This document shows, in pieces, positions 1 to 64,000 of a DNA stretch of 64,000 bases. How positions within the stretch are numbered: the stretch's first letter is position 1; every line of letters starts with the position of its first letter. The position numbers and the translations under genes were made by a program. The notes below the pieces were generated by a model, which worked only from the letters and a program-made list of their open reading frames with translations, was not told the DNA's origin and did no database searches. The DNA is from Dimargaris cristalligena (Eukaryota > Kickxellomycota > Dimargaritomycetes > Dimargaritales > Dimargaritaceae), in the NCBI GenBank assembly GCA_027576995.1, contig JANBQC010000076.1:1-64000 (forward strand). Reading direction: 5' to 3'.

Positions 1-80
1 TGCTTTATTCGGTTAGTCTTGTCACCACCCCTAACACTAGTAGCCCGCTTGGCCATGTCCAACGCCCCGCCTACTGTTAG

Positions 81-592
81 AAGCCTACCCCTGAGACTCT
101 TGATGGACTAAGAGTGGTTAACTCGGGCGACAATACATACTTCAACGTTAACATCAGTTCTTTAAGGTAAGTTCTACTGTCCGAAACTTTTATTCATGCA
201 TATTTGCTTTTACACCTGCGCTTTAGAATCAAACACAGCTTGTTCGATTTTTTCTTAAATTGTTTATATGTACTTTTGGATATTTTATCAGATTTGCAAC
301 ATTACTATAGAATCTCGATGGCGTGTCAAGTATGTGGATGGGTCTATTTTTATGCTCAATGTGGCCACTGGTATCAACGATCAAATCAGAAATGCGGGAA
401 TCAAAAATCACAGACTGGAACAACGGTATTCTGCTGCCGAGCAGTTAATACTATCCATGTCCAATATCGACCCATTCAAATGCAACCAGTGTACGATAAA
501 ATCCCGCCAAGGCCATACAATCGTACCACGTGACGGCAGGTGGTATTGCCAGACCCACGAGTCCTTCGAGTGCGTTAGCGTGCCTGTCGAAT
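81..592 (+). other. Possible exon(s) of an unrecognised gene near the left edge
   Basis: I do not recognise a product. An open stretch from 81 ends at a good donor (GTAAGT at 167). A plausible acceptor (ACTATAG) ends at 310. Downstream, two frames stay open: one to 533 and one to about 592. The phase left by the upstream stretch joins the 533 frame, whose peptide is Cys-rich and contains an FYAQCGH stretch followed by further Cys. The 592 frame reads more like an ordinary globular protein and ends with CNQC and WYC patterns, but its phase does not match the donor at 167. Any real gene may begin outside the window. The true frame is undecided. Confidence 0.2.
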
Positions 593-2738
593 AGCTGATT
601 TAATCACCATCACCACATATCGATACAACCACAATATTACGGGTTTCTCACCGTCTCTTTCCCCGGTATCGGTACGATCTGCGAGACGGTCCAAAATGTA
701 TCTATCCTTAAACAGTTTATAAAAAAACTAGTAGAAATAGCAAATCAGATAGAGAACTGTAAGTTATGACCACCCAAATGGAGTGGCCGTATGTACGATT
801 GACCGTCCTGGATAAAGTTATATGCCTCGGTGGACTGTCGTCGCCTTTATTATACGCCCAGGTGACATTGGTGACTCAGCGTGTGACGACCGCGGGTACA
901 AAAGGATATCAACCCAGGGATATGCCGTGCATAGTGCCGTTTCTCCGTAATAGCCCAATCCGCTCCAGATGTTTTCCACAGTGCGGGGGCGGCGTACGAG
1001 ACTCTGTAGAGCATAGATCAGATCAGGGCCAAGATGCACAACGATAGTAGACTGCCTTCGTTATTACAGGTGTTTGTCCACAACCGGGTCGATCTCAAGG
1101 TGAATTCCGCGGCTGGATCTCTCTACTCAATGTATTAACGAGTATTTGGTTTTAGATCTCCGACCAAACACTCCCTCGAACCGAACCCAATTAGATGACT
1201 GGTCCCCTTCCGAGGAGGATTAGCGCTATTTTTGAAAAATTCACTGGAAACGGCGTCGGTCGCCTCCTTAATTTTTTGGAAATGTACCAAACTCATGGGA
1301 ATGAAAAAACAATATGCAGCGGTAAGCGAGCGTATTACCTTACCGGACTTGGTTACGAGGCATTTTACCCAACAGTACCGACCTGCAATAGAACTGGCCA
1401 CTTATATGCCAATTAGGGCCCATTATAGCTCCGATGTCTACATCTCAGGAAGTAGTATTTGATTGTTAGTCCCAGCTCAAAAATCTCAGAGGAATTACAG
1501 ATACCAACCGGGGGCCACCACATGCCCGACCTGCAATACAATGAAAGAGTAGGCTATGTCACCTCTGGTAAGCGGCCGCTCATTCCGACCCAGCCCCAGT
1601 TCATCCCGCCTGACCGTTAAATCCACATGGGCTCGGGATGTGTTTATCGGTTGGTTGCTCAAGCGGCTTGTGCAGGTTATGGCTACTCACGAGCCAATCT
1701 ATACTCTTAGCTATGTACAAAGCCTGCAGTCGATGCTCGATTTTGAATTACACACAACAATTACATACTACCTAGAGTACATCGTAAGGAGGACGTGTTG
1801 CACCGCCGCTTTGTTTGAGTAGTCTTCTTAGCCATTTAATAATAATAATCCTATGCGATGCTACCTGTAGATTAGATACGAATGGGTGTTGGATAGTTAT
1901 ATTGATGGATATTTATAAAACCTTTGGGGTAGTGGGTTATTGTGGGGAGTTCGGTAGGGACAAGTGCATGGAGGACGGAAGGGTTTCCGGCCACTGATAA
2001 CATTGGGGAGGTAAGATATAGGATGATAGGTATGTTCAAAATAATACTAAAGCCCTGGCAAAACTCGGAAATACTAATACACGGATAGGACCCTGATAAT
2101 TCTGGGATGGCACTAAAATGCTACTCGAGCAGAAACTCGTTTTTTCTGAAGATGCTCGCATAAAATGGCTTATTTTATTCAAGGATCAGTTATGTCAACG
2201 CTATTTTTACAGCGCCAGCGAGCACAAGTCAAATAGCATAAATTGAAGCAATTTAGTAATAGATACCGAATATTTAGATATAGCGGGTTGGATGACCTAT
2301 TGACGCAGCTCTAAGAATCATGAAATGAACGGAACTGTCGGGGTTCTGACGTCAATTTGGAAGACAAATAACTGGGGAATACTAGTGTAACCTAGTGGGC
2401 CGAGTAGGGCCAAGAACTATAGATAAGAATAACAAAGATGCCGAGTAGGGCAGGTAGATAAACAACGAGTTGAAATGTAAATTAAGTATTTATTTCTAAG
2501 ACAAAGAACAAAGCTGGCCACTCGGGTTGGTTTGTTTTATTCCTCCTGGATGAGGTGCTGCTCTTGTGCCGTTAAGGGGATGGCGTCCTCTTCCATTGGG
2601 GGGGTCGGCCTTTCTCTGCCATAGTCCTGTGGGTCTTCCTCCCTCAGAGAGGAGTTACTGTGGGAGAGATCGGCCTCCATCCTATTGGGGGGAGAGGCCT
2701 CTTCCGGTTGCACTAGTAACAACCAAGACGGGTTCATG
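593..2738. other. Intergenic, no supported gene
   Basis: Only short open frames of under 95 codons occur here, without recognisable domains, splice-linked partners or the GC-rich third positions seen in the real genes of this window. I see nothing further to annotate. Confidence 0.5.
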
Positions 2739-2876
2739 TGGGTGAAGTTAGGCCCAGCTGTGCAAGGTTTTAAATGATAACTGTATGGGATAATGTATGG
2801 GTGATTTACTTTTAGCCAGTAATATTGGCTTCTTCCAACGGATTTTTCATTATACAGCTCGATTGAACACCTCCCA
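2739..2876 (-). mobile_element. 138-bp MITE copy (degenerate TA ends, inverted orientation)
   Basis: A member of the 138-bp family described at 6636. Its left end begins TGGGTGAAGTT and its right end closes with CTCCCA. The core 'cca.cggatttttcattatac' is the reverse complement of the core in the forward copies. The flanking dinucleotides are TG and TT, not TA, so the target-site duplication has decayed or the copy is old. It covers the middle of a 144-codon antisense open frame, which is therefore unlikely to be a gene. Confidence 0.8.
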
Positions 2877-3324
2877 TTTTGACTAACGATTACATTTATT
2901 TCCTTATTTGGCCGCTCCCAGAACAACACAAGAGGGGGAGTGGTCAAATAAAACCACAGAAAGCGATTCAAAAGAACAATTAGAAAGAGGAAATAAGCAT
3001 AGCTAAGGAGAGTACCGGGGGGGGGATATGTTTTTTACAGGGTAGGTAATAAAATAGAAAAGGTTGATTAATAATAATTAAAAGAAAAATTAGAAAGGTC
3101 AACGCAGTCTTGCGGGGGGAAAGGTACATGGGTCGGAAACACGTGGGCACAGATTAAAACGCCACAGGGATCTATAAAAGATAGTAAATCAAAAGCGAAA
3201 ATAATATAAAAATAGTTCGATGGAGTACCATAAACTGAAGCTGGCCAATGGTGCAAATAAAATGAGTTGCCAACCGGCGCCAACGGTCTGGGGGTATATA
3301 AATAGAGGCACAGGGGTGGCCTAT

Positions 3325-4773
3325 TTAGTAGGCCCCGTCTGATACCTGGGCAACTGCCGTGGTGTGAGGTTCCACGCCCCGGGAGTCGGACTCCACCGCT
3401 GTCTCGGCGTTGGAATCGGCGGAACCTTGGTTGAGGGAAAGGACCAGGTCGGGGTAAGCAGTGGTGACCCACTCTCGCGAGAAAAGACTGGCCTTCATGA
3501 GCTTCTTATTCGCGTACTTCTTAAAAAAGTTTTCGTGGCGGATGGGCTGGGCCAGGTAGTTGATCATGAGCTGGACACAAGGAAGAACCTCCTCCTTGCT
3601 ATATCCGGAGTAGTGGGTCAGATTGGCGTCCCACGGTCCGCGATTCAGCATCTGACGGGCTAGGTACACCCCGGCGGCAGCCAGCATAGAAGGGGGGCAG
3701 CCCAAAAAGCGGTGATCAACCAGGGAAATGTCCATCAAATACTTGGCTAGGGTACGGGTCTGCATATCGTAGTTATCGGCCTTGGAGACGCGGCGCAGGA
3801 AATTGAGGGGGTTAGGATAAGACAAGTCGAAATCAAGGACCTGCAGCAGGTAGCGTTCCGCCTCGAGGACCTCGTCTTCCGTAAAACCGCCATCAGTCAT
3901 GAAGATAAAGTTATGGACCGATGGGGACATGATCTCCTCGTATTTTGCAGCCGAGAACATACAAGTGATGCCAACCAACTGAAGCTTCACCAGGGACACC
4001 GTACGCAGCGACAGGAACCGGTCAATCATATTGATGGTCAGGAAGAGAGTTTCGCCGAGCAAGCGGAATTTGTTGTGGACTTCGATGAGCCAGTCGACGA
4101 GGATACTGCGCATCTTCCAGGTGAGCTCCTTTTGCTGATCCATGTACTTGGGGTTAGGTAGCAACTTAATCTCAAGGTGGCGCATGTAGTCGAAGATTTC
4201 GTTTACATACTCTGCAACCATCAGTGGGTCGTCGGCATCCTCGGCGTCCAGGTCATCCCAGGCCTGGGTCTTGGCCTTTTTAGCCACGGGGACAATCTCG
4301 GTGAATTCAGCGGTGGTGTCTTCCTGGGAGAAGACTTCCACGGCGCTATCCTTGCGCTTCAGACCAGCGACGGTCTTGCCATCGCCGGCGGTGACCGACT
4401 CTGCTTGGACCTCGAGGTCGGCGGATCGACGTCGCTTGACGGCAACGGGCTTGATGGCAACCTCCGATTCAGCGGGCTTGGCACGGCGAGTAACCCGGGC
4501 CTTGGCCGCCTTGGCGGCAGTATCGTTGGTGTGGACCTGGTTGCTGATGTCACCCAGAGCGGAACGCTTCCGTGTAATCACGCCCTTGGGATCGGCCTCG
4601 ATGGCGTTTTTAGGCTGAAGGACGGCGGTCGACTTTCCAATGGGTTTGATGATCTGGCGGGCAATTTTAGTAGCAGCCGGAGGCTGATTTTCGTCTTGGT
4701 AAACGGTCGTGGTGGCCAATGGCTTGTTAGCCACCGTGTTGCGCGTGCGCATATGCCCAGTTCGGTTATACAT
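3325..4773 (-). CDS. CCNB: G2/mitotic-specific cyclin B
   Basis: Single-exon gene for a 482-residue B-type cyclin, the regulatory partner of Cdk1 that drives entry into mitosis. Evidence seen: a classic destruction box, RSALGDISN, at residues 70-78, recognised by the anaphase-promoting complex; a basic and acidic linker; and a cyclin box starting with MRSILVDWLIEVH at about 221-233, followed by the second cyclin fold (LDFDLSYPNPLNFLRR, then LVDHRFLGCPPSMLAAAGVYLAR). Upstream of the D-box, DENQPP at 27-32 occupies the position of a KEN-box motif. The start is the ATG at 4773; the frame extends six codons upstream only through a TTG. Length and architecture are normal for fungal Clb/Cdc13. The identity is firm; assignment to a particular Clb paralogue is not possible. 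Confidence 0.97.
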   Translation of the reverse strand: MYNRTGHMRTRNTVANKPLATTTVYQDENQPPAATKIARQIIKPIGKSTAVLQPKNAIEADPKGVITRKRSALGDISNQVHTNDTAAKAAKARVTRRAKPAESEVAIKPVAVKRRRSADLEVQAESVTAGDGKTVAGLKRKDSAVEVFSQEDTTAEFTEIVPVAKKAKTQAWDDLDAEDADDPLMVAEYVNEIFDYMRHLEIKLLPNPKYMDQQKELTWKMRSILVDWLIEVHNKFRLLGETLFLTINMIDRFLSLRTVSLVKLQLVGITCMFSAAKYEEIMSPSVHNFIFMTDGGFTEDEVLEAERYLLQVLDFDLSYPNPLNFLRRVSKADNYDMQTRTLAKYLMDISLVDHRFLGCPPSMLAAAGVYLARQMLNRGPWDANLTHYSGYSKEEVLPCVQLMINYLAQPIRHENFFKKYANKKLMKASLFSREWVTTAYPDLVLSLNQGSADSNAETAVESDSRGVEPHTTAVAQVSDGAY

Positions 4774-5990
4774 GGTGTGAAGGGACGGCAAATAAAATGA
4801 TGGGTAGTGGAAAGAGAACGGAAACGGATAAAATATATGTTGGATGGAAATCAGTTCACAGGTAGGTTAGAGGGTTGCCAGAGTTGGAGGGGTGGAATGC
4901 AGAGGAAATGGTTAAAGTAGGGGGGAGCGGGTAGTGCGGGTATCTGGAGGAAGAGGCAGGGGGCGTGAGCAGTCTGATAAGTGCAGAGGGGTTAGAGGTA
5001 GGGGCGTGACGGGCTGTACAGAAGACGATAAAAAGAGGATAAGAGAGAGAGAGAGAGAAAAAAACCAATACAACTATTGGAGCGGGGTATGGCAGGGCTT
5101 TAGTACAACACGGTGTGGTTATAAACAAGAGCCACTACTAAAAAGTGAGCAGGGTGGCCCAAGGAAGACAGACCCACTTCAAGGCGATTGGGTGGGAGTT
5201 TGACCAGGGGGGGATCGAAGGGCCGACCAGGTTAGTCAAGAGCGCCTAGTCAGGTGAGGAGGGTTGCGATTGAGCAGGCGACCTGGCAGGGTGGGGGGGG
5301 ATTAAAACTCCGCCTTGAAGTATTTTAGAGGGTCGGCTAGAGGGAATCAAAAGGAATCGGGGGTTAGGGGGTGATCCCACGGTGGCTGTCAGTCGCACTA
5401 GCTAATGGTCGATTAAGAAATTCAGTTCGAATAGAATTAGGAGGACAAAGGTAACAAGGCAGGACAGTAGAAGAAGAGGCGAACTTAGTTATATGAGTGA
5501 GGAGGGCAAGGAGAGGGGGAGTACAGGTTGGGCAACTCCCAACAACTGACGATGGTATAGGGTTAGTGAGGACGGAAAAAAAGAATAATAATAATAATAA
5601 CAAGACTAATTGGGTAATGAATGAAGGGAAGTAGGTGGGCTATTAGGCGGAGCACACCCGCTGCCTTTATGAGAATCCTAGGGCTGTGCAACCACCGGCT
5701 GAAGAAAAGCGGCGAAACATCACAACAGCTCATCAATGGGATGGGTGGTTAGAGGGTTAGTGAGAGGAAGGAAGCGCAACGGAAAACCCCAAGCAGCGGC
5801 AACGACTGACGGTGCAGAATGCAAGGAGGGCCACCAACGACTGAGGGAGTCCGAAATCCAGGAGCCTTCAGTCAGGGCAGGGAGGGGAGAAGCGGCGGAC
5901 GATGAAGGGAGCCGCTCTCCCCCCTTCTCTCACTACGACGAAGCCCTTCCAACCGGCCATTAGTCTGCTTTTTTAAGGCTAGTTCGACCC

Positions 5991-6024
5991 GCTATTATAC
6001 TATTCGGCTGATTAGTATAATAGC
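5991..6024. repeat. Perfect 12-bp inverted repeat (hairpin)
   Basis: GCTATTATACTA (5991-6002) is followed by a 10-base spacer and TAGTATAATAGC (6013-6024), which is its exact reverse complement. Imperfect pairing continues outward on both sides for about 14 bp. No gene end lies close by, so this is not an obvious terminator. It could be the relic of another short inverted-repeat element. Confidence 0.75.
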
Positions 6025-6635
6025 AGGTAGAGTTGGCTCAAAAGGCCCTCCACTAAACCCCAGAAATCTGTTAAATCACACCCGTGCAGCGCGAGGGAAA
6101 GCGAGAGGGCCAAGTAAAATAATAGGGTGAATAAGTAAGTGGGTGGGCCAATCACACCATAATTTTGGTTAGATAGAACTCAGCGACGATTAGCCCAACA
6201 GTAAGGGAGGAGGGGATACTAACTACCTTACACTGCACACACATTTAGAGGTATATCCGTCGGTCGGCCTCTCTACACACTGTCGTTGCGGTGAATGGGG
6301 GGAATACCCCTCCTCCACCAATGGTATCAGGAATGGTAGTGGGTGGACCCTCCCCCTCCTCCTATATGTTAATGACCCGTACACCCCTTGGAAACCTACT
6401 GCCCACCAATGGGTGCCAAGGTTAATCACGGCCGCATTGGAGTGAACCCAGCAGTGAGGGAGCCGACTGCATCCCACTGCCGCTGGACCGAAACCAGCCA
6501 GCCAGACAATAAGCACCAAACCCTCCTTCGGATGGGAACAGGGCGCAACTATATCCATGGACAGTCCCTTGTCCTTGGAAGGGGCTAAGCTAGACTAGAC
6601 TAGAAGGATAGTTAGCCTCCCACCCGCCGAGCATA

Positions 6636-6773
6636 TGGGAGTAGTTCAACAAGGCTGTATAACGAAAAATCCATTTGATGAGGCAAGTACTACTGGTTGA
6701 AAATAAATCTCCCATACATTATCCCATACACATATCGGTTAAACCCCTATACAACCGAGCTGAACTTTACCCA
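6636..6773 (+). mobile_element. 138-bp MITE copy A, flanked by TA
   Basis: A short non-autonomous element with imperfect terminal inverted repeats of about 27 bp. The left end starts TGGGAGTAGTTCAACAAGGC and the right end, read on the other strand, starts TGGGTAAAGTTCAGCTCGG. TA lies immediately outside both ends (6634-6635 and 6774-6775), as expected for TA-targeting Tc1/mariner-type transposition. It has no coding capacity. The interior shares the blocks 'acgaaaaatccatttgatga' and 'ggttgaaaataaa' with the copies at 8512 and 21983. The class assignment is an inference from the TA flanks and the inverted ends. Confidence 0.88.
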
Positions 6774-8042
6774 TATTTATTAGCCAATTAAGCCCCCGGT
6801 TAACCAGGCCGCTGAATCCAAGGGTCGGCTAGTTCACCAGGGGCTGGTGTACCACTATAGCCATCGCGGTGCAGACTGTTCCCTCCATGTATACGATGCT
6901 GTGGACAGTGAGGGGCCCTGGAGCATACCCACCCGCACTCGATACAAAACCAGACAGACCTGGTGCCAACGGATGCAGTATATGTACCATATACCCCCGT
7001 TCTATCCGCAGTGGCGAGGACCAGGTCAAGGAACCCCCAGTGATTCCGATTCGAAACACCGGCAGGCAGAAATGCCACCTCCATGTTAAAAAAAATTACC
7101 AACCTATAGGTATTAGAGTAGAGCAAAATAAAGTAGCGCACAGGTGGGCTTATTTAGCCTATATGCCACGCATATAAGCCAGCTAAATGCCCCCCAACTG
7201 AATGGATACCTCTCAAGCATCCTCTGCTGACAAGTTGCGTCGAGTCGCTGCAACATTGCATTCCCCGACTCAGTCATCCAACCCCCGACGAATATCAGTA
7301 GAAGTGCCAGCTGCGTTCCGCCTAACAAGTCCGTCGAGTGGGTGGCCCGATACCACGGAAGGCCCTCCTATCAGGCCTTTATTTAATAGAGCATGGGTGA
7401 ACCGCCACTATACTTACTTAATGGGTAAGAGTGAGTAGAGCCCGGGCAGTGGGACCTGGTTTAGTGAGGGTAGTGTGGCAAAAAAAAGGGTTAGAGGAAT
7501 GGAACACAGCGGCCAGTGTTATTCCCAAAAACACAAGGAAAGTCAAGAGATGGTGGGTTGCTCACAACCGGCCGGAGAAGGGCCCTATAAAGCCAGGCAT
7601 AAACCCAGGACTCCGGGGGTCAGTAGATTATATGCGCTGGATGACCAAGTCAGATTATCGACTTGCAGGCCGTTGAATACGGGCAGTGACTGTTGCGACG
7701 GAGGCCGAGCCACACCAAGTTCGATCGTCCGTAGCAATCTATTAAGGCCCACAAGCAAGCCATGGGCCGTTGTGTGCGGCCACTCCCGCTCCAACCAGCT
7801 AGTCTTGGCCATGCAGGGTCGCACAGCCACGTCTTCTCCGCACTACCTTTGAACTGCCACATTGAAGGTTGCAGGGCTGCGAGGGGGGGGGGTGATTCCA
7901 CCTGGCTGGTTCTCGAATCCGAAGCCTAATGGACGAGGGCTTACGCAATGTGGTTTCCAAGTGGGCAATAGCCGGCCAGACTGAGGCAAATCATTCCGAT
8001 TCAGATTCCTTTATTTTAGCTTTTAGCTATTAGGAATACATG

Positions 8043-8180
8043 TGGGGGAAATTCATTCAGGCTGTATAATGAATAATCCATTGCATGAGGCCAGTATTAC
8101 TGGTTAAAAGCTATTCTCACATATATTCACCCATGCATGTATTATGTAAAACCTTATACAGCTGGCGGGAATTTTATCCA
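8043..8180 (+). mobile_element. 138-bp MITE copy B, diverged
   Basis: Same length and organisation as copy A, with a left end TGGGGGAAATTCATTCAGGC and a right end close to ATTTTATCCA. The core 'aataatccattgcatgaggc' aligns with copy A. The left flank is TG, the right flank is TA. It is more diverged than copies A, D and E. Confidence 0.82.
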
Positions 8181-8424
8181 TATGTATATATACGGACACC
8201 TCGTTTCTCCCCTTGGTATCCTGGGGCGTGGCAATGTGTAAATCGGGTTCAGGGGCACGTACTGTGGGGAAGGGGTCCTCGTCAGACCAAATCATCAGCG
8301 ACCGTGGGGACCGGCGCTGCTTTGGGTTTCCGCAGGTAATTTAGGGCAGTCGTGCCCCCTTCTAAGCTTTTTGTATTTTATTAGCCCATGGCCAAGCTGC
8401 TACTGGACACTGTCCTGGTAAATA

Positions 8425-8690
8425 TGGGAGAAGTTCATCCAGTCTTTACAGCGAAATATCCTTTGGATGAGGTCAACATCTCTAGTTAACAATCCTTATC
8501 CCATATACATATGGGAGTAGTTCAACAAGGCTATATAACGAAAAATCCATTTGATGAGGCAAATACTACTAGTTGAAAATAAACATCCCGCCGATTTTCC
8601 CAAACACATAACGGGTAAAACCTTATACAGCCAAGCCGAACTTCACCCATATTATGTAAAGCCCTATACAACTGGTGTGAATTTCACCCA
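8425..8690 (+). mobile_element. MITE copy C, split by insertion of copy D
   Basis: The left half (8425 to about 8509) and the right half (about 8652-8690) together make a 126-bp family member with TA at 8423-8424 and 8691-8692. Its halves are separated by a complete 138-bp copy at 8512-8649 with TA on each side. The right half (ttatgtaaagccctatacaa) continues the sequence expected from copy B after the break. This is a nested transposition into a TA inside an older copy. Confidence 0.82.
8512..8649 (+). mobile_element. 138-bp MITE copy D, nested inside copy C
   Basis: Nearly identical to copy A over its first 80 bp. It is flanked by TA at 8510-8511 and 8650-8651. Because it interrupts copy C, it must have inserted later, which gives a relative age within the family. 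Confidence 0.87.
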
Positions 8691-10245
8691 TATCTATTAG
8701 GCGGGACCTATCGGATGCTGGGACTGAACCAACGAGATGGAAGAGGGGGTAATTAGGATGCTTGCTTAAAATAAGTACATGATTTATTCAGGGTTGTTCT
8801 TTTACTTCTTAGTGGGGCTGTCATGATTAACGTAGGAGTGGTGAGTGGCGATCATCCTAGTCCCTATAGTTATTGACACTGGGACCTTAAATGGCAGTCC
8901 CAGTGTGCCCCACACCCAACCGGCCGAGTGTTGGGGGCCCCAAATAGGCACAGGCCGCGCTATATTTGAAAATACGGGCTTTTTAGGAAATCCACCTCAG
9001 CAGTGTTGGATTTCCTTAAAAGCCATTCCTTTGGACTTCCACCAGCCGACTTCCCAATCTTCTCCGTTTTTAGTGAGTGGGGTCGGTTGGGTAGAAAAGT
9101 CTGGGAGCATGAGAGTGGCAGGGGCTATTGGCGTGAAGGGGCAGACCGAATTAACGGCTGATCATATAATCAAGTATATAGTATACACGCCGCTGTTGCC
9201 CCTTAAGTGGAAGCCACGCACGTTGTCCCGATCCATTCAGGAGGTAAAAACGAAGGGGCAGTTTGGCGACAACTACTCTCTTCAATCAACACATAGCCAA
9301 CTGCCGCCCAGGTTAATTCATAAACTGGTCGATTCTTGCCTTGTTTTATCTTCAATCGCCCATGCGACTATTTCCAGTGGTGAGGGCTCTCCTCGTTCAC
9401 TCTTGTCCCGCCCTATTTATTGATTGATTGATTCACTATAAGGTCTCTGTCTCCCCTTCAGGTATTGATTTAAACCACCAACCTGACGGATGACCCTGCC
9501 TTAAAAAACCTGAACCGTCTACACTACCAAGCCCCCCTATAGTGATATCTTCCATGGCCAAATCTGCGTTATACTGTGTGTAATATTTCCCAAGATTACA
9601 CCCCCCAGAAATGAGCCCCAATGTATACACCTTACAAGGCTAATCAATCCCCTTCCTATTGTTTGGGCCTGCTGGTCGCACTTCAGATCCCGTGTGATCG
9701 ACCGCTTCCAATTATACCTAATATTCAATGCCATTGGGACGAGATGGCTCGTTTAAACTGAAATGATACTATGAAGTCTTCATTATTTAACCGAAGGGGT
9801 CTGTGGCAAGGTGCGGGTCATACCAACCGTACCGTCAAGTTGACTCGACTCATCACCCATAATTATGGTTATAGTGCATTTCATTACCACCTCAACCAGT
9901 CTGGCTGAATCATTATTGGTGAAATCTGGAGGGTTTTAGTAGGGACTAACAATTAAGCAAACGGTTACAAATCAGACTACTACCCCTAAACCCAGGCCCT
10001 CCCCATCACACTCATACGTATATATATATATGTGTGTGTGTGTGTAAGTGGACAACAGTACCAGGGTAGAGTCAGTATTAAACCATAAACTCCATATCGA
10101 GAGGGTCAGGGACACCAGCCAGATTCAATATCGGCTGAATACAGTAGTGAACGGGCTATTTTCCACGGTATAGAAACAAAACAAACAAATAACCTAAAAA
10201 CCGAGCAAATTGGGCGATAGCGCACCCAATCTCCCACCTCAGCGC

Positions 10246-11961
10246 TTAGCCCACCCGGATAATACCGGCATTAATGAGTTTGTTAATCTTAGCCGACACC
10301 ATGGGGTTCTTCATATGTTCACGGATGGCCTTGGGGTTGCTCTGCATCTGCTGCAGAATCTCCTGCATAATGGGGTCGGCCATGATCCGCTGGACCTCGG
10401 GATCGGACGCAGCACGGCGCATGGCTTCCTGGCGCGCTTCGGGGGTATCGGCCTGGGTGGTGTTCAGGGCCTGGTAACACTTCATAATCTGCTGGTCGAT
10501 TTCGTGACCGTGCTTGTTTTCCTTGTCCAGGTCCTTGGCCATCTGGCACGTCTCCAGCGCCTGCGTGTAGTCCCGCCGGAAGAACTCAATGTTGGCCTTC
10601 CGGATGTAGGCCTTAACAAAGGTAGGGTCGAGCTCAATGCACTTCTCGCAGTCCTTGTAGGCCTCGGGGAAGGCCAGCAGTTTGGTGTAGCAGGCCGCCC
10701 GGTTGCTGTAGCCGCGGGGGTCCTGGTCGTTGCGCTTAATGGCCTCGGCGTAGTGCTTGATCGCCTCTGTGTATTTGTCTTGCTTATAGAGGGCGTTACC
10801 CAGTTCGCGTTCCTTATCGGCGAGCTCAGGGTTGTGGTAGGCCTGCTTCTCCAGCTCCTTCTTGGTCTTTTCCAGGGCCTTGAGCTTGTTAAGGGTGTCC
10901 GGAATGCGGTGTTCGGTCAATGACTTCTGGTAGTATTTGATGGCATTGTCCAAATCGTCCTTCTTGGCGTAGGCGTTGGCAATCCGGGCAAAGGCCTTGG
11001 CGACCAGTTTGTAGTCGGCCCGGTGGTCACGACCAACTTCGACAGCCTCCTCGCAGGTGGCGATACAGGCGTCGTAGTCGCCCATTTCAAACAGCACAGC
11101 GGCCTTGTTGGTCAGAATGGTGATGTTGGTGCTGTCCAGCTCCCAGGCCTTGGCGTAGTGGGCGAGGGCCTGCTCGAAATCGCGCTTCTTATAGCACTGG
11201 TTGCCGAGGTCCTTCTCGGCCAGGGCCTCCTCCTTTTGGCGGTCCTCATCGGATAGCTCCATGGGTTCGGGTTCGCGGGTGGGCTCCGCAGGGGGAGTGG
11301 CGGCCCGGGTGTAGCGGGGGGGTGGGGGCGAGGTATCCATGGCCGAGGGCGTAGCGTCGTTCTCGGCGTCGCCGTTGCCGGACACCTGGAGACCCATGAG
11401 GCCCATCATAAGGTTCATGATACGGGGGTCCTGCATGTGCTGGTTGAGCACGCTAGGGTCATTCTGGATGGCCTGCACCTTGGCCATAAAGTCGGGCTGG
11501 GCCAGGTAAGGGGCCAGTTGGGGGTTACGAGAGATTTTGCCCACCAGGTCGCCGGCGAAAATATCGTGGATGCCGCGGACGGCGTCGGGGTGTTCCCGCT
11601 TCAGGATAACCCGCTCGGCATCATCCAGACCCTTCTTGAGCAGGGTGTTGTTCGGGTCGATGGCCAGGCCCTCGTTGAAGGTGGTGCGGGCGTCCTCGAG
11701 ACGGTCCAGGCCGAACAGGGCGGCCCCCTTGCGGCTATAGCCCTTGGCCCAGTCGGGCTTGAGCTGGATGGTCTTCTCGGCGTCGGTCAGGGCATCGGCG
11801 TACTGCTTGGTCGAGGCGTAGGCGGCGGAGCGGTTCGAGTAGAGGACATGGTTTTCTGGGGCAAGCTCGATGGCCTTGGTGAAGGTATCGATGGCCTCGG
11901 CGAACTGGCCGCTGCTGAACTGCTGGTTGCCGATTTGTTTAAGTTCGTCAGCCGTGGACAT
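10246..11961 (-). CDS. STI1: Hsp70-Hsp90 organising co-chaperone Sti1/Hop
   Basis: Single-exon gene for a 571-residue tetratricopeptide co-chaperone that holds Hsp70 and Hsp90 together in the cytosol. The order is the complete Hop layout. TPR1 is at about 3-105 (ELKQIGNQQFSSGQFAEAID opens the first repeat). The DP1 helices follow (NPQLAPYLAQPDFMAKVQAI and NDPSVLNQHMQDPRIM). A Pro/Glu linker (SPPPPRYTRAATPPAEPTRE) comes next, then TPR2A (EKDLGNQCYKKRDFEQAL), TPR2B (ERELGNALYKQDKYTEAIKH, with the basic NRAACYTKL and YIRKANIEF clamp helices) and a C-terminal DP2 (DPEVQRIMADPIMQEILQQM through KINKLINAGII). The start is the ATG at 11961, which sits directly before the first TPR; the 58 upstream codons in frame are leader sequence. 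Length matches the family (about 540-590). Confidence 0.97.
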   Translation of the reverse strand: MSTADELKQIGNQQFSSGQFAEAIDTFTKAIELAPENHVLYSNRSAAYASTKQYADALTDAEKTIQLKPDWAKGYSRKGAALFGLDRLEDARTTFNEGLAIDPNNTLLKKGLDDAERVILKREHPDAVRGIHDIFAGDLVGKISRNPQLAPYLAQPDFMAKVQAIQNDPSVLNQHMQDPRIMNLMMGLMGLQVSGNGDAENDATPSAMDTSPPPPRYTRAATPPAEPTREPEPMELSDEDRQKEEALAEKDLGNQCYKKRDFEQALAHYAKAWELDSTNITILTNKAAVLFEMGDYDACIATCEEAVEVGRDHRADYKLVAKAFARIANAYAKKDDLDNAIKYYQKSLTEHRIPDTLNKLKALEKTKKELEKQAYHNPELADKERELGNALYKQDKYTEAIKHYAEAIKRNDQDPRGYSNRAACYTKLLAFPEAYKDCEKCIELDPTFVKAYIRKANIEFFRRDYTQALETCQMAKDLDKENKHGHEIDQQIMKCYQALNTTQADTPEARQEAMRRAASDPEVQRIMADPIMQEILQQMQSNPKAIREHMKNPMVSAKINKLINAGIIRVG

Positions 11962-13761
11962 GGCGCTGTGTGGGATGAAGTGACTAGGAAAGGCTCCAAC
12001 GGTGGTTTGGGGAACGGGTGCAGAAAAACGGTAGATGCGCGAAATGCAATGGGATCGGGAAGGAAAGCTTAAATAAGAGAGTGAGAGATAGCGGGGGAGA
12101 GGTAAAGGAGAGGGAAATAGTAACAACAAGGTCAATGTGTCTGACCAGGTCGCTCGAGAATATTATGGAAGGCGCTAGACCAAAGCCATTCACACCCTTT
12201 CCCCCCACTCTATATGTCTGCGCCATGGAAAAAAAGGCCGCCCCGGCCACTTACATGACAGGCCGCCCGGTGGTTGGCTGTGAAAGCCTATAAGGTGTGT
12301 GGCTCTGGAAATTTCGGCGGGTCCCCGCGCCCCTTTCCCCCTTTCCACACAATACATAGGTAGGTAATATGGACACGCCCACGATACGCTATTAACAGAC
12401 GAGAGACCCCACAGTATACCTGGGGTTCTAATTCCCCTAACCATCCTCCGGCTATTGTCTGTTCTCCAGCTCCTCTCACTCAGGCATATACCATCACTGC
12501 ACATGCTGGGTAGTCATTAAATGGATACACTCACACAAGCAGAGGTACCTCCTCCTAGCAGCTTGGGCTATGTATGGCCTGCGATTCGGCTAGTCCCTTT
12601 ATCCCCCCGCAACATATCGAGCTATCGAGTTGTCGGGTCTTGTTCATGGGAAGCGACCATCCCCACGGGTTACCTTCGGGAGTAGGGCAGTTAGCCCCAG
12701 ATAGGATGGACAAGTCCCTCCTCGGTTCCACTCAATTATCTTTGGCCGTATATGAATTAGTCAGGTGATGCCACCTTACAGATCACAACCACTTCCACAG
12801 GTGGCCGACTGCTCCCCATTAAAATATACATGAATCGATAAATCTAGATTAACAGGTAAACACGGTCTATTATTGACTCCATTAGCGTTACATAGAATGA
12901 ATGGGTAGGCATACAAGGCACGAGTGCCTGGGGAACTTGATCGGGCAGTAAGTTCGACGGCCGGTTCCGATACCCCCCGTAAATATACGGTAGAAGTACC
13001 GATGCAGCCTAAACTGAAGGGGGTTTACCAGGCTTCCCGCAAATGAGTGAAATCGAAAACCATGGAGTTCTTATGCATGGCAAGTGGCGTAACTTATCTT
13101 TTTGAAAATAAAAAAAAGTGTAGGAGAGAGTACTCAACAAATTCAGGGAGAATGCGGTAAATCAGACCCGCACTCGCCGCCGGAAAACTATTTATAATAT
13201 AAAAAAATAACGGTAATATATACTGCTACAGTTGGCCAGGTGAAACGAAATTAGTAAAGTAAGAAAAAGAGGATGGCGATGATAGAAATGGTGATGCAAA
13301 GTACTTGGACGGTGGTGAGGGGACTCTCACGAGTGGGGCGCGAAGAGGGAATAGTCCGCGGCGGGAGGGCCGAAGCAATCGTACCAGGGTAAGCCGGAGG
13401 GGGATATGGCATTAAAGAAATAATCATTATCATTACCCATGTCCACAAGACCTCAGATGCAATAGGAGAAAGGCATAGTGAAATCTTAAATACCCCTTCC
13501 AGTAGGTGTGGCAAAGAACAGAACAATGTATTATCGGGGGGACCAATGGCCAAGAGAAGTCCTGTCAAAACCAACAACAGCTGAAGGAAATCAAAGTAAA
13601 TAAAAAAAGGTATATATAAATATATATATATATATATGTAAATATAAGGAGAGGGGGAGAATACGTCGGGGTCAAGAATGTGGGCGTAGATGAAAGGTAT
13701 ACAGGGTCTAGGCGGACGGTCCACCCCCCCTCCCCACTTGCGTTTAGCGATCGCCAGGGTC
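11962..13761. other. STI1 promoter and STI1-CNOT9 spacer
   Basis: The first few hundred bases form the STI1 leader and promoter, with Ser/Leu-rich, pyrimidine-rich sequence on the coding strand. The remainder runs to the 3' end of the CNOT9 gene and includes a (TA)n tract at about 13617-13636. No gene is supported. The 176-codon minus-strand frame at 13251-13781 overlaps the CNOT9 3' end, includes the (TA)n tract, and has no recognisable domain. Confidence 0.5.
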
Positions 13762-15033
13762 CTATTGAGGGCCCCCCACATTGTCGGAGAGCTTCAGCAG
13801 CAGCTGGCCAAAATAGCGTTTAATGGTAGGATCGTCGGAAACCGAAAAGAACGTGGCGTTACGAAGGGGCTCGGGCAGGTGCTGACGAAGCTCGTCACGG
13901 GCCCGGGCATCGTCGGCCAGGCGCAGGTAGCACCGAACAATGATTTTGAGCAGACGCGGGGAGGTAGAGTCGACGAGCTGCTCAATCATGTTGTTCAGAA
14001 CCAGCTGGACAATATAAAACCGGTGGGGGTGGTCGGTCATGAACATAAGCCCGCCGTCGTCGCTCAGGATCTTGTGGAAGATAAACGTGGCCACGACTTT
14101 GCAGAGTTCACTGCCGATTTCCATAATCTTGAGGCACAGGGGAAGAAATTCGGTTTGCAGGAAAAAATGGATAATTTCGGGGCTGTCGTTCTTGACAATG
14201 GCCCCAATGACCCCCAGGCTGGTCAGGCGGAGGTTGTCGTAGGGCTTGGACTTGCTGGTGGTGCTGAGGAACGGGTACAGGAACTGGGGAAAGTTGGCGT
14301 GAATAAGCAGGTGGCGGGTCTTGGGATGGGCGGCGACCAGTTGGAGGAGGGCCAGGGCGTTACACACCCGGTTGGAGGCCTGGACTGAGAGAGAGGCCGA
14401 GTGCAGCAATGGGTAAACGGTCACGATTTCCTGTAGAATAATGGCCATCACCCCGTAGGAATTCCACAGGACCAGGGCCAGATCTTCAAACTGGTCCCGC
14501 TTCTTACTCAGCTCCGACAGGGCCTGTTCACGGCTGGGAGGATTGTACAGTTCCAGCACGAGTTGGTAGATCTCGTCGCCCGTAGTGGCCGGCGAGGAAA
14601 CATTGGAGCCCAGCGGATTGGGGGTGGAGCGCTGGGAGCCGGAACCGAAGCTGGAGTTGGCGGCCGGGCCCAGCGGATGGGCATTGCTATTGCCTAAAGG
14701 GTGCCCACCGTGCATGGTAGCCGGGCCAGACCCATGGTGTCCCGTGCCGCCGGGGGCGGGGGAAGTCAACAGGTAGTGCAGATTAGAGGCCTCGACATGG
14801 TTCAACCCCGAATTGGCCGTGTGGGCGGGGTTGGCCAGGCTTCCCGACGCAGGGTGACTACTGGCACTGGTAGACGCCCCCAGCAGACTGCTGAGATTGG
14901 AACCGAGATTCTGGGCGGGGGACGCATAGGTGGGGGTGCCGCGGCCGATGCCACTGGCGCCGCTGAGGGCATTAAGGCCTCCAGCGAACGGCCCGGTCCC
15001 GAGCGGACCGGGATTGGAATTGGGGGGCTGCAT
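13762..15033 (-). CDS. CAF40: CCR4-NOT complex subunit 9 (CNOT9/Rcd1/Caf40)
   Basis: Single-exon gene for a 423-residue protein. Roughly the first 150 residues are a low-complexity Gly/Ser/Asn/Pro extension. The rest is the armadillo-like RCD1 domain, starting near DEIYQLVLELYNPPSREQAL and containing FEDLALVLWNSYGVMAIILQ, TRHLLIHANFPQFLYPFLST, SPEIIHFFLQTEFLPLCLKI and ILSDDGGLMFMT, close to the family consensus. CNOT9 is a core part of the CCR4-NOT deadenylase complex and docks proteins that recruit the complex to mRNAs. The ATG at 15033 was chosen because upstream in-frame sequence is leader with a (GA)n tract. It is transcribed divergently from a CCR4-like nuclease across a 573-bp gap. Confidence 0.96.
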   Translation of the reverse strand: MQPPNSNPGPLGTGPFAGGLNALSGASGIGRGTPTYASPAQNLGSNLSSLLGASTSASSHPASGSLANPAHTANSGLNHVEASNLHYLLTSPAPGGTGHHGSGPATMHGGHPLGNSNAHPLGPAANSSFGSGSQRSTPNPLGSNVSSPATTGDEIYQLVLELYNPPSREQALSELSKKRDQFEDLALVLWNSYGVMAIILQEIVTVYPLLHSASLSVQASNRVCNALALLQLVAAHPKTRHLLIHANFPQFLYPFLSTTSKSKPYDNLRLTSLGVIGAIVKNDSPEIIHFFLQTEFLPLCLKIMEIGSELCKVVATFIFHKILSDDGGLMFMTDHPHRFYIVQLVLNNMIEQLVDSTSPRLLKIIVRCYLRLADDARARDELRQHLPEPLRNATFFSVSDDPTIKRYFGQLLLKLSDNVGGPQ

Positions 15034-15606
15034 AGATGGGTTCAAGTGGAAGATGGGTGTAATAAAGCGCAAGACGGGGGAGAGAAATGAAAGGGGCAAT
15101 GACGCCAAAACACACTGTATAAGATAAGGAGTGGAACACGGAAGGTGGAGGGAATGCAGAATAGGAAAGGTTAGAGAAGTGTGTGGGGGGGATAGAGGGT
15201 GGGCTTGCTCTAGATGGTGGTGGGTAGTGTTCCGCCGCCCTTCACCACTATCTGTCCTCTGGGTGCGAGCGAGAGTACCTTCCATTAGTGGAAGGAGACT
15301 TCTCTCTCTCTCTCTCTCTCTCTCAGCTGTTCCTCTCCCCCCTCGACTACTGGGCCCGTATGGCAGCCCCTTTCCCCCGCTTCTTAGGGTCAGGTGACCT
15401 AATCTACGGCAGAGCATCCCAGCTACTCCATAAATGCGTTCCCAAGTTGATTTACCTGCCTCTTTTTTACTAGCTGGGCAGGGCCAATTGAGCCTTTCAA
15501 TCGGGAAGCCCAGATAGTTAAGAGAATACTGCAAGGGCTCCCGTTCGACAGTACGCTTATCCCTACTAAAACTTATTTTTCGAATTCGACGAGTTGGCTA
15601 GTTTAA
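15034..15606. promoter_or_regulatory. Divergent promoter between CNOT9 and the CCR4-like nuclease
   Basis: The two start codons point away from each other across 573 bp, so both promoters must fit here. A 24-bp (TC)n tract lies at 15301-15324, about midway between the two start codons. No clear TATA box was identified for either direction. Shared control is an inference from the layout. Confidence 0.5.
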
Positions 15607-17220
15607 ATGGCCCAAGCCGAAACCAAAGCCGCTGGCGCTATCGGCGGATTCGCCAGCCGCCGCTTCCACCCAGCGGACTCCCAAGAACCCGAGGGGTCCT
15701 CCGCGGCGGTCACATTCACCCTCATGACCTACAATGTAAGCCCGCCCCCTTCTAAATAGCCGCCCCGCCACCCACTTCCTTCCCGAACGGTTCAGCTTCG
15801 TCAATTGAACACCCCTCCCCCCGAGAAATAGGACTAAATTAGCAAATATACGCAACCCCTATCCCATGCTTTAATATTTTACCCCTTCTAGGTCTTGGCC
15901 CCGTCCTTGGCCCCGCCCGAGCGCTTCCCGGCCAGTCCCGTCGAATCCCTTGATCCCGGCACCCGCAGGCGATTAGTTCTGGAAGAAATCGCCCATTTCC
16001 GTCCCAGTATCCTATGCCTCCAGGAAGTTGAAGACCTTGGTCGACGATGGTCCCCGCGACTGCGCCAGTTAGGCTACCATGCCGAATCGTTTAAACCCCG
16101 GCGCAAGTCCCACGGTTGCTGTATCGCTTGGCAAACCGCCGAGTGGAAATTAAGGCGGTCCCAAATCATTTCGCTCACCCCCAACGAGCACTTCCCTAGT
16201 CTAAGCGGTTGGTGCAGAGCCCAAGGTCTGCCCTACCCTAGCAAAGAATACCACTACTTGAAATCGCAGCATGGGATTAACCAGCGATTGCAACAGTCCT
16301 GGCGGTTTCGGGGCTCTAGCAGTGCCGCCTTGGCCATCCTGGAGTCTAAATCTGCTCGGTCCGCCCTACAGTCTCACGACGATCAACTCCTGGCCTCCTA
16401 TTTTTCGGGCATGACCATTGATGGCGCGCCTGGGGATTCGCAGGATACTTCGTCGTCACCAGTCAAGGGGCTCCAATGGGCCGCCGAACCACCTCCCCGG
16501 GGGATAGTCGTCGCCACTTGTCATCTCCACTGGGACCCTGCCGAGCCATTCGTTCGCCTACTCCAGCTGATCACGATATTCGATGAAATCCGTCGAGCCA
16601 ACCGCAAGTTACACTATCCGGTGATTCTGGCCGGCGATTTTAATACCGTTCCAGATAGCCCGCTGTATCGACTCTTCACCAGCCGCATTACTGGGGAACA
16701 GCCCCTGTCTCCCGACGACTTGGATCAGTTGGTGAAGGCCATGCACAAATTCGCCTTGTCCCAACTCAACCTTACGATGAAGCAGGCTATAGACCTGAAC
16801 GAGTCCCCCTTCCCATTCATCCCCCTGCCCCGCCAGAAGGCCTATGTTCAGAGCCAGATCGACAAGCTGGTCCTCCCTGGCCAGCTGTATAGTGCCTATG
16901 CGATCGGGTCTTCTAGTTCAACCGGCCTTACATCGGAACCCCAATTCACCACCTACTGTGACTTTGTCGGTACGTTGGACTATATCATGTTTACCGGGGC
17001 ACCCCAATCAACGGACCAATCCGCCGATTCTCAAGGCAAGACCGAGAGTGCGGCTCACCAGGAGGACGATCCTCCGGGATGGTTGAGCTGCCTTATGCAA
17101 CGGATATTAAATCTACCACCGGCTGAGCAAGTCAAACCGGGAATCCCTAGTGCACTCTATCCAAGTGACCATCTTAGTCTAATGGCCGAGTTCTCGATAC
17201 GCTACACCAGTGGTGTTTAA
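15607..17220 (+). CDS. CCR4/Angel/Ngl-like exonuclease (endonuclease-exonuclease-phosphatase fold)
   Basis: Two exons (15607-15735, 15892-17220) encode 485 residues. The GTAAGC...TTCTAG intron falls exactly inside the first family motif, giving FTLMTYN/VLAPSLA. Catalytic motifs visible: Asn43 in TYN, Glu88 in LCLQEVE, HLHWDP in strand-loop 4, Asp292 and Asn294 in LAGDFNTVPDSP, GTLDYIMF, and Ser-Asp-His470 in YPSDHLSLMAEF. All expected Mg2+ and active-site residues are present. There is no leucine-rich repeat N-terminus, so it is closer to Angel/Ngl proteins than to Ccr4 itself. The likely reaction is 3'-5' removal of poly(A) or other RNA 3' ends. An AATAAA lies at 17327. Exact orthology within the family is uncertain. 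Confidence 0.93.
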
Positions 17221-18219
17221 TTAAATGAAAGTAGGAAGTATTATTTTATATGAATATAAATATAGATTTGGATTTGGATTGTATTGTATTATGCAGTCTA
17301 GGTTCGGTCGATTATATAGATGTAAAAATAAAAGCAGCTGATATGGTGAATCGCCCGGCTTAGCCTCATCTGGCCATTTGGTCCTTATTTAGTGGGCGGG
17401 TTATCCACCCTCATCCACATTCAGAATTGACTGCGTCCTGGTGTTACCGTCTTATTGGTAAGGTACATACCGGGGGTTCTCACTTTGGTTATTTGTGGCT
17501 TAATTTACTAGTAACCGCTTTCTTCTATCTGCAAACAAGGGCATTGCTGTAGTATATATTTACATGTACCAATTGCTGGTAGCCAGGCAATCTCGAAAAT
17601 ATTGGGGTTGTGTAGTCGGGCTGGACATACGTCTATTAAGCGGTACTAGCCCCGCCATGGGCCTGCTTTGCAAAAGTGTGCTGCGCAAACGAATGGCCAT
17701 TGCGATGCCCTAATCGGATCGGGAAGTGGGGGTAGTCCGACAACAACAGGGTCGGTTAACCCTGATAAACAGGGTGATTTTCCTATGCTATTATACGACT
17801 TATGGATCTAGATAGTAGTTCTCTACCAATGCAGGGGAGAAGAGGGCACCTGGCTGACTGGGTCACGACGGCCCGAGCTGGAACTGTAGCACTGCGTGTC
17901 ACGGCAAGAGATAAAGCCCCACACGCCACTTGTGCAACTCCGGGTCAGATGCCAGTGACTACTACTGCTATTGCCAGTTGATAGGGCGTACCCTGGGCCA
18001 TCGGTGACCCTATTGCCCCGTGTTTCAATTAGGGACTCTTCCAAGAATTCCTCTTTTAGTGTAATATGAACTGTTCCGAAACATTACTGGCCAATCTCCC
18101 GAGGATAATCCATTGGCAGTCGTCTTATATCCCCTTTAGATATTCAAATGATAAGTAATAGTTGAATATCCTTCTTCCTTGACTCGTATGTAGAGAGCCT
18201 AGGCGTCGTTACATCTCTC
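17221..18219. other. Spacer, 3' flank of nuclease gene
   Basis: It contains the polyadenylation-like AATAAA at 17327-17332 and otherwise no supported gene. Confidence 0.5.
17327..17332 (+). terminator. Polyadenylation-like signal after the CCR4-like gene
   Basis: AATAAA about 107 bp after the stop codon, in AT-rich sequence. This is a consensus match only. Confidence 0.4.
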
Positions 18220-18226
18220 TATAAAT
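18220..18226 (+). promoter_or_regulatory. TATA-box candidate for the DUF202 gene
   Basis: TATAAAT about 180 bp upstream of the first usable ATG (18402). It is followed by a pyrimidine- and A-rich leader that contains a one-codon upstream frame (ATG TAA at 18305). Confidence 0.4.
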
Positions 18227-18401
18227 TTAATTTGCTGGCTTTTTACTTTTCTTAGTTTAACTTGTATCTGTTGTGCACACCAACTTCACCCGAACCGCCT
18301 GTTCATGTAAATTGTTTTATTTCCCCGAATTCCCCCACCCGCTTCTCCCGCCCACCAAACATCTTTCCAGTCACATACTCCTCCAACTACCCAAACCATC
18401 T

Positions 18402-19049
18402 ATGCTCAATATCCCCTGGCCCAGTTTCGCCCTCGAATTGCCCAACCAGGGCAGTGTCGCTCGCGACCACTTAGGTAAATGCCCTCTTCGAAAGCTAGGC
18501 AAACTTACATTTACTGGACTTTAGGCCTGGACTGTCCAGATTTTGGAGGCCGAGCCCACGCAGTCGACCATTGCATTGGAATCTCTTTCGGAATGCGAAT
18601 CTAACCAACCGGTGCCAACACCAGATGTCCCCCCATTTCCCCATTGCCACCACACACCAGCCAATGAGCGTACATTCCTTGCTTGGCTTCGCACCAGTAC
18701 TGCCCTCATCACCGTCGGGGTAGCCATCACCCAGCTGTTTCAGATTCGCAGCCTGGTCACGGACGAACCCGAGGAGAAACTTGTCGTGAAACTAAACAAC
18801 CCCGGCAACCACGAGGACCCGAAATTCAACGACTTTGTGGTCGGGCGCGCCATGGGGTTGGCGTTCATTGTGCTGTCCATAGCGGTACTGGGCATTGGCA
18901 CCTTGCGCTACTTCAAGACCCAGCGGTTAATGACACGTGGGGTATTTTCGGCGTCGCGCGGTACCATTCTCTTCTGTTCTTTGACTGCGGTGGCATTGTT
19001 CATTTGTCTTTTGGCTATTATTATGCGAAAAGCGCTGGGCGATGACTAA
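18402..19049 (+). CDS. DUF202 (YidH-type) small membrane protein, 5' end unresolved
   Basis: The supported part is 18525-19049. It carries the DUF202 signature ANERTFLAWLRTSTALITVG and three predicted membrane helices: about FLAWLRTSTALITVGVAI, then GLAFIVLSIAVLGIGTLRYF, then GTILFCSLTAVALFICLLAI. DUF202 domains occur in small fungal membrane proteins and in the vacuolar polyphosphate-polymerase membrane subunits (VTC); function here is unknown. The start is a problem. The nearest upstream ATG (18402) is in the same frame, but TAG at 18522 interrupts. The good donor GGTAAAT at 18475 leaves phase 1, while the acceptors at 18524, 18539, 18548 and 18554 all need phase 0. Either a different donor, another first exon or a sequence error explains this. 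AATAAA at 19072 closes the gene. Confidence 0.8.
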
Positions 19050-19071
19050 CAGGGGGAGGGCACTATGTCTT

Positions 19072-19077
19072 AATAAA
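19072..19077 (+). terminator. Polyadenylation-like signal after the DUF202 gene
   Basis: AATAAA 23 bp downstream of the stop codon. Consensus match only. Confidence 0.45.
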
Positions 19078-21982
19078 CAGCCTGGTTTTCAAATAGATGT
19101 GTAGGTGCCCTTTGTCAATTAGTTAATATACATGTTTTCGCTTTATTATGCCTATGTGCGTTTCTGTGCCGCCTAATTCAGCAGGGTTCTATATTCAGAA
19201 CTTGTACAGTAATTTTGATTTAGAGGGCCTGATCCAAACATACCTTTTAAGTCAAACTGTATTTAGCCGGCCGTGGTCTTCTCCGGGGGGTATTTTAGCT
19301 CGATATTAAAGGGTTGGCCCTTATAGACAGAGGCCATTGCATGGCCGTCAGGTGGAATGAACCTTTAAATTCGATGCTGAATTAAAGGTACTATCCCATT
19401 ATTGACACCTCCCAGTAAACCAGTAAACTAGCCACCTGAGCTTCCTATTTACCAAGCCTCTGCCGCATAGTTATTGCTCGATTCTGTTATATTTATCCGC
19501 AAAATCTCAGTCGCCAAACATCGGCCAAGAGTGTAATACTCATGGGTCTAGAGGTATGCCCTTCCATTCGCTAAGACAGGGGCCTCGGAGTGCCATTTCA
19601 AATACCTTTTGTAGACCCAAGCCTACTGAGTTTGCCGCTCACTTTGTTAAGTCGGATTCTTCCCCAATTACCTCATAGTGCAGTGCCCGCCGCTGCTTTC
19701 TAGCCTGCTGATCATCATATTCGGCGGGTTCGCCCCCTCCTATTTTTGAGGTTTGTTCCACCACCTATGTTAGAAGCCTATGGCGGGCATGATGCTCCAC
19801 GAGAGGCATGCATATTAATAGATACTCCCACATGGAACAAAAAAAGGATGCCCCAGTTGCCCATTTCCAGCCCAAATCTTACGAGCTCTATGCTCCTCTC
19901 ACACTCAAGTGATACGCACGTACCACATCTCCAGCCGAGCCATCCCATTTTGTTGCTAGACTGACCCTGCCTCGGCATAGGCATTGGTCATCATTGATGT
20001 TAATTAGTTCTGTTGAGGAGTTCGCTATACTCTTATCTTTCCAGATCAGCGGGATGTCGTACTGGAGTTGGCATGGACCATTCGTCAAATCAGCGCTACA
20101 TTTACTTCAGAGCAACCCAGCCCATAAGGCTCATTAGTCTGCCGCGACTGGCGGGATCCTAAGGGGTTTCCCATGAATTACTCTTCATCACTCTTTAGTG
20201 CAACGGGGACATGCGCAGATAAATCTCAAACGAGCGCATAAGCGTAGAGGCTGGATCGATTATTGGACCAACCGATGAGTAGTCCTAGCTACGCCGTGCC
20301 CATTTTGAATTGGCATCGATACGCAAACTATTCTAGACCGTCCATCTAGGAGCTGTCCCTTGCTATATGAAGGTCATGCCATTATGGTGAATAAGAAGCG
20401 ACGCGTTTGACATGAAGGGTGCGTTAACCTCACGCTGTCAAAAGATTGTAACACCTATGATTTGGTCCACACGCACTGTCGTTTGATGAATGACCCCACA
20501 TGTAAAGACCAAGGAGGGTCTATTTTTAGGACGCTCCCCGGTGGCAATGCATACGGTTGTCCAACCTGCTGAATTGGGGTCTAAAAGGCTAATGTCACTC
20601 ATAAATGAATCAGCAAGGGGTAAATTCAGCCCAGCTGTCAAATACCAGACTTTTATTACTGAGTGTGAGGATTTATAGGCCAGGCAACCATTTCCGCCAT
20701 TTATTCACTTAACTAAAATCAAAATCTAACGCGGTCAAAGTAAACTGGCCCCGTTTATTATAAGTTCGGGATAGCTACAGGTCCAGTTTTTTCAACAACA
20801 GCCGGTAGTTCGACTTTCTAATATCAAAATACTCCTGGGCTGGGTCGTGCATTTAAATTCAGCCCGGTAAGATAAAGAGAGATTGGCCTATTATAGGCAC
20901 TTTACCCCAACGGCCCATGGTAGGCTCACCAACGGTGACATACTTCCTTCCCCTTCCCTTCGAGCGCATAGCCGATAACTATTGCATGCATTAGCACCTG
21001 AAGCACCCCATTCGGCAATGCGCTAGGGAGAACGCATGGTGGACTGAGGTGACACAGGTCCATTTGATTTTGGATTATCAGCTAAATCGGTTGGCCAATA
21101 TGGCGTCGATTCTAAACTGGCAGCTTTAATCGATGCTTCAAAAACAATAACTGATGCATAATCCCACGGGTTACATTCTGAATCGTTCAGTTTGCCGCTT
21201 AAGCCAACTTGGGCTTTTCTACTGGTCGATTTTCAATGTGTTTGTCCCAATTTGGCAAACACGCGCACCTCTCGTTGCCTGAAACCCTCTGAAGGAAAAG
21301 CAATCGTGGCGCTTTTACTTTCACTACCGGATCTGTCCTGAGCCTTTTACTTTAGCCGGAGTATATAGCGTGCTAGCCTTCATGGGATTAGCGATGTATG
21401 AGATATCCCGTACCGTCGCACGCAGAATGTAGTCGAAGGGGCTAGGGTACTAATCATAAAGGCACATGTCGTATGCTTACTGAGGTTTCTTGGGAAAAGT
21501 GTGCAAAAGCGCGGTACGAGAGCCGCACGATTTTCTTAAAGGGATATTCCAAAAGCCTTGGTATGGGCCATTGTATTATCAATTCTAACGAAATATAGAT
21601 GCAAAAAATAACAGCAATGGGCATGTCTTATCCGACCCCTACCTGGTGGTGAGGGTGCGGCTAGTATTTGAATGCAAATTCCAGTGGACTTTTATGGCTC
21701 GAAGCAACCTTAGTATCATCCAAGAATCTCCACAATCCACATACTAGCAATAATATCGAGCATATAACTAAATACGTACGTTAGTGACCCGGATGTAGAC
21801 TCCCGTATCAACTGAATGAGCCCCAGATTCCTGATTTGTTCCAGTCAATGGCACCTTTGTAGTGGGTCAAGGCTAGGTAGATGTGCAAACTGCCCCTGTT
21901 ACAAAATGTGAGTCTGGTGGATGAGATATTCCCTGACTTTGATACCTACAGTATTTCAGTTGGAAGCACAACCTAATCCATA

Positions 21983-22120
21983 TGGGAGAGGTTCAACCAA
22001 GCTGTGCAACGAAAAATCCGTTGGATGAAGTGAATATCACTGGTTAAAAATAAACATCCCGTATATTATCCTATACATGTATCATTTAAAACCTTATACA
22101 GCTGGGCCGCATTTCACCCA
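21983..22120 (+). mobile_element. 138-bp MITE copy E, flanked by TA
   Basis: The left end starts TGGGAGAGGTTCAACCAAGC and the right end closes with GCATTTCACCCA. TA is present at 21981-21982 and 22121-22122. The length is again exactly 138 bp. Confidence 0.87.
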
Positions 22121-22671
22121 TATCTTCAAATCCAAATAATTTATAGAGTGCATGGGAATGGCCATGGTTGCACAGCGTCGCTTTGGGTTTCCCTGTTGGA
22201 GTATCCACACTGCATCGCATGTGAGTTTGCCCAATATTTTAGCCAGTGCATGTGGGTGTGAATGAAAAGCCAGCGAGCGTGCTTGAATTATATCGGATAG
22301 GCGTTTCTCCCAGTCCTAGAAATGCAGGGCTGGGGTATCTTACTAGGATGGATAACCAAGTGCACTCTTGTTTACTTAGTTGGCTTTGGGATTGTAAAAT
22401 GATGGCAGCTTACCTATTCCGCAAAGTATATGAGGGTGTATAGGTTTCTGGACGGCATGGTAGTACACCTCCTCTAAGCTATCAACTGATGCTCATTGGC
22501 CCAAAAACATACCAGATTGCCTCTCACTAGATTGGTCTAATATCTATAGGTATTAAGAGCCGAGTGGTGAAATCATAATGAACAATCGACACATTCGGCC
22601 CTCAATTCCTTGAGCCCTTACTGAGCTAGTATTTTACCCTTTCCCCATCATTCCCAGGTCTTTCCAATTCG

Positions 22672-22814
22672 TATAAAAAGGCGTACAATTCCCCACCATC
22701 TCAAAAACCCATCCCACTCTCCTCCGTCATCGAATCCAACTGACTTTCCCAACTTCTCCGCAAACACCACTCAACCACTCCTCCCCGCCCACCATGAACC
22801 ACGTGTTGGTGTAA
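22672..22814 (+). promoter_or_regulatory. Orphan promoter plus leader ending in a six-codon frame
   Basis: TATAAAA (22672-22678) is followed by about 115 bases of CT- and CA-rich leader typical of highly expressed fungal genes and a good start context (CCACC ATG at 22794). Yet the frame closes after six codons (MNHVLV, stop at 22812). A donor-like GTAACT overlaps the stop, so a tiny first exon is possible, but no coding exon was recognised downstream. It may be the preserved 5' end of a deleted gene, a noncoding transcript, or a first exon whose partner was missed. Confidence 0.4.
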
Positions 22815-24765
22815 CTGCAGATTCTCTTGATGATAATCTGAGATAGACTAAAGATGAAGTTTATTTTAAGATAGATAGAAGTAGGAAAGAACCGTAAGAT
22901 GAGAATTAAGCTTATTGCAGTGGTATTTATTGAGTGTAGTTTCGACCAATAGGATCACTCGAAATACCCGATACTGTAAATGGTACTTGGGGGGGAGATG
23001 CAGTCCAACATAAAGAACATGTAGGAGCATATTTTTCAACATTTATTACATAGCTATTCCATGTCTAAGATGGGCATAGTATAATATAGGGTTTACAGCA
23101 TTTCTGGGATAAACCACTATTCCAATTTCTAGCACCAATATATTAATGTTGATGGTATTGAAAGTAACGGAGGTTCTTTACGGTTGCTTTGACTAACTAA
23201 TGCACTTGGATAGCGGACTATTCGCCATCAACCACCCAACCCATTTGAACTGAGGTATGACCAAAATGGGCCGCCTGCTGTCACGCATTAGAATCACATG
23301 CTAGAAAAGAAGGGTCGGCTTGTAAGTGCATGGACAGTACCAATGTTAAGCGTGACTGGGCTATGCCACTACCAAAAGTTGCACAACTCTTACCTGTAAC
23401 CATAATACAACTGTAATGAATGTAGTTGGATGTAATACATTATTCGTAGCGACAGTGTGCATTGCCAACTACTCAACCCAAACTTTGATACATCCGGCTC
23501 CAACTAGTGGTTGGGGCCAAAATAAGGGGTTAGTAATAGTTTTGAAAAAAAAAAGGCAGTGTTCGGAAGAAAGGTATTAGAGGGGCCATGCAACTCTTGC
23601 TATATAGCAACCGACAAAGATATGTACAATGCGCCGGTATACCCGATGGAAAGACGCACATTTTTAAAATAAAGCACAATAGAACGGTCTTTGTAATACA
23701 TGAATCCATATTTGCTAATTTCTATTGGAAGCGGGAATCCGTTGCCCGGCCGCCTGTAGGTGTTGGGTAACATCTTGAAGCACCTGTATGGCCTTAACCG
23801 ACCTCACAGACAACGACCAAATGCTTTATAGTACACCCCGTCTTGCTCCAACCCCCCTTTTCCTAAAGATGCTCTTGACTATAGACTTGGAGACAAAGAA
23901 CATTACATGGTCGTACTCGGCAAAATATCCCTGCCCCACTACTCACGCGAGTGTTATTAGAAAATGAATAAGATGTAATGGTTTACTCTCTCGTACACCA
24001 CTACGAAGAACCCGAGGTTACGCGATCTTCTATTGGTCTACGCGTATGAACAACAATAGAACTCGAATATATCCAACCCCAAGTGACCCAAACCATGCTC
24101 CCTAGAGTGGTGGGTTTTTAGGGGGGTCCCCAGTTAGGGTCACTAGTCGAGCCACCCTACCCTAATGGTTACAGCATATGGATGGTCCAAGGGATGTACC
24201 CTTCTCCTAAAGTGGCGAATGAAGGGTCCAAGGGATCATGACCAGGTTGCACACCACATTAAGCCGACAAACTGGATTTTAGGGGATTAAGGGTTGTACG
24301 ATGAGTCCCCTTGTTAATTTGGGGATGGTAGAGCCTAGGAAGCAGTTTATATAAAAAAAGGTGGGGTAGCTACGAAAAGAGCAGACCCCAATTGACGGTA
24401 AACAGTAGTGAGGGGGGGTGACCATTTTTGGACGGCTGTTTTGCTGAATCAGTCACCATTTTTTGCCTAAGAGGCGGGAATTATCGGGGTAACACCATGA
24501 CTAATCGAGGCCCTTGCGGAAAAAATGACAGTCTTAGAGAGAGAGAGCCAAAGGCACAATACAGCGACACCAAGGCACGCGTATTGAATATAAAGATAGA
24601 AGGGTAAAATATACCCCTATAGAGATCCAATGGCAAATAGGAACCACCTCACTTGTGCTCCAAGCCTTGACCCCGTCGTACCTATAGTATTACCCAAAAG
24701 ATTCAATGACAATGCCTCCCCCCCTTCTAGGCGGCTTTATGATGTATATACGGGGAGCCTCGGCC

Positions 24766-24886
24766 CACTTGTATAACAAAACATCCGTTCGATAAGGCCA
24801 ATTTTACTGGTTAAAATTGCTTCGCCCATGTATTTGACCACTTACGGTTCATAAAAAAAACATACAGTTACAGTGAATTCCACCTA
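24766..24886 (+). mobile_element. Decayed MITE copy F
   Basis: The internal blocks 'aacatccgttcgataaggc' and 'tttactggttaaaat' align with the family core, and the right end resembles GTGAATTCCACCTA. The left terminal repeat is missing and a poly(A) run has expanded inside. This is an old, truncated member. Confidence 0.6.
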
Positions 24887-25419
24887 TTGTTTTAAAAAAT
24901 GTGAACAGTGTAACCGGCCAGTGAGATATCCACGACATAGTATTATGCCGACCCGGGCCGGCATTGTTCTTACTTTACAGAATGTGCGGGAGGGGGTACG
25001 TTTTACTGAATTGATAATAGCCCCATATCCACTGCCATTATAGGGGTAGCTGCCATTTATAATGAAGAATAAAAATTGTACAATCTAATCTCTAGAAATA
25101 TTGGACCCTAGACTAAGGAACGAAGCTGGTAATAATATAGGGAGGTAGTCATCGATAGGGATACAGCCCGTGGCCCGATGGGGTCGCAAAAGCGCGCAAA
25201 ATAGCTCGCTAAAACAGCTGCATGGATAAAGGCAATGGGAATGGCCGTTCGTATAAACACGGGTAACGGTCAAGACTAGACATCATATGATGAACACCGT
25301 ATAAGAATGCCATGAAAAAAAAAGCTACAAGGTAGATCTGGGTCAGCCAGTATCGAACAGGGGATTGCAACTTGTGCATATATAGAGCTACACAGACAAG
25401 CTGGGGTATATGATGCTGC

Positions 25420-27048
25420 CTAATGGTTATGCGAATGGTCGTGGCTATGGGCATGGTGAGCCCCACCGTCGCTACGATCGTCGTCACTGGGGCTACTACT
25501 GTCAATTAGACGGGTATTTTGGTCATTGACGGGGCAACACGACGGGGTGGTACACGACTGGGCACATCGAAGCAGGCAGGCGGTTTGGGCGGCTTCAAAG
25601 TTGTTTTCAATCAACTCGGCGTTAGGCACGAATTCAGGCTGGATGGTTGTCGAGTGGATACCATGCTTATGCATAATGGCCTTGATGTCGGCTGCGACCC
25701 CCATGAAACCATCCTCACCCAGAGATTTGGGAACAAATACATGGGCCGAGGCAATAATCTGGGTATCCGACAGCTGCCAGATATGCAATTCGTGGATGGA
25801 CAGGACCCCAGGAATATTTTGGACCTCGGACCGCACCCGGTGAATGGACACGGTGTGGGGCACCGACTGGAGTAGAATGTAGGAAGCCGATTTGACCAGA
25901 GGTAGGGTGAAGTACACAATTACGGTGTTAATCACGATACTAATGGCGGGGTCAAAGTAGAACCGGTAGGGGGAATCGGACAGCCAAATGATCAGCGCAG
26001 TGGCAATGACGGCTAGGTTAGCCAGGGCATCGCCCAGGACATGTAAGAACACGCCCCGCATATTGAGCCGTCCACCGTGACTCTCGGCCTTGCCATGATC
26101 GTGCGAATGGTGGGCAGGGGTGACCATGCCCGGGGGACTAGGGGCAGCGGAAGAGGAGGCCTGAAGCTCTCCGTCAGCGACAGGGGCTACAGAATGGTAG
26201 GAGAGGCGACGATGGGTCCCAGCGGCGAGCAGGGGGGCACGGGGATCATTCAAGGGACTGTCAACTCCGTGGGCCGTAGGGAAACTGTCCGATCGCCGAC
26301 CACTCGAGCTGGGGAGGTGGGACAGGCGCTCCCGGTAGGAGGCACTCAGATTGGCGGCGGCGTCAATGATGGAGTCGTGCACTCGAGCCGGGTGGTTAAT
26401 CACCTGGCTGTTGTCAGGGGGGAGCACAGAAATGATGGTCGCCTGGGGGGCCAAGGAGCCGTCGGTATCGGACCCGGAGTCACTACCCTCAAGGGTATCG
26501 TCGTCCATGCGACCGGACGGCAGGACCTGGTGGTGAGCGAGGTCGGCGGCACTCCCACGCACGGTGGTGGCCGGGCCGCTATCGGCTTCTACATCGTGAC
26601 TGTGGCTGTGGGAGCAACCGCCTCCGCCATGGGCGTGCACATGGGCGTCTTGAAACAGGAAAATACCGATGCAGTTGAACAGAAGACCCGCGGTACCCAC
26701 CCCTAGGATCCATTCGGGGTTCTCGATAGGAGTAGGGTTGAAGAAGCGTTGGATGGCTTCAATGTAGATGGTGAGGCAGAGGCCCAGCAGTAGGACGGCG
26801 TTAATGAGGGCCCCCAACACTTCCGCCCGCTTCCAGCCGTACGTGTACTGGGGGTCGAACTTCTGTCGCTTGGCCAGACTCATGGCTCCGAGGGCCACAA
26901 CGAATCCGAGAATGTCGTTTAGCATATGGAACGAATCGGCGATTAGCGCGATGGAGCCCACGGCATAGCCCACAATGACCTCCAGGAGGAACAGCGTGAT
27001 GCTGAATCCTAGGACAATGAAGACCTTTTGGGTCCGAGACAAGGCCAT
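25420..27048 (-). CDS. ZRC1: Vacuolar-type zinc transporter, cation diffusion facilitator (Zrc1/Cot1/ZnT-like)
   Basis: Single-exon gene for 542 residues. CDF proteins exchange cytosolic Zn2+ for protons into the vacuole or secretory compartments. Six membrane helices are visible: four N-terminal (about 8-28, 33-58, 75-97, 113-132) and two after the long loop (about 333-355, 365-385). The Zn2+ site pairs are His41-x3-Asp45 (SFHMLND, helix 2) and His336-x3-Asp340 (HVLGD, helix 5). A His-rich loop starts DAHVHAHGGGGCSHSHSH and extends to HHSHDHGKAESHGG, almost 200 residues long and Ser/Asp-rich. The cytosolic domain has the conserved HELHIWQLSDTQIIASAHV. The C-terminus ends in a second His cluster (HHAHSHDHSHNH). 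The start is the ATG at 27048; the six codons upstream in frame begin with TTG. Confidence 0.96.
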   Translation of the reverse strand: MALSRTQKVFIVLGFSITLFLLEVIVGYAVGSIALIADSFHMLNDILGFVVALGAMSLAKRQKFDPQYTYGWKRAEVLGALINAVLLLGLCLTIYIEAIQRFFNPTPIENPEWILGVGTAGLLFNCIGIFLFQDAHVHAHGGGGCSHSHSHDVEADSGPATTVRGSAADLAHHQVLPSGRMDDDTLEGSDSGSDTDGSLAPQATIISVLPPDNSQVINHPARVHDSIIDAAANLSASYRERLSHLPSSSGRRSDSFPTAHGVDSPLNDPRAPLLAAGTHRRLSYHSVAPVADGELQASSSAAPSPPGMVTPAHHSHDHGKAESHGGRLNMRGVFLHVLGDALANLAVIATALIIWLSDSPYRFYFDPAISIVINTVIVYFTLPLVKSASYILLQSVPHTVSIHRVRSEVQNIPGVLSIHELHIWQLSDTQIIASAHVFVPKSLGEDGFMGVAADIKAIMHKHGIHSTTIQPEFVPNAELIENNFEAAQTACLLRCAQSCTTPSCCPVNDQNTRLIDSSSPSDDDRSDGGAHHAHSHDHSHNH

Positions 27049-29415
27049 GGTGCTGGGGTATGGCAACGGAAATGAGGGGCAGTAGAGCGAAGGTCAAAAA
27101 TACGACAAACTTTGGCCGGCTGAATACGGAAAACGGGGGTAGGAGGACGTAGGCAAACTGCTAGCGAAGCGGATGGGAGAGGGTCTGGAAAAAGAGGAGG
27201 CCCGAATACAGGCTGGTAAGGGATAAGAGAATGAGGTAGGCCAATGTGGGGAAGAAAGCGGAGCGGTGAGAAAAAATATATATATAATATAATATAATAA
27301 AGTGGGGCGTTAGTGAAGCTGCTTGGCAACCAAACTGAAGGAAAAGAAAGGGAAGAAGAGGTCTCGCTTAGCTATTAGTAGGAGAAAAGGTAGATAACAG
27401 GCGAACTAGTGTAAAGTCAGGCAATGTAGAAGGAGGAGTCTATTTCGGCAGATGGCCAGGAGACGCGATAGGCGGGGGGAGGAAGGGGAATTTCAGTGAG
27501 AAGGGCGTATGACGGAAGTGTAGTGTAATGGCAGATGGAAGCAAGGCCAGGGGTGTCGAAAGAGCTGGAATAAGGGAGGCCAGCAGCCACGGACGGCAAG
27601 CGAGCCAGGAGGATAGATGGCCAGGGGAGCACGGTGGTGGTGCAGGTAGATGTGTCACCCGGCTGGCGGAGCATAAATGGGTAAAATGGACCACCACTCG
27701 CGCGACGGAATGAGATAGGGCGGCAGGGAATTGGGGCGGAACGGTGGAGACGACTAGTGACGAGGATATACAGCAACGTGGACCAGGACACTTTGGCAGT
27801 GGAAACTACCCCTGGGCGGACCCTTTCTTTTTATAAGCCCAGTCCCCGTCCCGTTTTACTGCACCTTCACCCTTAGGTGCGGCGCTGACTAAGTTGGTCT
27901 GAATAAATGCATGCATAAGAAGAGGATATGCGCATCCTCGTTCTTGGTTTCGATAGCCAACTTCGCCTATGGTCTGTGGCCACCCGGGTGCACCCGATAG
28001 TGGATATTACTTTCCCATATCCGTCTAAAATCAAAGCGTTTAGCGAAAATATTATTGTAGAATCTGATGGGCTTAACTAAATGCAGCATCCACCTTCCTT
28101 GGTTAGGAAGAATCCCATGACCTTCTCCCACCTGGATGGCTTCGCTAGCTAGTGGTGATACCTATAAACAATGAATGGCATCTGGTCAGCCTTGTATGGA
28201 AGTATGCCCTGGCGGGTAATATGTTGTTGTCACGTATCTCGGCCACCCATTAACCCCTCCGACATGATTATGGCAGGTCGTTGGCCCTTGCACCAGACGC
28301 GGTAATTGACGTAAACGTGAGGCCATCAATTATTTCCATTCATCTTATTTGGCTAGCATCGGGCAGTGTAGTCACCCGCCAACTAGCCCCACTTAGGACG
28401 ACGGCGAGCTCGACCCACAAGCCATACCTAAAAGTATATGCGTATTTACGTCCAACCCGCCGCTGATCGAAGCTGCGCCATCGAGGCCGCGTGTATGCGC
28501 ATGCATGGTGCCATCCGTTCAGCATACATTGAGCGACCCAAGGCCGGCTCGGCTTTACCATTAGCCTCCAGAAGAGAACCCCCGTTCCACCGGTTAGTTC
28601 CTCCATTATCGTACCTACCCATTTGTTTTCTTGGCCATTCCTGGTATGCATTGTCCCTACGGTACCTCCAAACACCGCCAGTTTTGTTTCGCTAGCAAAC
28701 GAGCCAGTTGGCTCGGTTCTGCTGCTTTACCCTGCGATTGGGTAGCGACTGACCCCGCGACTCGCCCACCCTTTCCTCAAGAAGGATGTGTGTGCAATAT
28801 TATTGGCCCCACAACTTTAGTTTGCTGGCGGAATTTACCTCCCCGTCCTTGTTCCAACTCGCAAGACATCTGGGCCAACCAAAAATACTAGTCGGGGAAG
28901 TTGTTGAACCAGTCATCACTTGGATAAGAAGGGAGACTGGGTTCCACTATTTCCTGGACTATTGGGAAAACCACGGGATGGATCCCCGCCGCCTTGATTT
29001 GTGGGAGGCGGGGGCAGAAACGCCCATCTGGGCTTTTTAACACACGCTTGGGGAAAGCAAAGTGGAGGGTAATAATTTGCAACAAATTCCTCTCCGCCTA
29101 TCATAACGGTACCTTTGGTTAACCCGTGAGCTGGACGGTGTGTGACTGCTGTGACGACTCTTCTCACCAGAACCAGCAAGTCATAGGGAGGCCGGGTAAC
29201 CGTCGTGGGAGTGGCCCAGTGCAGCTTCGACCTGGAGGGCCTTTGGCAAAAGGTATTTCAACCCATGGTCGCCCACCAGTTCCCCTCGTTGAACCGTCGT
29301 CCTCTACACCCTTCTCATTCCTCTGGTTTTCTTACTCTGCTTAAGCCATCCGGTCCGCCAGTAACGAAGGCCCTTTCCACCGTGGTTTAGCCCATTAGTC
29401 TTGCTTCCTACCCGT
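27049..29415. other. Divergent spacer between the zinc transporter and MCC alpha
   Basis: Leader and promoter of both genes plus unassigned sequence. A (TA)-rich run sits at about 27276-27300. No gene is supported; open frames of 60-125 codons have no recognisable domain. Confidence 0.5.
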
Positions 29416-29421
29416 TTATAA
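29416..29421 (+). promoter_or_regulatory. TATA-like element upstream of MCC alpha
   Basis: TTATAA about 80 bp before the start codon, followed by a pyrimidine-rich leader. Position and composition fit a core promoter; the match is weak. Confidence 0.3.
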
Positions 29422-29501
29422 CCCTTTCTTGTAGGCACCCCTTCCTAGTCAGCCTTAAAACACTCCCACTTACTGAGTTTTCCTCGCCCCATCCCTGCAC
29501 C

Positions 29502-32500
29502 ATGGTCTTGCGAGTCCTCAACCAGGCCCACTCCCTACCCCGGGTGACCCGTAACAGTGTCGGGTTGGCTGCGGGCTGGTCTTCCCATGCCAACCTTACC
29601 CGCGGCCCTGCCCTGCTTTTCCGCCAGCGCACCTACTCGTCTGAGCCAGGTAAGTCAGATGAACTTTTCCCGAAAGACACCTGGCGTAGATCACTCTATA
29701 ACTCTTGTATCTAGCTGTTCGGGTTGTAAGCCGACTTTAGTATTCGGCCGATGGTCTCGGTCCAACTGCTCTTACTTGACCGAGCCGCCGGTTGTACAGG
29801 CCAATAGGTCTGGCAACCGGGGTGGCCCTACTTTAGTGACCCGTGACTTCAACTAATTATATGCATTAATATTGCATATATCTCTTTTGCCCCGGATCTA
29901 CCCCAATATGTAGCACGAAAGCCGCTGTTTGACAAAATCCTAATTGCTAACCGCGGTGAAATCGCCTGCCGTGTCATGCGCACGGCCCGGAAACTGGGCA
30001 TCAAGACCGTGGCCGTCTACAGTGAAGCCGATCGCTATTCGCAGCATGTTAAAATGGTAAGTGCCCCGCTTCTCTTGGTGGAGGAAACTATAGGCGGGCC
30101 GACATTAGTCAAAGCATTCATCAGTTTGATTTGATCGGGAATTTGGATTTATAAAGCTTCCATGACCAACACCTACCTCTGCTTAATGTTGGCCTAGCCA
30201 TCAAATCCCTACGGATACATCTAACCTTGACCTCGCCCCTATGTCCCGATTTGTACACTGTGTTAGGCCGACGATGCCTATTGTGTCGGGCCAGCTCCGT
30301 CCGCCGAAAGCTACCTAAATGTAGACCGTATCCTAGACGTAATTTCCCGCACCGGGGCTCAGGTAAGCCTTTTAATCATTAACCAACCGTTGTTCAGATT
30401 GATGGTCGGTTAAACTACCCCCCCCAGCCTGTTACTAACTATTTTACTAATATAACCGGATCTCTGTCACCGGCGACTCTACTGTTGGTTGTAACTGCGC
30501 TCTAGGCCGTTCATCCCGGTTACGGTTTCCTGTCGGAGAACGCCGGCTTTTCCGAGCGCCTCAAAAACGAGGGCATCACCTTTATCGGTCCTCCAGCGTC
30601 CGCCATTATCTCCATGGGTTCCAAGAGGTAATATGCTTAACCCGATTCCTAAGATACTCTCCACTGGTAAATATAGTGGAGAATGGGTGGACCACTTGGG
30701 CAGCCGTCTGTCCTAACACAGCCCCCTGGATAATAAAGCCAATTGGCGGCGGAATGTCTACAGATGGGATATCCACCCACTCACTGGTCTATTTTCCCAC
30801 TTCGGATTGTCCGGAAATACTAACCCAAGGAATACACATCCCTATTGTACCATCTCTTTATTATCCCCGTTCTCTAGCGAATCAAAATATATCATGCAGG
30901 ACGCCAAAGTGCCTGTAGTGCCGGGTTACCACGGCGAAAACCAAGACGTGGCTTTTCTAAAGAATGAGGCCGCCAAAATCGGTTATCCCGTTTTGATCAA
31001 GGCTGTTAAGGGTGGCGGAGGTAAAGGGATGCGCATTGTTGAGCGCCCCGAAGACTTTGAAATGATGCTGGAATCCTCCCGTCGGGAATCTATCAAGTCC
31101 TTCGGTGACGACAAGGTCCTCATTGAAAAGTATTTGGTGCGCCCCCGTCATGTCGAAGTCCAAGTGTTCGCGGACAAGTTTGGCAACGCCGTCCACCTCT
31201 ACGAGCGCGACTGCAGTGTCCAGCGGCGGCACCAGAAGGTGCTGGAAGAAGCCCCGGCCCCTAATCTATCCCCTGAGGTCCGGGCATCCCTCGGTAGCAA
31301 GGCCGTGGCGGCCGCCCTAGCCGTGAATTACGAGGGCGCAGGTACCGTCGAGTTCATTATGGACCACGAAACCCAACAGTTCTATTTTATGGAAATGAAC
31401 ACCCGCCTCCAGGTAGAGCACCCCGTAACCGAGTGGGTTACCAACACCGACTTGGTGCAATGGCAACTGGAGGTGGCGGCAGGCAACCCCCTGCCCCTCA
31501 CCCAAAGTCAGATCCCGCTAGTTGGCCATGCCTTTGAAGCCCGTATCTACGCCGAAAACCCGGCCAAAGGCTTTCTGCCCGACACGGGCCCGCTGGCTCA
31601 CTTGACCCCTCCCATGGCTTCCGACACCGTCCGTATCGACACAGGAGTGGTGCAGGGTGACCAAGTCTCGGTCCACTACGACCCTATGATCGCCAAATTA
31701 ATTGTACGCGGCCGGGATCGTACCGAAGCCCTGCGGGTGATGCGGAAGGCCCTTTCGGAGTACCAGGTGGTAGGTCCGCACACGAACATCCAGTTCCTAC
31801 AATCGGTGGTGTCCCACCCAGCCTTTATCGCCGGGGAGGTCGAAACCGGGTTTATCGCCAAATACGAGTCGGAGCTCCTGGCCACCCCGATCGATCCCAG
31901 CCCCGAGTCTCTCGCGGAAGCCGCTTTAGGCGTCTATACTGCCCAGATGCAACAGTCGCAGGCTTCCGCCGCCGATGCCAATTCGCCGTGGAATGACCGA
32001 TCTAGTACCCGCCTCAACCACCATTTTGTGGACAGTGTAACTCTGCAGTACACCACCACTGGCGACGACACCACCCGAGCCTACCGGGTGGCCCTGGAAT
32101 GGTTGCCCACTCAGACTTTTAACGTGGAGGTCTTTTCCCCCGAGGGTGCCTCCTTGAAGAAATTTAACCAGGTTTCCCACCGCTTGGACTCGGTCACCGA
32201 AACTGAACCCAACTACGTTACTGAGGGCCCCGCCACCCCTGTTCTAGGCCGTACGTTCCAGTCGGTCACTGAGCTGGGCGAGCGCGTGACCCGCACTACC
32301 CTTGTGCTCCGTGACGACAAGGTGACTCTGTTTAGTGAGGATGGTCGGGTCGACCTGACCCTGCCCAAACCGACCTATTTGAGCGGAGCCGGAGCATCTG
32401 AGGCCGCGGGTTCCGTCAAAACCCCCATGCCCTGTAAGATTTCGCAGGTCTTGGTGGAAGCTGGTCAGACGGTGGAGAAGAATACGCCCCTAGTGATTCT

Positions 32501-32636
32501 GGAGGCCATGAAGATGGAGCACGTCGTACGGGCCCCATTCGCCGGTAAGATCAAGGAAGTCTTCTACCAGGTCGGCGATATGGTACCGGAGAATAAGAGC
32601 CTAGTTGAATTGGAGAATACCGAAGACGCCAAATAG
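29502..32636 (+). CDS. MCCA: 3-methylcrotonyl-CoA carboxylase alpha subunit, mitochondrial (biotin-containing)
   Basis: Five exons (29502-29649, 29914-30056, 30267-30362, 30506-30627, 30878-32636) give 755 residues. All junctions keep phase with GTAA donors. The enzyme carboxylates 3-methylcrotonyl-CoA in mitochondrial leucine breakdown. The first 45 or so residues are Arg/Ser-rich without acidic residues, a typical import presequence. The biotin carboxylase domain starts at [20 protein letters not shown], with [15 protein letters not shown], the ATP-grasp loop [31 protein letters not shown] and [14 protein letters not shown]. The BCCP domain carries biotinyl Lys715 in EAMKMEH. The EAMKMEH tail and overall length favour MCC over propionyl-CoA carboxylase or pyruvate carboxylase; no carboxyltransferase domain is present, so a beta subunit must be encoded elsewhere. 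Confidence 0.94.
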
Positions 32637-33010
32637 GTGTCCCGACAACTACAGGAATGGAGGGCCTAATGCCTTGGGCACTTTCATTCGTATTATGAGG
32701 GAGTTACTATTCGCCATGATGACCCTGGCGCTTCTTTCGGGGCAGTCGCCATAATCCTTCATTGCGTTTGCCACTATAGACTTCAGTTATCTTGGAGAGT
32801 ATTGACCTGTTATTACTATTGCCCATTTGTGAATCAATATCAATATATATTTTTGTGTGATCGGGTTGGAAAGAGTGATGGATAGCTACGCACCATGCCA
32901 GATACGATAGCAGCAGATGGTTTATTACTGTATACCTTAAATGAAGATAATCGGCAAGAAAAAAACTAGAAAAGGCGATTGGAGTGTGTACGCGGTGTAT
33001 GGGAAACCGA
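32637..33010. other. Convergent spacer between MCC alpha and the haem protein gene
   Basis: A 374-bp tail-to-tail interval holding both 3' ends. No gene is seen. Confidence 0.5.
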
Positions 33011-34604
33011 TTAAAACCCGGGCTTGGGGTTAGAATTCTTACAGCTAGGTGGGATTTCGGATTCCGGATCAATAGGATCATGGAGCACTTCACCAATGTA
33101 GTAGTACTTATAGTGGTTGTCGTAGAACTTTTGCCAGCCTTTCACAGACTGGCTCAATTCCAAATGATATAAAGTTGATATCCACCATGGTTGCAGGGGT
33201 GGTACATGCATAGTAGGTTAGTATATAATAATATCGAATTCGTTCGGAAATCTACCCCCGAAGATGCAAAAGGCGAGGCTAGCCTACCATTTTCCCGATC
33301 TAAGCGGCCTGTGCCATTAGCACCGGTTTCTTCACTGAAGCCCCAATATTTCACCCTAAAGGTAAGGTGAATTGAAGTTGTTGGAAGGTATTTAATCGTA
33401 TAGTGGAATTCGGGAAACTTACATCCAACTGGTACTGCGTGAGTCCGCGGAGATCATGGGTATAGTGGGCCGGAAAGCGCAGGCAATTGGTGCCCCACGC
33501 ACGGGCAGCGTCGCGTCCGGCGAAGAACTCGTAAGAACCGCCCTGTAATTCCATATATGCAAATGTAATACGTTAGTAAGTACCATTCCGTGGGTGGGTG
33601 TTTCTATTTTTTTAGCATCGCGGTAATGGCAAAGTGGAAAATGAGGGCCTTTGAATTTCGCCAAAGAAAATACGAATAGATGGCCAGCTTGGGGTTTCCG
33701 TTGGTTCTTCTCATTAAGTATATATATATATATATATATATTTAACACTATACTTACCCGGCCGTACCAATCGATACCCTCAGATACATCATAGACACGG
33801 CCACTATTGGATAGAGCCCATTGATTAAAGTACGGTTTGGGGGAGGGGTTATTAGTCGGTGATTGTAGGTATGGATCAAGTGATATATACGACCTTCGAG
33901 TCACACTAGAGCATCCGGATTTTGATAGATGAGACTTCAAATGAAATAGCTAAGGATAGGCCTAGTGACTTACGCAATAGCGATGTAAATCGGGAGGGAT
34001 TCGTCGGACCCATCAAACTTCGCCAGCTCCGCCTCGGTCAGGACCAGCTTTTTGCGCTGGATAGTAGAACAATCAGAACCAGAGGAAATGGTTCAAAATA
34101 GGTAAATCGAGGAAGGTGGAGAGAAAGGGAGTTGGGTAGGGTGAATTCGCGTTGGTTGGAATGCGGCAAGGTTTGGTTCAGGGGGATTTATATGTAAATT
34201 AGGATGACCGGCTGGAGGAACCGTATCCGCCCTCCATTTTACAGCACATCCAACCCCCCCCCCCCCCCAAATGAGACCCATTAAAAGAATAGGCTTCAAG
34301 GTAGACGATACAGAAAAAACAACAAAAACATGCCGACTATATAGTGTAGTAAAGATATTGGACTGCTTACCGGAATCCAATTCCGCCAGTTGGTATAACG
34401 ACTGGTTGATCCCCAGGTCCAAGTTTCGGTGATGAGGTAGGACGTGGCGAAGAATAGGAAAACGACCAGGGCGATTCCCTTGACCACGACCAGAAGGGTG
34501 CTGCTGGTAGGCGGGGCCTTGGCCGGGCCTTTTTTAGTAGGTCGGGGGACGGCGGCGGCCCTGGGCTCGGTGCCCGTTTTGCGCTGGCGAGGTGTTGAGG
34601 ACAT
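33011..34604 (-). CDS. Membrane-anchored cytochrome b5-like haem/steroid-binding protein (MAPR family)
   Basis: Five exons (34371-34604, 33974-34056, 33758-33803, 33423-33542, 33011-33148) encode 206 residues. All junctions are GTAAG donors in phase. The N-terminus is basic and Pro-rich, followed by one membrane helix at about 36-58 (LLVVVKGIALVVFLFFATSY). Then comes TWTWGSTSRYTNWRNW, a stretch characteristic of fungal MAPR proteins. The cytochrome b5-like fold follows: LTEAELAKFDGSDESLPIYIAIAGRVYDVSEG, then WYGRGGSYEFFAGRDAARAWGT, then THDLRGL and a C-terminal WQKFYDNHYKYYYIGEV. The family binds haem through Tyr residues and supports P450-type enzymes or sterol metabolism in the ER. Where relatives usually have YGPGGSY, this one reads YGRGGSY across an intron. 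A (TA)n microsatellite sits in the third intron. Confidence 0.9.
33718..33741. repeat. (TA)n microsatellite in an intron of the MAPR gene
   Basis: About 12 uninterrupted TA units inside the intron spanning 33543-33757. Confidence 0.8.
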
Positions 34605-35182
34605 GAATGCAAGGAATGGGGGGGGGAGAATACGGTCGGGGTATGGGTTACAATAACTTTTAATGGAGGACTCGGGTAGTTCCCGCAAGGAAAGACATAA
34701 AAATAAAAGTGAGGGGTGGAGTATTGAACAATGTGAATGGTGGAATTAAGAGCATGGACAATTGTGGGTGAGAGGGGGGAGAGAAAAGAACAAAATAGGC
34801 TTGGTATCTTTTGGCCTGTCATTGGTTGCTGCTTGGTATGCGTGCTATAGTAAAGGCTCTCTCCAATACAACCGGTAAGTGTACCGGGATGGCATACCAA
34901 TAACACTCTATTCATAAGAAGGCAAGGAGGGGGGGCCTCTAGCCACTTCCACGTCACTCTTCGGCTTTTAAATTGACGCCTGTGCATTTGAGACGCATAT
35001 TACAATCAGCCTACTACTATATACATGATTAGGTTGTATTATACATTTTAGTAGTCGAGAAAATAAAAGAAAATAAAACCAAGTACTAAATACTAAATAG
35101 AACGGAGTTGCCCTCGCTGCGTAGTATGCGCCAGAACGGACATGCATCTAGCCGGGATTAAATTTATGGCCTCCGTGTTTGA
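34605..35182. other. Spacer between the MAPR gene and the 3' end of ATG10
   Basis: Promoter and leader of the MAPR gene plus the ATG10 3' flank. The 206-codon minus-strand frame 34367-34987 partly overlaps the MAPR first exon in another frame and is not a separate gene. Confidence 0.5.
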
Positions 35183-36524
35183 CTATGCTAGTCTGTTTTG
35201 GGTACTTTTGCCGAGCGGGAAGCGCTCGATGACTAGCTCTAACCCAACGGCCTGGCCAATTAATGACAGCCAAGTTAGCAGATAATTAGATACCATACGC
35301 GGACCACGGCTTAGGACACTTTCCAGTGATTGCGGGGGGTCTTCGGGTAGGGTGGCATCGGGGCTTTCATCGACGCTAGCCAGTAGACTGGTGGTGTTGC
35401 AGGGATGGATGTAGAAGTAGGGTACCCCAAGGAACGGATGGTCCTATATATATTATACACCGGGGTATAGCCCATTCAACAGTAAAGAGGGTGAGATATA
35501 GTTAGTTAGACCCGGTTAACGGACATACGGTGCCAATGTATATTGCCCAAGAGGTATGATTTAACCCTATACAAGATCATGGAAGAGTCCATGCAGTCGC
35601 GGCTTTACCTGCATACTAATAGCGCCGCCGTAGGGGACACTATCCAGCGACGGCTTCCAGGTCTGCGAAATGACGTGCCTCTGAACACTGTCTAGATCTA
35701 ATGTCTCCCCGGTTACTACGGAAATAACGAGGGTTGGTGGGGTAGGATGTATATACTGGGCAGTATTGGTAAGTATTGGGAGCTCCAGTGGCCATACCCG
35801 TATAGGAGTATGGCGTATATATATATATCATCGAGAATGTATGAGTACCATCATTGAACAGGGCAACATGGGCTTCCGCTTACCTAAGTAGGTTGACCGA
35901 AAATGAAGAACGGGCACCTGGTAGGAGGCCGAATAAACAATATGGTACTCCGTTTCGATCCACTGGCCATTAGCGGTATGGTTGATGGGAAGCTAGACGT
36001 AGCCAGAGAGAAGATCCAGAAGATATTTGGTAGGCCCCGTTAATCCAATTAGCCCTCCTGAATTCCCAGGGTCTCGGGGTATTGTTCCAATACCCAAATT
36101 GACGGATAAAGCTATAATTACTAGGGATAGGTGGTATAGCCATAATCACCTAGTATGGGAGGAAACAGCCCGGAATACCCGTGAATCAAGGAGCATCCCC
36201 TGAATAGATTAGAGCGGTATTGATGTGACCTACCGCTGACGGGTCGATATCCTCGGGCTCGTACGGTAGGTCTTCGTCCTGACGAGTGGCGGTGTTCTCG
36301 GCAATTAGCTTGGTTTGTTTATGGACCAGGTAGCCAGGTTCGGAAGCCGGGCTGGTGGTCCGCGTAAGTGTTCTCGGACCCCGGGAACGGGAGACGGTCA
36401 CCCAGTGCCAGGGGGAATTGCCGGGCAGCCAGGTACTGGCTATGGCGATAAACCCCTGGGCCGCCTCGGTAAATTGGCTAGGAGTTAGACAGGGGTATTG
36501 CGATAGCGTCCCGTCGGCCGCCAT
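35183..36524 (-). CDS. ATG10: Autophagy E2-like enzyme Atg10 (Atg12 conjugation)
   Basis: Four exons (36234-36524, 35884-35992, 35609-35715, 35183-35443) encode 255 residues. Donors are GTAGGT, GTAAGC and GTAAAG, and every phase agrees. Atg10 accepts Atg12 from the E1 Atg7 as a Cys thioester and passes it to a Lys of Atg5. Evidence: an N-terminal helix opening LTPSQFTEAAQGFI; an acidic loop (RQDEDLPYEPEDIDP); then the E2 core strand WIETEYHIVYSASYQVPVLHFR; the short helix GETLDLDSVQRHV; and the active-site segment HPFLGVPYFYIHPCNTT with the catalytic Cys184 in HPC. The C-terminal helix reads MVSNYLLTWLSLIGQAVGLEL. Atg3 also carries HPC, but the HPFLGVPYFYIHPCNT context and the short protein favour Atg10. 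Each short exon falls below the usual open-frame size, so it is easily missed. Confidence 0.9.
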
Positions 36525-37542
36525 GTGGGAGTGCAGAGAGAAGGTGGGACGGGCAGGGTCCGGAGTTGGGGGTTGGTAAAGACAAGGGTGGGGGAGGGGG
36601 TATTATAGCTATGAAATGAGACAATGCTGGGCAGCGCTCTCTATAGTTTAGGGAATGGGAGCGAAGCCAGGAGCTATCCAACCAACTAGGAGACGGAGTA
36701 ACTAAGTGGATTTAGGGCAAGTAACTACTACCAACAGTTGGCAATCGATGACCAGTTAGTTGAAAGGGGAAGATAGAACCACGTGACTGGATTAGTAGGC
36801 AGTGGAATAATGGATGGCAAAGTACGACTATATAGTCCGCGCCAACTGTTGAAATCCCCCCCCCCACGCCAGGACATTTAACGCTGAGTGGAAAAAAAAG
36901 TGCGGAGAGTAATAGTGAAGGAGAGAGAAGTGGTGGGAATAGCAAGTAGGCAGAGGAGGAGGGCTATTGAGACCGCAGATGAGCTCGTTTAGGGAGATCT
37001 AAACTCCCGGCCACTAGGGCAGTATTCCTTTCCTCCAACATTGCCTGGTTCACTCCCTCCTACTCAGCCGCCATTCTCCCCGATCCACACACTTGTCGAG
37101 CCCTCCTTTCTCCGTTTGTTGCCGGCTAGTCTCTTTGGTTGATTCCTCCTTCTGATCCAGCTTCATCTAACTTCTTTCCATCACCCTTACTTCGTTACCT
37201 TCTCCAAGGTAGGTCAAACCGATTCCATCCAGCTTCAACTAAAACGACTGAACAGAGTGCCAAAACCTTGCCCGAGTAGATCGCTCCTGAAGCCAGCCGA
37301 TTCATCTCCTCCCTAAGTCCGCACGGCGGGCTCGGATTCCTACGCAGGTGAATCCCCGTCGACCTGCCCGTAGCGCATACACTAAAGTATCAATCAGGCC
37401 CTCTCATCTCATATGCGCACACCCCCACTCACTGAATCCCCATTTGTTTTACCCATTCCTCTATTTTCTTATTCCCAAATCCCCAGAACGAACCCAATCC
37501 CTGGAAACCTCCTCACAGCCCCTCCCGTATTATACACACAGC
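36525..37542. promoter_or_regulatory. Divergent promoter region of ATG10 and eIF3m
   Basis: About 1 kb between the two start codons. The part nearest eIF3m (37020-37540) is strongly pyrimidine-rich, as in translated-mRNA leaders of this genome. No TATA box stands out. Confidence 0.4.
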
Positions 37543-39000
37543 ATGGAAAACATCAACACGATTTTTGTCGACGGCACACTAGGCCAACAGGCCGAGGAAC
37601 TGGCTATCCACATGGCTAAGCTGTCCGGTGTCGAGAAGCCCGAAGAGGCCCCGCTCGTTCAGCAACTCAAGGCCGCTGACAACGATACCGATGTCCTGGT
37701 TCAAGCTATTCTGCCCCAGCTGAATCTGCTATCGCAGACCCCGCCCAAGGAATACGAGGCGGTCTTCAACCAGTTCTTCATTATTCTCAAATCCGCTTCG
37801 TCGGAGGCCGTGGCCAAGCTTCTGCCCGAGATTATCAACGAGGTCGCCAACGGCTCCACCGCCGTAGTACCGGCTCTGTGATTTTTGTTGTTTTTTTATT
37901 TTGCTATAAATATTTTATATATATATATATATATATAATCTCATTTCGTTGGAAACCTATTAGACATGGTACCGATGGGGTATTATCGTCGGGCTGGACC
38001 CCTCTATCATATTATTCCCCCTCCCAAGAATTTCTTCTAATTGCGTACTATATATATATATATATCATCTTTACCCCCACCAAAAAAATCAATAATCGCC
38101 AGGCTTTCGAATCTGTTTAACATCCTCGACGCCAACTCGGCGCTTCGGGCCGACGTATTGGTCGCCATCGTTGACCTTGCCAGTACCCACAGCATTCTCC
38201 GCACCCTGGGCTCGCAGCTCAACAAAGTGGACTTTTGGATTAAGGAATGGTCCCTATCGCCTTCCGCCTCCACCCAGCTCTATCTGAGCCTGAGCCGCGC
38301 CCTGGGATCCGGCCGGTTTGCCGCCCAATCGCTGGAGTTCTTGGTCAAGGGTCTGCGCTCGGTCGAACAAGACCCATCATTCCAGTCGGGAAGCCTCCAG
38401 GCCGAGGCCACCCAGGCGGTGTGCAAAACCCTGCAGAGCTCCCGCCTGTACAATGCCGAGTCTTTGGCCGAACTGCTGCCCGTCCGGCAACTTAAGGGTA
38501 CCAAGGTGTTTGAGCTTTTGGACATTTTCCTCCAGGGTAACCTGAGCCAGCTACAGGGATTTATCGCCGCCAACGGTGCCGAATTGGCCGAACTGGACCT
38601 CGAGAGCGAAGCCCTGGTGGCCAAGATGCGCCATATTGCCCTGGCTGCCCTTGGGGCCCGCTTCATTGGCCAGAGCCTGTCCTACAACGACATCGCCGCG
38701 GCCCTCGACATCCCCGTCGACGAAGTGGAGATGTGGACCATTGACGCCATCCGGGTCGGTCTGGTCCAGGCCAAGATGGACCAGGTGTCCCAGACTGTCC
38801 AGGTGAACCGAACCTTCTACCGCTCCTTTGGCAAGGACGAGTGGGCCGCCATCCGCAAACAGCTGGTGCACTGGGACAAGTCGCTGGTGGGTATCCTGCA
38901 GGTAGTGGGCAACGCCAAGCTGATTGCCCAGCAACAGACCCGTGTCCCCCACCACCCCAAGCCCCAATCCACTGCCCAGGCCAACTCCGCCTCCGCTTAA
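37543..39000 (+). CDS. EIF3M: Translation initiation factor eIF3 subunit M (PCI domain)
   Basis: Two exons (37543-37877, 38103-39000) give 410 residues. eIF3m is a PCI-domain subunit of the eIF3 octamer core on the 40S ribosome. Exon 1 has the helical N-terminus (MENINTIFVDGTLGQQAEEL) ending in STAVVPAL. Exon 2 resumes with LSNLFNILDANSALRADVLVAIVDLA. It contains the PCI winged helix: LSYNDIAAALDIPVDEVEMWTIDAIRVGLVQAKMDQ, then VQVNRTFYRSFGKDEWAAI, a tract highly typical of eIF3m. The junction is inferred: a GTGATT donor at 37878 and the acceptor CGCCAG at 38102 are the only pair that restores phase, but the donor is weaker than all others in the window. The intron is AT-rich with two (TA)n runs. 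The upstream stop is then read only if splicing fails. Confidence 0.9.
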
Positions 39001-39043
39001 TTCTCCTCTACCTTGAATGAAATTTGACCTGATTAAACCTATT

Positions 39044-39080
<37 letters not shown>

Positions 39081-40516
39081 CCACACATTACTGGTTGGTC
39101 CACCAGCACCCAGGTGATATTTGGGCTAGCCCTATAAAATTTATCCAATCATCTTTGCACCCCTCTACACCGTACTTCTTTGATTATTCCTCCAGGCATA
39201 CCCATCAGATACATTCCTCCTCCTGTGTATTGCCCGTCCATTCGCTTAACCCTTCCATTATTATTGAGCTCGTTCTATTTTATTTCATTTGATTACATCT
39301 TGTTTTGTTTTCCATCTCATTATTTTCCATGGGGCCTCACTGGGTTCCTACCCGTTTACTGTGTCCGTTTGTCCGTATGTTTAAATATCCCAATATAATC
39401 CCGAGTGGCGTACATAAATACTTTTCGTTACCCCCACCGTATGGCTATTTATGGAGAAACTGGTCAGATACTTGTTTATTTTTAGATGCCGATTAAAAGT
39501 GGATGTGTTGGGGGTGATTGCGATCTTCTTTTTTTATAATTTTTTATTTAATCGTTTAATCCTAGATGCCGTTGACTATGTTGGCATCTAATGCATTCGT
39601 CTATTTGAGCCGCTGCGGACCATCCCTGGTCGGTATAAGGCCTGTTCGGGGGGTTCGAATAGCACACGTCCTTGAACCTTCGGCGCATTAAAGCCCAGTG
39701 ACTAGATTAAAATATCGCCCCTAAACATAGGCAAAAAAGGAGGACCTGGGCACTGTAAGGATTTAATATTGGGTAGAATCAGGAATAATATGTTATGCTT
39801 AGAATAATACAACATGGGGGGGAGGAATCACGCTGCAGCTTTGGGGGACCCTGGGGGTGATTAATTTGCCTCCCTGCGGCGGTATTCGACTTTCGTAATG
39901 AAGGCCCAGACCAACAGTGAGGGGTGTTGGTGTATAGGCGAGGAAATGGTCTCGCTTCTTGTTTAACCTACAGGGACATGTCAAGCCGACTGTTGCCTGG
40001 TACCCTAAACAATCCGCCGCTGCCACCTTGCAGGTCGTTATGGACACTCCGCGACTCCGATGCCCTGGCGACATGGGCGTTTTTGGCGGTGTTTAATGAT
40101 ATTTTTTGAATCGGCAATGGTGTGTGTAACTCTATTTTTCCCCTATGATGTAGTAGTGTCTGTTTCTCTCTAAAAGGATTGGCCGTACTGCGGTACCAAG
40201 GAGGCGCGCGAGTTGCTTCCAGCACCCCCTTTCTTTGGGTTGCTTATTCTCCGTTCCCACAGGCCACTTGTGCAATTTGGCAAGTTCTGATTGGCTGGGC
40301 CGGGTAAGATCACCTGCCACTCAGAAACGGCCACGTAAAACCGTAGAGAATCCAACACTATGAGTGTGAGGGGATATGGAATCTAGGGGATAATAATTTA
40401 ATAGCCGTCTACGCCTATACTATATATTACACAGTACACTGTTATTGTAATATATCTTCTACTGAGGGAGTGGCTTCAGAACAACTATTATATTTCCCCC
40501 GACCTTGGCACGGCCC
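39001..40516. other. Spacer between eIF3m and the bZIP gene
   Basis: It starts with a (TC)n run at about 39046-39075, then AT-rich sequence with no supported gene. Confidence 0.5.
39046..39075 (+). repeat. (TC)n microsatellite in the eIF3m 3' flank
   Basis: About 14 TC units, 45 bp after the eIF3m stop codon, probably inside the 3' UTR. Confidence 0.8.
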
Positions 40517-40523
40517 TATATAA
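40517..40523 (+). promoter_or_regulatory. TATA box of the bZIP gene
   Basis: TATATAA about 195 bp upstream of the ATG at 40716, followed by a pyrimidine-rich leader. One of the clearest core promoters in the window. Confidence 0.55.
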
Positions 40524-40715
40524 GCCTTGTCCAAGTCGCGCCCGCGTTCGTTGATTTATGCATGTCTACATTTTACGGCCGTTTGTCTTGTGTGCTTAGT
40601 ATACCATTTTACCGACTTTCTTAATTAATTCTCTTGGTTTGGCTTGGCGAGTCCTTCCTTCTGCTTCTCCCTTAACTCCCCTCCGCGCTTTCCCACTGCC
40701 TTCTCTCCGCCTCCC

Positions 40716-42391
40716 ATGTCTGACCCCATGCGACAAGCCGCAGCCTCCACTTCGCCAACCGCCGAAGCGGAACCCCCCAGCGGTTCTGGCGGGACTGAGC
40801 CGTCGTCCAACTGGTGGTACACCACCGACTTGACCGCCTCTTCGTCCATGGACACCTCGAGCTTGACCAACCCGTCTTTGAGCGATAAGGCCGCCCTGGA
40901 CCTGCTGTTGTATTCGTTCCTTAGGGAGTCCGGGCTGAATGCCTCCAACGATTCCGCAGGGGAGTCGTCAGCGGCCGCAGCAACGGCCCCCGAGCAGGCA
41001 CCCACCAGCCCCTCTTCGGCTCTACCGCTGCTGCGGCCTCGCCTGTCCACCCACTCCAGCCAGCCGATCTCACCCGAGACTGGCGCAGCGGGAGCGGCCC
41101 CGTCACGGAAACGCACCGTCGCCGAGCGCGAGGAGTCCGTCTGCGAGTCCGTCGAGGGGAGTAGTAGCCCGGCGTCGTCGGTCATGACCACCGCCGTGGA
41201 ATCCCCGGCTTCCCAAGGTCCCCCCGCCCCCAAACGCTCCCGCAAGGCGCTGAGCGAGGCGGAGGTACGCCAAAAGAAGCAGGAGCGCAGCCGGCGGAAC
41301 CGCGATGCCGCCCAGCAGTCCCGCGAGAAGAAGAAGCAGTTCATCGCGGACTTGGAGGTCCAGAACGGCCAATTGCAAAGTGAAAATGGGGAGCTTCGGG
41401 CCCGCATGACGGACCTCGAAACCCAGAACCGGGCGCTATGGGAGCGGCTCGAGTCCCTTACCCAAGTCGTACAGCAGCTTCACTCCCCCCTGGGAAGTGC
41501 GACGCTCGGTCCGATGGCCCAGGCGGGCGGCGTTGGCCTGGGTGCGTTGCCGGGTTTGCTGGGTGTTGGCTCGGAGGGCCTACTTGGCTTTGGAGGACAG
41601 GGGGGCATTCAGATTTCCTCGGCTGGTTTTGGCGAGTCGGCAGTACTCGACCAGTTGGGCTCCGTGCTTTGGCCGGGGCTCAATTCTCGGCAGCAGAGAC
41701 CAGTCCAGGGGCTGTCCATCCCTCTCCCTCCCCAAGTCCTAGTTCCCCTCCAGTCAGCATCAAGCCCGAACCCGCTTCACCCCATGTTCAACCTAATCCC
41801 CACCTCCACCACCATACCAACGACGACCAGCTCCGGTCAAGTGGCACACCCTTCGACGGCGTCCCCCATATGGACGACGCTGAACTCGGTCAGTTCCTGG
41901 ACGCCCTTCTCACTGCCTACCCAGCCGCTACCGCCGACCCTGCTGGCGCTCTGGTCAGCCTACTATGCCCATCTCACTGCTCCACCCCTCAGTCCCAGCG
42001 GTCCAAACATAACATCCCCTCCCCAACAACCACTGGCGGACAGGGTACTCCAGACCTGGGCCACCCTTCGCCTCTCAGTCTACTGGATTGTTTGCCGTCT
42101 CCGGCAGTACTCCCTCCGTCTTCAGCCTTTGCTCAAATGTACCCAAAGCTGGAAACCATCGCAGCGCCGCCGGCTATTGCACTTCCTCAGTAAGGCCCTC
42201 CAGTCGCCCAATCAGTCCGTTCGCAAGCAGGGCCTGTCGCTGCTAGCACTTCCCGCTGTTTCTCGCACTACTACTTCTATTACTACTTCTTCTTCTTTAG
42301 CTCCCGGTGCTTCGTTGCCCAATCCAGTGTCTACTCCGACTCCAACCTCTTTGCCTGTTTCGCTTGGGATGTCATCACTCCCGTCCATTAA
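40716..42391 (+). CDS. bZIP transcription factor, Hac1/XBP1-like, with C-terminal frame switch
   Basis: The first open frame encodes an acidic/Ser-rich N-terminus (1-165), then PAPKRSRK, the basic region QERSRRNRDAAQQSREKKKQ (189-208, with the DNA-contact pattern Asn195, Ala198, Ala199, Ser202, Arg203) and a leucine zipper with Leu at 213, 220, 227, 234, 241, 248 and 255. The NRxAAxQSREKK block is closest to Hac1, the unfolded-protein-response activator. After about 41640 the natural-looking sequence moves to another frame (PSPSPSSPPVSIKPEPASP, MDDAELGQFLDALL). That frame then runs to a GTAAGG donor at 42190 and, through a 111-bp intron with a strong pyrimidine tract, to the last exon (42301-42391, ending WDVITPVH). 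The first switch needs removal of 3n+2 bases. A 56-bp GTACTC...CAGAG intron (41643-41698) fits and gives 502 residues; Ire1-type splicing is the alternative. The original frame also stays open to 42494. Confidence 0.8.
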
Positions 42392-45300
42392 CTCCTCCGG
42401 AGAATTAGATGGGTGGTGGATGAATAACACCTGGGCTCTCCGCCGCGAAGACGCCTTTCGGCTGAGCCCCAAGCCCGTCGCCCTAACCTACTAGGAAGAG
42501 CCGGACACCCTAATTAGCTTTAATTCAGTCGACTACCATTTAAAATCATCTTTTCGGCTTTTAGTACCACTATGTAACAACAAAACCCTCCAATTTTTTT
42601 TACATTTTCCATTACCATAATGACATTCGCCTCCTCTCTTAACGTCCATACTACTACTCCTCTATTTATAATACCGCCCACACAATAAACGTCCAACGAA
42701 TTAATGAAGTACGGCCTCACTCGGCGGGAATGTATTAATAAGTCCCGTGCCACAGTAATTTAAGGCCCAGTGTAATTTTAGATAGACTTGGAGTTAGGGC
42801 TGGGGCTGCCATGCTAATGTATTGAACTAATCTATCTCGGCAATGTCCACGCTTCGATGCAGATAACGATGTGCACTCGGGTTTAGTTGGGTCAAATTCA
42901 CCAAGTGGTCGTTAATGGAGTTGGTATAGGCACCTTATCTACCCCCCTCTCCGAACTAAAGAAAATCACATCTGTGACTTCTTTGAAGAGGGGGATATAC
43001 CACTATTGTTTTGGTGAGGCCATCAACAGTACTCCCAAGGGATTTGCCATAAGTCATCAAAACAAAAATTGCAACAGGGAGGAGATGGCCAGCGGGATGA
43101 TCATGGTGCCTTTTTTTTCGTTCAAAGCACGCCTCCCGTCATTGGGGATTTTCACCGAATGCCATCGCCCGATGACGCTTTCCTTCGGCCCCGCCGGCAC
43201 TGGACCCGAATCTTCAGGGTTCCCTTTTTCACTACAGCAGGCTGACTGCTTAGGTGACTTGGGGATGGCCCCCTCTGCTTGGCGGTCCCAATCCTTCGTA
43301 TTATTCGTGCTGCTCTCGGGCCTTCCTCAGTCAGTATGAGGGAGCCAAGACAAAAAGAGCAATAATATATCTATAGCTATATATATATATATATATATGG
43401 AGGCTGCGCAATACATTAAATAATGCTAGGGTCCATTGTTATTTTGGTATGTTTCGCTGGGAACTATATCCATCGGTGCCTCTTAAAAACAATAAAACTT
43501 ATACGAATGAGGCTATATTCCACTGCTCCACCAGGCCTATTGTATAGCGGCGAGAGTGGCTTCCTCGGTCGAGTCCTTCTAAATAGGACGAGCCAGGGGA
43601 GGATGCAGCCGGTTATTGGCTGTAAGCCTTGGAAACACCAAAGTAGATGTGGTTGTATAGAGATGGAGTGCGTGCACCTATTTCCGACTCGGTTTTTCAT
43701 AGTTAATATGTCCCTTTTACTCCCGCAGCCCCACCCTGATTGTACTCGGCGCTTCTATGGGTCCGTTTTCACTTCACTTCCCTCCAATGAAGTCTGCCGA
43801 ATGCACTGGCTGATCCATAACGATAGATAGGCAGCAGGCCCCTCTCGACACGACACGCGGGATACAGCCCTGCCGTTCTTCGGCCACTTGACCGGGTCAT
43901 TGGGACCAACCGTATCAGCATCATCCGCCAAGACCCATATAGCCAAACATAATATCCATAGTAGTCATCATAACCATAATCGTAGATTCAAAGATGGTCC
44001 TCTCTTCCTCCCTCCCCTCGCCTCTCCTTCCCCGACGCGTCGATTCATTCACGTTTCCAAGACAAACGACGTGTGTGTGTGTATCGCCCACCCCTTTCCC
44101 AGCTAGGAATAATCCACTACTCCCCCTCCATGTTGATAATGGGTTCCGCGGTTGGCCCAATTACCCTGCATCTTCCATTCCGCCCATTGTAACCATCGTG
44201 TGCTATATGCTATTAGTGGTGCCGCCGGGTCAGAAGGTGGTGGTGGTACCTTCTCTAGACACCACTGTGTATTGTTATTGCACCGGCTTAATCAGTCGGT
44301 TTAAGGGTCGGGAAAGAGAACGCCAAGTGGGCGGAGGTGAAGATGTAGAAGAAGAAGAAGAAGGTGGAGGGTAAGTAAGAGTTGACGGAGGGGGGGCGGT
44401 TCAGCCCAGGGGCACACACCACGGGTCCCCGATTCAGTCCCGCCACGGGATCCAAGTGTGGCTGGCCTGCATATCCACTCGGACGATGGCTCAAAAGAGA
44501 GAGAGAGAGAGAGTCCATGCCTACTCAAGTTGGCCCCCCACTCCCTCCCAGCAAAAAAAAATAGGGAGGAGGAGGAGGGGGAGGAAATAGAGTATGGCTA
44601 TACCTCCCTCCCCCCTTCCCCACTCGATGAGATTCCGAAATAATAATAATAATAATAGCGCACTGGTCACCCAATCTAGGTCTACTATCTACTACTCGGT
44701 GTGAGCGCGCTGGGTCCCACCACTGCGGGCGGCGGTGGTATAGGCGGTGACTTGGTTACTCGACAGGGCAGTGCAGTATTATTTTGACTGAAGAGCACAC
44801 TTTCGGCACATTTATTAGCTTCGCTAAATCAAGGACATGCCGCAAATTACTCGAGCCACCATGTATAGTCTTAGCCAAACCCGGTCTCTGGGTATAGGGA
44901 GATGGGGGAGCAACTGGGCAATCAATTGTACGCTAAAATGCATTTCAGAATGGGGGGAGGTACTTAATAAACCGCTAGGCTGCCGAAACGGCCCACGTTT
45001 TATTGATGAGGAATTAGGGGTGGGTAGTGAGGGGGGGGAGATAATGATGGAGTAGGGGCTGTGTCACGGCGACTAAGCTTGTTAGACTCTCGGGTAACAA
45101 CTCCCGGTAAATAAGCAACGTACTAGAGGTACATATAATAGGGCCGGGTAAGACGAATGAATGGATATGGGTATGAATAAGACATAAAACTAAAAGTACG
45201 CTTAAAAATGAACGGCAGGCGATGTGGACGGGCCCTATAGAAAAAATAGACGTGGTAGTGACTCCAGGGTACTAATCAGTGGCTATCGTAAAAGGGGTGT

Positions 45301-45898
45301 AGCCCACACGTGCGCTATTGTGGGGAGGAAGAGAAAGGTGGGAGGAGGTAATGCCAATGGAGGATTTTGTTGCAATGTATCCTAGTTAAGCGGATAGGAA
45401 TTCAAGTCTCGGGAAATTAGTGGCACATTCATGGTCGCCGGTGGACTCTAAAAGGTAATGAAAGTTGGCGCTAAAAGAACATAAATATAATATATATATA
45501 TATGTGAAAGAAGAGGCAAAAATACAAACAGGTGGAGGGGGGTGCAAGTAATAATAATAATATCATACAATTGTAGAAAAATGGACATCAACGAACCCGA
45601 TGAAGTTAAAAGGCAGTTTGGTCAACCAAACAGACTATGGACAGGGGGTCATGAAGACCATTTACGTGAAACCATACAGAAAAAAATAATAGTACTAATA
45701 ATAGTAGTATAGTAGTAGTATTTGTGCAAATAAGAAGGAGAGGGGGCATTACCGGGTAGCCAGTACTGACGTCAAAATAGAGACTTTTTTGAGGGTCAAC
45801 GAGTATAGTAAGGTACAGCCCGAGGCGGCTATGGTTAGCCCCTGACGCCTATTTTACGGGCGCCACCGGCTGCTGATGCTTTCTCTCTATTCCTTAGT
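42392..45898. other. Spacer between the bZIP and homeodomain genes
   Basis: No supported gene. It contains a (TA)n run at about 43379-43398, a (GA)n run at about 44497-44513 and a (TAA)n run at about 44640-44657. Open frames of 130-150 codons (42887-43339, 43423-43830) carry no recognisable domain. Confidence 0.5.
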
Positions 45899-47035
45899 CT
45901 AAGAATGGCGATAAAACATACTGGAGCTATGCAGACTCGAACCAGTGGAATCCAGTCGATTCCGTGCCCCCGATCCCCGGGGGTCGGAACCAACCGTCGT
46001 AGCGAAGGAGTGGTGGTTTAATTGAGGAACGAAACTGGGCATGTACCCGAGGCCCGGTTGGGAGTGAAAAGCGGATCCGAGGACGGGACTAGTGGTGATC
46101 GGCGATAATAGGTCAGAGTGGGCGGACAGGGGGGTGGTGTTGCCCATATGTACGTTCAAGTAGGAAAAGGAGTGCTGGGAGAGAGGGGTAGTAGACACCG
46201 ACACTGAGGACCCACTAGGGGGGTAGCCGGCCAATGAACCCGAGCCCGAGCCGGAACCTGAACCGGATGTAGGATGCCCCAAAAGGCCACCACTCCCTCC
46301 TTCTCCCACTGCCGTGGTGGTGTACATCGGCCGAGACCACACGTCCGTGTCGACATGGAGTTGGGAGGAAGGGGAAGGTGTGATGGGGGATGTGTTCATG
46401 TAGCCACCTCCACTACCAGTGGAGTCAGCGTGGTGGTGGTCACCCGTATACATATGGACGGGTATCGATGTGTCCACCTCGATGATGCTGCTGCTTCCGT
46501 GCGGTTGTGGTGACGTCGACCGGGCGGAATAGCTTGACCCGGCCGCCATGGGGCTGCGTTTTCCCTCGACCGCCCGTTCCCGCTTGTACTTGGCCCGCCG
46601 GTTCTGGAACCACACTTGGACTTCCCGGGGCGTCATGCCCGTTTGGTCCGAAAGCTGCTTACGTTTTTCGGCATTGGGTTTCTGCTCGTGGGCGAATACA
46701 CTGCACAACAAAGTGAGTTTCTCGGGGGTCAATCGTTTACGCTTCTTGACTTGTTTATAGGCGGGCACTTGCGAAAACTGGTCGTAGTCGTAGTAGGGGT
46801 GGGCATGTGGGTGGGTATGTGAGGCATGGCCCGGGTGCGTGGGAGGGGGCGGGAGATTCAGAAAATGACCCCCGACCCCGAGGGCCGTAGGGGGCTGGTT
46901 CGGCGACGGGTGGCTGTAAAAGGGCGAACCTAGCTCGACCGAAAACATGTCATTCTTGGGGGTGAGTACATATGGTAACCAGCTGTCTTCCATCGTGATT
47001 AAGGGCTGCGATGAACCAGAGTGATTGGGATCCAT
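45899..47035 (-). CDS. Homeodomain transcription factor
   Basis: Single-exon gene for a 378-residue nuclear protein. The homeodomain spans about 97-153. It opens KKRKRLTPEKLTLLCSVFAHEQKP, runs through the helix-2 stretch AEKRKQLSDQTGMT, and ends with the recognition helix PREVQVWFQNRRAKYKRE, which has the invariant Trp, Phe, Asn and Arg of WFQNRR. The spacing of the three helices is typical (60-residue, non-TALE) type. Outside the domain it is low-complexity: His/Pro-rich before (HASHTHPHAHPYYDYDQF) and Ser/Gly/Thr-rich after, with a (GS)n run encoded by GGCTCG-like repeats. The start is the ATG at 47035; the 33 upstream in-frame codons include a (TA)n tract that looks like promoter. Relatives in filamentous fungi control morphogenesis, but the target process here cannot be told from sequence. 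Confidence 0.92.
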   Translation of the reverse strand: MDPNHSGSSQPLITMEDSWLPYVLTPKNDMFSVELGSPFYSHPSPNQPPTALGVGGHFLNLPPPPTHPGHASHTHPHAHPYYDYDQFSQVPAYKQVKKRKRLTPEKLTLLCSVFAHEQKPNAEKRKQLSDQTGMTPREVQVWFQNRRAKYKRERAVEGKRSPMAAGSSYSARSTSPQPHGSSSIIEVDTSIPVHMYTGDHHHADSTGSGGGYMNTSPITPSPSSQLHVDTDVWSRPMYTTTAVGEGGSGGLLGHPTSGSGSGSGSGSLAGYPPSGSSVSVSTTPLSQHSFSYLNVHMGNTTPLSAHSDLLSPITTSPVLGSAFHSQPGLGYMPSFVPQLNHHSFATTVGSDPRGSGARNRLDSTGSSLHSSSMFYRHS

Positions 47036-47389
47036 ATTAAGGAATTGTGGAGTGTATATATATATATAAGGTAAATATTCCGAGTGGGGGAGGGAAACCA
47101 GATAGATTAAGGTAATATATATATATGGCCACAAGGGGGGAATTGCCTAAAGGGTGAACACAGTGAGAGAAGGAGGCAGAGTAGGGGACGCGATCTCGAT
47201 GTAGGAACGCCAGATGCTTGCAGAAGGGGGGAGGGAGGAGGAAGATGAGATTCTACATGCGATTGAAAGGTGCGAAAATATGGCAATCGATGTCGAATGG
47301 ACGGGGGGCGCGGTAGTATTTATATGAAGCGAACGAAAGAGAAAGTGGTTGAGATAGAGACAGACAGACAGAGAGAGAGGCAGGCAGAG

Positions 47390-47412
47390 GAGAGAGAGAG
47401 AGAGAGAGAGAG
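47390..47412 (+). repeat. (GA)n microsatellite upstream of the homeodomain gene
   Basis: About 11 GA units about 360 bp upstream of the start codon; on the coding strand it reads CT, resembling pyrimidine-rich promoter tracts of other genes here. Confidence 0.75.
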
Positions 47413-47735
47413 TGAGTGGAAAAAAGAGGGGATTATTAACCAATATTCGGGGTTGAGGTCGGGTGAATATACCATAACGAGGGTGCTACTTGTTCCCTAC
47501 ATCAGGGGACACCCGTCTACAGCTGGGCGGCCCTGTTTGGTCCCGCCAGGAGCTCAAGTAGGTGCAGCCCACAGCCACCCCCGCGTGCGCTACTGTGAAC
47601 GACCGGTAGCAGCGAACCGAATACATCTTGTTAGATCGGGGGGGGGGTCTACAATAGCCATAGGAGGGTCCATGGTCCCTCGCTGCCAAACAATGGCCCG
47701 GCAGTGGGCTAAGGTGAGGTTTGGGCTGACCCCTC

Positions 47736-47817
47736 CCCTCCCTTCGTATCCTTCCCTGCTTTCGAACTCCCCCCCTCCCTTCGTATCCTTCCCTGCTTTC
47801 GAACTCCCCCCCTCCCT
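47736..47817 (+). repeat. Two-copy 37-bp tandem repeat
   Basis: The unit CCTTCGTATCCTTCCCTGCT plus the following TTCGAACTCCCCCCCT is present at 47741 and again at 47778, identical over the full unit. Identity suggests a recent duplication. Confidence 0.85.
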
Positions 47818-48799
47818 TCTCATCCTACCCCACTAACCAAGCATCCCCTCCCCTACCTGCTTACACCTGCCAACCCCACCTAACCTTCCCAGGTAGACGA
47901 ATAGCCATTTTCTTACGCCCGACCGGAATAACTCCCGGGGAAACTTGGCCATTTTGTGCTAAGCGCCATCGGGCCAGCCTTTCCCAAGCAGGCTTATTTC
48001 CTTAATGGGTCGGTGCGGCCATAAAGAGGCTAATTAAGCGGAGGAGGAGAGAAGCGAATGAGCGGGTCGAGGTGGGCATAGTCGATGGGGAGAAGAGCGG
48101 GTGGCGGGGCACGCCAGGAACCAAGCCCACCCTTTGCTTAGGGAGCTAAATCAGTCGGCCACACTAGCCGGTATCCAAAATAAACGTAAAGGCTATAGGA
48201 AGGGGGGACTTACCAGGAATTAGGCAAATCGTTTACGAGTGACAAGCGGTAAAGTATGATGTTGGTGATGAAGAACAGACCAGTGGGTAATGATATTGGC
48301 GGGCGGTGGGATACGAGGGTAGTGGGGTGCGGGATAGAGGGCAGAAAATGACGGGCAGCGGACGACACCACACAGATGGGGTTTAAAAAATAAATATCTA
48401 TTAAGCCACTTCGTGTAATTGAAATAAATACAGGGTATATTGGCGGGGTACACTATTTACATAGGGGCTGGGCAGCTCGTTCTGACAGCAGCTCGACTCA
48501 ATCAGTGGGTAGAGAAATTAGTGGGTATATATTTAAATTTGAAAGTAAAAGACGGAGGAATTAAAAAACTATGCGTGGGTGAAGAAGGGCAACAGTCAAG
48601 GGTAGCTTGTGTTTATCGACCGGCTGGCTGGGACGGGACGGGGCCCGATATTTATAAGAGGGGGGAGAGGAGAGTTATAACAAGGATAGGTAGGAAGGAG
48701 GGGAACGGGAGGGAAGCACAACGGGAGACATTGTGACAAGGAAATGACAGGCCCTGTTGCCCACTCCACTGATGGAGAAGGGGAAGAAGTACTGGTGAG

Positions 48800-48859
48800 C
48801 AGTAGTAGTAGTAGTAGTAGTAATAGTAGTAGTAGTAGTAGTAATAGTAGTAGTAGTAG
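48800..48859 (+). repeat. Interrupted (AGT)n array
   Basis: About 20 trinucleotide units, with AGT broken by single AAT variants at regular spacing. It could encode Ser/Asn runs in one frame and Thr runs on the other strand, but no surrounding gene is convincing. Confidence 0.8.
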
Positions 48860-51800
48860 GCCGCAACAAAGACGTGGCTCGAGATCCGATACTGGAGATC
48901 CGTTGGCCCACCAGTGTCGACCATCCAATAACCAGAGTGAGATCCTAAAGTGTGAATGGTGGGCGATGATAGAGAAACCCAAAGTGCACAAGGGGGGGAT
49001 ACGGAGACAGCGGCCGAGGCGAGCGGGAAATAGACCGGGGGGATCCTCATCCTGTGGTGCTGGTTTTCGCTTACACAGGAGGAGTGGAAGCGAGGTGGAT
49101 GTCAATCCCCAGCCATCATTGCTCCCTTTCTTCGTCCTCTGTACCTCTCCCCCCTCCTCTATTTTATTCCAATTATTATTATTATTATTTCATTCCGGCT
49201 GGCCGAAATGTATATAAGCAAGAATAAAATCCCTCCATGGCCGCCCTGGAGTATTTTTAGCCGCTCCCGACCGCCTGTCATCACCCTTTGGTCAAATCCT
49301 TCCTATCGTGAATTCCACATCCGTTGTTTCGGAGGGCCCTTTACTGCGCGGCCCACATGTTGGGGCGGCCGTGGGGTCAAGGAAAATGAGGGTGAGGGAG
49401 GGACGAACATTCTAAAGTGGAATGCGGCCCTTCTGCTCCGTCACCTATTTTTAGGTCCTCTCGGCCCCGATGGCTAAGGCAACGGCGGTTCAGGTTCAGG
49501 GGATACTATCGTGGGCTATTTCAGAGTCGCCGTCCTCGCCTTCGGGTCTAGTAAACTTGGGTTATTTCCAGGCCTATTACACCCATAGTAGCGTAAAATA
49601 GGGAGTAATTCGACCGCCCTCACTATTTCGTCGTCTACTTCCCTCCATTCGGGATTTCGTGCATAGTCCCCAAACTCTGTCCAGTCTGGGCCTATAGGAG
49701 AGTCCACTAGAAACGTGGCCATTGCCCCCCCTCCCCTCTCCCCTTCTCCCCCACGATCTTGCCTTAACCAACAGTTTTTTGGGTCCCGTACCGGCGCCCT
49801 AACTATTCGTTGGTGGCATCGTATGGAGCTTATAGACCAACCGGTGGATGTGTTTGATCCGATCATTGTTTGCATAAATCGATTTGTCCGACCGTATCTG
49901 GGGGGTAAATACTCCTCTACTGCAGGGCAAGACAAACATATCCACACTCCGGGTACCCCCAATTTTCATACTTGGCCTAATGTACTGTGCCTCGGCATTA
50001 TCACCCCCAAATTATTGTTATGGATATACCCAATCGACGATTTATTAATGGCCGGATTGATTGTTGCCAATATCCGACAAACATACTTCATTTCGCAACC
50101 TCCTTGCGTTTAGGCTACCCATATACAGGCCGATAGCCAATGCCAGTGGTAGAAGGTACTCCACTAAAACCCATTAGCAGCTCCCTCGCCCCCAATTAAT
50201 GAAACTCAGACTCTTTCATCACCCACTTGCCCCGTAAAATAAGCCAGGTTGTCCCAGTAGGGTTAGTATCCAATCCGGGAGAGCAGTCAAATAGAGCCAA
50301 AGCCAACGAACTATCCTACGCCAATGACCTAGCTGGGCATCGAAGTCTGTCTGTGCCCCCCTCCTCCTATCTACCTCACCTGTTTTTATTTCACGTTCGC
50401 GCGCACGCACTCATGAGTCTAGCCCTCTTACGATAGAGTTGGATCATCCCCCGGCTCCCCGTTTTCCCAGCCTCCGTTCCGGAATAGCCTGATAAGTGAT
50501 TTTAATCGAATGCGGGGAAGAGCCCCTGTCAGTTGGGCTGGCGGAAAAGATTCTATCCTTCGGGCCATATCGCCACCGGACCTTCCCCCCTTGGGAACCG
50601 ATGGCCACCGATCCAAACGACCGGATTAGCGTCCGGAGGGGTGTGTATGTGTAGAACTATAGGGCCCAGTAGTGCACAATATGGGAAAAATGAACCAGCG
50701 GGTGACCGCCCCCTGCTGGCCCCTGCACCATCGCCAACACCACTCCCAAGACCGTGGAGTACCGGGAGAGGAGAAGAAGGAGGGGGAACACCCTCGGTTC
50801 ACCCGGCCATGCATCGCGCCTCCTTTGGAGGGTCAGTAGAGAACAGCCCATCCCGGGTGTGGAATCACAGTGAGTAGTTCCCTAGCAAGCTTCACCGTCA
50901 TTAAGTAGCCAATATGCGCTAGATTCAATTGTATTCGGTAGTGTACCACGAATGAGTAAGCATGCGCAATTAAAGTATATATTTGACTACAGGGGCTGTG
51001 AAACCGCTATTATGGGTGAATGCTTAATATAACCAAAGCGTAGTATTAGGTTCAGAGCAACAATACCTGTCGTGTACAAACAAATACACTAGGGCATCAG
51101 CAGACCCTGGAAAGGGGGGGGGTGAGGCATAGGCCTTATACCTCATACAGTCGTCAGCATCCTTTACGTCAGGGCCGTGTCTCATTCAGCCATTATGAGT
51201 ATACATCTCTGCCATTACTCAAGTGTATTCTAGGGTGCACCGCCTGACTTACTTACCCACTCTTTATTTCTACATCGGGCGACGGCGGGTCTGGCGCTGC
51301 TCAACGAGCTTCCAAACCAATAAACAAACCGGTACAAGGCGACAGGTGGCCAAATGCGTCTTAAAATGTTTTCCCTGGCGGAAAACCCCAGTGGTTAGAA
51401 TGGATAGGGCGATCCTGGAACCACAACTTGGCCTGGAAGGCCGAATATAGCAAAGGTGTGGGGGGGGGGTTGGCTTAAGTCACAGGGCATCTCAAACGTC
51501 AGTGAATGGCAAAGGCTATCGGATACTTTTGATAATCCCAAAAGTGCCCCCATATTAGAGTAAGCGACGGTTTCTCTTTCCATTTTAGGGATGTCACCAA
51601 ATGCCGCTCTTCTAAAATAAATGGGCCGAATGTGGCCGGATTCCCTATTTAGTACTTCCCCAGGACCGGTATTAAAATCGTTTCCCATTAATTATAATTT
51701 TTCAAAAGAGGTTGTTTTCCGCAGGTATTTCCCATAGTGACCGACCGTACTCCCCAGCCAGAAAAACTCTTCGAAAATAAAGGGGAGTGGGTGGGGGGTT

Positions 51801-54800
51801 GTAAGTAAGAGGGCTTTTTGTCTATGGCTAGGCCAACAGTAGCCATTTAAGTAACAGGACTGGTCAAACTCGGGCCCGGACAAAAAATAGTGAACTGCGT
51901 CCTCGTTCGTAGAGCAGCCCACCTGAATACCACCGTCATTCCGAGTTTAATACAGTGAACTGAGCTAAACCATACTTTAACACCCCAGCATCTTCCTTTT
52001 GAATGATAGCTCCGCCAAAATGAAAAATAATAATTTGGGCCCTGCCAAACGGTCAGAGCTATACCCAAACGTAATTACTATCCTTAACTCCCGAAGATTG
52101 GGTGAAACTGAATGCAACACAAGTCCCCGGGGCTCTAGATTTACCAGCATTACTTCTTTGGGCGCCGAAATGGGCTGTTAGCATATTGGCCAGGAAGTCA
52201 GTGAAACACTAATGGTGTCCACGGAGACTGGCATGGCTATATAGAAAAAAGGGGCCTACTCTGCCATTCAAAACATGTTAATCGCGCATTGTTTGGGTTT
52301 GTCCAAACTACACTATGCAGGGATGTGACCACTATATGAGCCTGGTAATAACCGGTGAATAACATCCCTTCCCGTACGAATTATTAAAATAAAACATAGG
52401 TGTTCGCCCATTGGCAGTAATGTAGCACTCCCGAAAAAAAAGGGGGAGTTTCGTGATTGACTGAACGTAAACCTCCCATTTGCTGGATCGGCACCGGAGA
52501 AGGAGACAATATCCTGGACTTTGTTAGGTATTATAGTGCTGCCCTTTTGGGACTGTGCGCCGTAACAAGATGCCCGCATCTATACCCGGCTGGCCATTAT
52601 TCAGTAGCCTCATAATACTATTGAGGTGGCCTCTGAGGGAGGTCGTACATCCTACCACTCCCATCATTTACCGTCGATTAGGGGAATGTCTGCCTCGCGC
52701 TAGGCCGATCCGCTAAATCAAACAGCTTCCATACTGACAAGTAAAGGGAATCTCAGCATTCAACTAGCTAAATTATCCACCTGTCGAGTTTTCCAAGTAC
52801 GGGACAAAGGAAACCACTCTCCCCTCTCTTCCAGCTTTCTGAGCCGTGGATCCCCCTGCCCCCTTTTGCCACCCGCTTGTCCACTGGCATGGCCACGTTT
52901 CTATTTGGCTATTAATAATGAACTTGTACAATGTATCCTCTCCGGCTTCTTGGGTTTTGCTGAGGCGCAAGGTTAATCGCATGATCACCACCTTTGCAAG
53001 CGGCAATCTGTAAAGTAAGAGTCGGTCCGAGGAATGGCGGGGATCGTAGAGGCATCGGTGTAGCGTTGGAGAAATCATGCCTAGTCCTGTCCCAGGCCCA
53101 GCAGTCTAAGAGACTGGTACTGCGCAGTCACCAACATCGCCCAGTCAATGGTGCGTGGACGGTAGCATTTTGACGGTCCATTCTCCTCCACTCACCCTCC
53201 CTCCCCATTGTATTAGTCGTTTGTACCACAGTAGCGATTATACCCAGTACTAGGATTGGCCTACACGCTGGGCCATGTTTCTTTCCCCGTTGACATTTTC
53301 TTAAATAAGTCCAAACACGAATCACCCAAACTAATATCCAGACAGTTGGCGGTCATTTCTACAGCCACACACCCCTTGGGCTTAAATTGAATAAAGGGTC
53401 GGCCGGGCCCTAATGGCAAATAGATCAGCGGTGACCACGTAGAGTATGGCTAGGGTTGAACGGGTCTCGTAGCTGGCCCGCCAAGTGACACCATTGGCCT
53501 TCCTATGTGGGGTAGGAAACCAGTATTTTTTTTTTAATGGACCTTGGGGAAGCCAATCTTTATTCCAGATAGATAGGGCGGCATAGTTGAAACCCTGTTT
53601 GAGATGACCAGGTAGCGGGCCACCATGCTCGATCCGGGGTAATTGAGACGGCCAGGGTGACACGAGAAGGGGGAGATGGTCCATAGCCGGGTCCATCATG
53701 ACTCGGCTTGATTAAATTTTCAACAAAAAACACCTTGACCGGCAGCTTATCTATAAGGGGCCATTCATGTATGACCCCCAAAGTGATTAAAAGTACTATA
53801 AGGTGCTAGCTAAATCCAGGGGCGAGTAGATTACCGAAACTGCCCCCAAATACCGGATTCCAGTCTAATACACGAGAGATCAGATTGCCTAGCGTCCGGT
53901 AGTCTAGGGATGCATGGAGTCTTTCCGAAATAGTGGAATACCCATTCCCTCACCCCACCCCCCTTCCCCCGGCCGATCCCTTTTATACTTTAAGGGGTTT
54001 AATAGGCAATCAATGAAGCCTATTTACATTGATGATAGATGTTAATAGCCTGGCTATGCAGATCACCTTAGCCAGCTAATTTCGTCGGAAGAACAGCCGG
54101 TCCCGCATGGTTGCTATGAGAGGACCTGGGCAAAATATAGCATGCGGCACAATAAATAGATGAAGAAAAAGGGAAGGGTAGAGTGATTAACCCCCCCCCC
54201 TCCTCCTCCCCACCGGGTGGTTTGAACTAGATAATATATGTGGCTTTGCTAATATACCGTCGGGGCACCGGGCAAGTGTAGAGATCAATATCAGTCACCC
54301 CCTTCATATCACCCACTTTATTCTGCCTTTCCGCACCACCCCCTCCTCTCCTTCCGGGTGAATATTAATCCCCCAAATCATCCTACTTCATCGAGACCAT
54401 TTTTCGGGGAAAGGGAAGTTGGTATTGTTTCAGTTGTTTGTCTTTTATTACCTAATTCGGCTATTCATGCATTCCTCAGCTATCCCTGTCCGTTTGCTGT
54501 GAATATCATATGTGGGGAAGATCTAACACAACTGAATATAAATGGGAAAGAATAGTATGGTCAACATAACAGAATATGGGCTTGGTTCCAATCAATGAGG
54601 CCCAGTCTACCCAGGTAACCTATTTTGAATGCACTGCTGTGGCGGTTACTACGGATTGAGGGGTGTGGTATGGCAGTGGTTCATTTCAACTGTATAACCG
54701 AAATACTGCCGGGTGAGGCAGATTTTACAGATTAAAATCGAACTTCCTCCGTATGAACAAATCTTTGGCGGTGAATGATGATGACACTGAAAGCTTTTTA

Positions 54801-55585
54801 GAGTAGCTGCAGGGTTTTGTTGTGGACTGTACAGTACTCAATGGCATCCAATCAAACCTGCGTGCTTAAACAGCTGAGAATTCAGACTAGATGACCCCCA
54901 ATATTGGTCGTGCATCTTCGGGGAATATAGGGTACCTCATAGATATGGTGTTAAAACAATTATTACATCAGAGCCAATGGATCCCAATTATTAAGCCTTC
55001 CAATAAAAATAATACGAATGGGCTGACTCCTAAGATACTACTTCCCAGGGCTAGTCCCGATATTCCAATTGCTTGTAATCTACTAATAGGTTGATTTCCT
55101 CTGAGGTTCAGCCCGGCTTTAATTTTGCCGATTTCTGGATAAAGTGGAATTGATGGGCAGACTAGACGAGGCAACACGGGGCCTATTTGGGGTGCCATGT
55201 GGTAGTAGTAGACCCTATTTGTGCAAACGCGAGGCAGCAAGGGATGGGGCCGATGGACCGGGGCGAATACGCGGAACTGGGTATGGTTCGTTGGCCGCCG
55301 TTAGATCAAGAGGTCAGCTGCCTATAAAAAAAACATTGTCACCATAAAGGATTAAGGGGTGAGGTAAGCGAGCATGTATCGCCGGCCACCGTACAGTGTC
55401 GGTCAACATCGAGTAGTTGTTGAATGGCGGCAAAACGATTATCAGTGGCCGATCTTCTCCTGTACTACGTATAATGCCTCGACCCTTGCAATAAGTTGGT
55501 TTGACATCTTTATACCTATTTAATACCAGGGAGGACAAAGAGTGACTGGCATAGATTACCTACTAGAGATTGGCTGGCTTACCGC

Positions 55586-55799
55586 ATGATCTCTTTGTCT
55601 TGTCCTCCTCCCCTCCCCCCACCTCCCACTCCTCTCCCTCCCTCTCTCTCTCTCTCTCGCATTTCCCCTCTACGAAAGTATCCTTCCCCGTCGCCTACCC
55701 CTGCCCCTCACACTCCTAGCCTCCCCGTTGTGTGGTTCAATTTCCATGATCTTGATCTCGACCTTGGCTTTGTTGGTCCGTCCTCAAAGACAACAAAAA
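55586..55799 (+). other. Leader-like CT-rich segment with a short hydrophobic frame
   Basis: About 150 bases of CT-rich sequence including a (TC)n run near 55638-55658, resembling the leaders of the real genes. It is followed by ATG at 55746 opening an 18-codon frame, MILISTLALLVRPQRQQK, that begins like a signal peptide. No continuing exon was recognised. Possibly a truncated secreted-protein gene or chance. Confidence 0.25.
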
Positions 55800-56766
55800 T
55801 AGATCTACATTGACTGCTGCCATCCGCCAATTCCCCCTCGGGGATAGGTCTATCGATAATCAATCCGGAGATTTACATATTATTATTTTTTCATGTTGCT
55901 AGACGATAGGAGCTCCGGTGAGCGGCTGTTCATCCTTGGATAATCCACAAGTGGAACCAAGAAATGTGATAGAAGAAAGAATATGGCATTTCGGATATTC
56001 TCCGATCTACAGGATAGTGAATCTATCCAAGACCATGAATATAGCTATCCAACATTGTCAACTTTTGCCTACCGTGAACAGTGGGGTTCGCCCATTACCT
56101 TGTCATTGAGGCGAACTTAAACACCGGAACGGTTGTTATGTTTACCTCTGATCGCCTCCAATATACAGCGAACACGCCAAAGTGTCCTAAACACTGGAAC
56201 TGGATTGCCTAATTTTTAATTGACAAATCTAATATAGTATATAGATACTGCCCGGGTATATTAGGCAAAGGGACTACCGTTTTGTTAGGAAGATGTATTT
56301 CACTGAGTCGCCAAGGCGACGTCATTCACTATTAAATCTCAAATTTAGCAGCTATTAACAAATTTTAACAAATATACAATAGTAGGCACGGGTGAACTTA
56401 CATCTTACAATAGAGTCGTCTACCCTAATTGGAGACATACTTCCCAGGACAACTACTCCCTGAGCAATACTCCCGATATGGGCCTTAACCACAACCCGCT
56501 GCTCAGCAAAGTAAAAGCAAGTTCAAATTCGAGCATTTACCATTAGTAAAGGTCAAATAAATTTAATGGAATAAAGATTTCACCCATTTAAGTCAATCAT
56601 TACCCACCCAGTCCTACTAATAACTACTGCATTAACTAAGACATCTCAATTACTGACCATTTTGTATTTTAATTGAACTCTATATCCACAATGCATTTAG
56701 TTGAGGCATTTTTGATGACACCAATTGTATCCACAAACTATTACTATAATCTATATAATCTACATA

Positions 56767-56904
56767 TAGGTGAAGTTCAGCTTGGTTGTACAAGGTTTCA
56801 ACCAATATGTGTATGGGAAAATCGGTGGGATGTTTATTTTCAACCAGTAATATTTGCCTCATCCAATGGATTTTTCATTATACAGCCTTGTTGAACTACT
56901 CCCA
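56767..56904 (-). mobile_element. 138-bp MITE copy G, flanked by TA, inverted
   Basis: Reverse-orientation member with TA at 56765-56766 and 56905-56906. The left end reads TAGGTGAAGTTCAGCTTGG and the right end TTGTTGAACTACTCCCA. The right-hand 60 bp are almost identical, in reverse complement, to copies A and D. Confidence 0.86.
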
Positions 56905-59011
56905 TATTAACAGAATGGCCCTAATAGGACGGTGATGGAATTACATTGTGGCTAACATTCACTTGTCCCAGGCTTGCTATAAAATAGTGTGAATAACCAA
57001 CATTCATTCTAAAAAACCTGTATTCGGAAATTACTCAAACTGGTTAGATGACTGGATACCAGAAATATAAACTAGGGGTAGACCTGATTCACCTATACTG
57101 AACTACACTATCCTATATTTATTTTAAACGGATCAACCTGGCAATAGCTCCTCTCATACGGCAATCACTTAATTCTCCGTATGCTACCTAAATGTGATGT
57201 TGATAAAGCCACGCCACATTTGTTATCGCATTGTATTCGGTGGCAAATACTTTACAATATGAACAATAAAAACCGTCAGAATTGAAGGGTTATCGACGCA
57301 AAATTAAAAAAAAAGCTGCCGTAATCGAAACTGAAGGGTGTTTAATAATTGGCGAGGCCAGGGGGCTGTAGATCAAGAACACTTACTCGTTCTGATGAAA
57401 CTGATAGCTGCTTAATCCATTGCAATGGCAAATATGGCCAACAGCGTTTGCACTATCTTTTGTATGGGGAGATTGTACCTTTTAATATAGCGTACATTGA
57501 CATTCTATTGGGATAACCAGCTAACTTTCCCTGCTCTATTCCAGGGACCTCGTTTACTTCCATGGACGGGAATTATGATTTTCCACAGCTTCGCACTAAT
57601 CGCTTGTCGAACTCCTCACACCACCAGTTCATCTAAGACCTATAACTCAGGCATTCCATGTATTTCACCATCATTATATAGCCTCTTAATATTCGAACGC
57701 TACTCAAAATTACAGTCCGCTAAAGCCAAATGCCAGCTATTATATACCGATATAAATTAGTTGAAACCAGAATTCGAAAGTAGCTGTCGGAAAGCCGCCG
57801 GTAGAGAACTGGCTTGCTGTACATACCAGCCCATACACTGCCGGTTGTTTCCGATTTCGGGGCTAGTCACGAGATTTCTTTCTATTCCCAAATCCATTTC
57901 CCAGCCACTGGCGCTCCCGATTGATATGTACTAAAGTTCGAATGGACTTTTAATAGTGAACCGACCGTTCACTTGAATTGAGGGGACTACTCTTTATGCG
58001 GAGCGATCCCGTTATTGACGTACCTAATGGTTTCTAGGACCTTGCCGGACTTTTAGGATTTACCCCCCTCTGCTACGATTATCCTCGTTTAGCCGCCCTA
58101 AAACATTGCGCTAATCGACCCCTGGGATCTTCGGATTAGAGACGAGCCCACACAAGCCTTTCCATAGAAGGGGGGGAGAGATTCAAACGCCATGCAATAG
58201 TGTAGCCTTCTGCTGAAGGCCACTTCGTTTCCTACTGCAGCCTACATATGCTCGCACAATTCCCGAATCTATTCTGACCATGGATGGCAGATAAAAAGAT
58301 CACCAAGACACATTAATCGGTTCGAAAGGCCCAGGAATTCGTTATATCCATAGTTACAATCCGCAAATAACCGATTAAGGAATGATTTCCAATTGAAGCC
58401 ATTTGTTTAGTTTGGCTATTAGCGCACTGTAAATAAGATATTCGCTGGGGTATAGTGAGTGGGATATACTGATGACCGAAGTACCCCAGAGTGCGTCCAT
58501 GCCAGCGAATGAAATATGTATAGTTTATGCGTTGGCTTTGAAGCGGCGCTTTAACCGCCACTATGTTGTTGAAAATCAGCACCCGATATGCATTTAAAAC
58601 ATATCCTAACCCTCTAACCCAAAACACCATCACTCACCACACAACTATTAAGATATCCTTTACTAAGGAATATACAGGTATTCAATAAAAATACAAAGAA
58701 AAATAAAATATAAAAAAGGGGTAGGGGAAATGCATCTGTAACATAAAAGTAACAACTGCCCATCCTACTCAATGCCAAACAAGGGGTAAACCCAACGCTT
58801 AATTATCCCTGGGAGGTCATTAGCCATAGGAAACATAAAGCATCACCAACACATTTAAGAAATAGCCAATAATAAAGTCCAACCAACATGGACTTCGATA
58901 CGGGTCTGTCTAACCCGCGTGCCCTTGGGCAAAAACAAAACCCGAGATAAACCAACCCTGGACTAGCACATATCACCCAGGAAGGATATCAAACCGTATT
59001 GACACCAATAC

Positions 59012-62000
59012 CTATTTGGGTCGCTGACTCTCTCTAAGACCAGGCTGACCGACCATTTGCTTACGCACCACCAAGAACTCCGGTTCACTTTTTAGCGGCG
59101 TGCCCGCCACCACGACGTCCTCCGGTTCGGATTCACTCTGCGATATAATGCCGTGGTTACGGGCTTCCGCCTCGTCGTCCTCCACCTCCCGGCGTTCCAC
59201 CCGCACGGGACGTTCGGTGGCCTGGGCCTCCGTCACCTCCACCATATCGTCCAGCACGGACGAGGTCGGTTCCTCCCCCTCCGCCCACCGGTGCCTGGTG
59301 GTAGGCAGCGGGCGGCTTATTTCGGCAATCGGTTGGGGGGCCATGGTTGCCGCAGCCGAGATCACTTCAATCGACGAATCACCATCCCCCGGGACGAGTG
59401 TATCCAAGGGACTATTATTGCCCAAATAAGTGGACCCCAACGAACCGGTGTGGCAGTGGGAGTCCGGAACCGATACTGATGCGATCGATCGCCGGCTAAT
59501 AATGTGCTCGTAGGCCGAGTCATCATCCTCGTCACTTCCCTCCTCATCCAGGACCTGTTCTCGGGACCTATCCGACTCCAACTCATCTGCCATACTGTCG
59601 TCATCGTAGGGGTCCCCCCCACTATCGCTAGCGTCGTCCCCATACAGATAATCGGGCGCGCGATCGGCTATTTCAAAGACCGGCGTACCTAACCCACGAT
59701 TGGTGAACTCGGTCAGTTGCTCCCGGAGATCCTCGAATTCGGCTATATTACGTACGAAAAAGCCAAGCATCATACAGGGATCCAAGCGGTCGAGGGAAAT
59801 CTTGAAAGGCGTTGAGCAATGGAAAGACGGGGTATCAAGTGTGCTGGGCAGTTGGTCAGCGGGGTCGAGTTGGGGGCTAGTTCGTGTGAAATGGGGGTCG
59901 AGGAAAATGAACCCATTATCCTCAAAGCCCACAAAATAGGCGGCTGATCCCGGTTTGCCTCCGGCAATGCCCACGAAATGGGATAGAGTAAAACAATACT
60001 TTAAAAAAGCGTAGTAAATCTTGTTGATGTTCTGAATACCAAGCCGGGTGGGCACCAAAATCAAAGTAGGGTGAATCGACGGGGTATCGCCGTCCTCTTC
60101 TTCTCCGGAGCACTTGGATTGGGCGACAAGGGTGTCTTGGTATACCACCCCATCCGTGGCCAAGTAGGCTTGTAGGCCCATGGGACGAGTCCGGTTGATG
60201 AGGTCCCTGATAAAATAGTTGGCCAAAAAGGGGGGGGGGTGAGAGATTAGGGGAAACAGAGGTCGTGAGTTGAAAATTGGGGCCGTCGAGGAAGAGGGGA
60301 GCCAGGGGGGATCACAGGGCGACCTTTTGGGCTGGGCTTCCAATTTTTTTTTAAAAAAAACCCCTACGAAAATCACTAGGTAGTATCAACACCACCTAAC
60401 CTACCTGAGTACATGGCAGGCCATGTGGGGGCCAAACCAATTTCCGACGGCATTATCAAACTCCGCACCCTTCTGGGCTAGGTTGTGGATCGAGAGGGGG
60501 GAAGATGGACCGGGCAAGTCCACAAATAATTTGAGGATCTACCCAGTGGAATGAGTGGACGAATGTGTTTAAATAAAACTGTAAAAAAACGTTAGTTCCG
60601 AACAGCCTTAAGAATGTTAAAAGGAGACAGCATGTCGAAACGACAACTCCCTATAAATATTTCAAAAATATGTATATGAATATAAAACCCCTTACAAATC
60701 GACCCCAATTGTCCAGCAACATTGGATTTTATATAAATTATTGGCCTAAATTCCCCAGTATTACTCCTTCTAAGGTTATAAACAGTACTTACCTGGCGAT
60801 AAGTGCGATAAACACTCTGGTCTTCGTCAGTGGTTCGCCAGTCACGGCCCAAAAGATAGACCACATAGGCCTGGGCCACCAAAGACTGGGCCGACCTGAG
60901 CATGCATCCCCAGCCGGCATCGGTGGTCAGGGTCGAATTCGGTAGCGCCGGAAACTGCGATCGGTAGGTGCACCAAATACGGGACTCGAAGTCGTGTAAA
61001 AAGGCGGCGGGGTATGACGCCGATGCCCCAGACAACCCCGCCAAGGGGTTGGTGATAGAGCCAATAAGCGACGAGGCATAGGGGATTTCCTTTGGAGTCG
61101 AGGTGCCGAGGGCCATCGCCCGCTGGAGGGGGGGCTTCGGGTCTGGTAATGGGGAGGAATCCCCGGGAGTATGTGGGGTAGCAGGAGGGGCAGCAGGAGG
61201 GGATGCGGATAACCTCGGGCTCGATTCATAGACACCTTCGGGAGCCGACGGGGGCGATTTACCCTGCGGGGAAGTGTCGGGATTTTCCCGGTAATACTTA
61301 TGGCCAAGTATCCACAGCTCTAGGTAAATAGGCGACCCGATTGGAGGTTCAAATAGGAGGTTGCAATGGGAGTGTGGCGAGTTAACGTGTGGCATTAATA
61401 AGCAGCCTGGAAGTAGGGCCAGTGGTTGTATATTCAACTAGGTCCGTCACAGCCGAGGTGTTCGACTAAATAAACGGTTGGACTCACGTTCTCCGATAAG
61501 GGGGAGGGGGGGGTCACCTTGTTTGGTGGCAAAAATCGACTCAACTAGGCAAATTAGACATGGCCGGAGAAAAAAAGGAAGGAGACGTACCGTTAGAGAA
61601 AGGGCCGGCCGGGCCCAGAAACCCCCATTGTTCCACTGCATTGGACAGTGCGTGAAACCAGCTTCGGACATTGGTGGTTACGGCTGTCGAGAGACTCTGG
61701 GCGGCTGGGGTCGGCAGCGCCTGGTCGGGACTGCCCGCTGTTAAGTAAACCACCGGAGTAAAAGGGTGTATAGAAGGGAGCGGGAGGCTAGAAAAAGGTG
61801 AGCAGCCCGTCTATTCGTTGCGAAAGCCCGGAACTATTTTTCTTTAACTGTCCACTGCTTCGATATATATATATAACGGAGCCAACCACCACCATTCAAC
61901 ACTAGGATTCAAGAAAGTGGCCTGCCGAAGCAATCAGATTTAGCAGTCCTCCCAGTGGTAATGAAGGGGTCGGTTGCATTACTTCGAGCGGACGGTCAAA

Positions 62001-62088
62001 TGGCCTAGCCTGGCTTACCATGGGTTTTGGGAGGAACCGTGGGGCTCGGTTTAGCCTCTTCGTCCGAGGAAGACACAGAGTTCGGCAT
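59012..62088 (-). CDS. ATG4: Autophagy cysteine protease Atg4 (Atg8-processing/deconjugating)
   Basis: Five exons (62019-62088, 61591-61737, 60793-61319, 60405-60538, 59012-60206) encode 690 residues. Donors are GTAAGC, GTACGT, GTAAGT and GTAGGT, and all phases agree. Atg4 cleaves the C-terminus of Atg8 and later frees it from phosphatidylethanolamine. Catalytic Cys211 lies in TTDAGWGCMLRSAQSLVA; Asp396 and His398 lie in FIFLDPHFTR. Other family blocks: LWILGHKYY, PLSIHNLAQKGAEF, GNWFGPHMACHVLR, LILVPTRLGIQNIN, VGIAGGKPGSAAYFVG and STPFKISLDRLDPCMMLGFFVRN. A Pro/Ser-rich insert of about 70 residues follows the first block. The tail of about 240 residues is acidic and Ser-rich, ending near EPEFLVV (670-673), a candidate Atg8-interacting motif. 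It is longer than typical Atg4 (about 390-500). Confidence 0.93.
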
Positions 62089-63479
62089 GGGACAACCAGA
62101 GTACAGCCGGGTATACGTGTATAATGTGAGATGGAAGAAGTAAATAAGTCCTTCCGAATATTCCCGTGAGGGTTCTACGTGGGTGACTGGGGGTGGGGGA
62201 TACGAAGCGGTACAAGAAGTATAGAACTGAAAAAGAAGTAACCAATGCCAAACTATACTAAGGAGGCGATGAGCAGCCCAGTTCAGAAAGACAACCTAAG
62301 CCCGGTACTGTCAGAGCATGAGAGTGTCTTCATAGTCCTTCTTCCTCCCCTCCCACGGTGAGCTACGGGCCAGGAGGGGAGGGGAAACTACTACGTATGT
62401 GTGCTGACTACCGGGATGTAATAACGGCCTGTTGCCAAGCTCCGGAGTGGAGAAATTCCTCCTATCCATCATAAGCGAAAAATATCGGCATTTCCTATCA
62501 CTTCTACCTCTTTATCAGCTAGCATAGGTTCCTTTTGATTGGGAATAGTAAAGCCATGCCCCGTTTCCTAGAAGCGGCCAACAGCCCCCACATATCATCT
62601 GACTGGCCCCATGTCTTACAGCACCCATATAACAGTTGAAGCAAGGACAAGAACAGCTTAATTATCCGAGTGAAATCGATCATCTATTACCAAATCATAC
62701 GGTCGCCCAAAGCGTACAAAACCACATAAGCCCATTTGCATGTTCCTCCAATTGTGCCATTAGGAGATACAGGGGATGTTCGAATTAACCGTGAGTCCTC
62801 CTCCCACTGTCCAGTCACTATTATGACCAGGAGAAAGGACTAAATTTCGAACACGGCTATCATGAATAAAGCGAACGTATCCCCCGACTGAAATATGAGC
62901 AGTCAACACCGGACCCTGGCATTGCTAATCCGCCAATGTTACCACCCCCGCAACCCTCTACATCTCACCCAGTAAACTCGAGCAGAAATATCCAATTATA
63001 TCAGCTGGTTTATTATAGGCACTGGAGGGGCATATCCCCTTCAATTATAAAACCCCCCATATTCCAGCCAAATAAAATAATTGAAATGGTAATGAGGCCG
63101 CGGTTAAGGGCAGCGCGCTAAAAACCGCGGGATTAGAACCCGTAAAAAACCACAGAAACAACATCAACTAAAACTAAGAATTGGGAGGCGTGTATAAAAG
63201 CCTACACACGTCCGACAACAACCTGACCAACATCAAGGCTGTATTTTTTTTCTATGAACCGAATTATTAAAGAAGAAAGCAGGAAGGGGTATATATGGTG
63301 ATAAAAATAAGTACCGTTAATCGTTGGAATGACTCCCTCATACTCCACGAGAGAGAGAGACTAGGAGAACCTCTATCCAAACGATTGGGGAAAAGAACGA
63401 TGCGTATAAAAAAATAATAATTGAAAATGCGGTTGAGATGTCCCCCCCTTCCCCTTATTCCGAATTGAACGGAAGAAGC
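62089..63479. other. ATG4 promoter and malic enzyme 3' flank
   Basis: No gene is supported. A short CTTCTTCC-rich stretch near 62338 and a GAGAGAGAGA run near 63350 are the only notable features. Confidence 0.45.
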
Positions 63480-64000
63480 TCACATCTTGCTATTTATGAT
63501 CTCCTCGGTCGAGCGAGTGGGTTCCCACATGTTCTTGGCGATGTGCTCCCGCAGAGCGTCCGAGCCATACAGGTCGAGCACGGTAGCGTCGTTGGCCACC
63601 TTATCTTGGACGGCCTGGTTGCACACGGCCAGGGCCACATCGACACTGACCTCACGGATGCGGGTGAGACGGGGGTAGAGCAGGTTGTTTTCGCGTTCGC
63701 TTTTGTTGAGCGATTCGGACAGGGCGCGGGCAGCGGCGTAAATCATGGTGTCAGTGATGTGGGAGGGTTTGGCCAGGGTGGCCCCGAGACCGAGACCGGG
63801 GAAGATGTACATGTTGTTGCCCTGACCGGGGATCCGGACCTCACTGGTGCCGGGGATGGTGTAGGCCGGGAAGGCGGTTCCGGAGGCGAAGATGGCGCGG
63901 TTGGCGGTGTTGACCATGGCCTGTTCGAAAGTGCACTCGGCGTTGGCCAGAGGGTTCGACAGGGGGAACACGATGGGGCGCTCGTTGAGCTCGGCCATCC
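63480..64000 (-). CDS. NAD(P)-dependent malic enzyme, C-terminal part (cut by window edge)
   Basis: About 173 C-terminal residues of malic enzyme, which oxidatively decarboxylates malate to pyruvate and supplies NADPH or NADH. Evidence: MAELNERPIVFPLSNPLANAECTFEQA, the GTAFPAYTIPGTSEVRIPGQGNNMYIFPGLGLGATL nucleotide-domain stretch with the conserved GQGNN and FPG, and ITDTMIYAAARALSES. The gene reads into the window from beyond 64000 on the minus strand, so the N-terminal and catalytic half lies outside and the first Met here is internal. Cofactor preference and compartment cannot be decided from this part. The stop codon is at 63480-63482. Confidence 0.95.
   Translation of the reverse strand, partial: MAELNERPIVFPLSNPLANAECTFEQAMVNTANRAIFASGTAFPAYTIPGTSEVRIPGQGNNMYIFPGLGLGATLAKPSHITDTMIYAAARALSESLNKSERENNLLYPRLTRIREVSVDVALAVCNQAVQDKVANDATVLDLYGSDALREHIAKNMWEPTRSTEEIINSKM

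Follow-up and report, generated by a model that had tools for sequence, protein, structure and literature searches.

A predicted Ire1-type intron in a HAC1/XBP1-like bZIP gene of Dimargaris cristalligena

The bZIP gene that starts at position 40716 of the window, the 64,000-nt stretch of Dimargaris cristalligena DNA analysed here, poses a simple question. Two long reading frames overlap behind its bZIP domain, and either could encode the C-terminus. We asked which of them is used, and by what kind of event a message could pass from one to the other.

A bZIP gene with two overlapping frames

The bZIP frame extends from stop to stop over 40629-42494, with an ATG at 40716, and is overlapped by a second frame open at 41384-42193. 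Recomputation of the frames confirmed that they are open to 42494 and 42193, as originally predicted, and that a shift between them needs the removal of 3n+2 nucleotides. The encoded bZIP domain matches two profiles, PF07716 (5e-09) and PF00170 (3.1e-08), both above their cut-offs. The stretch NRDAAQQSREKKK of the protein looks similar to the basic region of HAC1/XBP1. The predicted features of the gene are as follows.

40716-41640, + strand: exon 1, N-terminal region and bZIP, supported by Pfam and codon score (bZIP_2 match at 41271-41426)
41616-41710, + strand: exon-exon stem, 41616-41627 with 41699-41710, 11 pairs with probabilities 0.81-1.0
41633-41649, + strand: 5' hairpin CGAGU(CGGCAGU)ACUCG, 5-bp stem and 7-nt loop CGG↓CAGU at 41638-41644, predicted cut after 41640
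41641-41690, + strand: predicted Ire1 intron, 50 nt, 3n+2, in the phase needed to pass from the bZIP frame into the second one
41654-41684, + strand: hairpin within the predicted intron, 13 bp, pair probabilities 0.85-1.0
41684-41698, + strand: 3' hairpin UUCU(CGGCAGC)AGAG, 4-bp stem (one G-U) and 7-nt loop CGG↓CAGC at 41688-41694, predicted cut after 41690
41691-42193, + strand: exon 2 of the spliced reading (475-aa product), encoding a net acidic tail rich in Pro and Ser that ends at a stop at 42191-42193, backed by codon use solely at 41851-42020
41641-42494, + strand: tail of the unspliced reading, net basic, in a 592-aa product
42190-42300, + strand: possible spliceosomal intron GTAAGG...TTTAG, 111 nt, 3n, uncertain, lacking a YTNAY branch motif
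42301-42391, + strand: possible last exon in the spliced frame, uncertain, with an 11.3-bit lead

The unspliced reading gives a protein of 592 aa, and removal of 50 nt gives one of 475 aa. The two tails differ in charge: 13 D+E and 5 K+R among the 167 residues of the spliced tail, 6 D+E and 20 K+R among the 284 of the unspliced one. A stretch of the spliced tail, MDDAELGQFLDALLTAY, may resemble an activation domain. The unspliced tail had also been described as partly hydrophobic; this found little support, the best mean over 19 residues being 0.99 there and 1.03 in the spliced tail. Neither the full-length spliced protein nor its residues 172-270 retrieved a homologue at E<=0.001; as E-values cover 5.8 billion sequences, similarity restricted to the bZIP could hardly reach that threshold.

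Are both frames open by chance? With the spliced-frame protein held fixed, the bZIP frame stays free of stops in 6-7% of synonymous re-drawings (about 41691-42190), and with the bZIP-frame protein fixed the second frame does so in 10-12%. Openness of both frames thus exceeds chance only modestly. Codon use was scored in two ways. The first score, built on eight reference pieces with exon 1 left out, puts the bZIP frame first in each of the three parts of exon 1 and is ambiguous over the overlap (spliced -0.256, unspliced -0.384, third frame -0.559). The second, a three-frame score, assigned held-out coding pieces correctly in 177 of 185 cases at 90 nt, 96 of 97 at 165 nt and 51 of 51 at 300 nt; it favours the bZIP frame through exon 1, but exon 1 is among its ten reference pieces and that verdict is not independent. 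Over 41851-42020 this score places the second frame 21.5 bits ahead, a lead that 0.7% of Markov controls reach. It favours neither frame over 41691-41850, leans within chance towards the bZIP frame over 42021-42189, and gives the second frame a lead of 12.9 bits over the whole overlap that is within noise (22.7%). Codon use thus backs a frame switch in part.

The 3' end may hold a further, ordinary intron. Without 42190-42300 the stop at 42193 would be lost, and the spliced product would run on to 42391 (504 aa). The 11.3-bit lead of the possible last exon is equalled by 4.1% of controls, or 8.3% in that direction.

Paired loop sites and the predicted frame change

Yeast Ire1 is reported to cleave CNG↓(C/A)NGN in a seven-membered loop (PMC8104961, PMC6037481). 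This motif has 20 matches in 41200-42480. Stems of 5 and 4 bp close those at 41638 and 41688, and the remaining 18 reach 0-2 bp. The hexamer CGGCAG is present at both sites, with a spacing of 50 nt. The original prediction had held that the CNG/CNG sites nearby do not pair correctly. That was wrong, for the site at 41638 had been overlooked, and it pairs with 41688 at a distance of 50 nt, which is 3n+2. Both predicted sites lie behind the zipper and combine the loop motif of HAC1/XBP1 with a hairpin. Removal of the predicted intron would change the frame and the C-terminus, as in genes of this type.

Such a pair is rare. CNGCNGN loops with stems of at least 3 bp number 17 on the + strand of the window and 10 on the - strand; they form two pairs 15-400 nt apart on the + strand and none on the - strand, and 41638/41688 is the sole 3n+2 pair. 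Of second-order Markov versions of the gene, 9.5% contained any pair, 3.7% a 3n+2 pair and 1.0% a 3n+2 pair with a stem of at least 5 bp. Of Markov versions of 41470-41760, with C or A required as the fourth base, 1.35% contained a 3n+2 pair and 0.2% one whose stems reach at least 4 and at least 5 bp. We also scanned 12 bZIP loci (nine from one search and three from another). On the coding strand and with stems of at least 4 bp, only this gene and one other locus have a pair. The pair of the other locus lies 315 nt apart in phase 0, and a close pair occurs at this gene only.

Two side observations concern loop pairs in general. The other + strand pair of the window, 61606/61712, is 3n+1. When stems of at least 3 bp are allowed on both strands, several of nine bZIP loci also give loop pairs, 120-898 nt apart.

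The predicted fold of 41600-41720 reaches -53.6 kcal/mol, compared with -43.9 (sd 3.7) for shuffled versions, and 3 of 200 shuffles were as stable. In pair probabilities computed for 41590-41730, the stem of the 5' hairpin scores 0.72-0.75. The 3' hairpin is weak in this ensemble, with 0.11-0.15 for its three inner pairs and 0.002 for the outermost, and a shifted register is preferred (0.44-0.46), which counts against splicing. The exon-exon stem would keep the exon ends together for ligation. An Rfam scan of 40000-43000 at E<=5 returned no match.

Removal of 41641-41690 competes with three other readings. One is a constitutive spliceosomal intron of 56 nt at 41643-41698, put forward in the original prediction, which would link the same frames independently of stress. 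Its termini are GT and AG, and its phase is 3n+2. Its donor, however, is GTACTC, it lacks a YTNAY branch motif, its GC content is 62.5%, and its GT and AG fall within the two Ire1-type hairpins. Intron-motif statistics from the window had no power to yield a splice-site model for this genome: loose intron motifs number 68 and 81 on the two strands and 82 and 87 in the reversed and complemented sequence, and strict ones 1 and 2 compared with 4 and 3, so that counts do not rise above those of reversed sequence. We regard this intron as very improbable. Alternatively, the message may not be spliced at all. The bZIP frame would then be read through to 42494, with the second frame and the paired sites accidental. 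That the frame is open so far speaks for this, since second-order Markov versions of 41691-42491 leave it open in only 1.2% of trials, as does the stretch 42392-42494, which leans to the bZIP frame by 10.6 bits (equalled by 14.1% of controls). Against it stand the paired sites, which are rare and in the required phase, and 41851-42020, which favours the second frame; we consider read-through very improbable. Ire1 removal through other sites, either the 26 nt at 41575-41600 originally proposed or 53 nt by a cut after 41693 instead of 41690, has the right phase in both forms, and CAGCAGA at 41691 matches the motif, but neither CGGAGGG (41572, stem of 0 bp) nor CAGCAGA has a closing pair and CAG/GGG violates CNG↓(C/A)NGN, which leaves this reading hardly any likelihood.

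Of the original prediction, therefore, a HAC1/XBP1-like gene with an Ire1-type frame-shifting intron stands as the best-supported kind of reading, and neither of the two introns it proposed was upheld. The gene very probably encodes a HAC1/XBP1-type regulator that acts in the unfolded protein response; Ire1 would excise the 50 nt at 41641-41690 from its message and thereby swap the predicted tails.

Splicing machinery and comparison with known systems

We searched the 27.1-Mb genome in six frames, in which domain counts are lower bounds. The search found at least one Ire1-type RNase domain. The Ire1 open frame, 1276 aa from its Met, contains a luminal stretch like that of human IRE1 (E 5e-13), a kinase and an RNase. 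The genome likewise encodes at least one tRNA ligase of Trl1 type, with ligase, kinase and phosphodiesterase domains, and Tpt1. RtcB was not found in this search. The genes that a HAC1/XBP1-type system calls for, Ire1 and an RNA ligase, are present, and in this the genome is like those with HAC1, hacA or XBP1.

The analysis establishes the sites with their phase, the frames and the genes for the enzymes, and gives the folds as predictions. From these parts we infer a course of events that includes cleavage, ligation, stress dependence and a role for each tail. Upon ER stress, Ire1 would cut the mRNA after 41640 and 41690, both being the third base of a 7-nt CNG↓CNGN loop. The 50 nt would be released as a hairpin while the exon-exon stem retains the ends, which a Trl1-type tRNA ligase would seal. 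The change of frame would replace the long, net basic tail of the uninduced 592-aa form with a shorter, Pro/Ser-rich, net acidic one. The active factor would measure 475 aa, or 504 aa with the later ordinary intron.

Like fungal HAC1/hacA and animal XBP1, the gene has two 7-nt CNG↓CNGN hairpins behind its bZIP, at the borders of a predicted frame-changing intron. It differs in the predicted intron length of 50 nt, reported fungal lengths being 19 nt in C. albicans, 20 in A. fumigatus, 252 in S. cerevisiae and up to 848 in the CTG clade (PMC6222058, PMC3154848), and in that the longer protein would come from the uninduced reading (592 versus 475 aa). Another parallel is HXL1 of Cryptococcus neoformans, described as a HAC1-like bZIP likewise elusive by sequence, with an Ire1 intron of similar length, 56 nt, and a predicted border stem-loop (PMC3154848). 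The lineage is different, and HXL1 splicing is reported from RT-PCR as IRE1-dependent, whereas splicing here is predicted (PMC3154848). The pairing of intron and 5'-UTR that blocks translation of S. cerevisiae HAC1 shows no excess here, and 72.7% of shuffled UTRs pair equally well. According to PMC3154848 this pairing is not family-wide, being missing from HXL1 and short introns.

Our literature search found no paper pairing Dimargaris with Ire1 or Hac1 with Kickxellomycotina, and among the papers listed on HAC1 in zygomycetes none in point by title. The intron survey of Hooks and Griffiths-Jones (2011), which we know through papers citing it, may include a 50-nt intron in a relative.

An altered Ire1 in Dimargaritaceae

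The Ire1 that would perform this splicing is itself unusual. For its kinase-RNase stretch, residues 1040-1275, the closest relatives listed are Dispira simplex (63% identity, two entries), Dispira parvispora (62%) and Tieghemiomyces parasiticus (58%). Next by score among those listed comes Apophysomyces with 41%, and Coemansia reaches 45-48% over about half of the region. We aligned this Ire1 with 120 of 172 relatives, giving five Dimargaritaceae (Kickxellomycota) sequences from four species and 116 others. In a tree with long branches, these five cluster together at full support. In yeast numbering, all five share the following residues, set against the other 116 listed.

1039: Glu; others 100 K, 13 R, 2 G, 1 Y
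1043: Phe; others 115 Tyr, 1 Gly in a sequence disturbed there
1050: Thr; others 115 D, 1 gap
1053: Thr; others 115 R, 1 gap
1059: Gly; others 110 K, 4 L, 1 C, 1 R
1060: Val; others 101 H, 14 N, 1 S
988 and 992: Glu and Lys; others at 992 114 D, 1 E, 1 H

R1056, N1057 and H1061 are retained, and the E988/K992 block is ungapped in the alignment rows inspected. The 116 are mostly vertebrates with no Saccharomycotina, the group in which the yeast-like type is known, noticed among the names, and these counts therefore do not show the yeast-like type to be rare among fungi.

The sole Ire1 found in the genome hence lacks the catalytic Tyr, which counts against splicing. In yeast Ire1, Y1043F is reported to slow cleavage about tenfold, and R1039 to act in RNA binding (PMC3149027). 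Conservation across Dimargaritaceae suggests that the enzyme is active despite its Phe.

E988 and K992 lie at the RNase dimer interface and are shared with S. cerevisiae-like, splicing-only Ire1, a type assigned to 33 of 230 orthologues, with 175 of 230 S. pombe-like (PMC8104961). As given there, the yeast-like type has E/D at 988, K/R at 992 and, in most cases, Y at 1059. The loops described above also fit CNG↓(C/A)NGN, as substrates of such an enzyme do, and lack the UG↓C core of S. pombe Ire1 sites (PMC6037481). The Dimargaritaceae enzyme differs from the S. cerevisiae-like type in its Gly instead of Tyr at 1059, which breaks with the yeast-like pattern, and in Phe 1043, Glu 1039, Thr 1050 and 1053 and Val 1060. 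At 992 the Coemansia relatives inspected carry D, so that the change probably dates from the lineage leading to Dimargaritaceae. The tree does not unite Dimargaritaceae and yeast Ire1, with yeast a long branch there, and lineage distance points to convergence with yeast-type Ire1. Together, Phe for Tyr and E988/K992 suggest a convergent Ire1 that is dedicated to splicing and rebuilt in its RNase centre. Two strict CNG↓CNGN loops and an interface tied to strict splicing would fit one story, against which the Gly at 1059 speaks. Tentatively, and as a possibility we hold at less than even, Dimargaritaceae Ire1 may have become splicing-only independently, with an RNase centre rebuilt to work without the catalytic Tyr, and matched to a dedicated HAC1 with two CGG↓CAG loops, in which both frames, overlapping by about 500 nt, would be used for a long uninduced and a shorter active form.

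Our prediction, precise to the base, would carry Ire1-type mRNA splicing to Dimargaritaceae. A salt bridge at the dimer interface has been proposed to set strict splicing against broad mRNA decay (PMC8104961). A clade distant from yeast that combines E988/K992 with Gly 1059 and with Phe in place of the catalytic Tyr offers a natural experiment on the salt-bridge model, and the same Dimargaritaceae Ire1 bears on how the RNase works.

Ire1 RNase domain in the Dimargaritaceae

The genome holds the following Ire1 locus.

L012:1200-5030 (G000:C137), Ire1 gene

Alignment of the five Dimargaritaceae Ire1 sequences reveals that Phe replaces the RNase catalytic Tyr (Y1043 in yeast) in all of them, and that further RNase substitutions, at 1039, 1050, 1053, 1059 and 1060 (yeast numbering), are likewise common to 5/5. 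The alpha-1 helix of the RNase domain carries the yeast-like E988/K992 pair in each of the five sequences; among the matches listed, the pair was found in 0 of 116 other relatives.

Ire1-like loops elsewhere

Another bZIP locus (L011, G000:C321) displays two Ire1-like loops on its coding strand, at 1763 and 2078, which lie 315 nt apart in phase 0, and their removal would therefore leave the reading frame unchanged. Within the window, a second CNGCNGN loop pair, with 4-bp stems, occurs on the + strand at 61606 and 61712, spaced by 106 nt (3n+1); the surrounding ORFs of at least 250 aa are on the - strand.

3' end of the probable HAC1-type gene

Close to the gene end lies one further feature.

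window 42190-42300, possible ordinary intron

Use of this candidate would alter the end of the spliced product, to ...SDSNLFACFAWDVITPVH.
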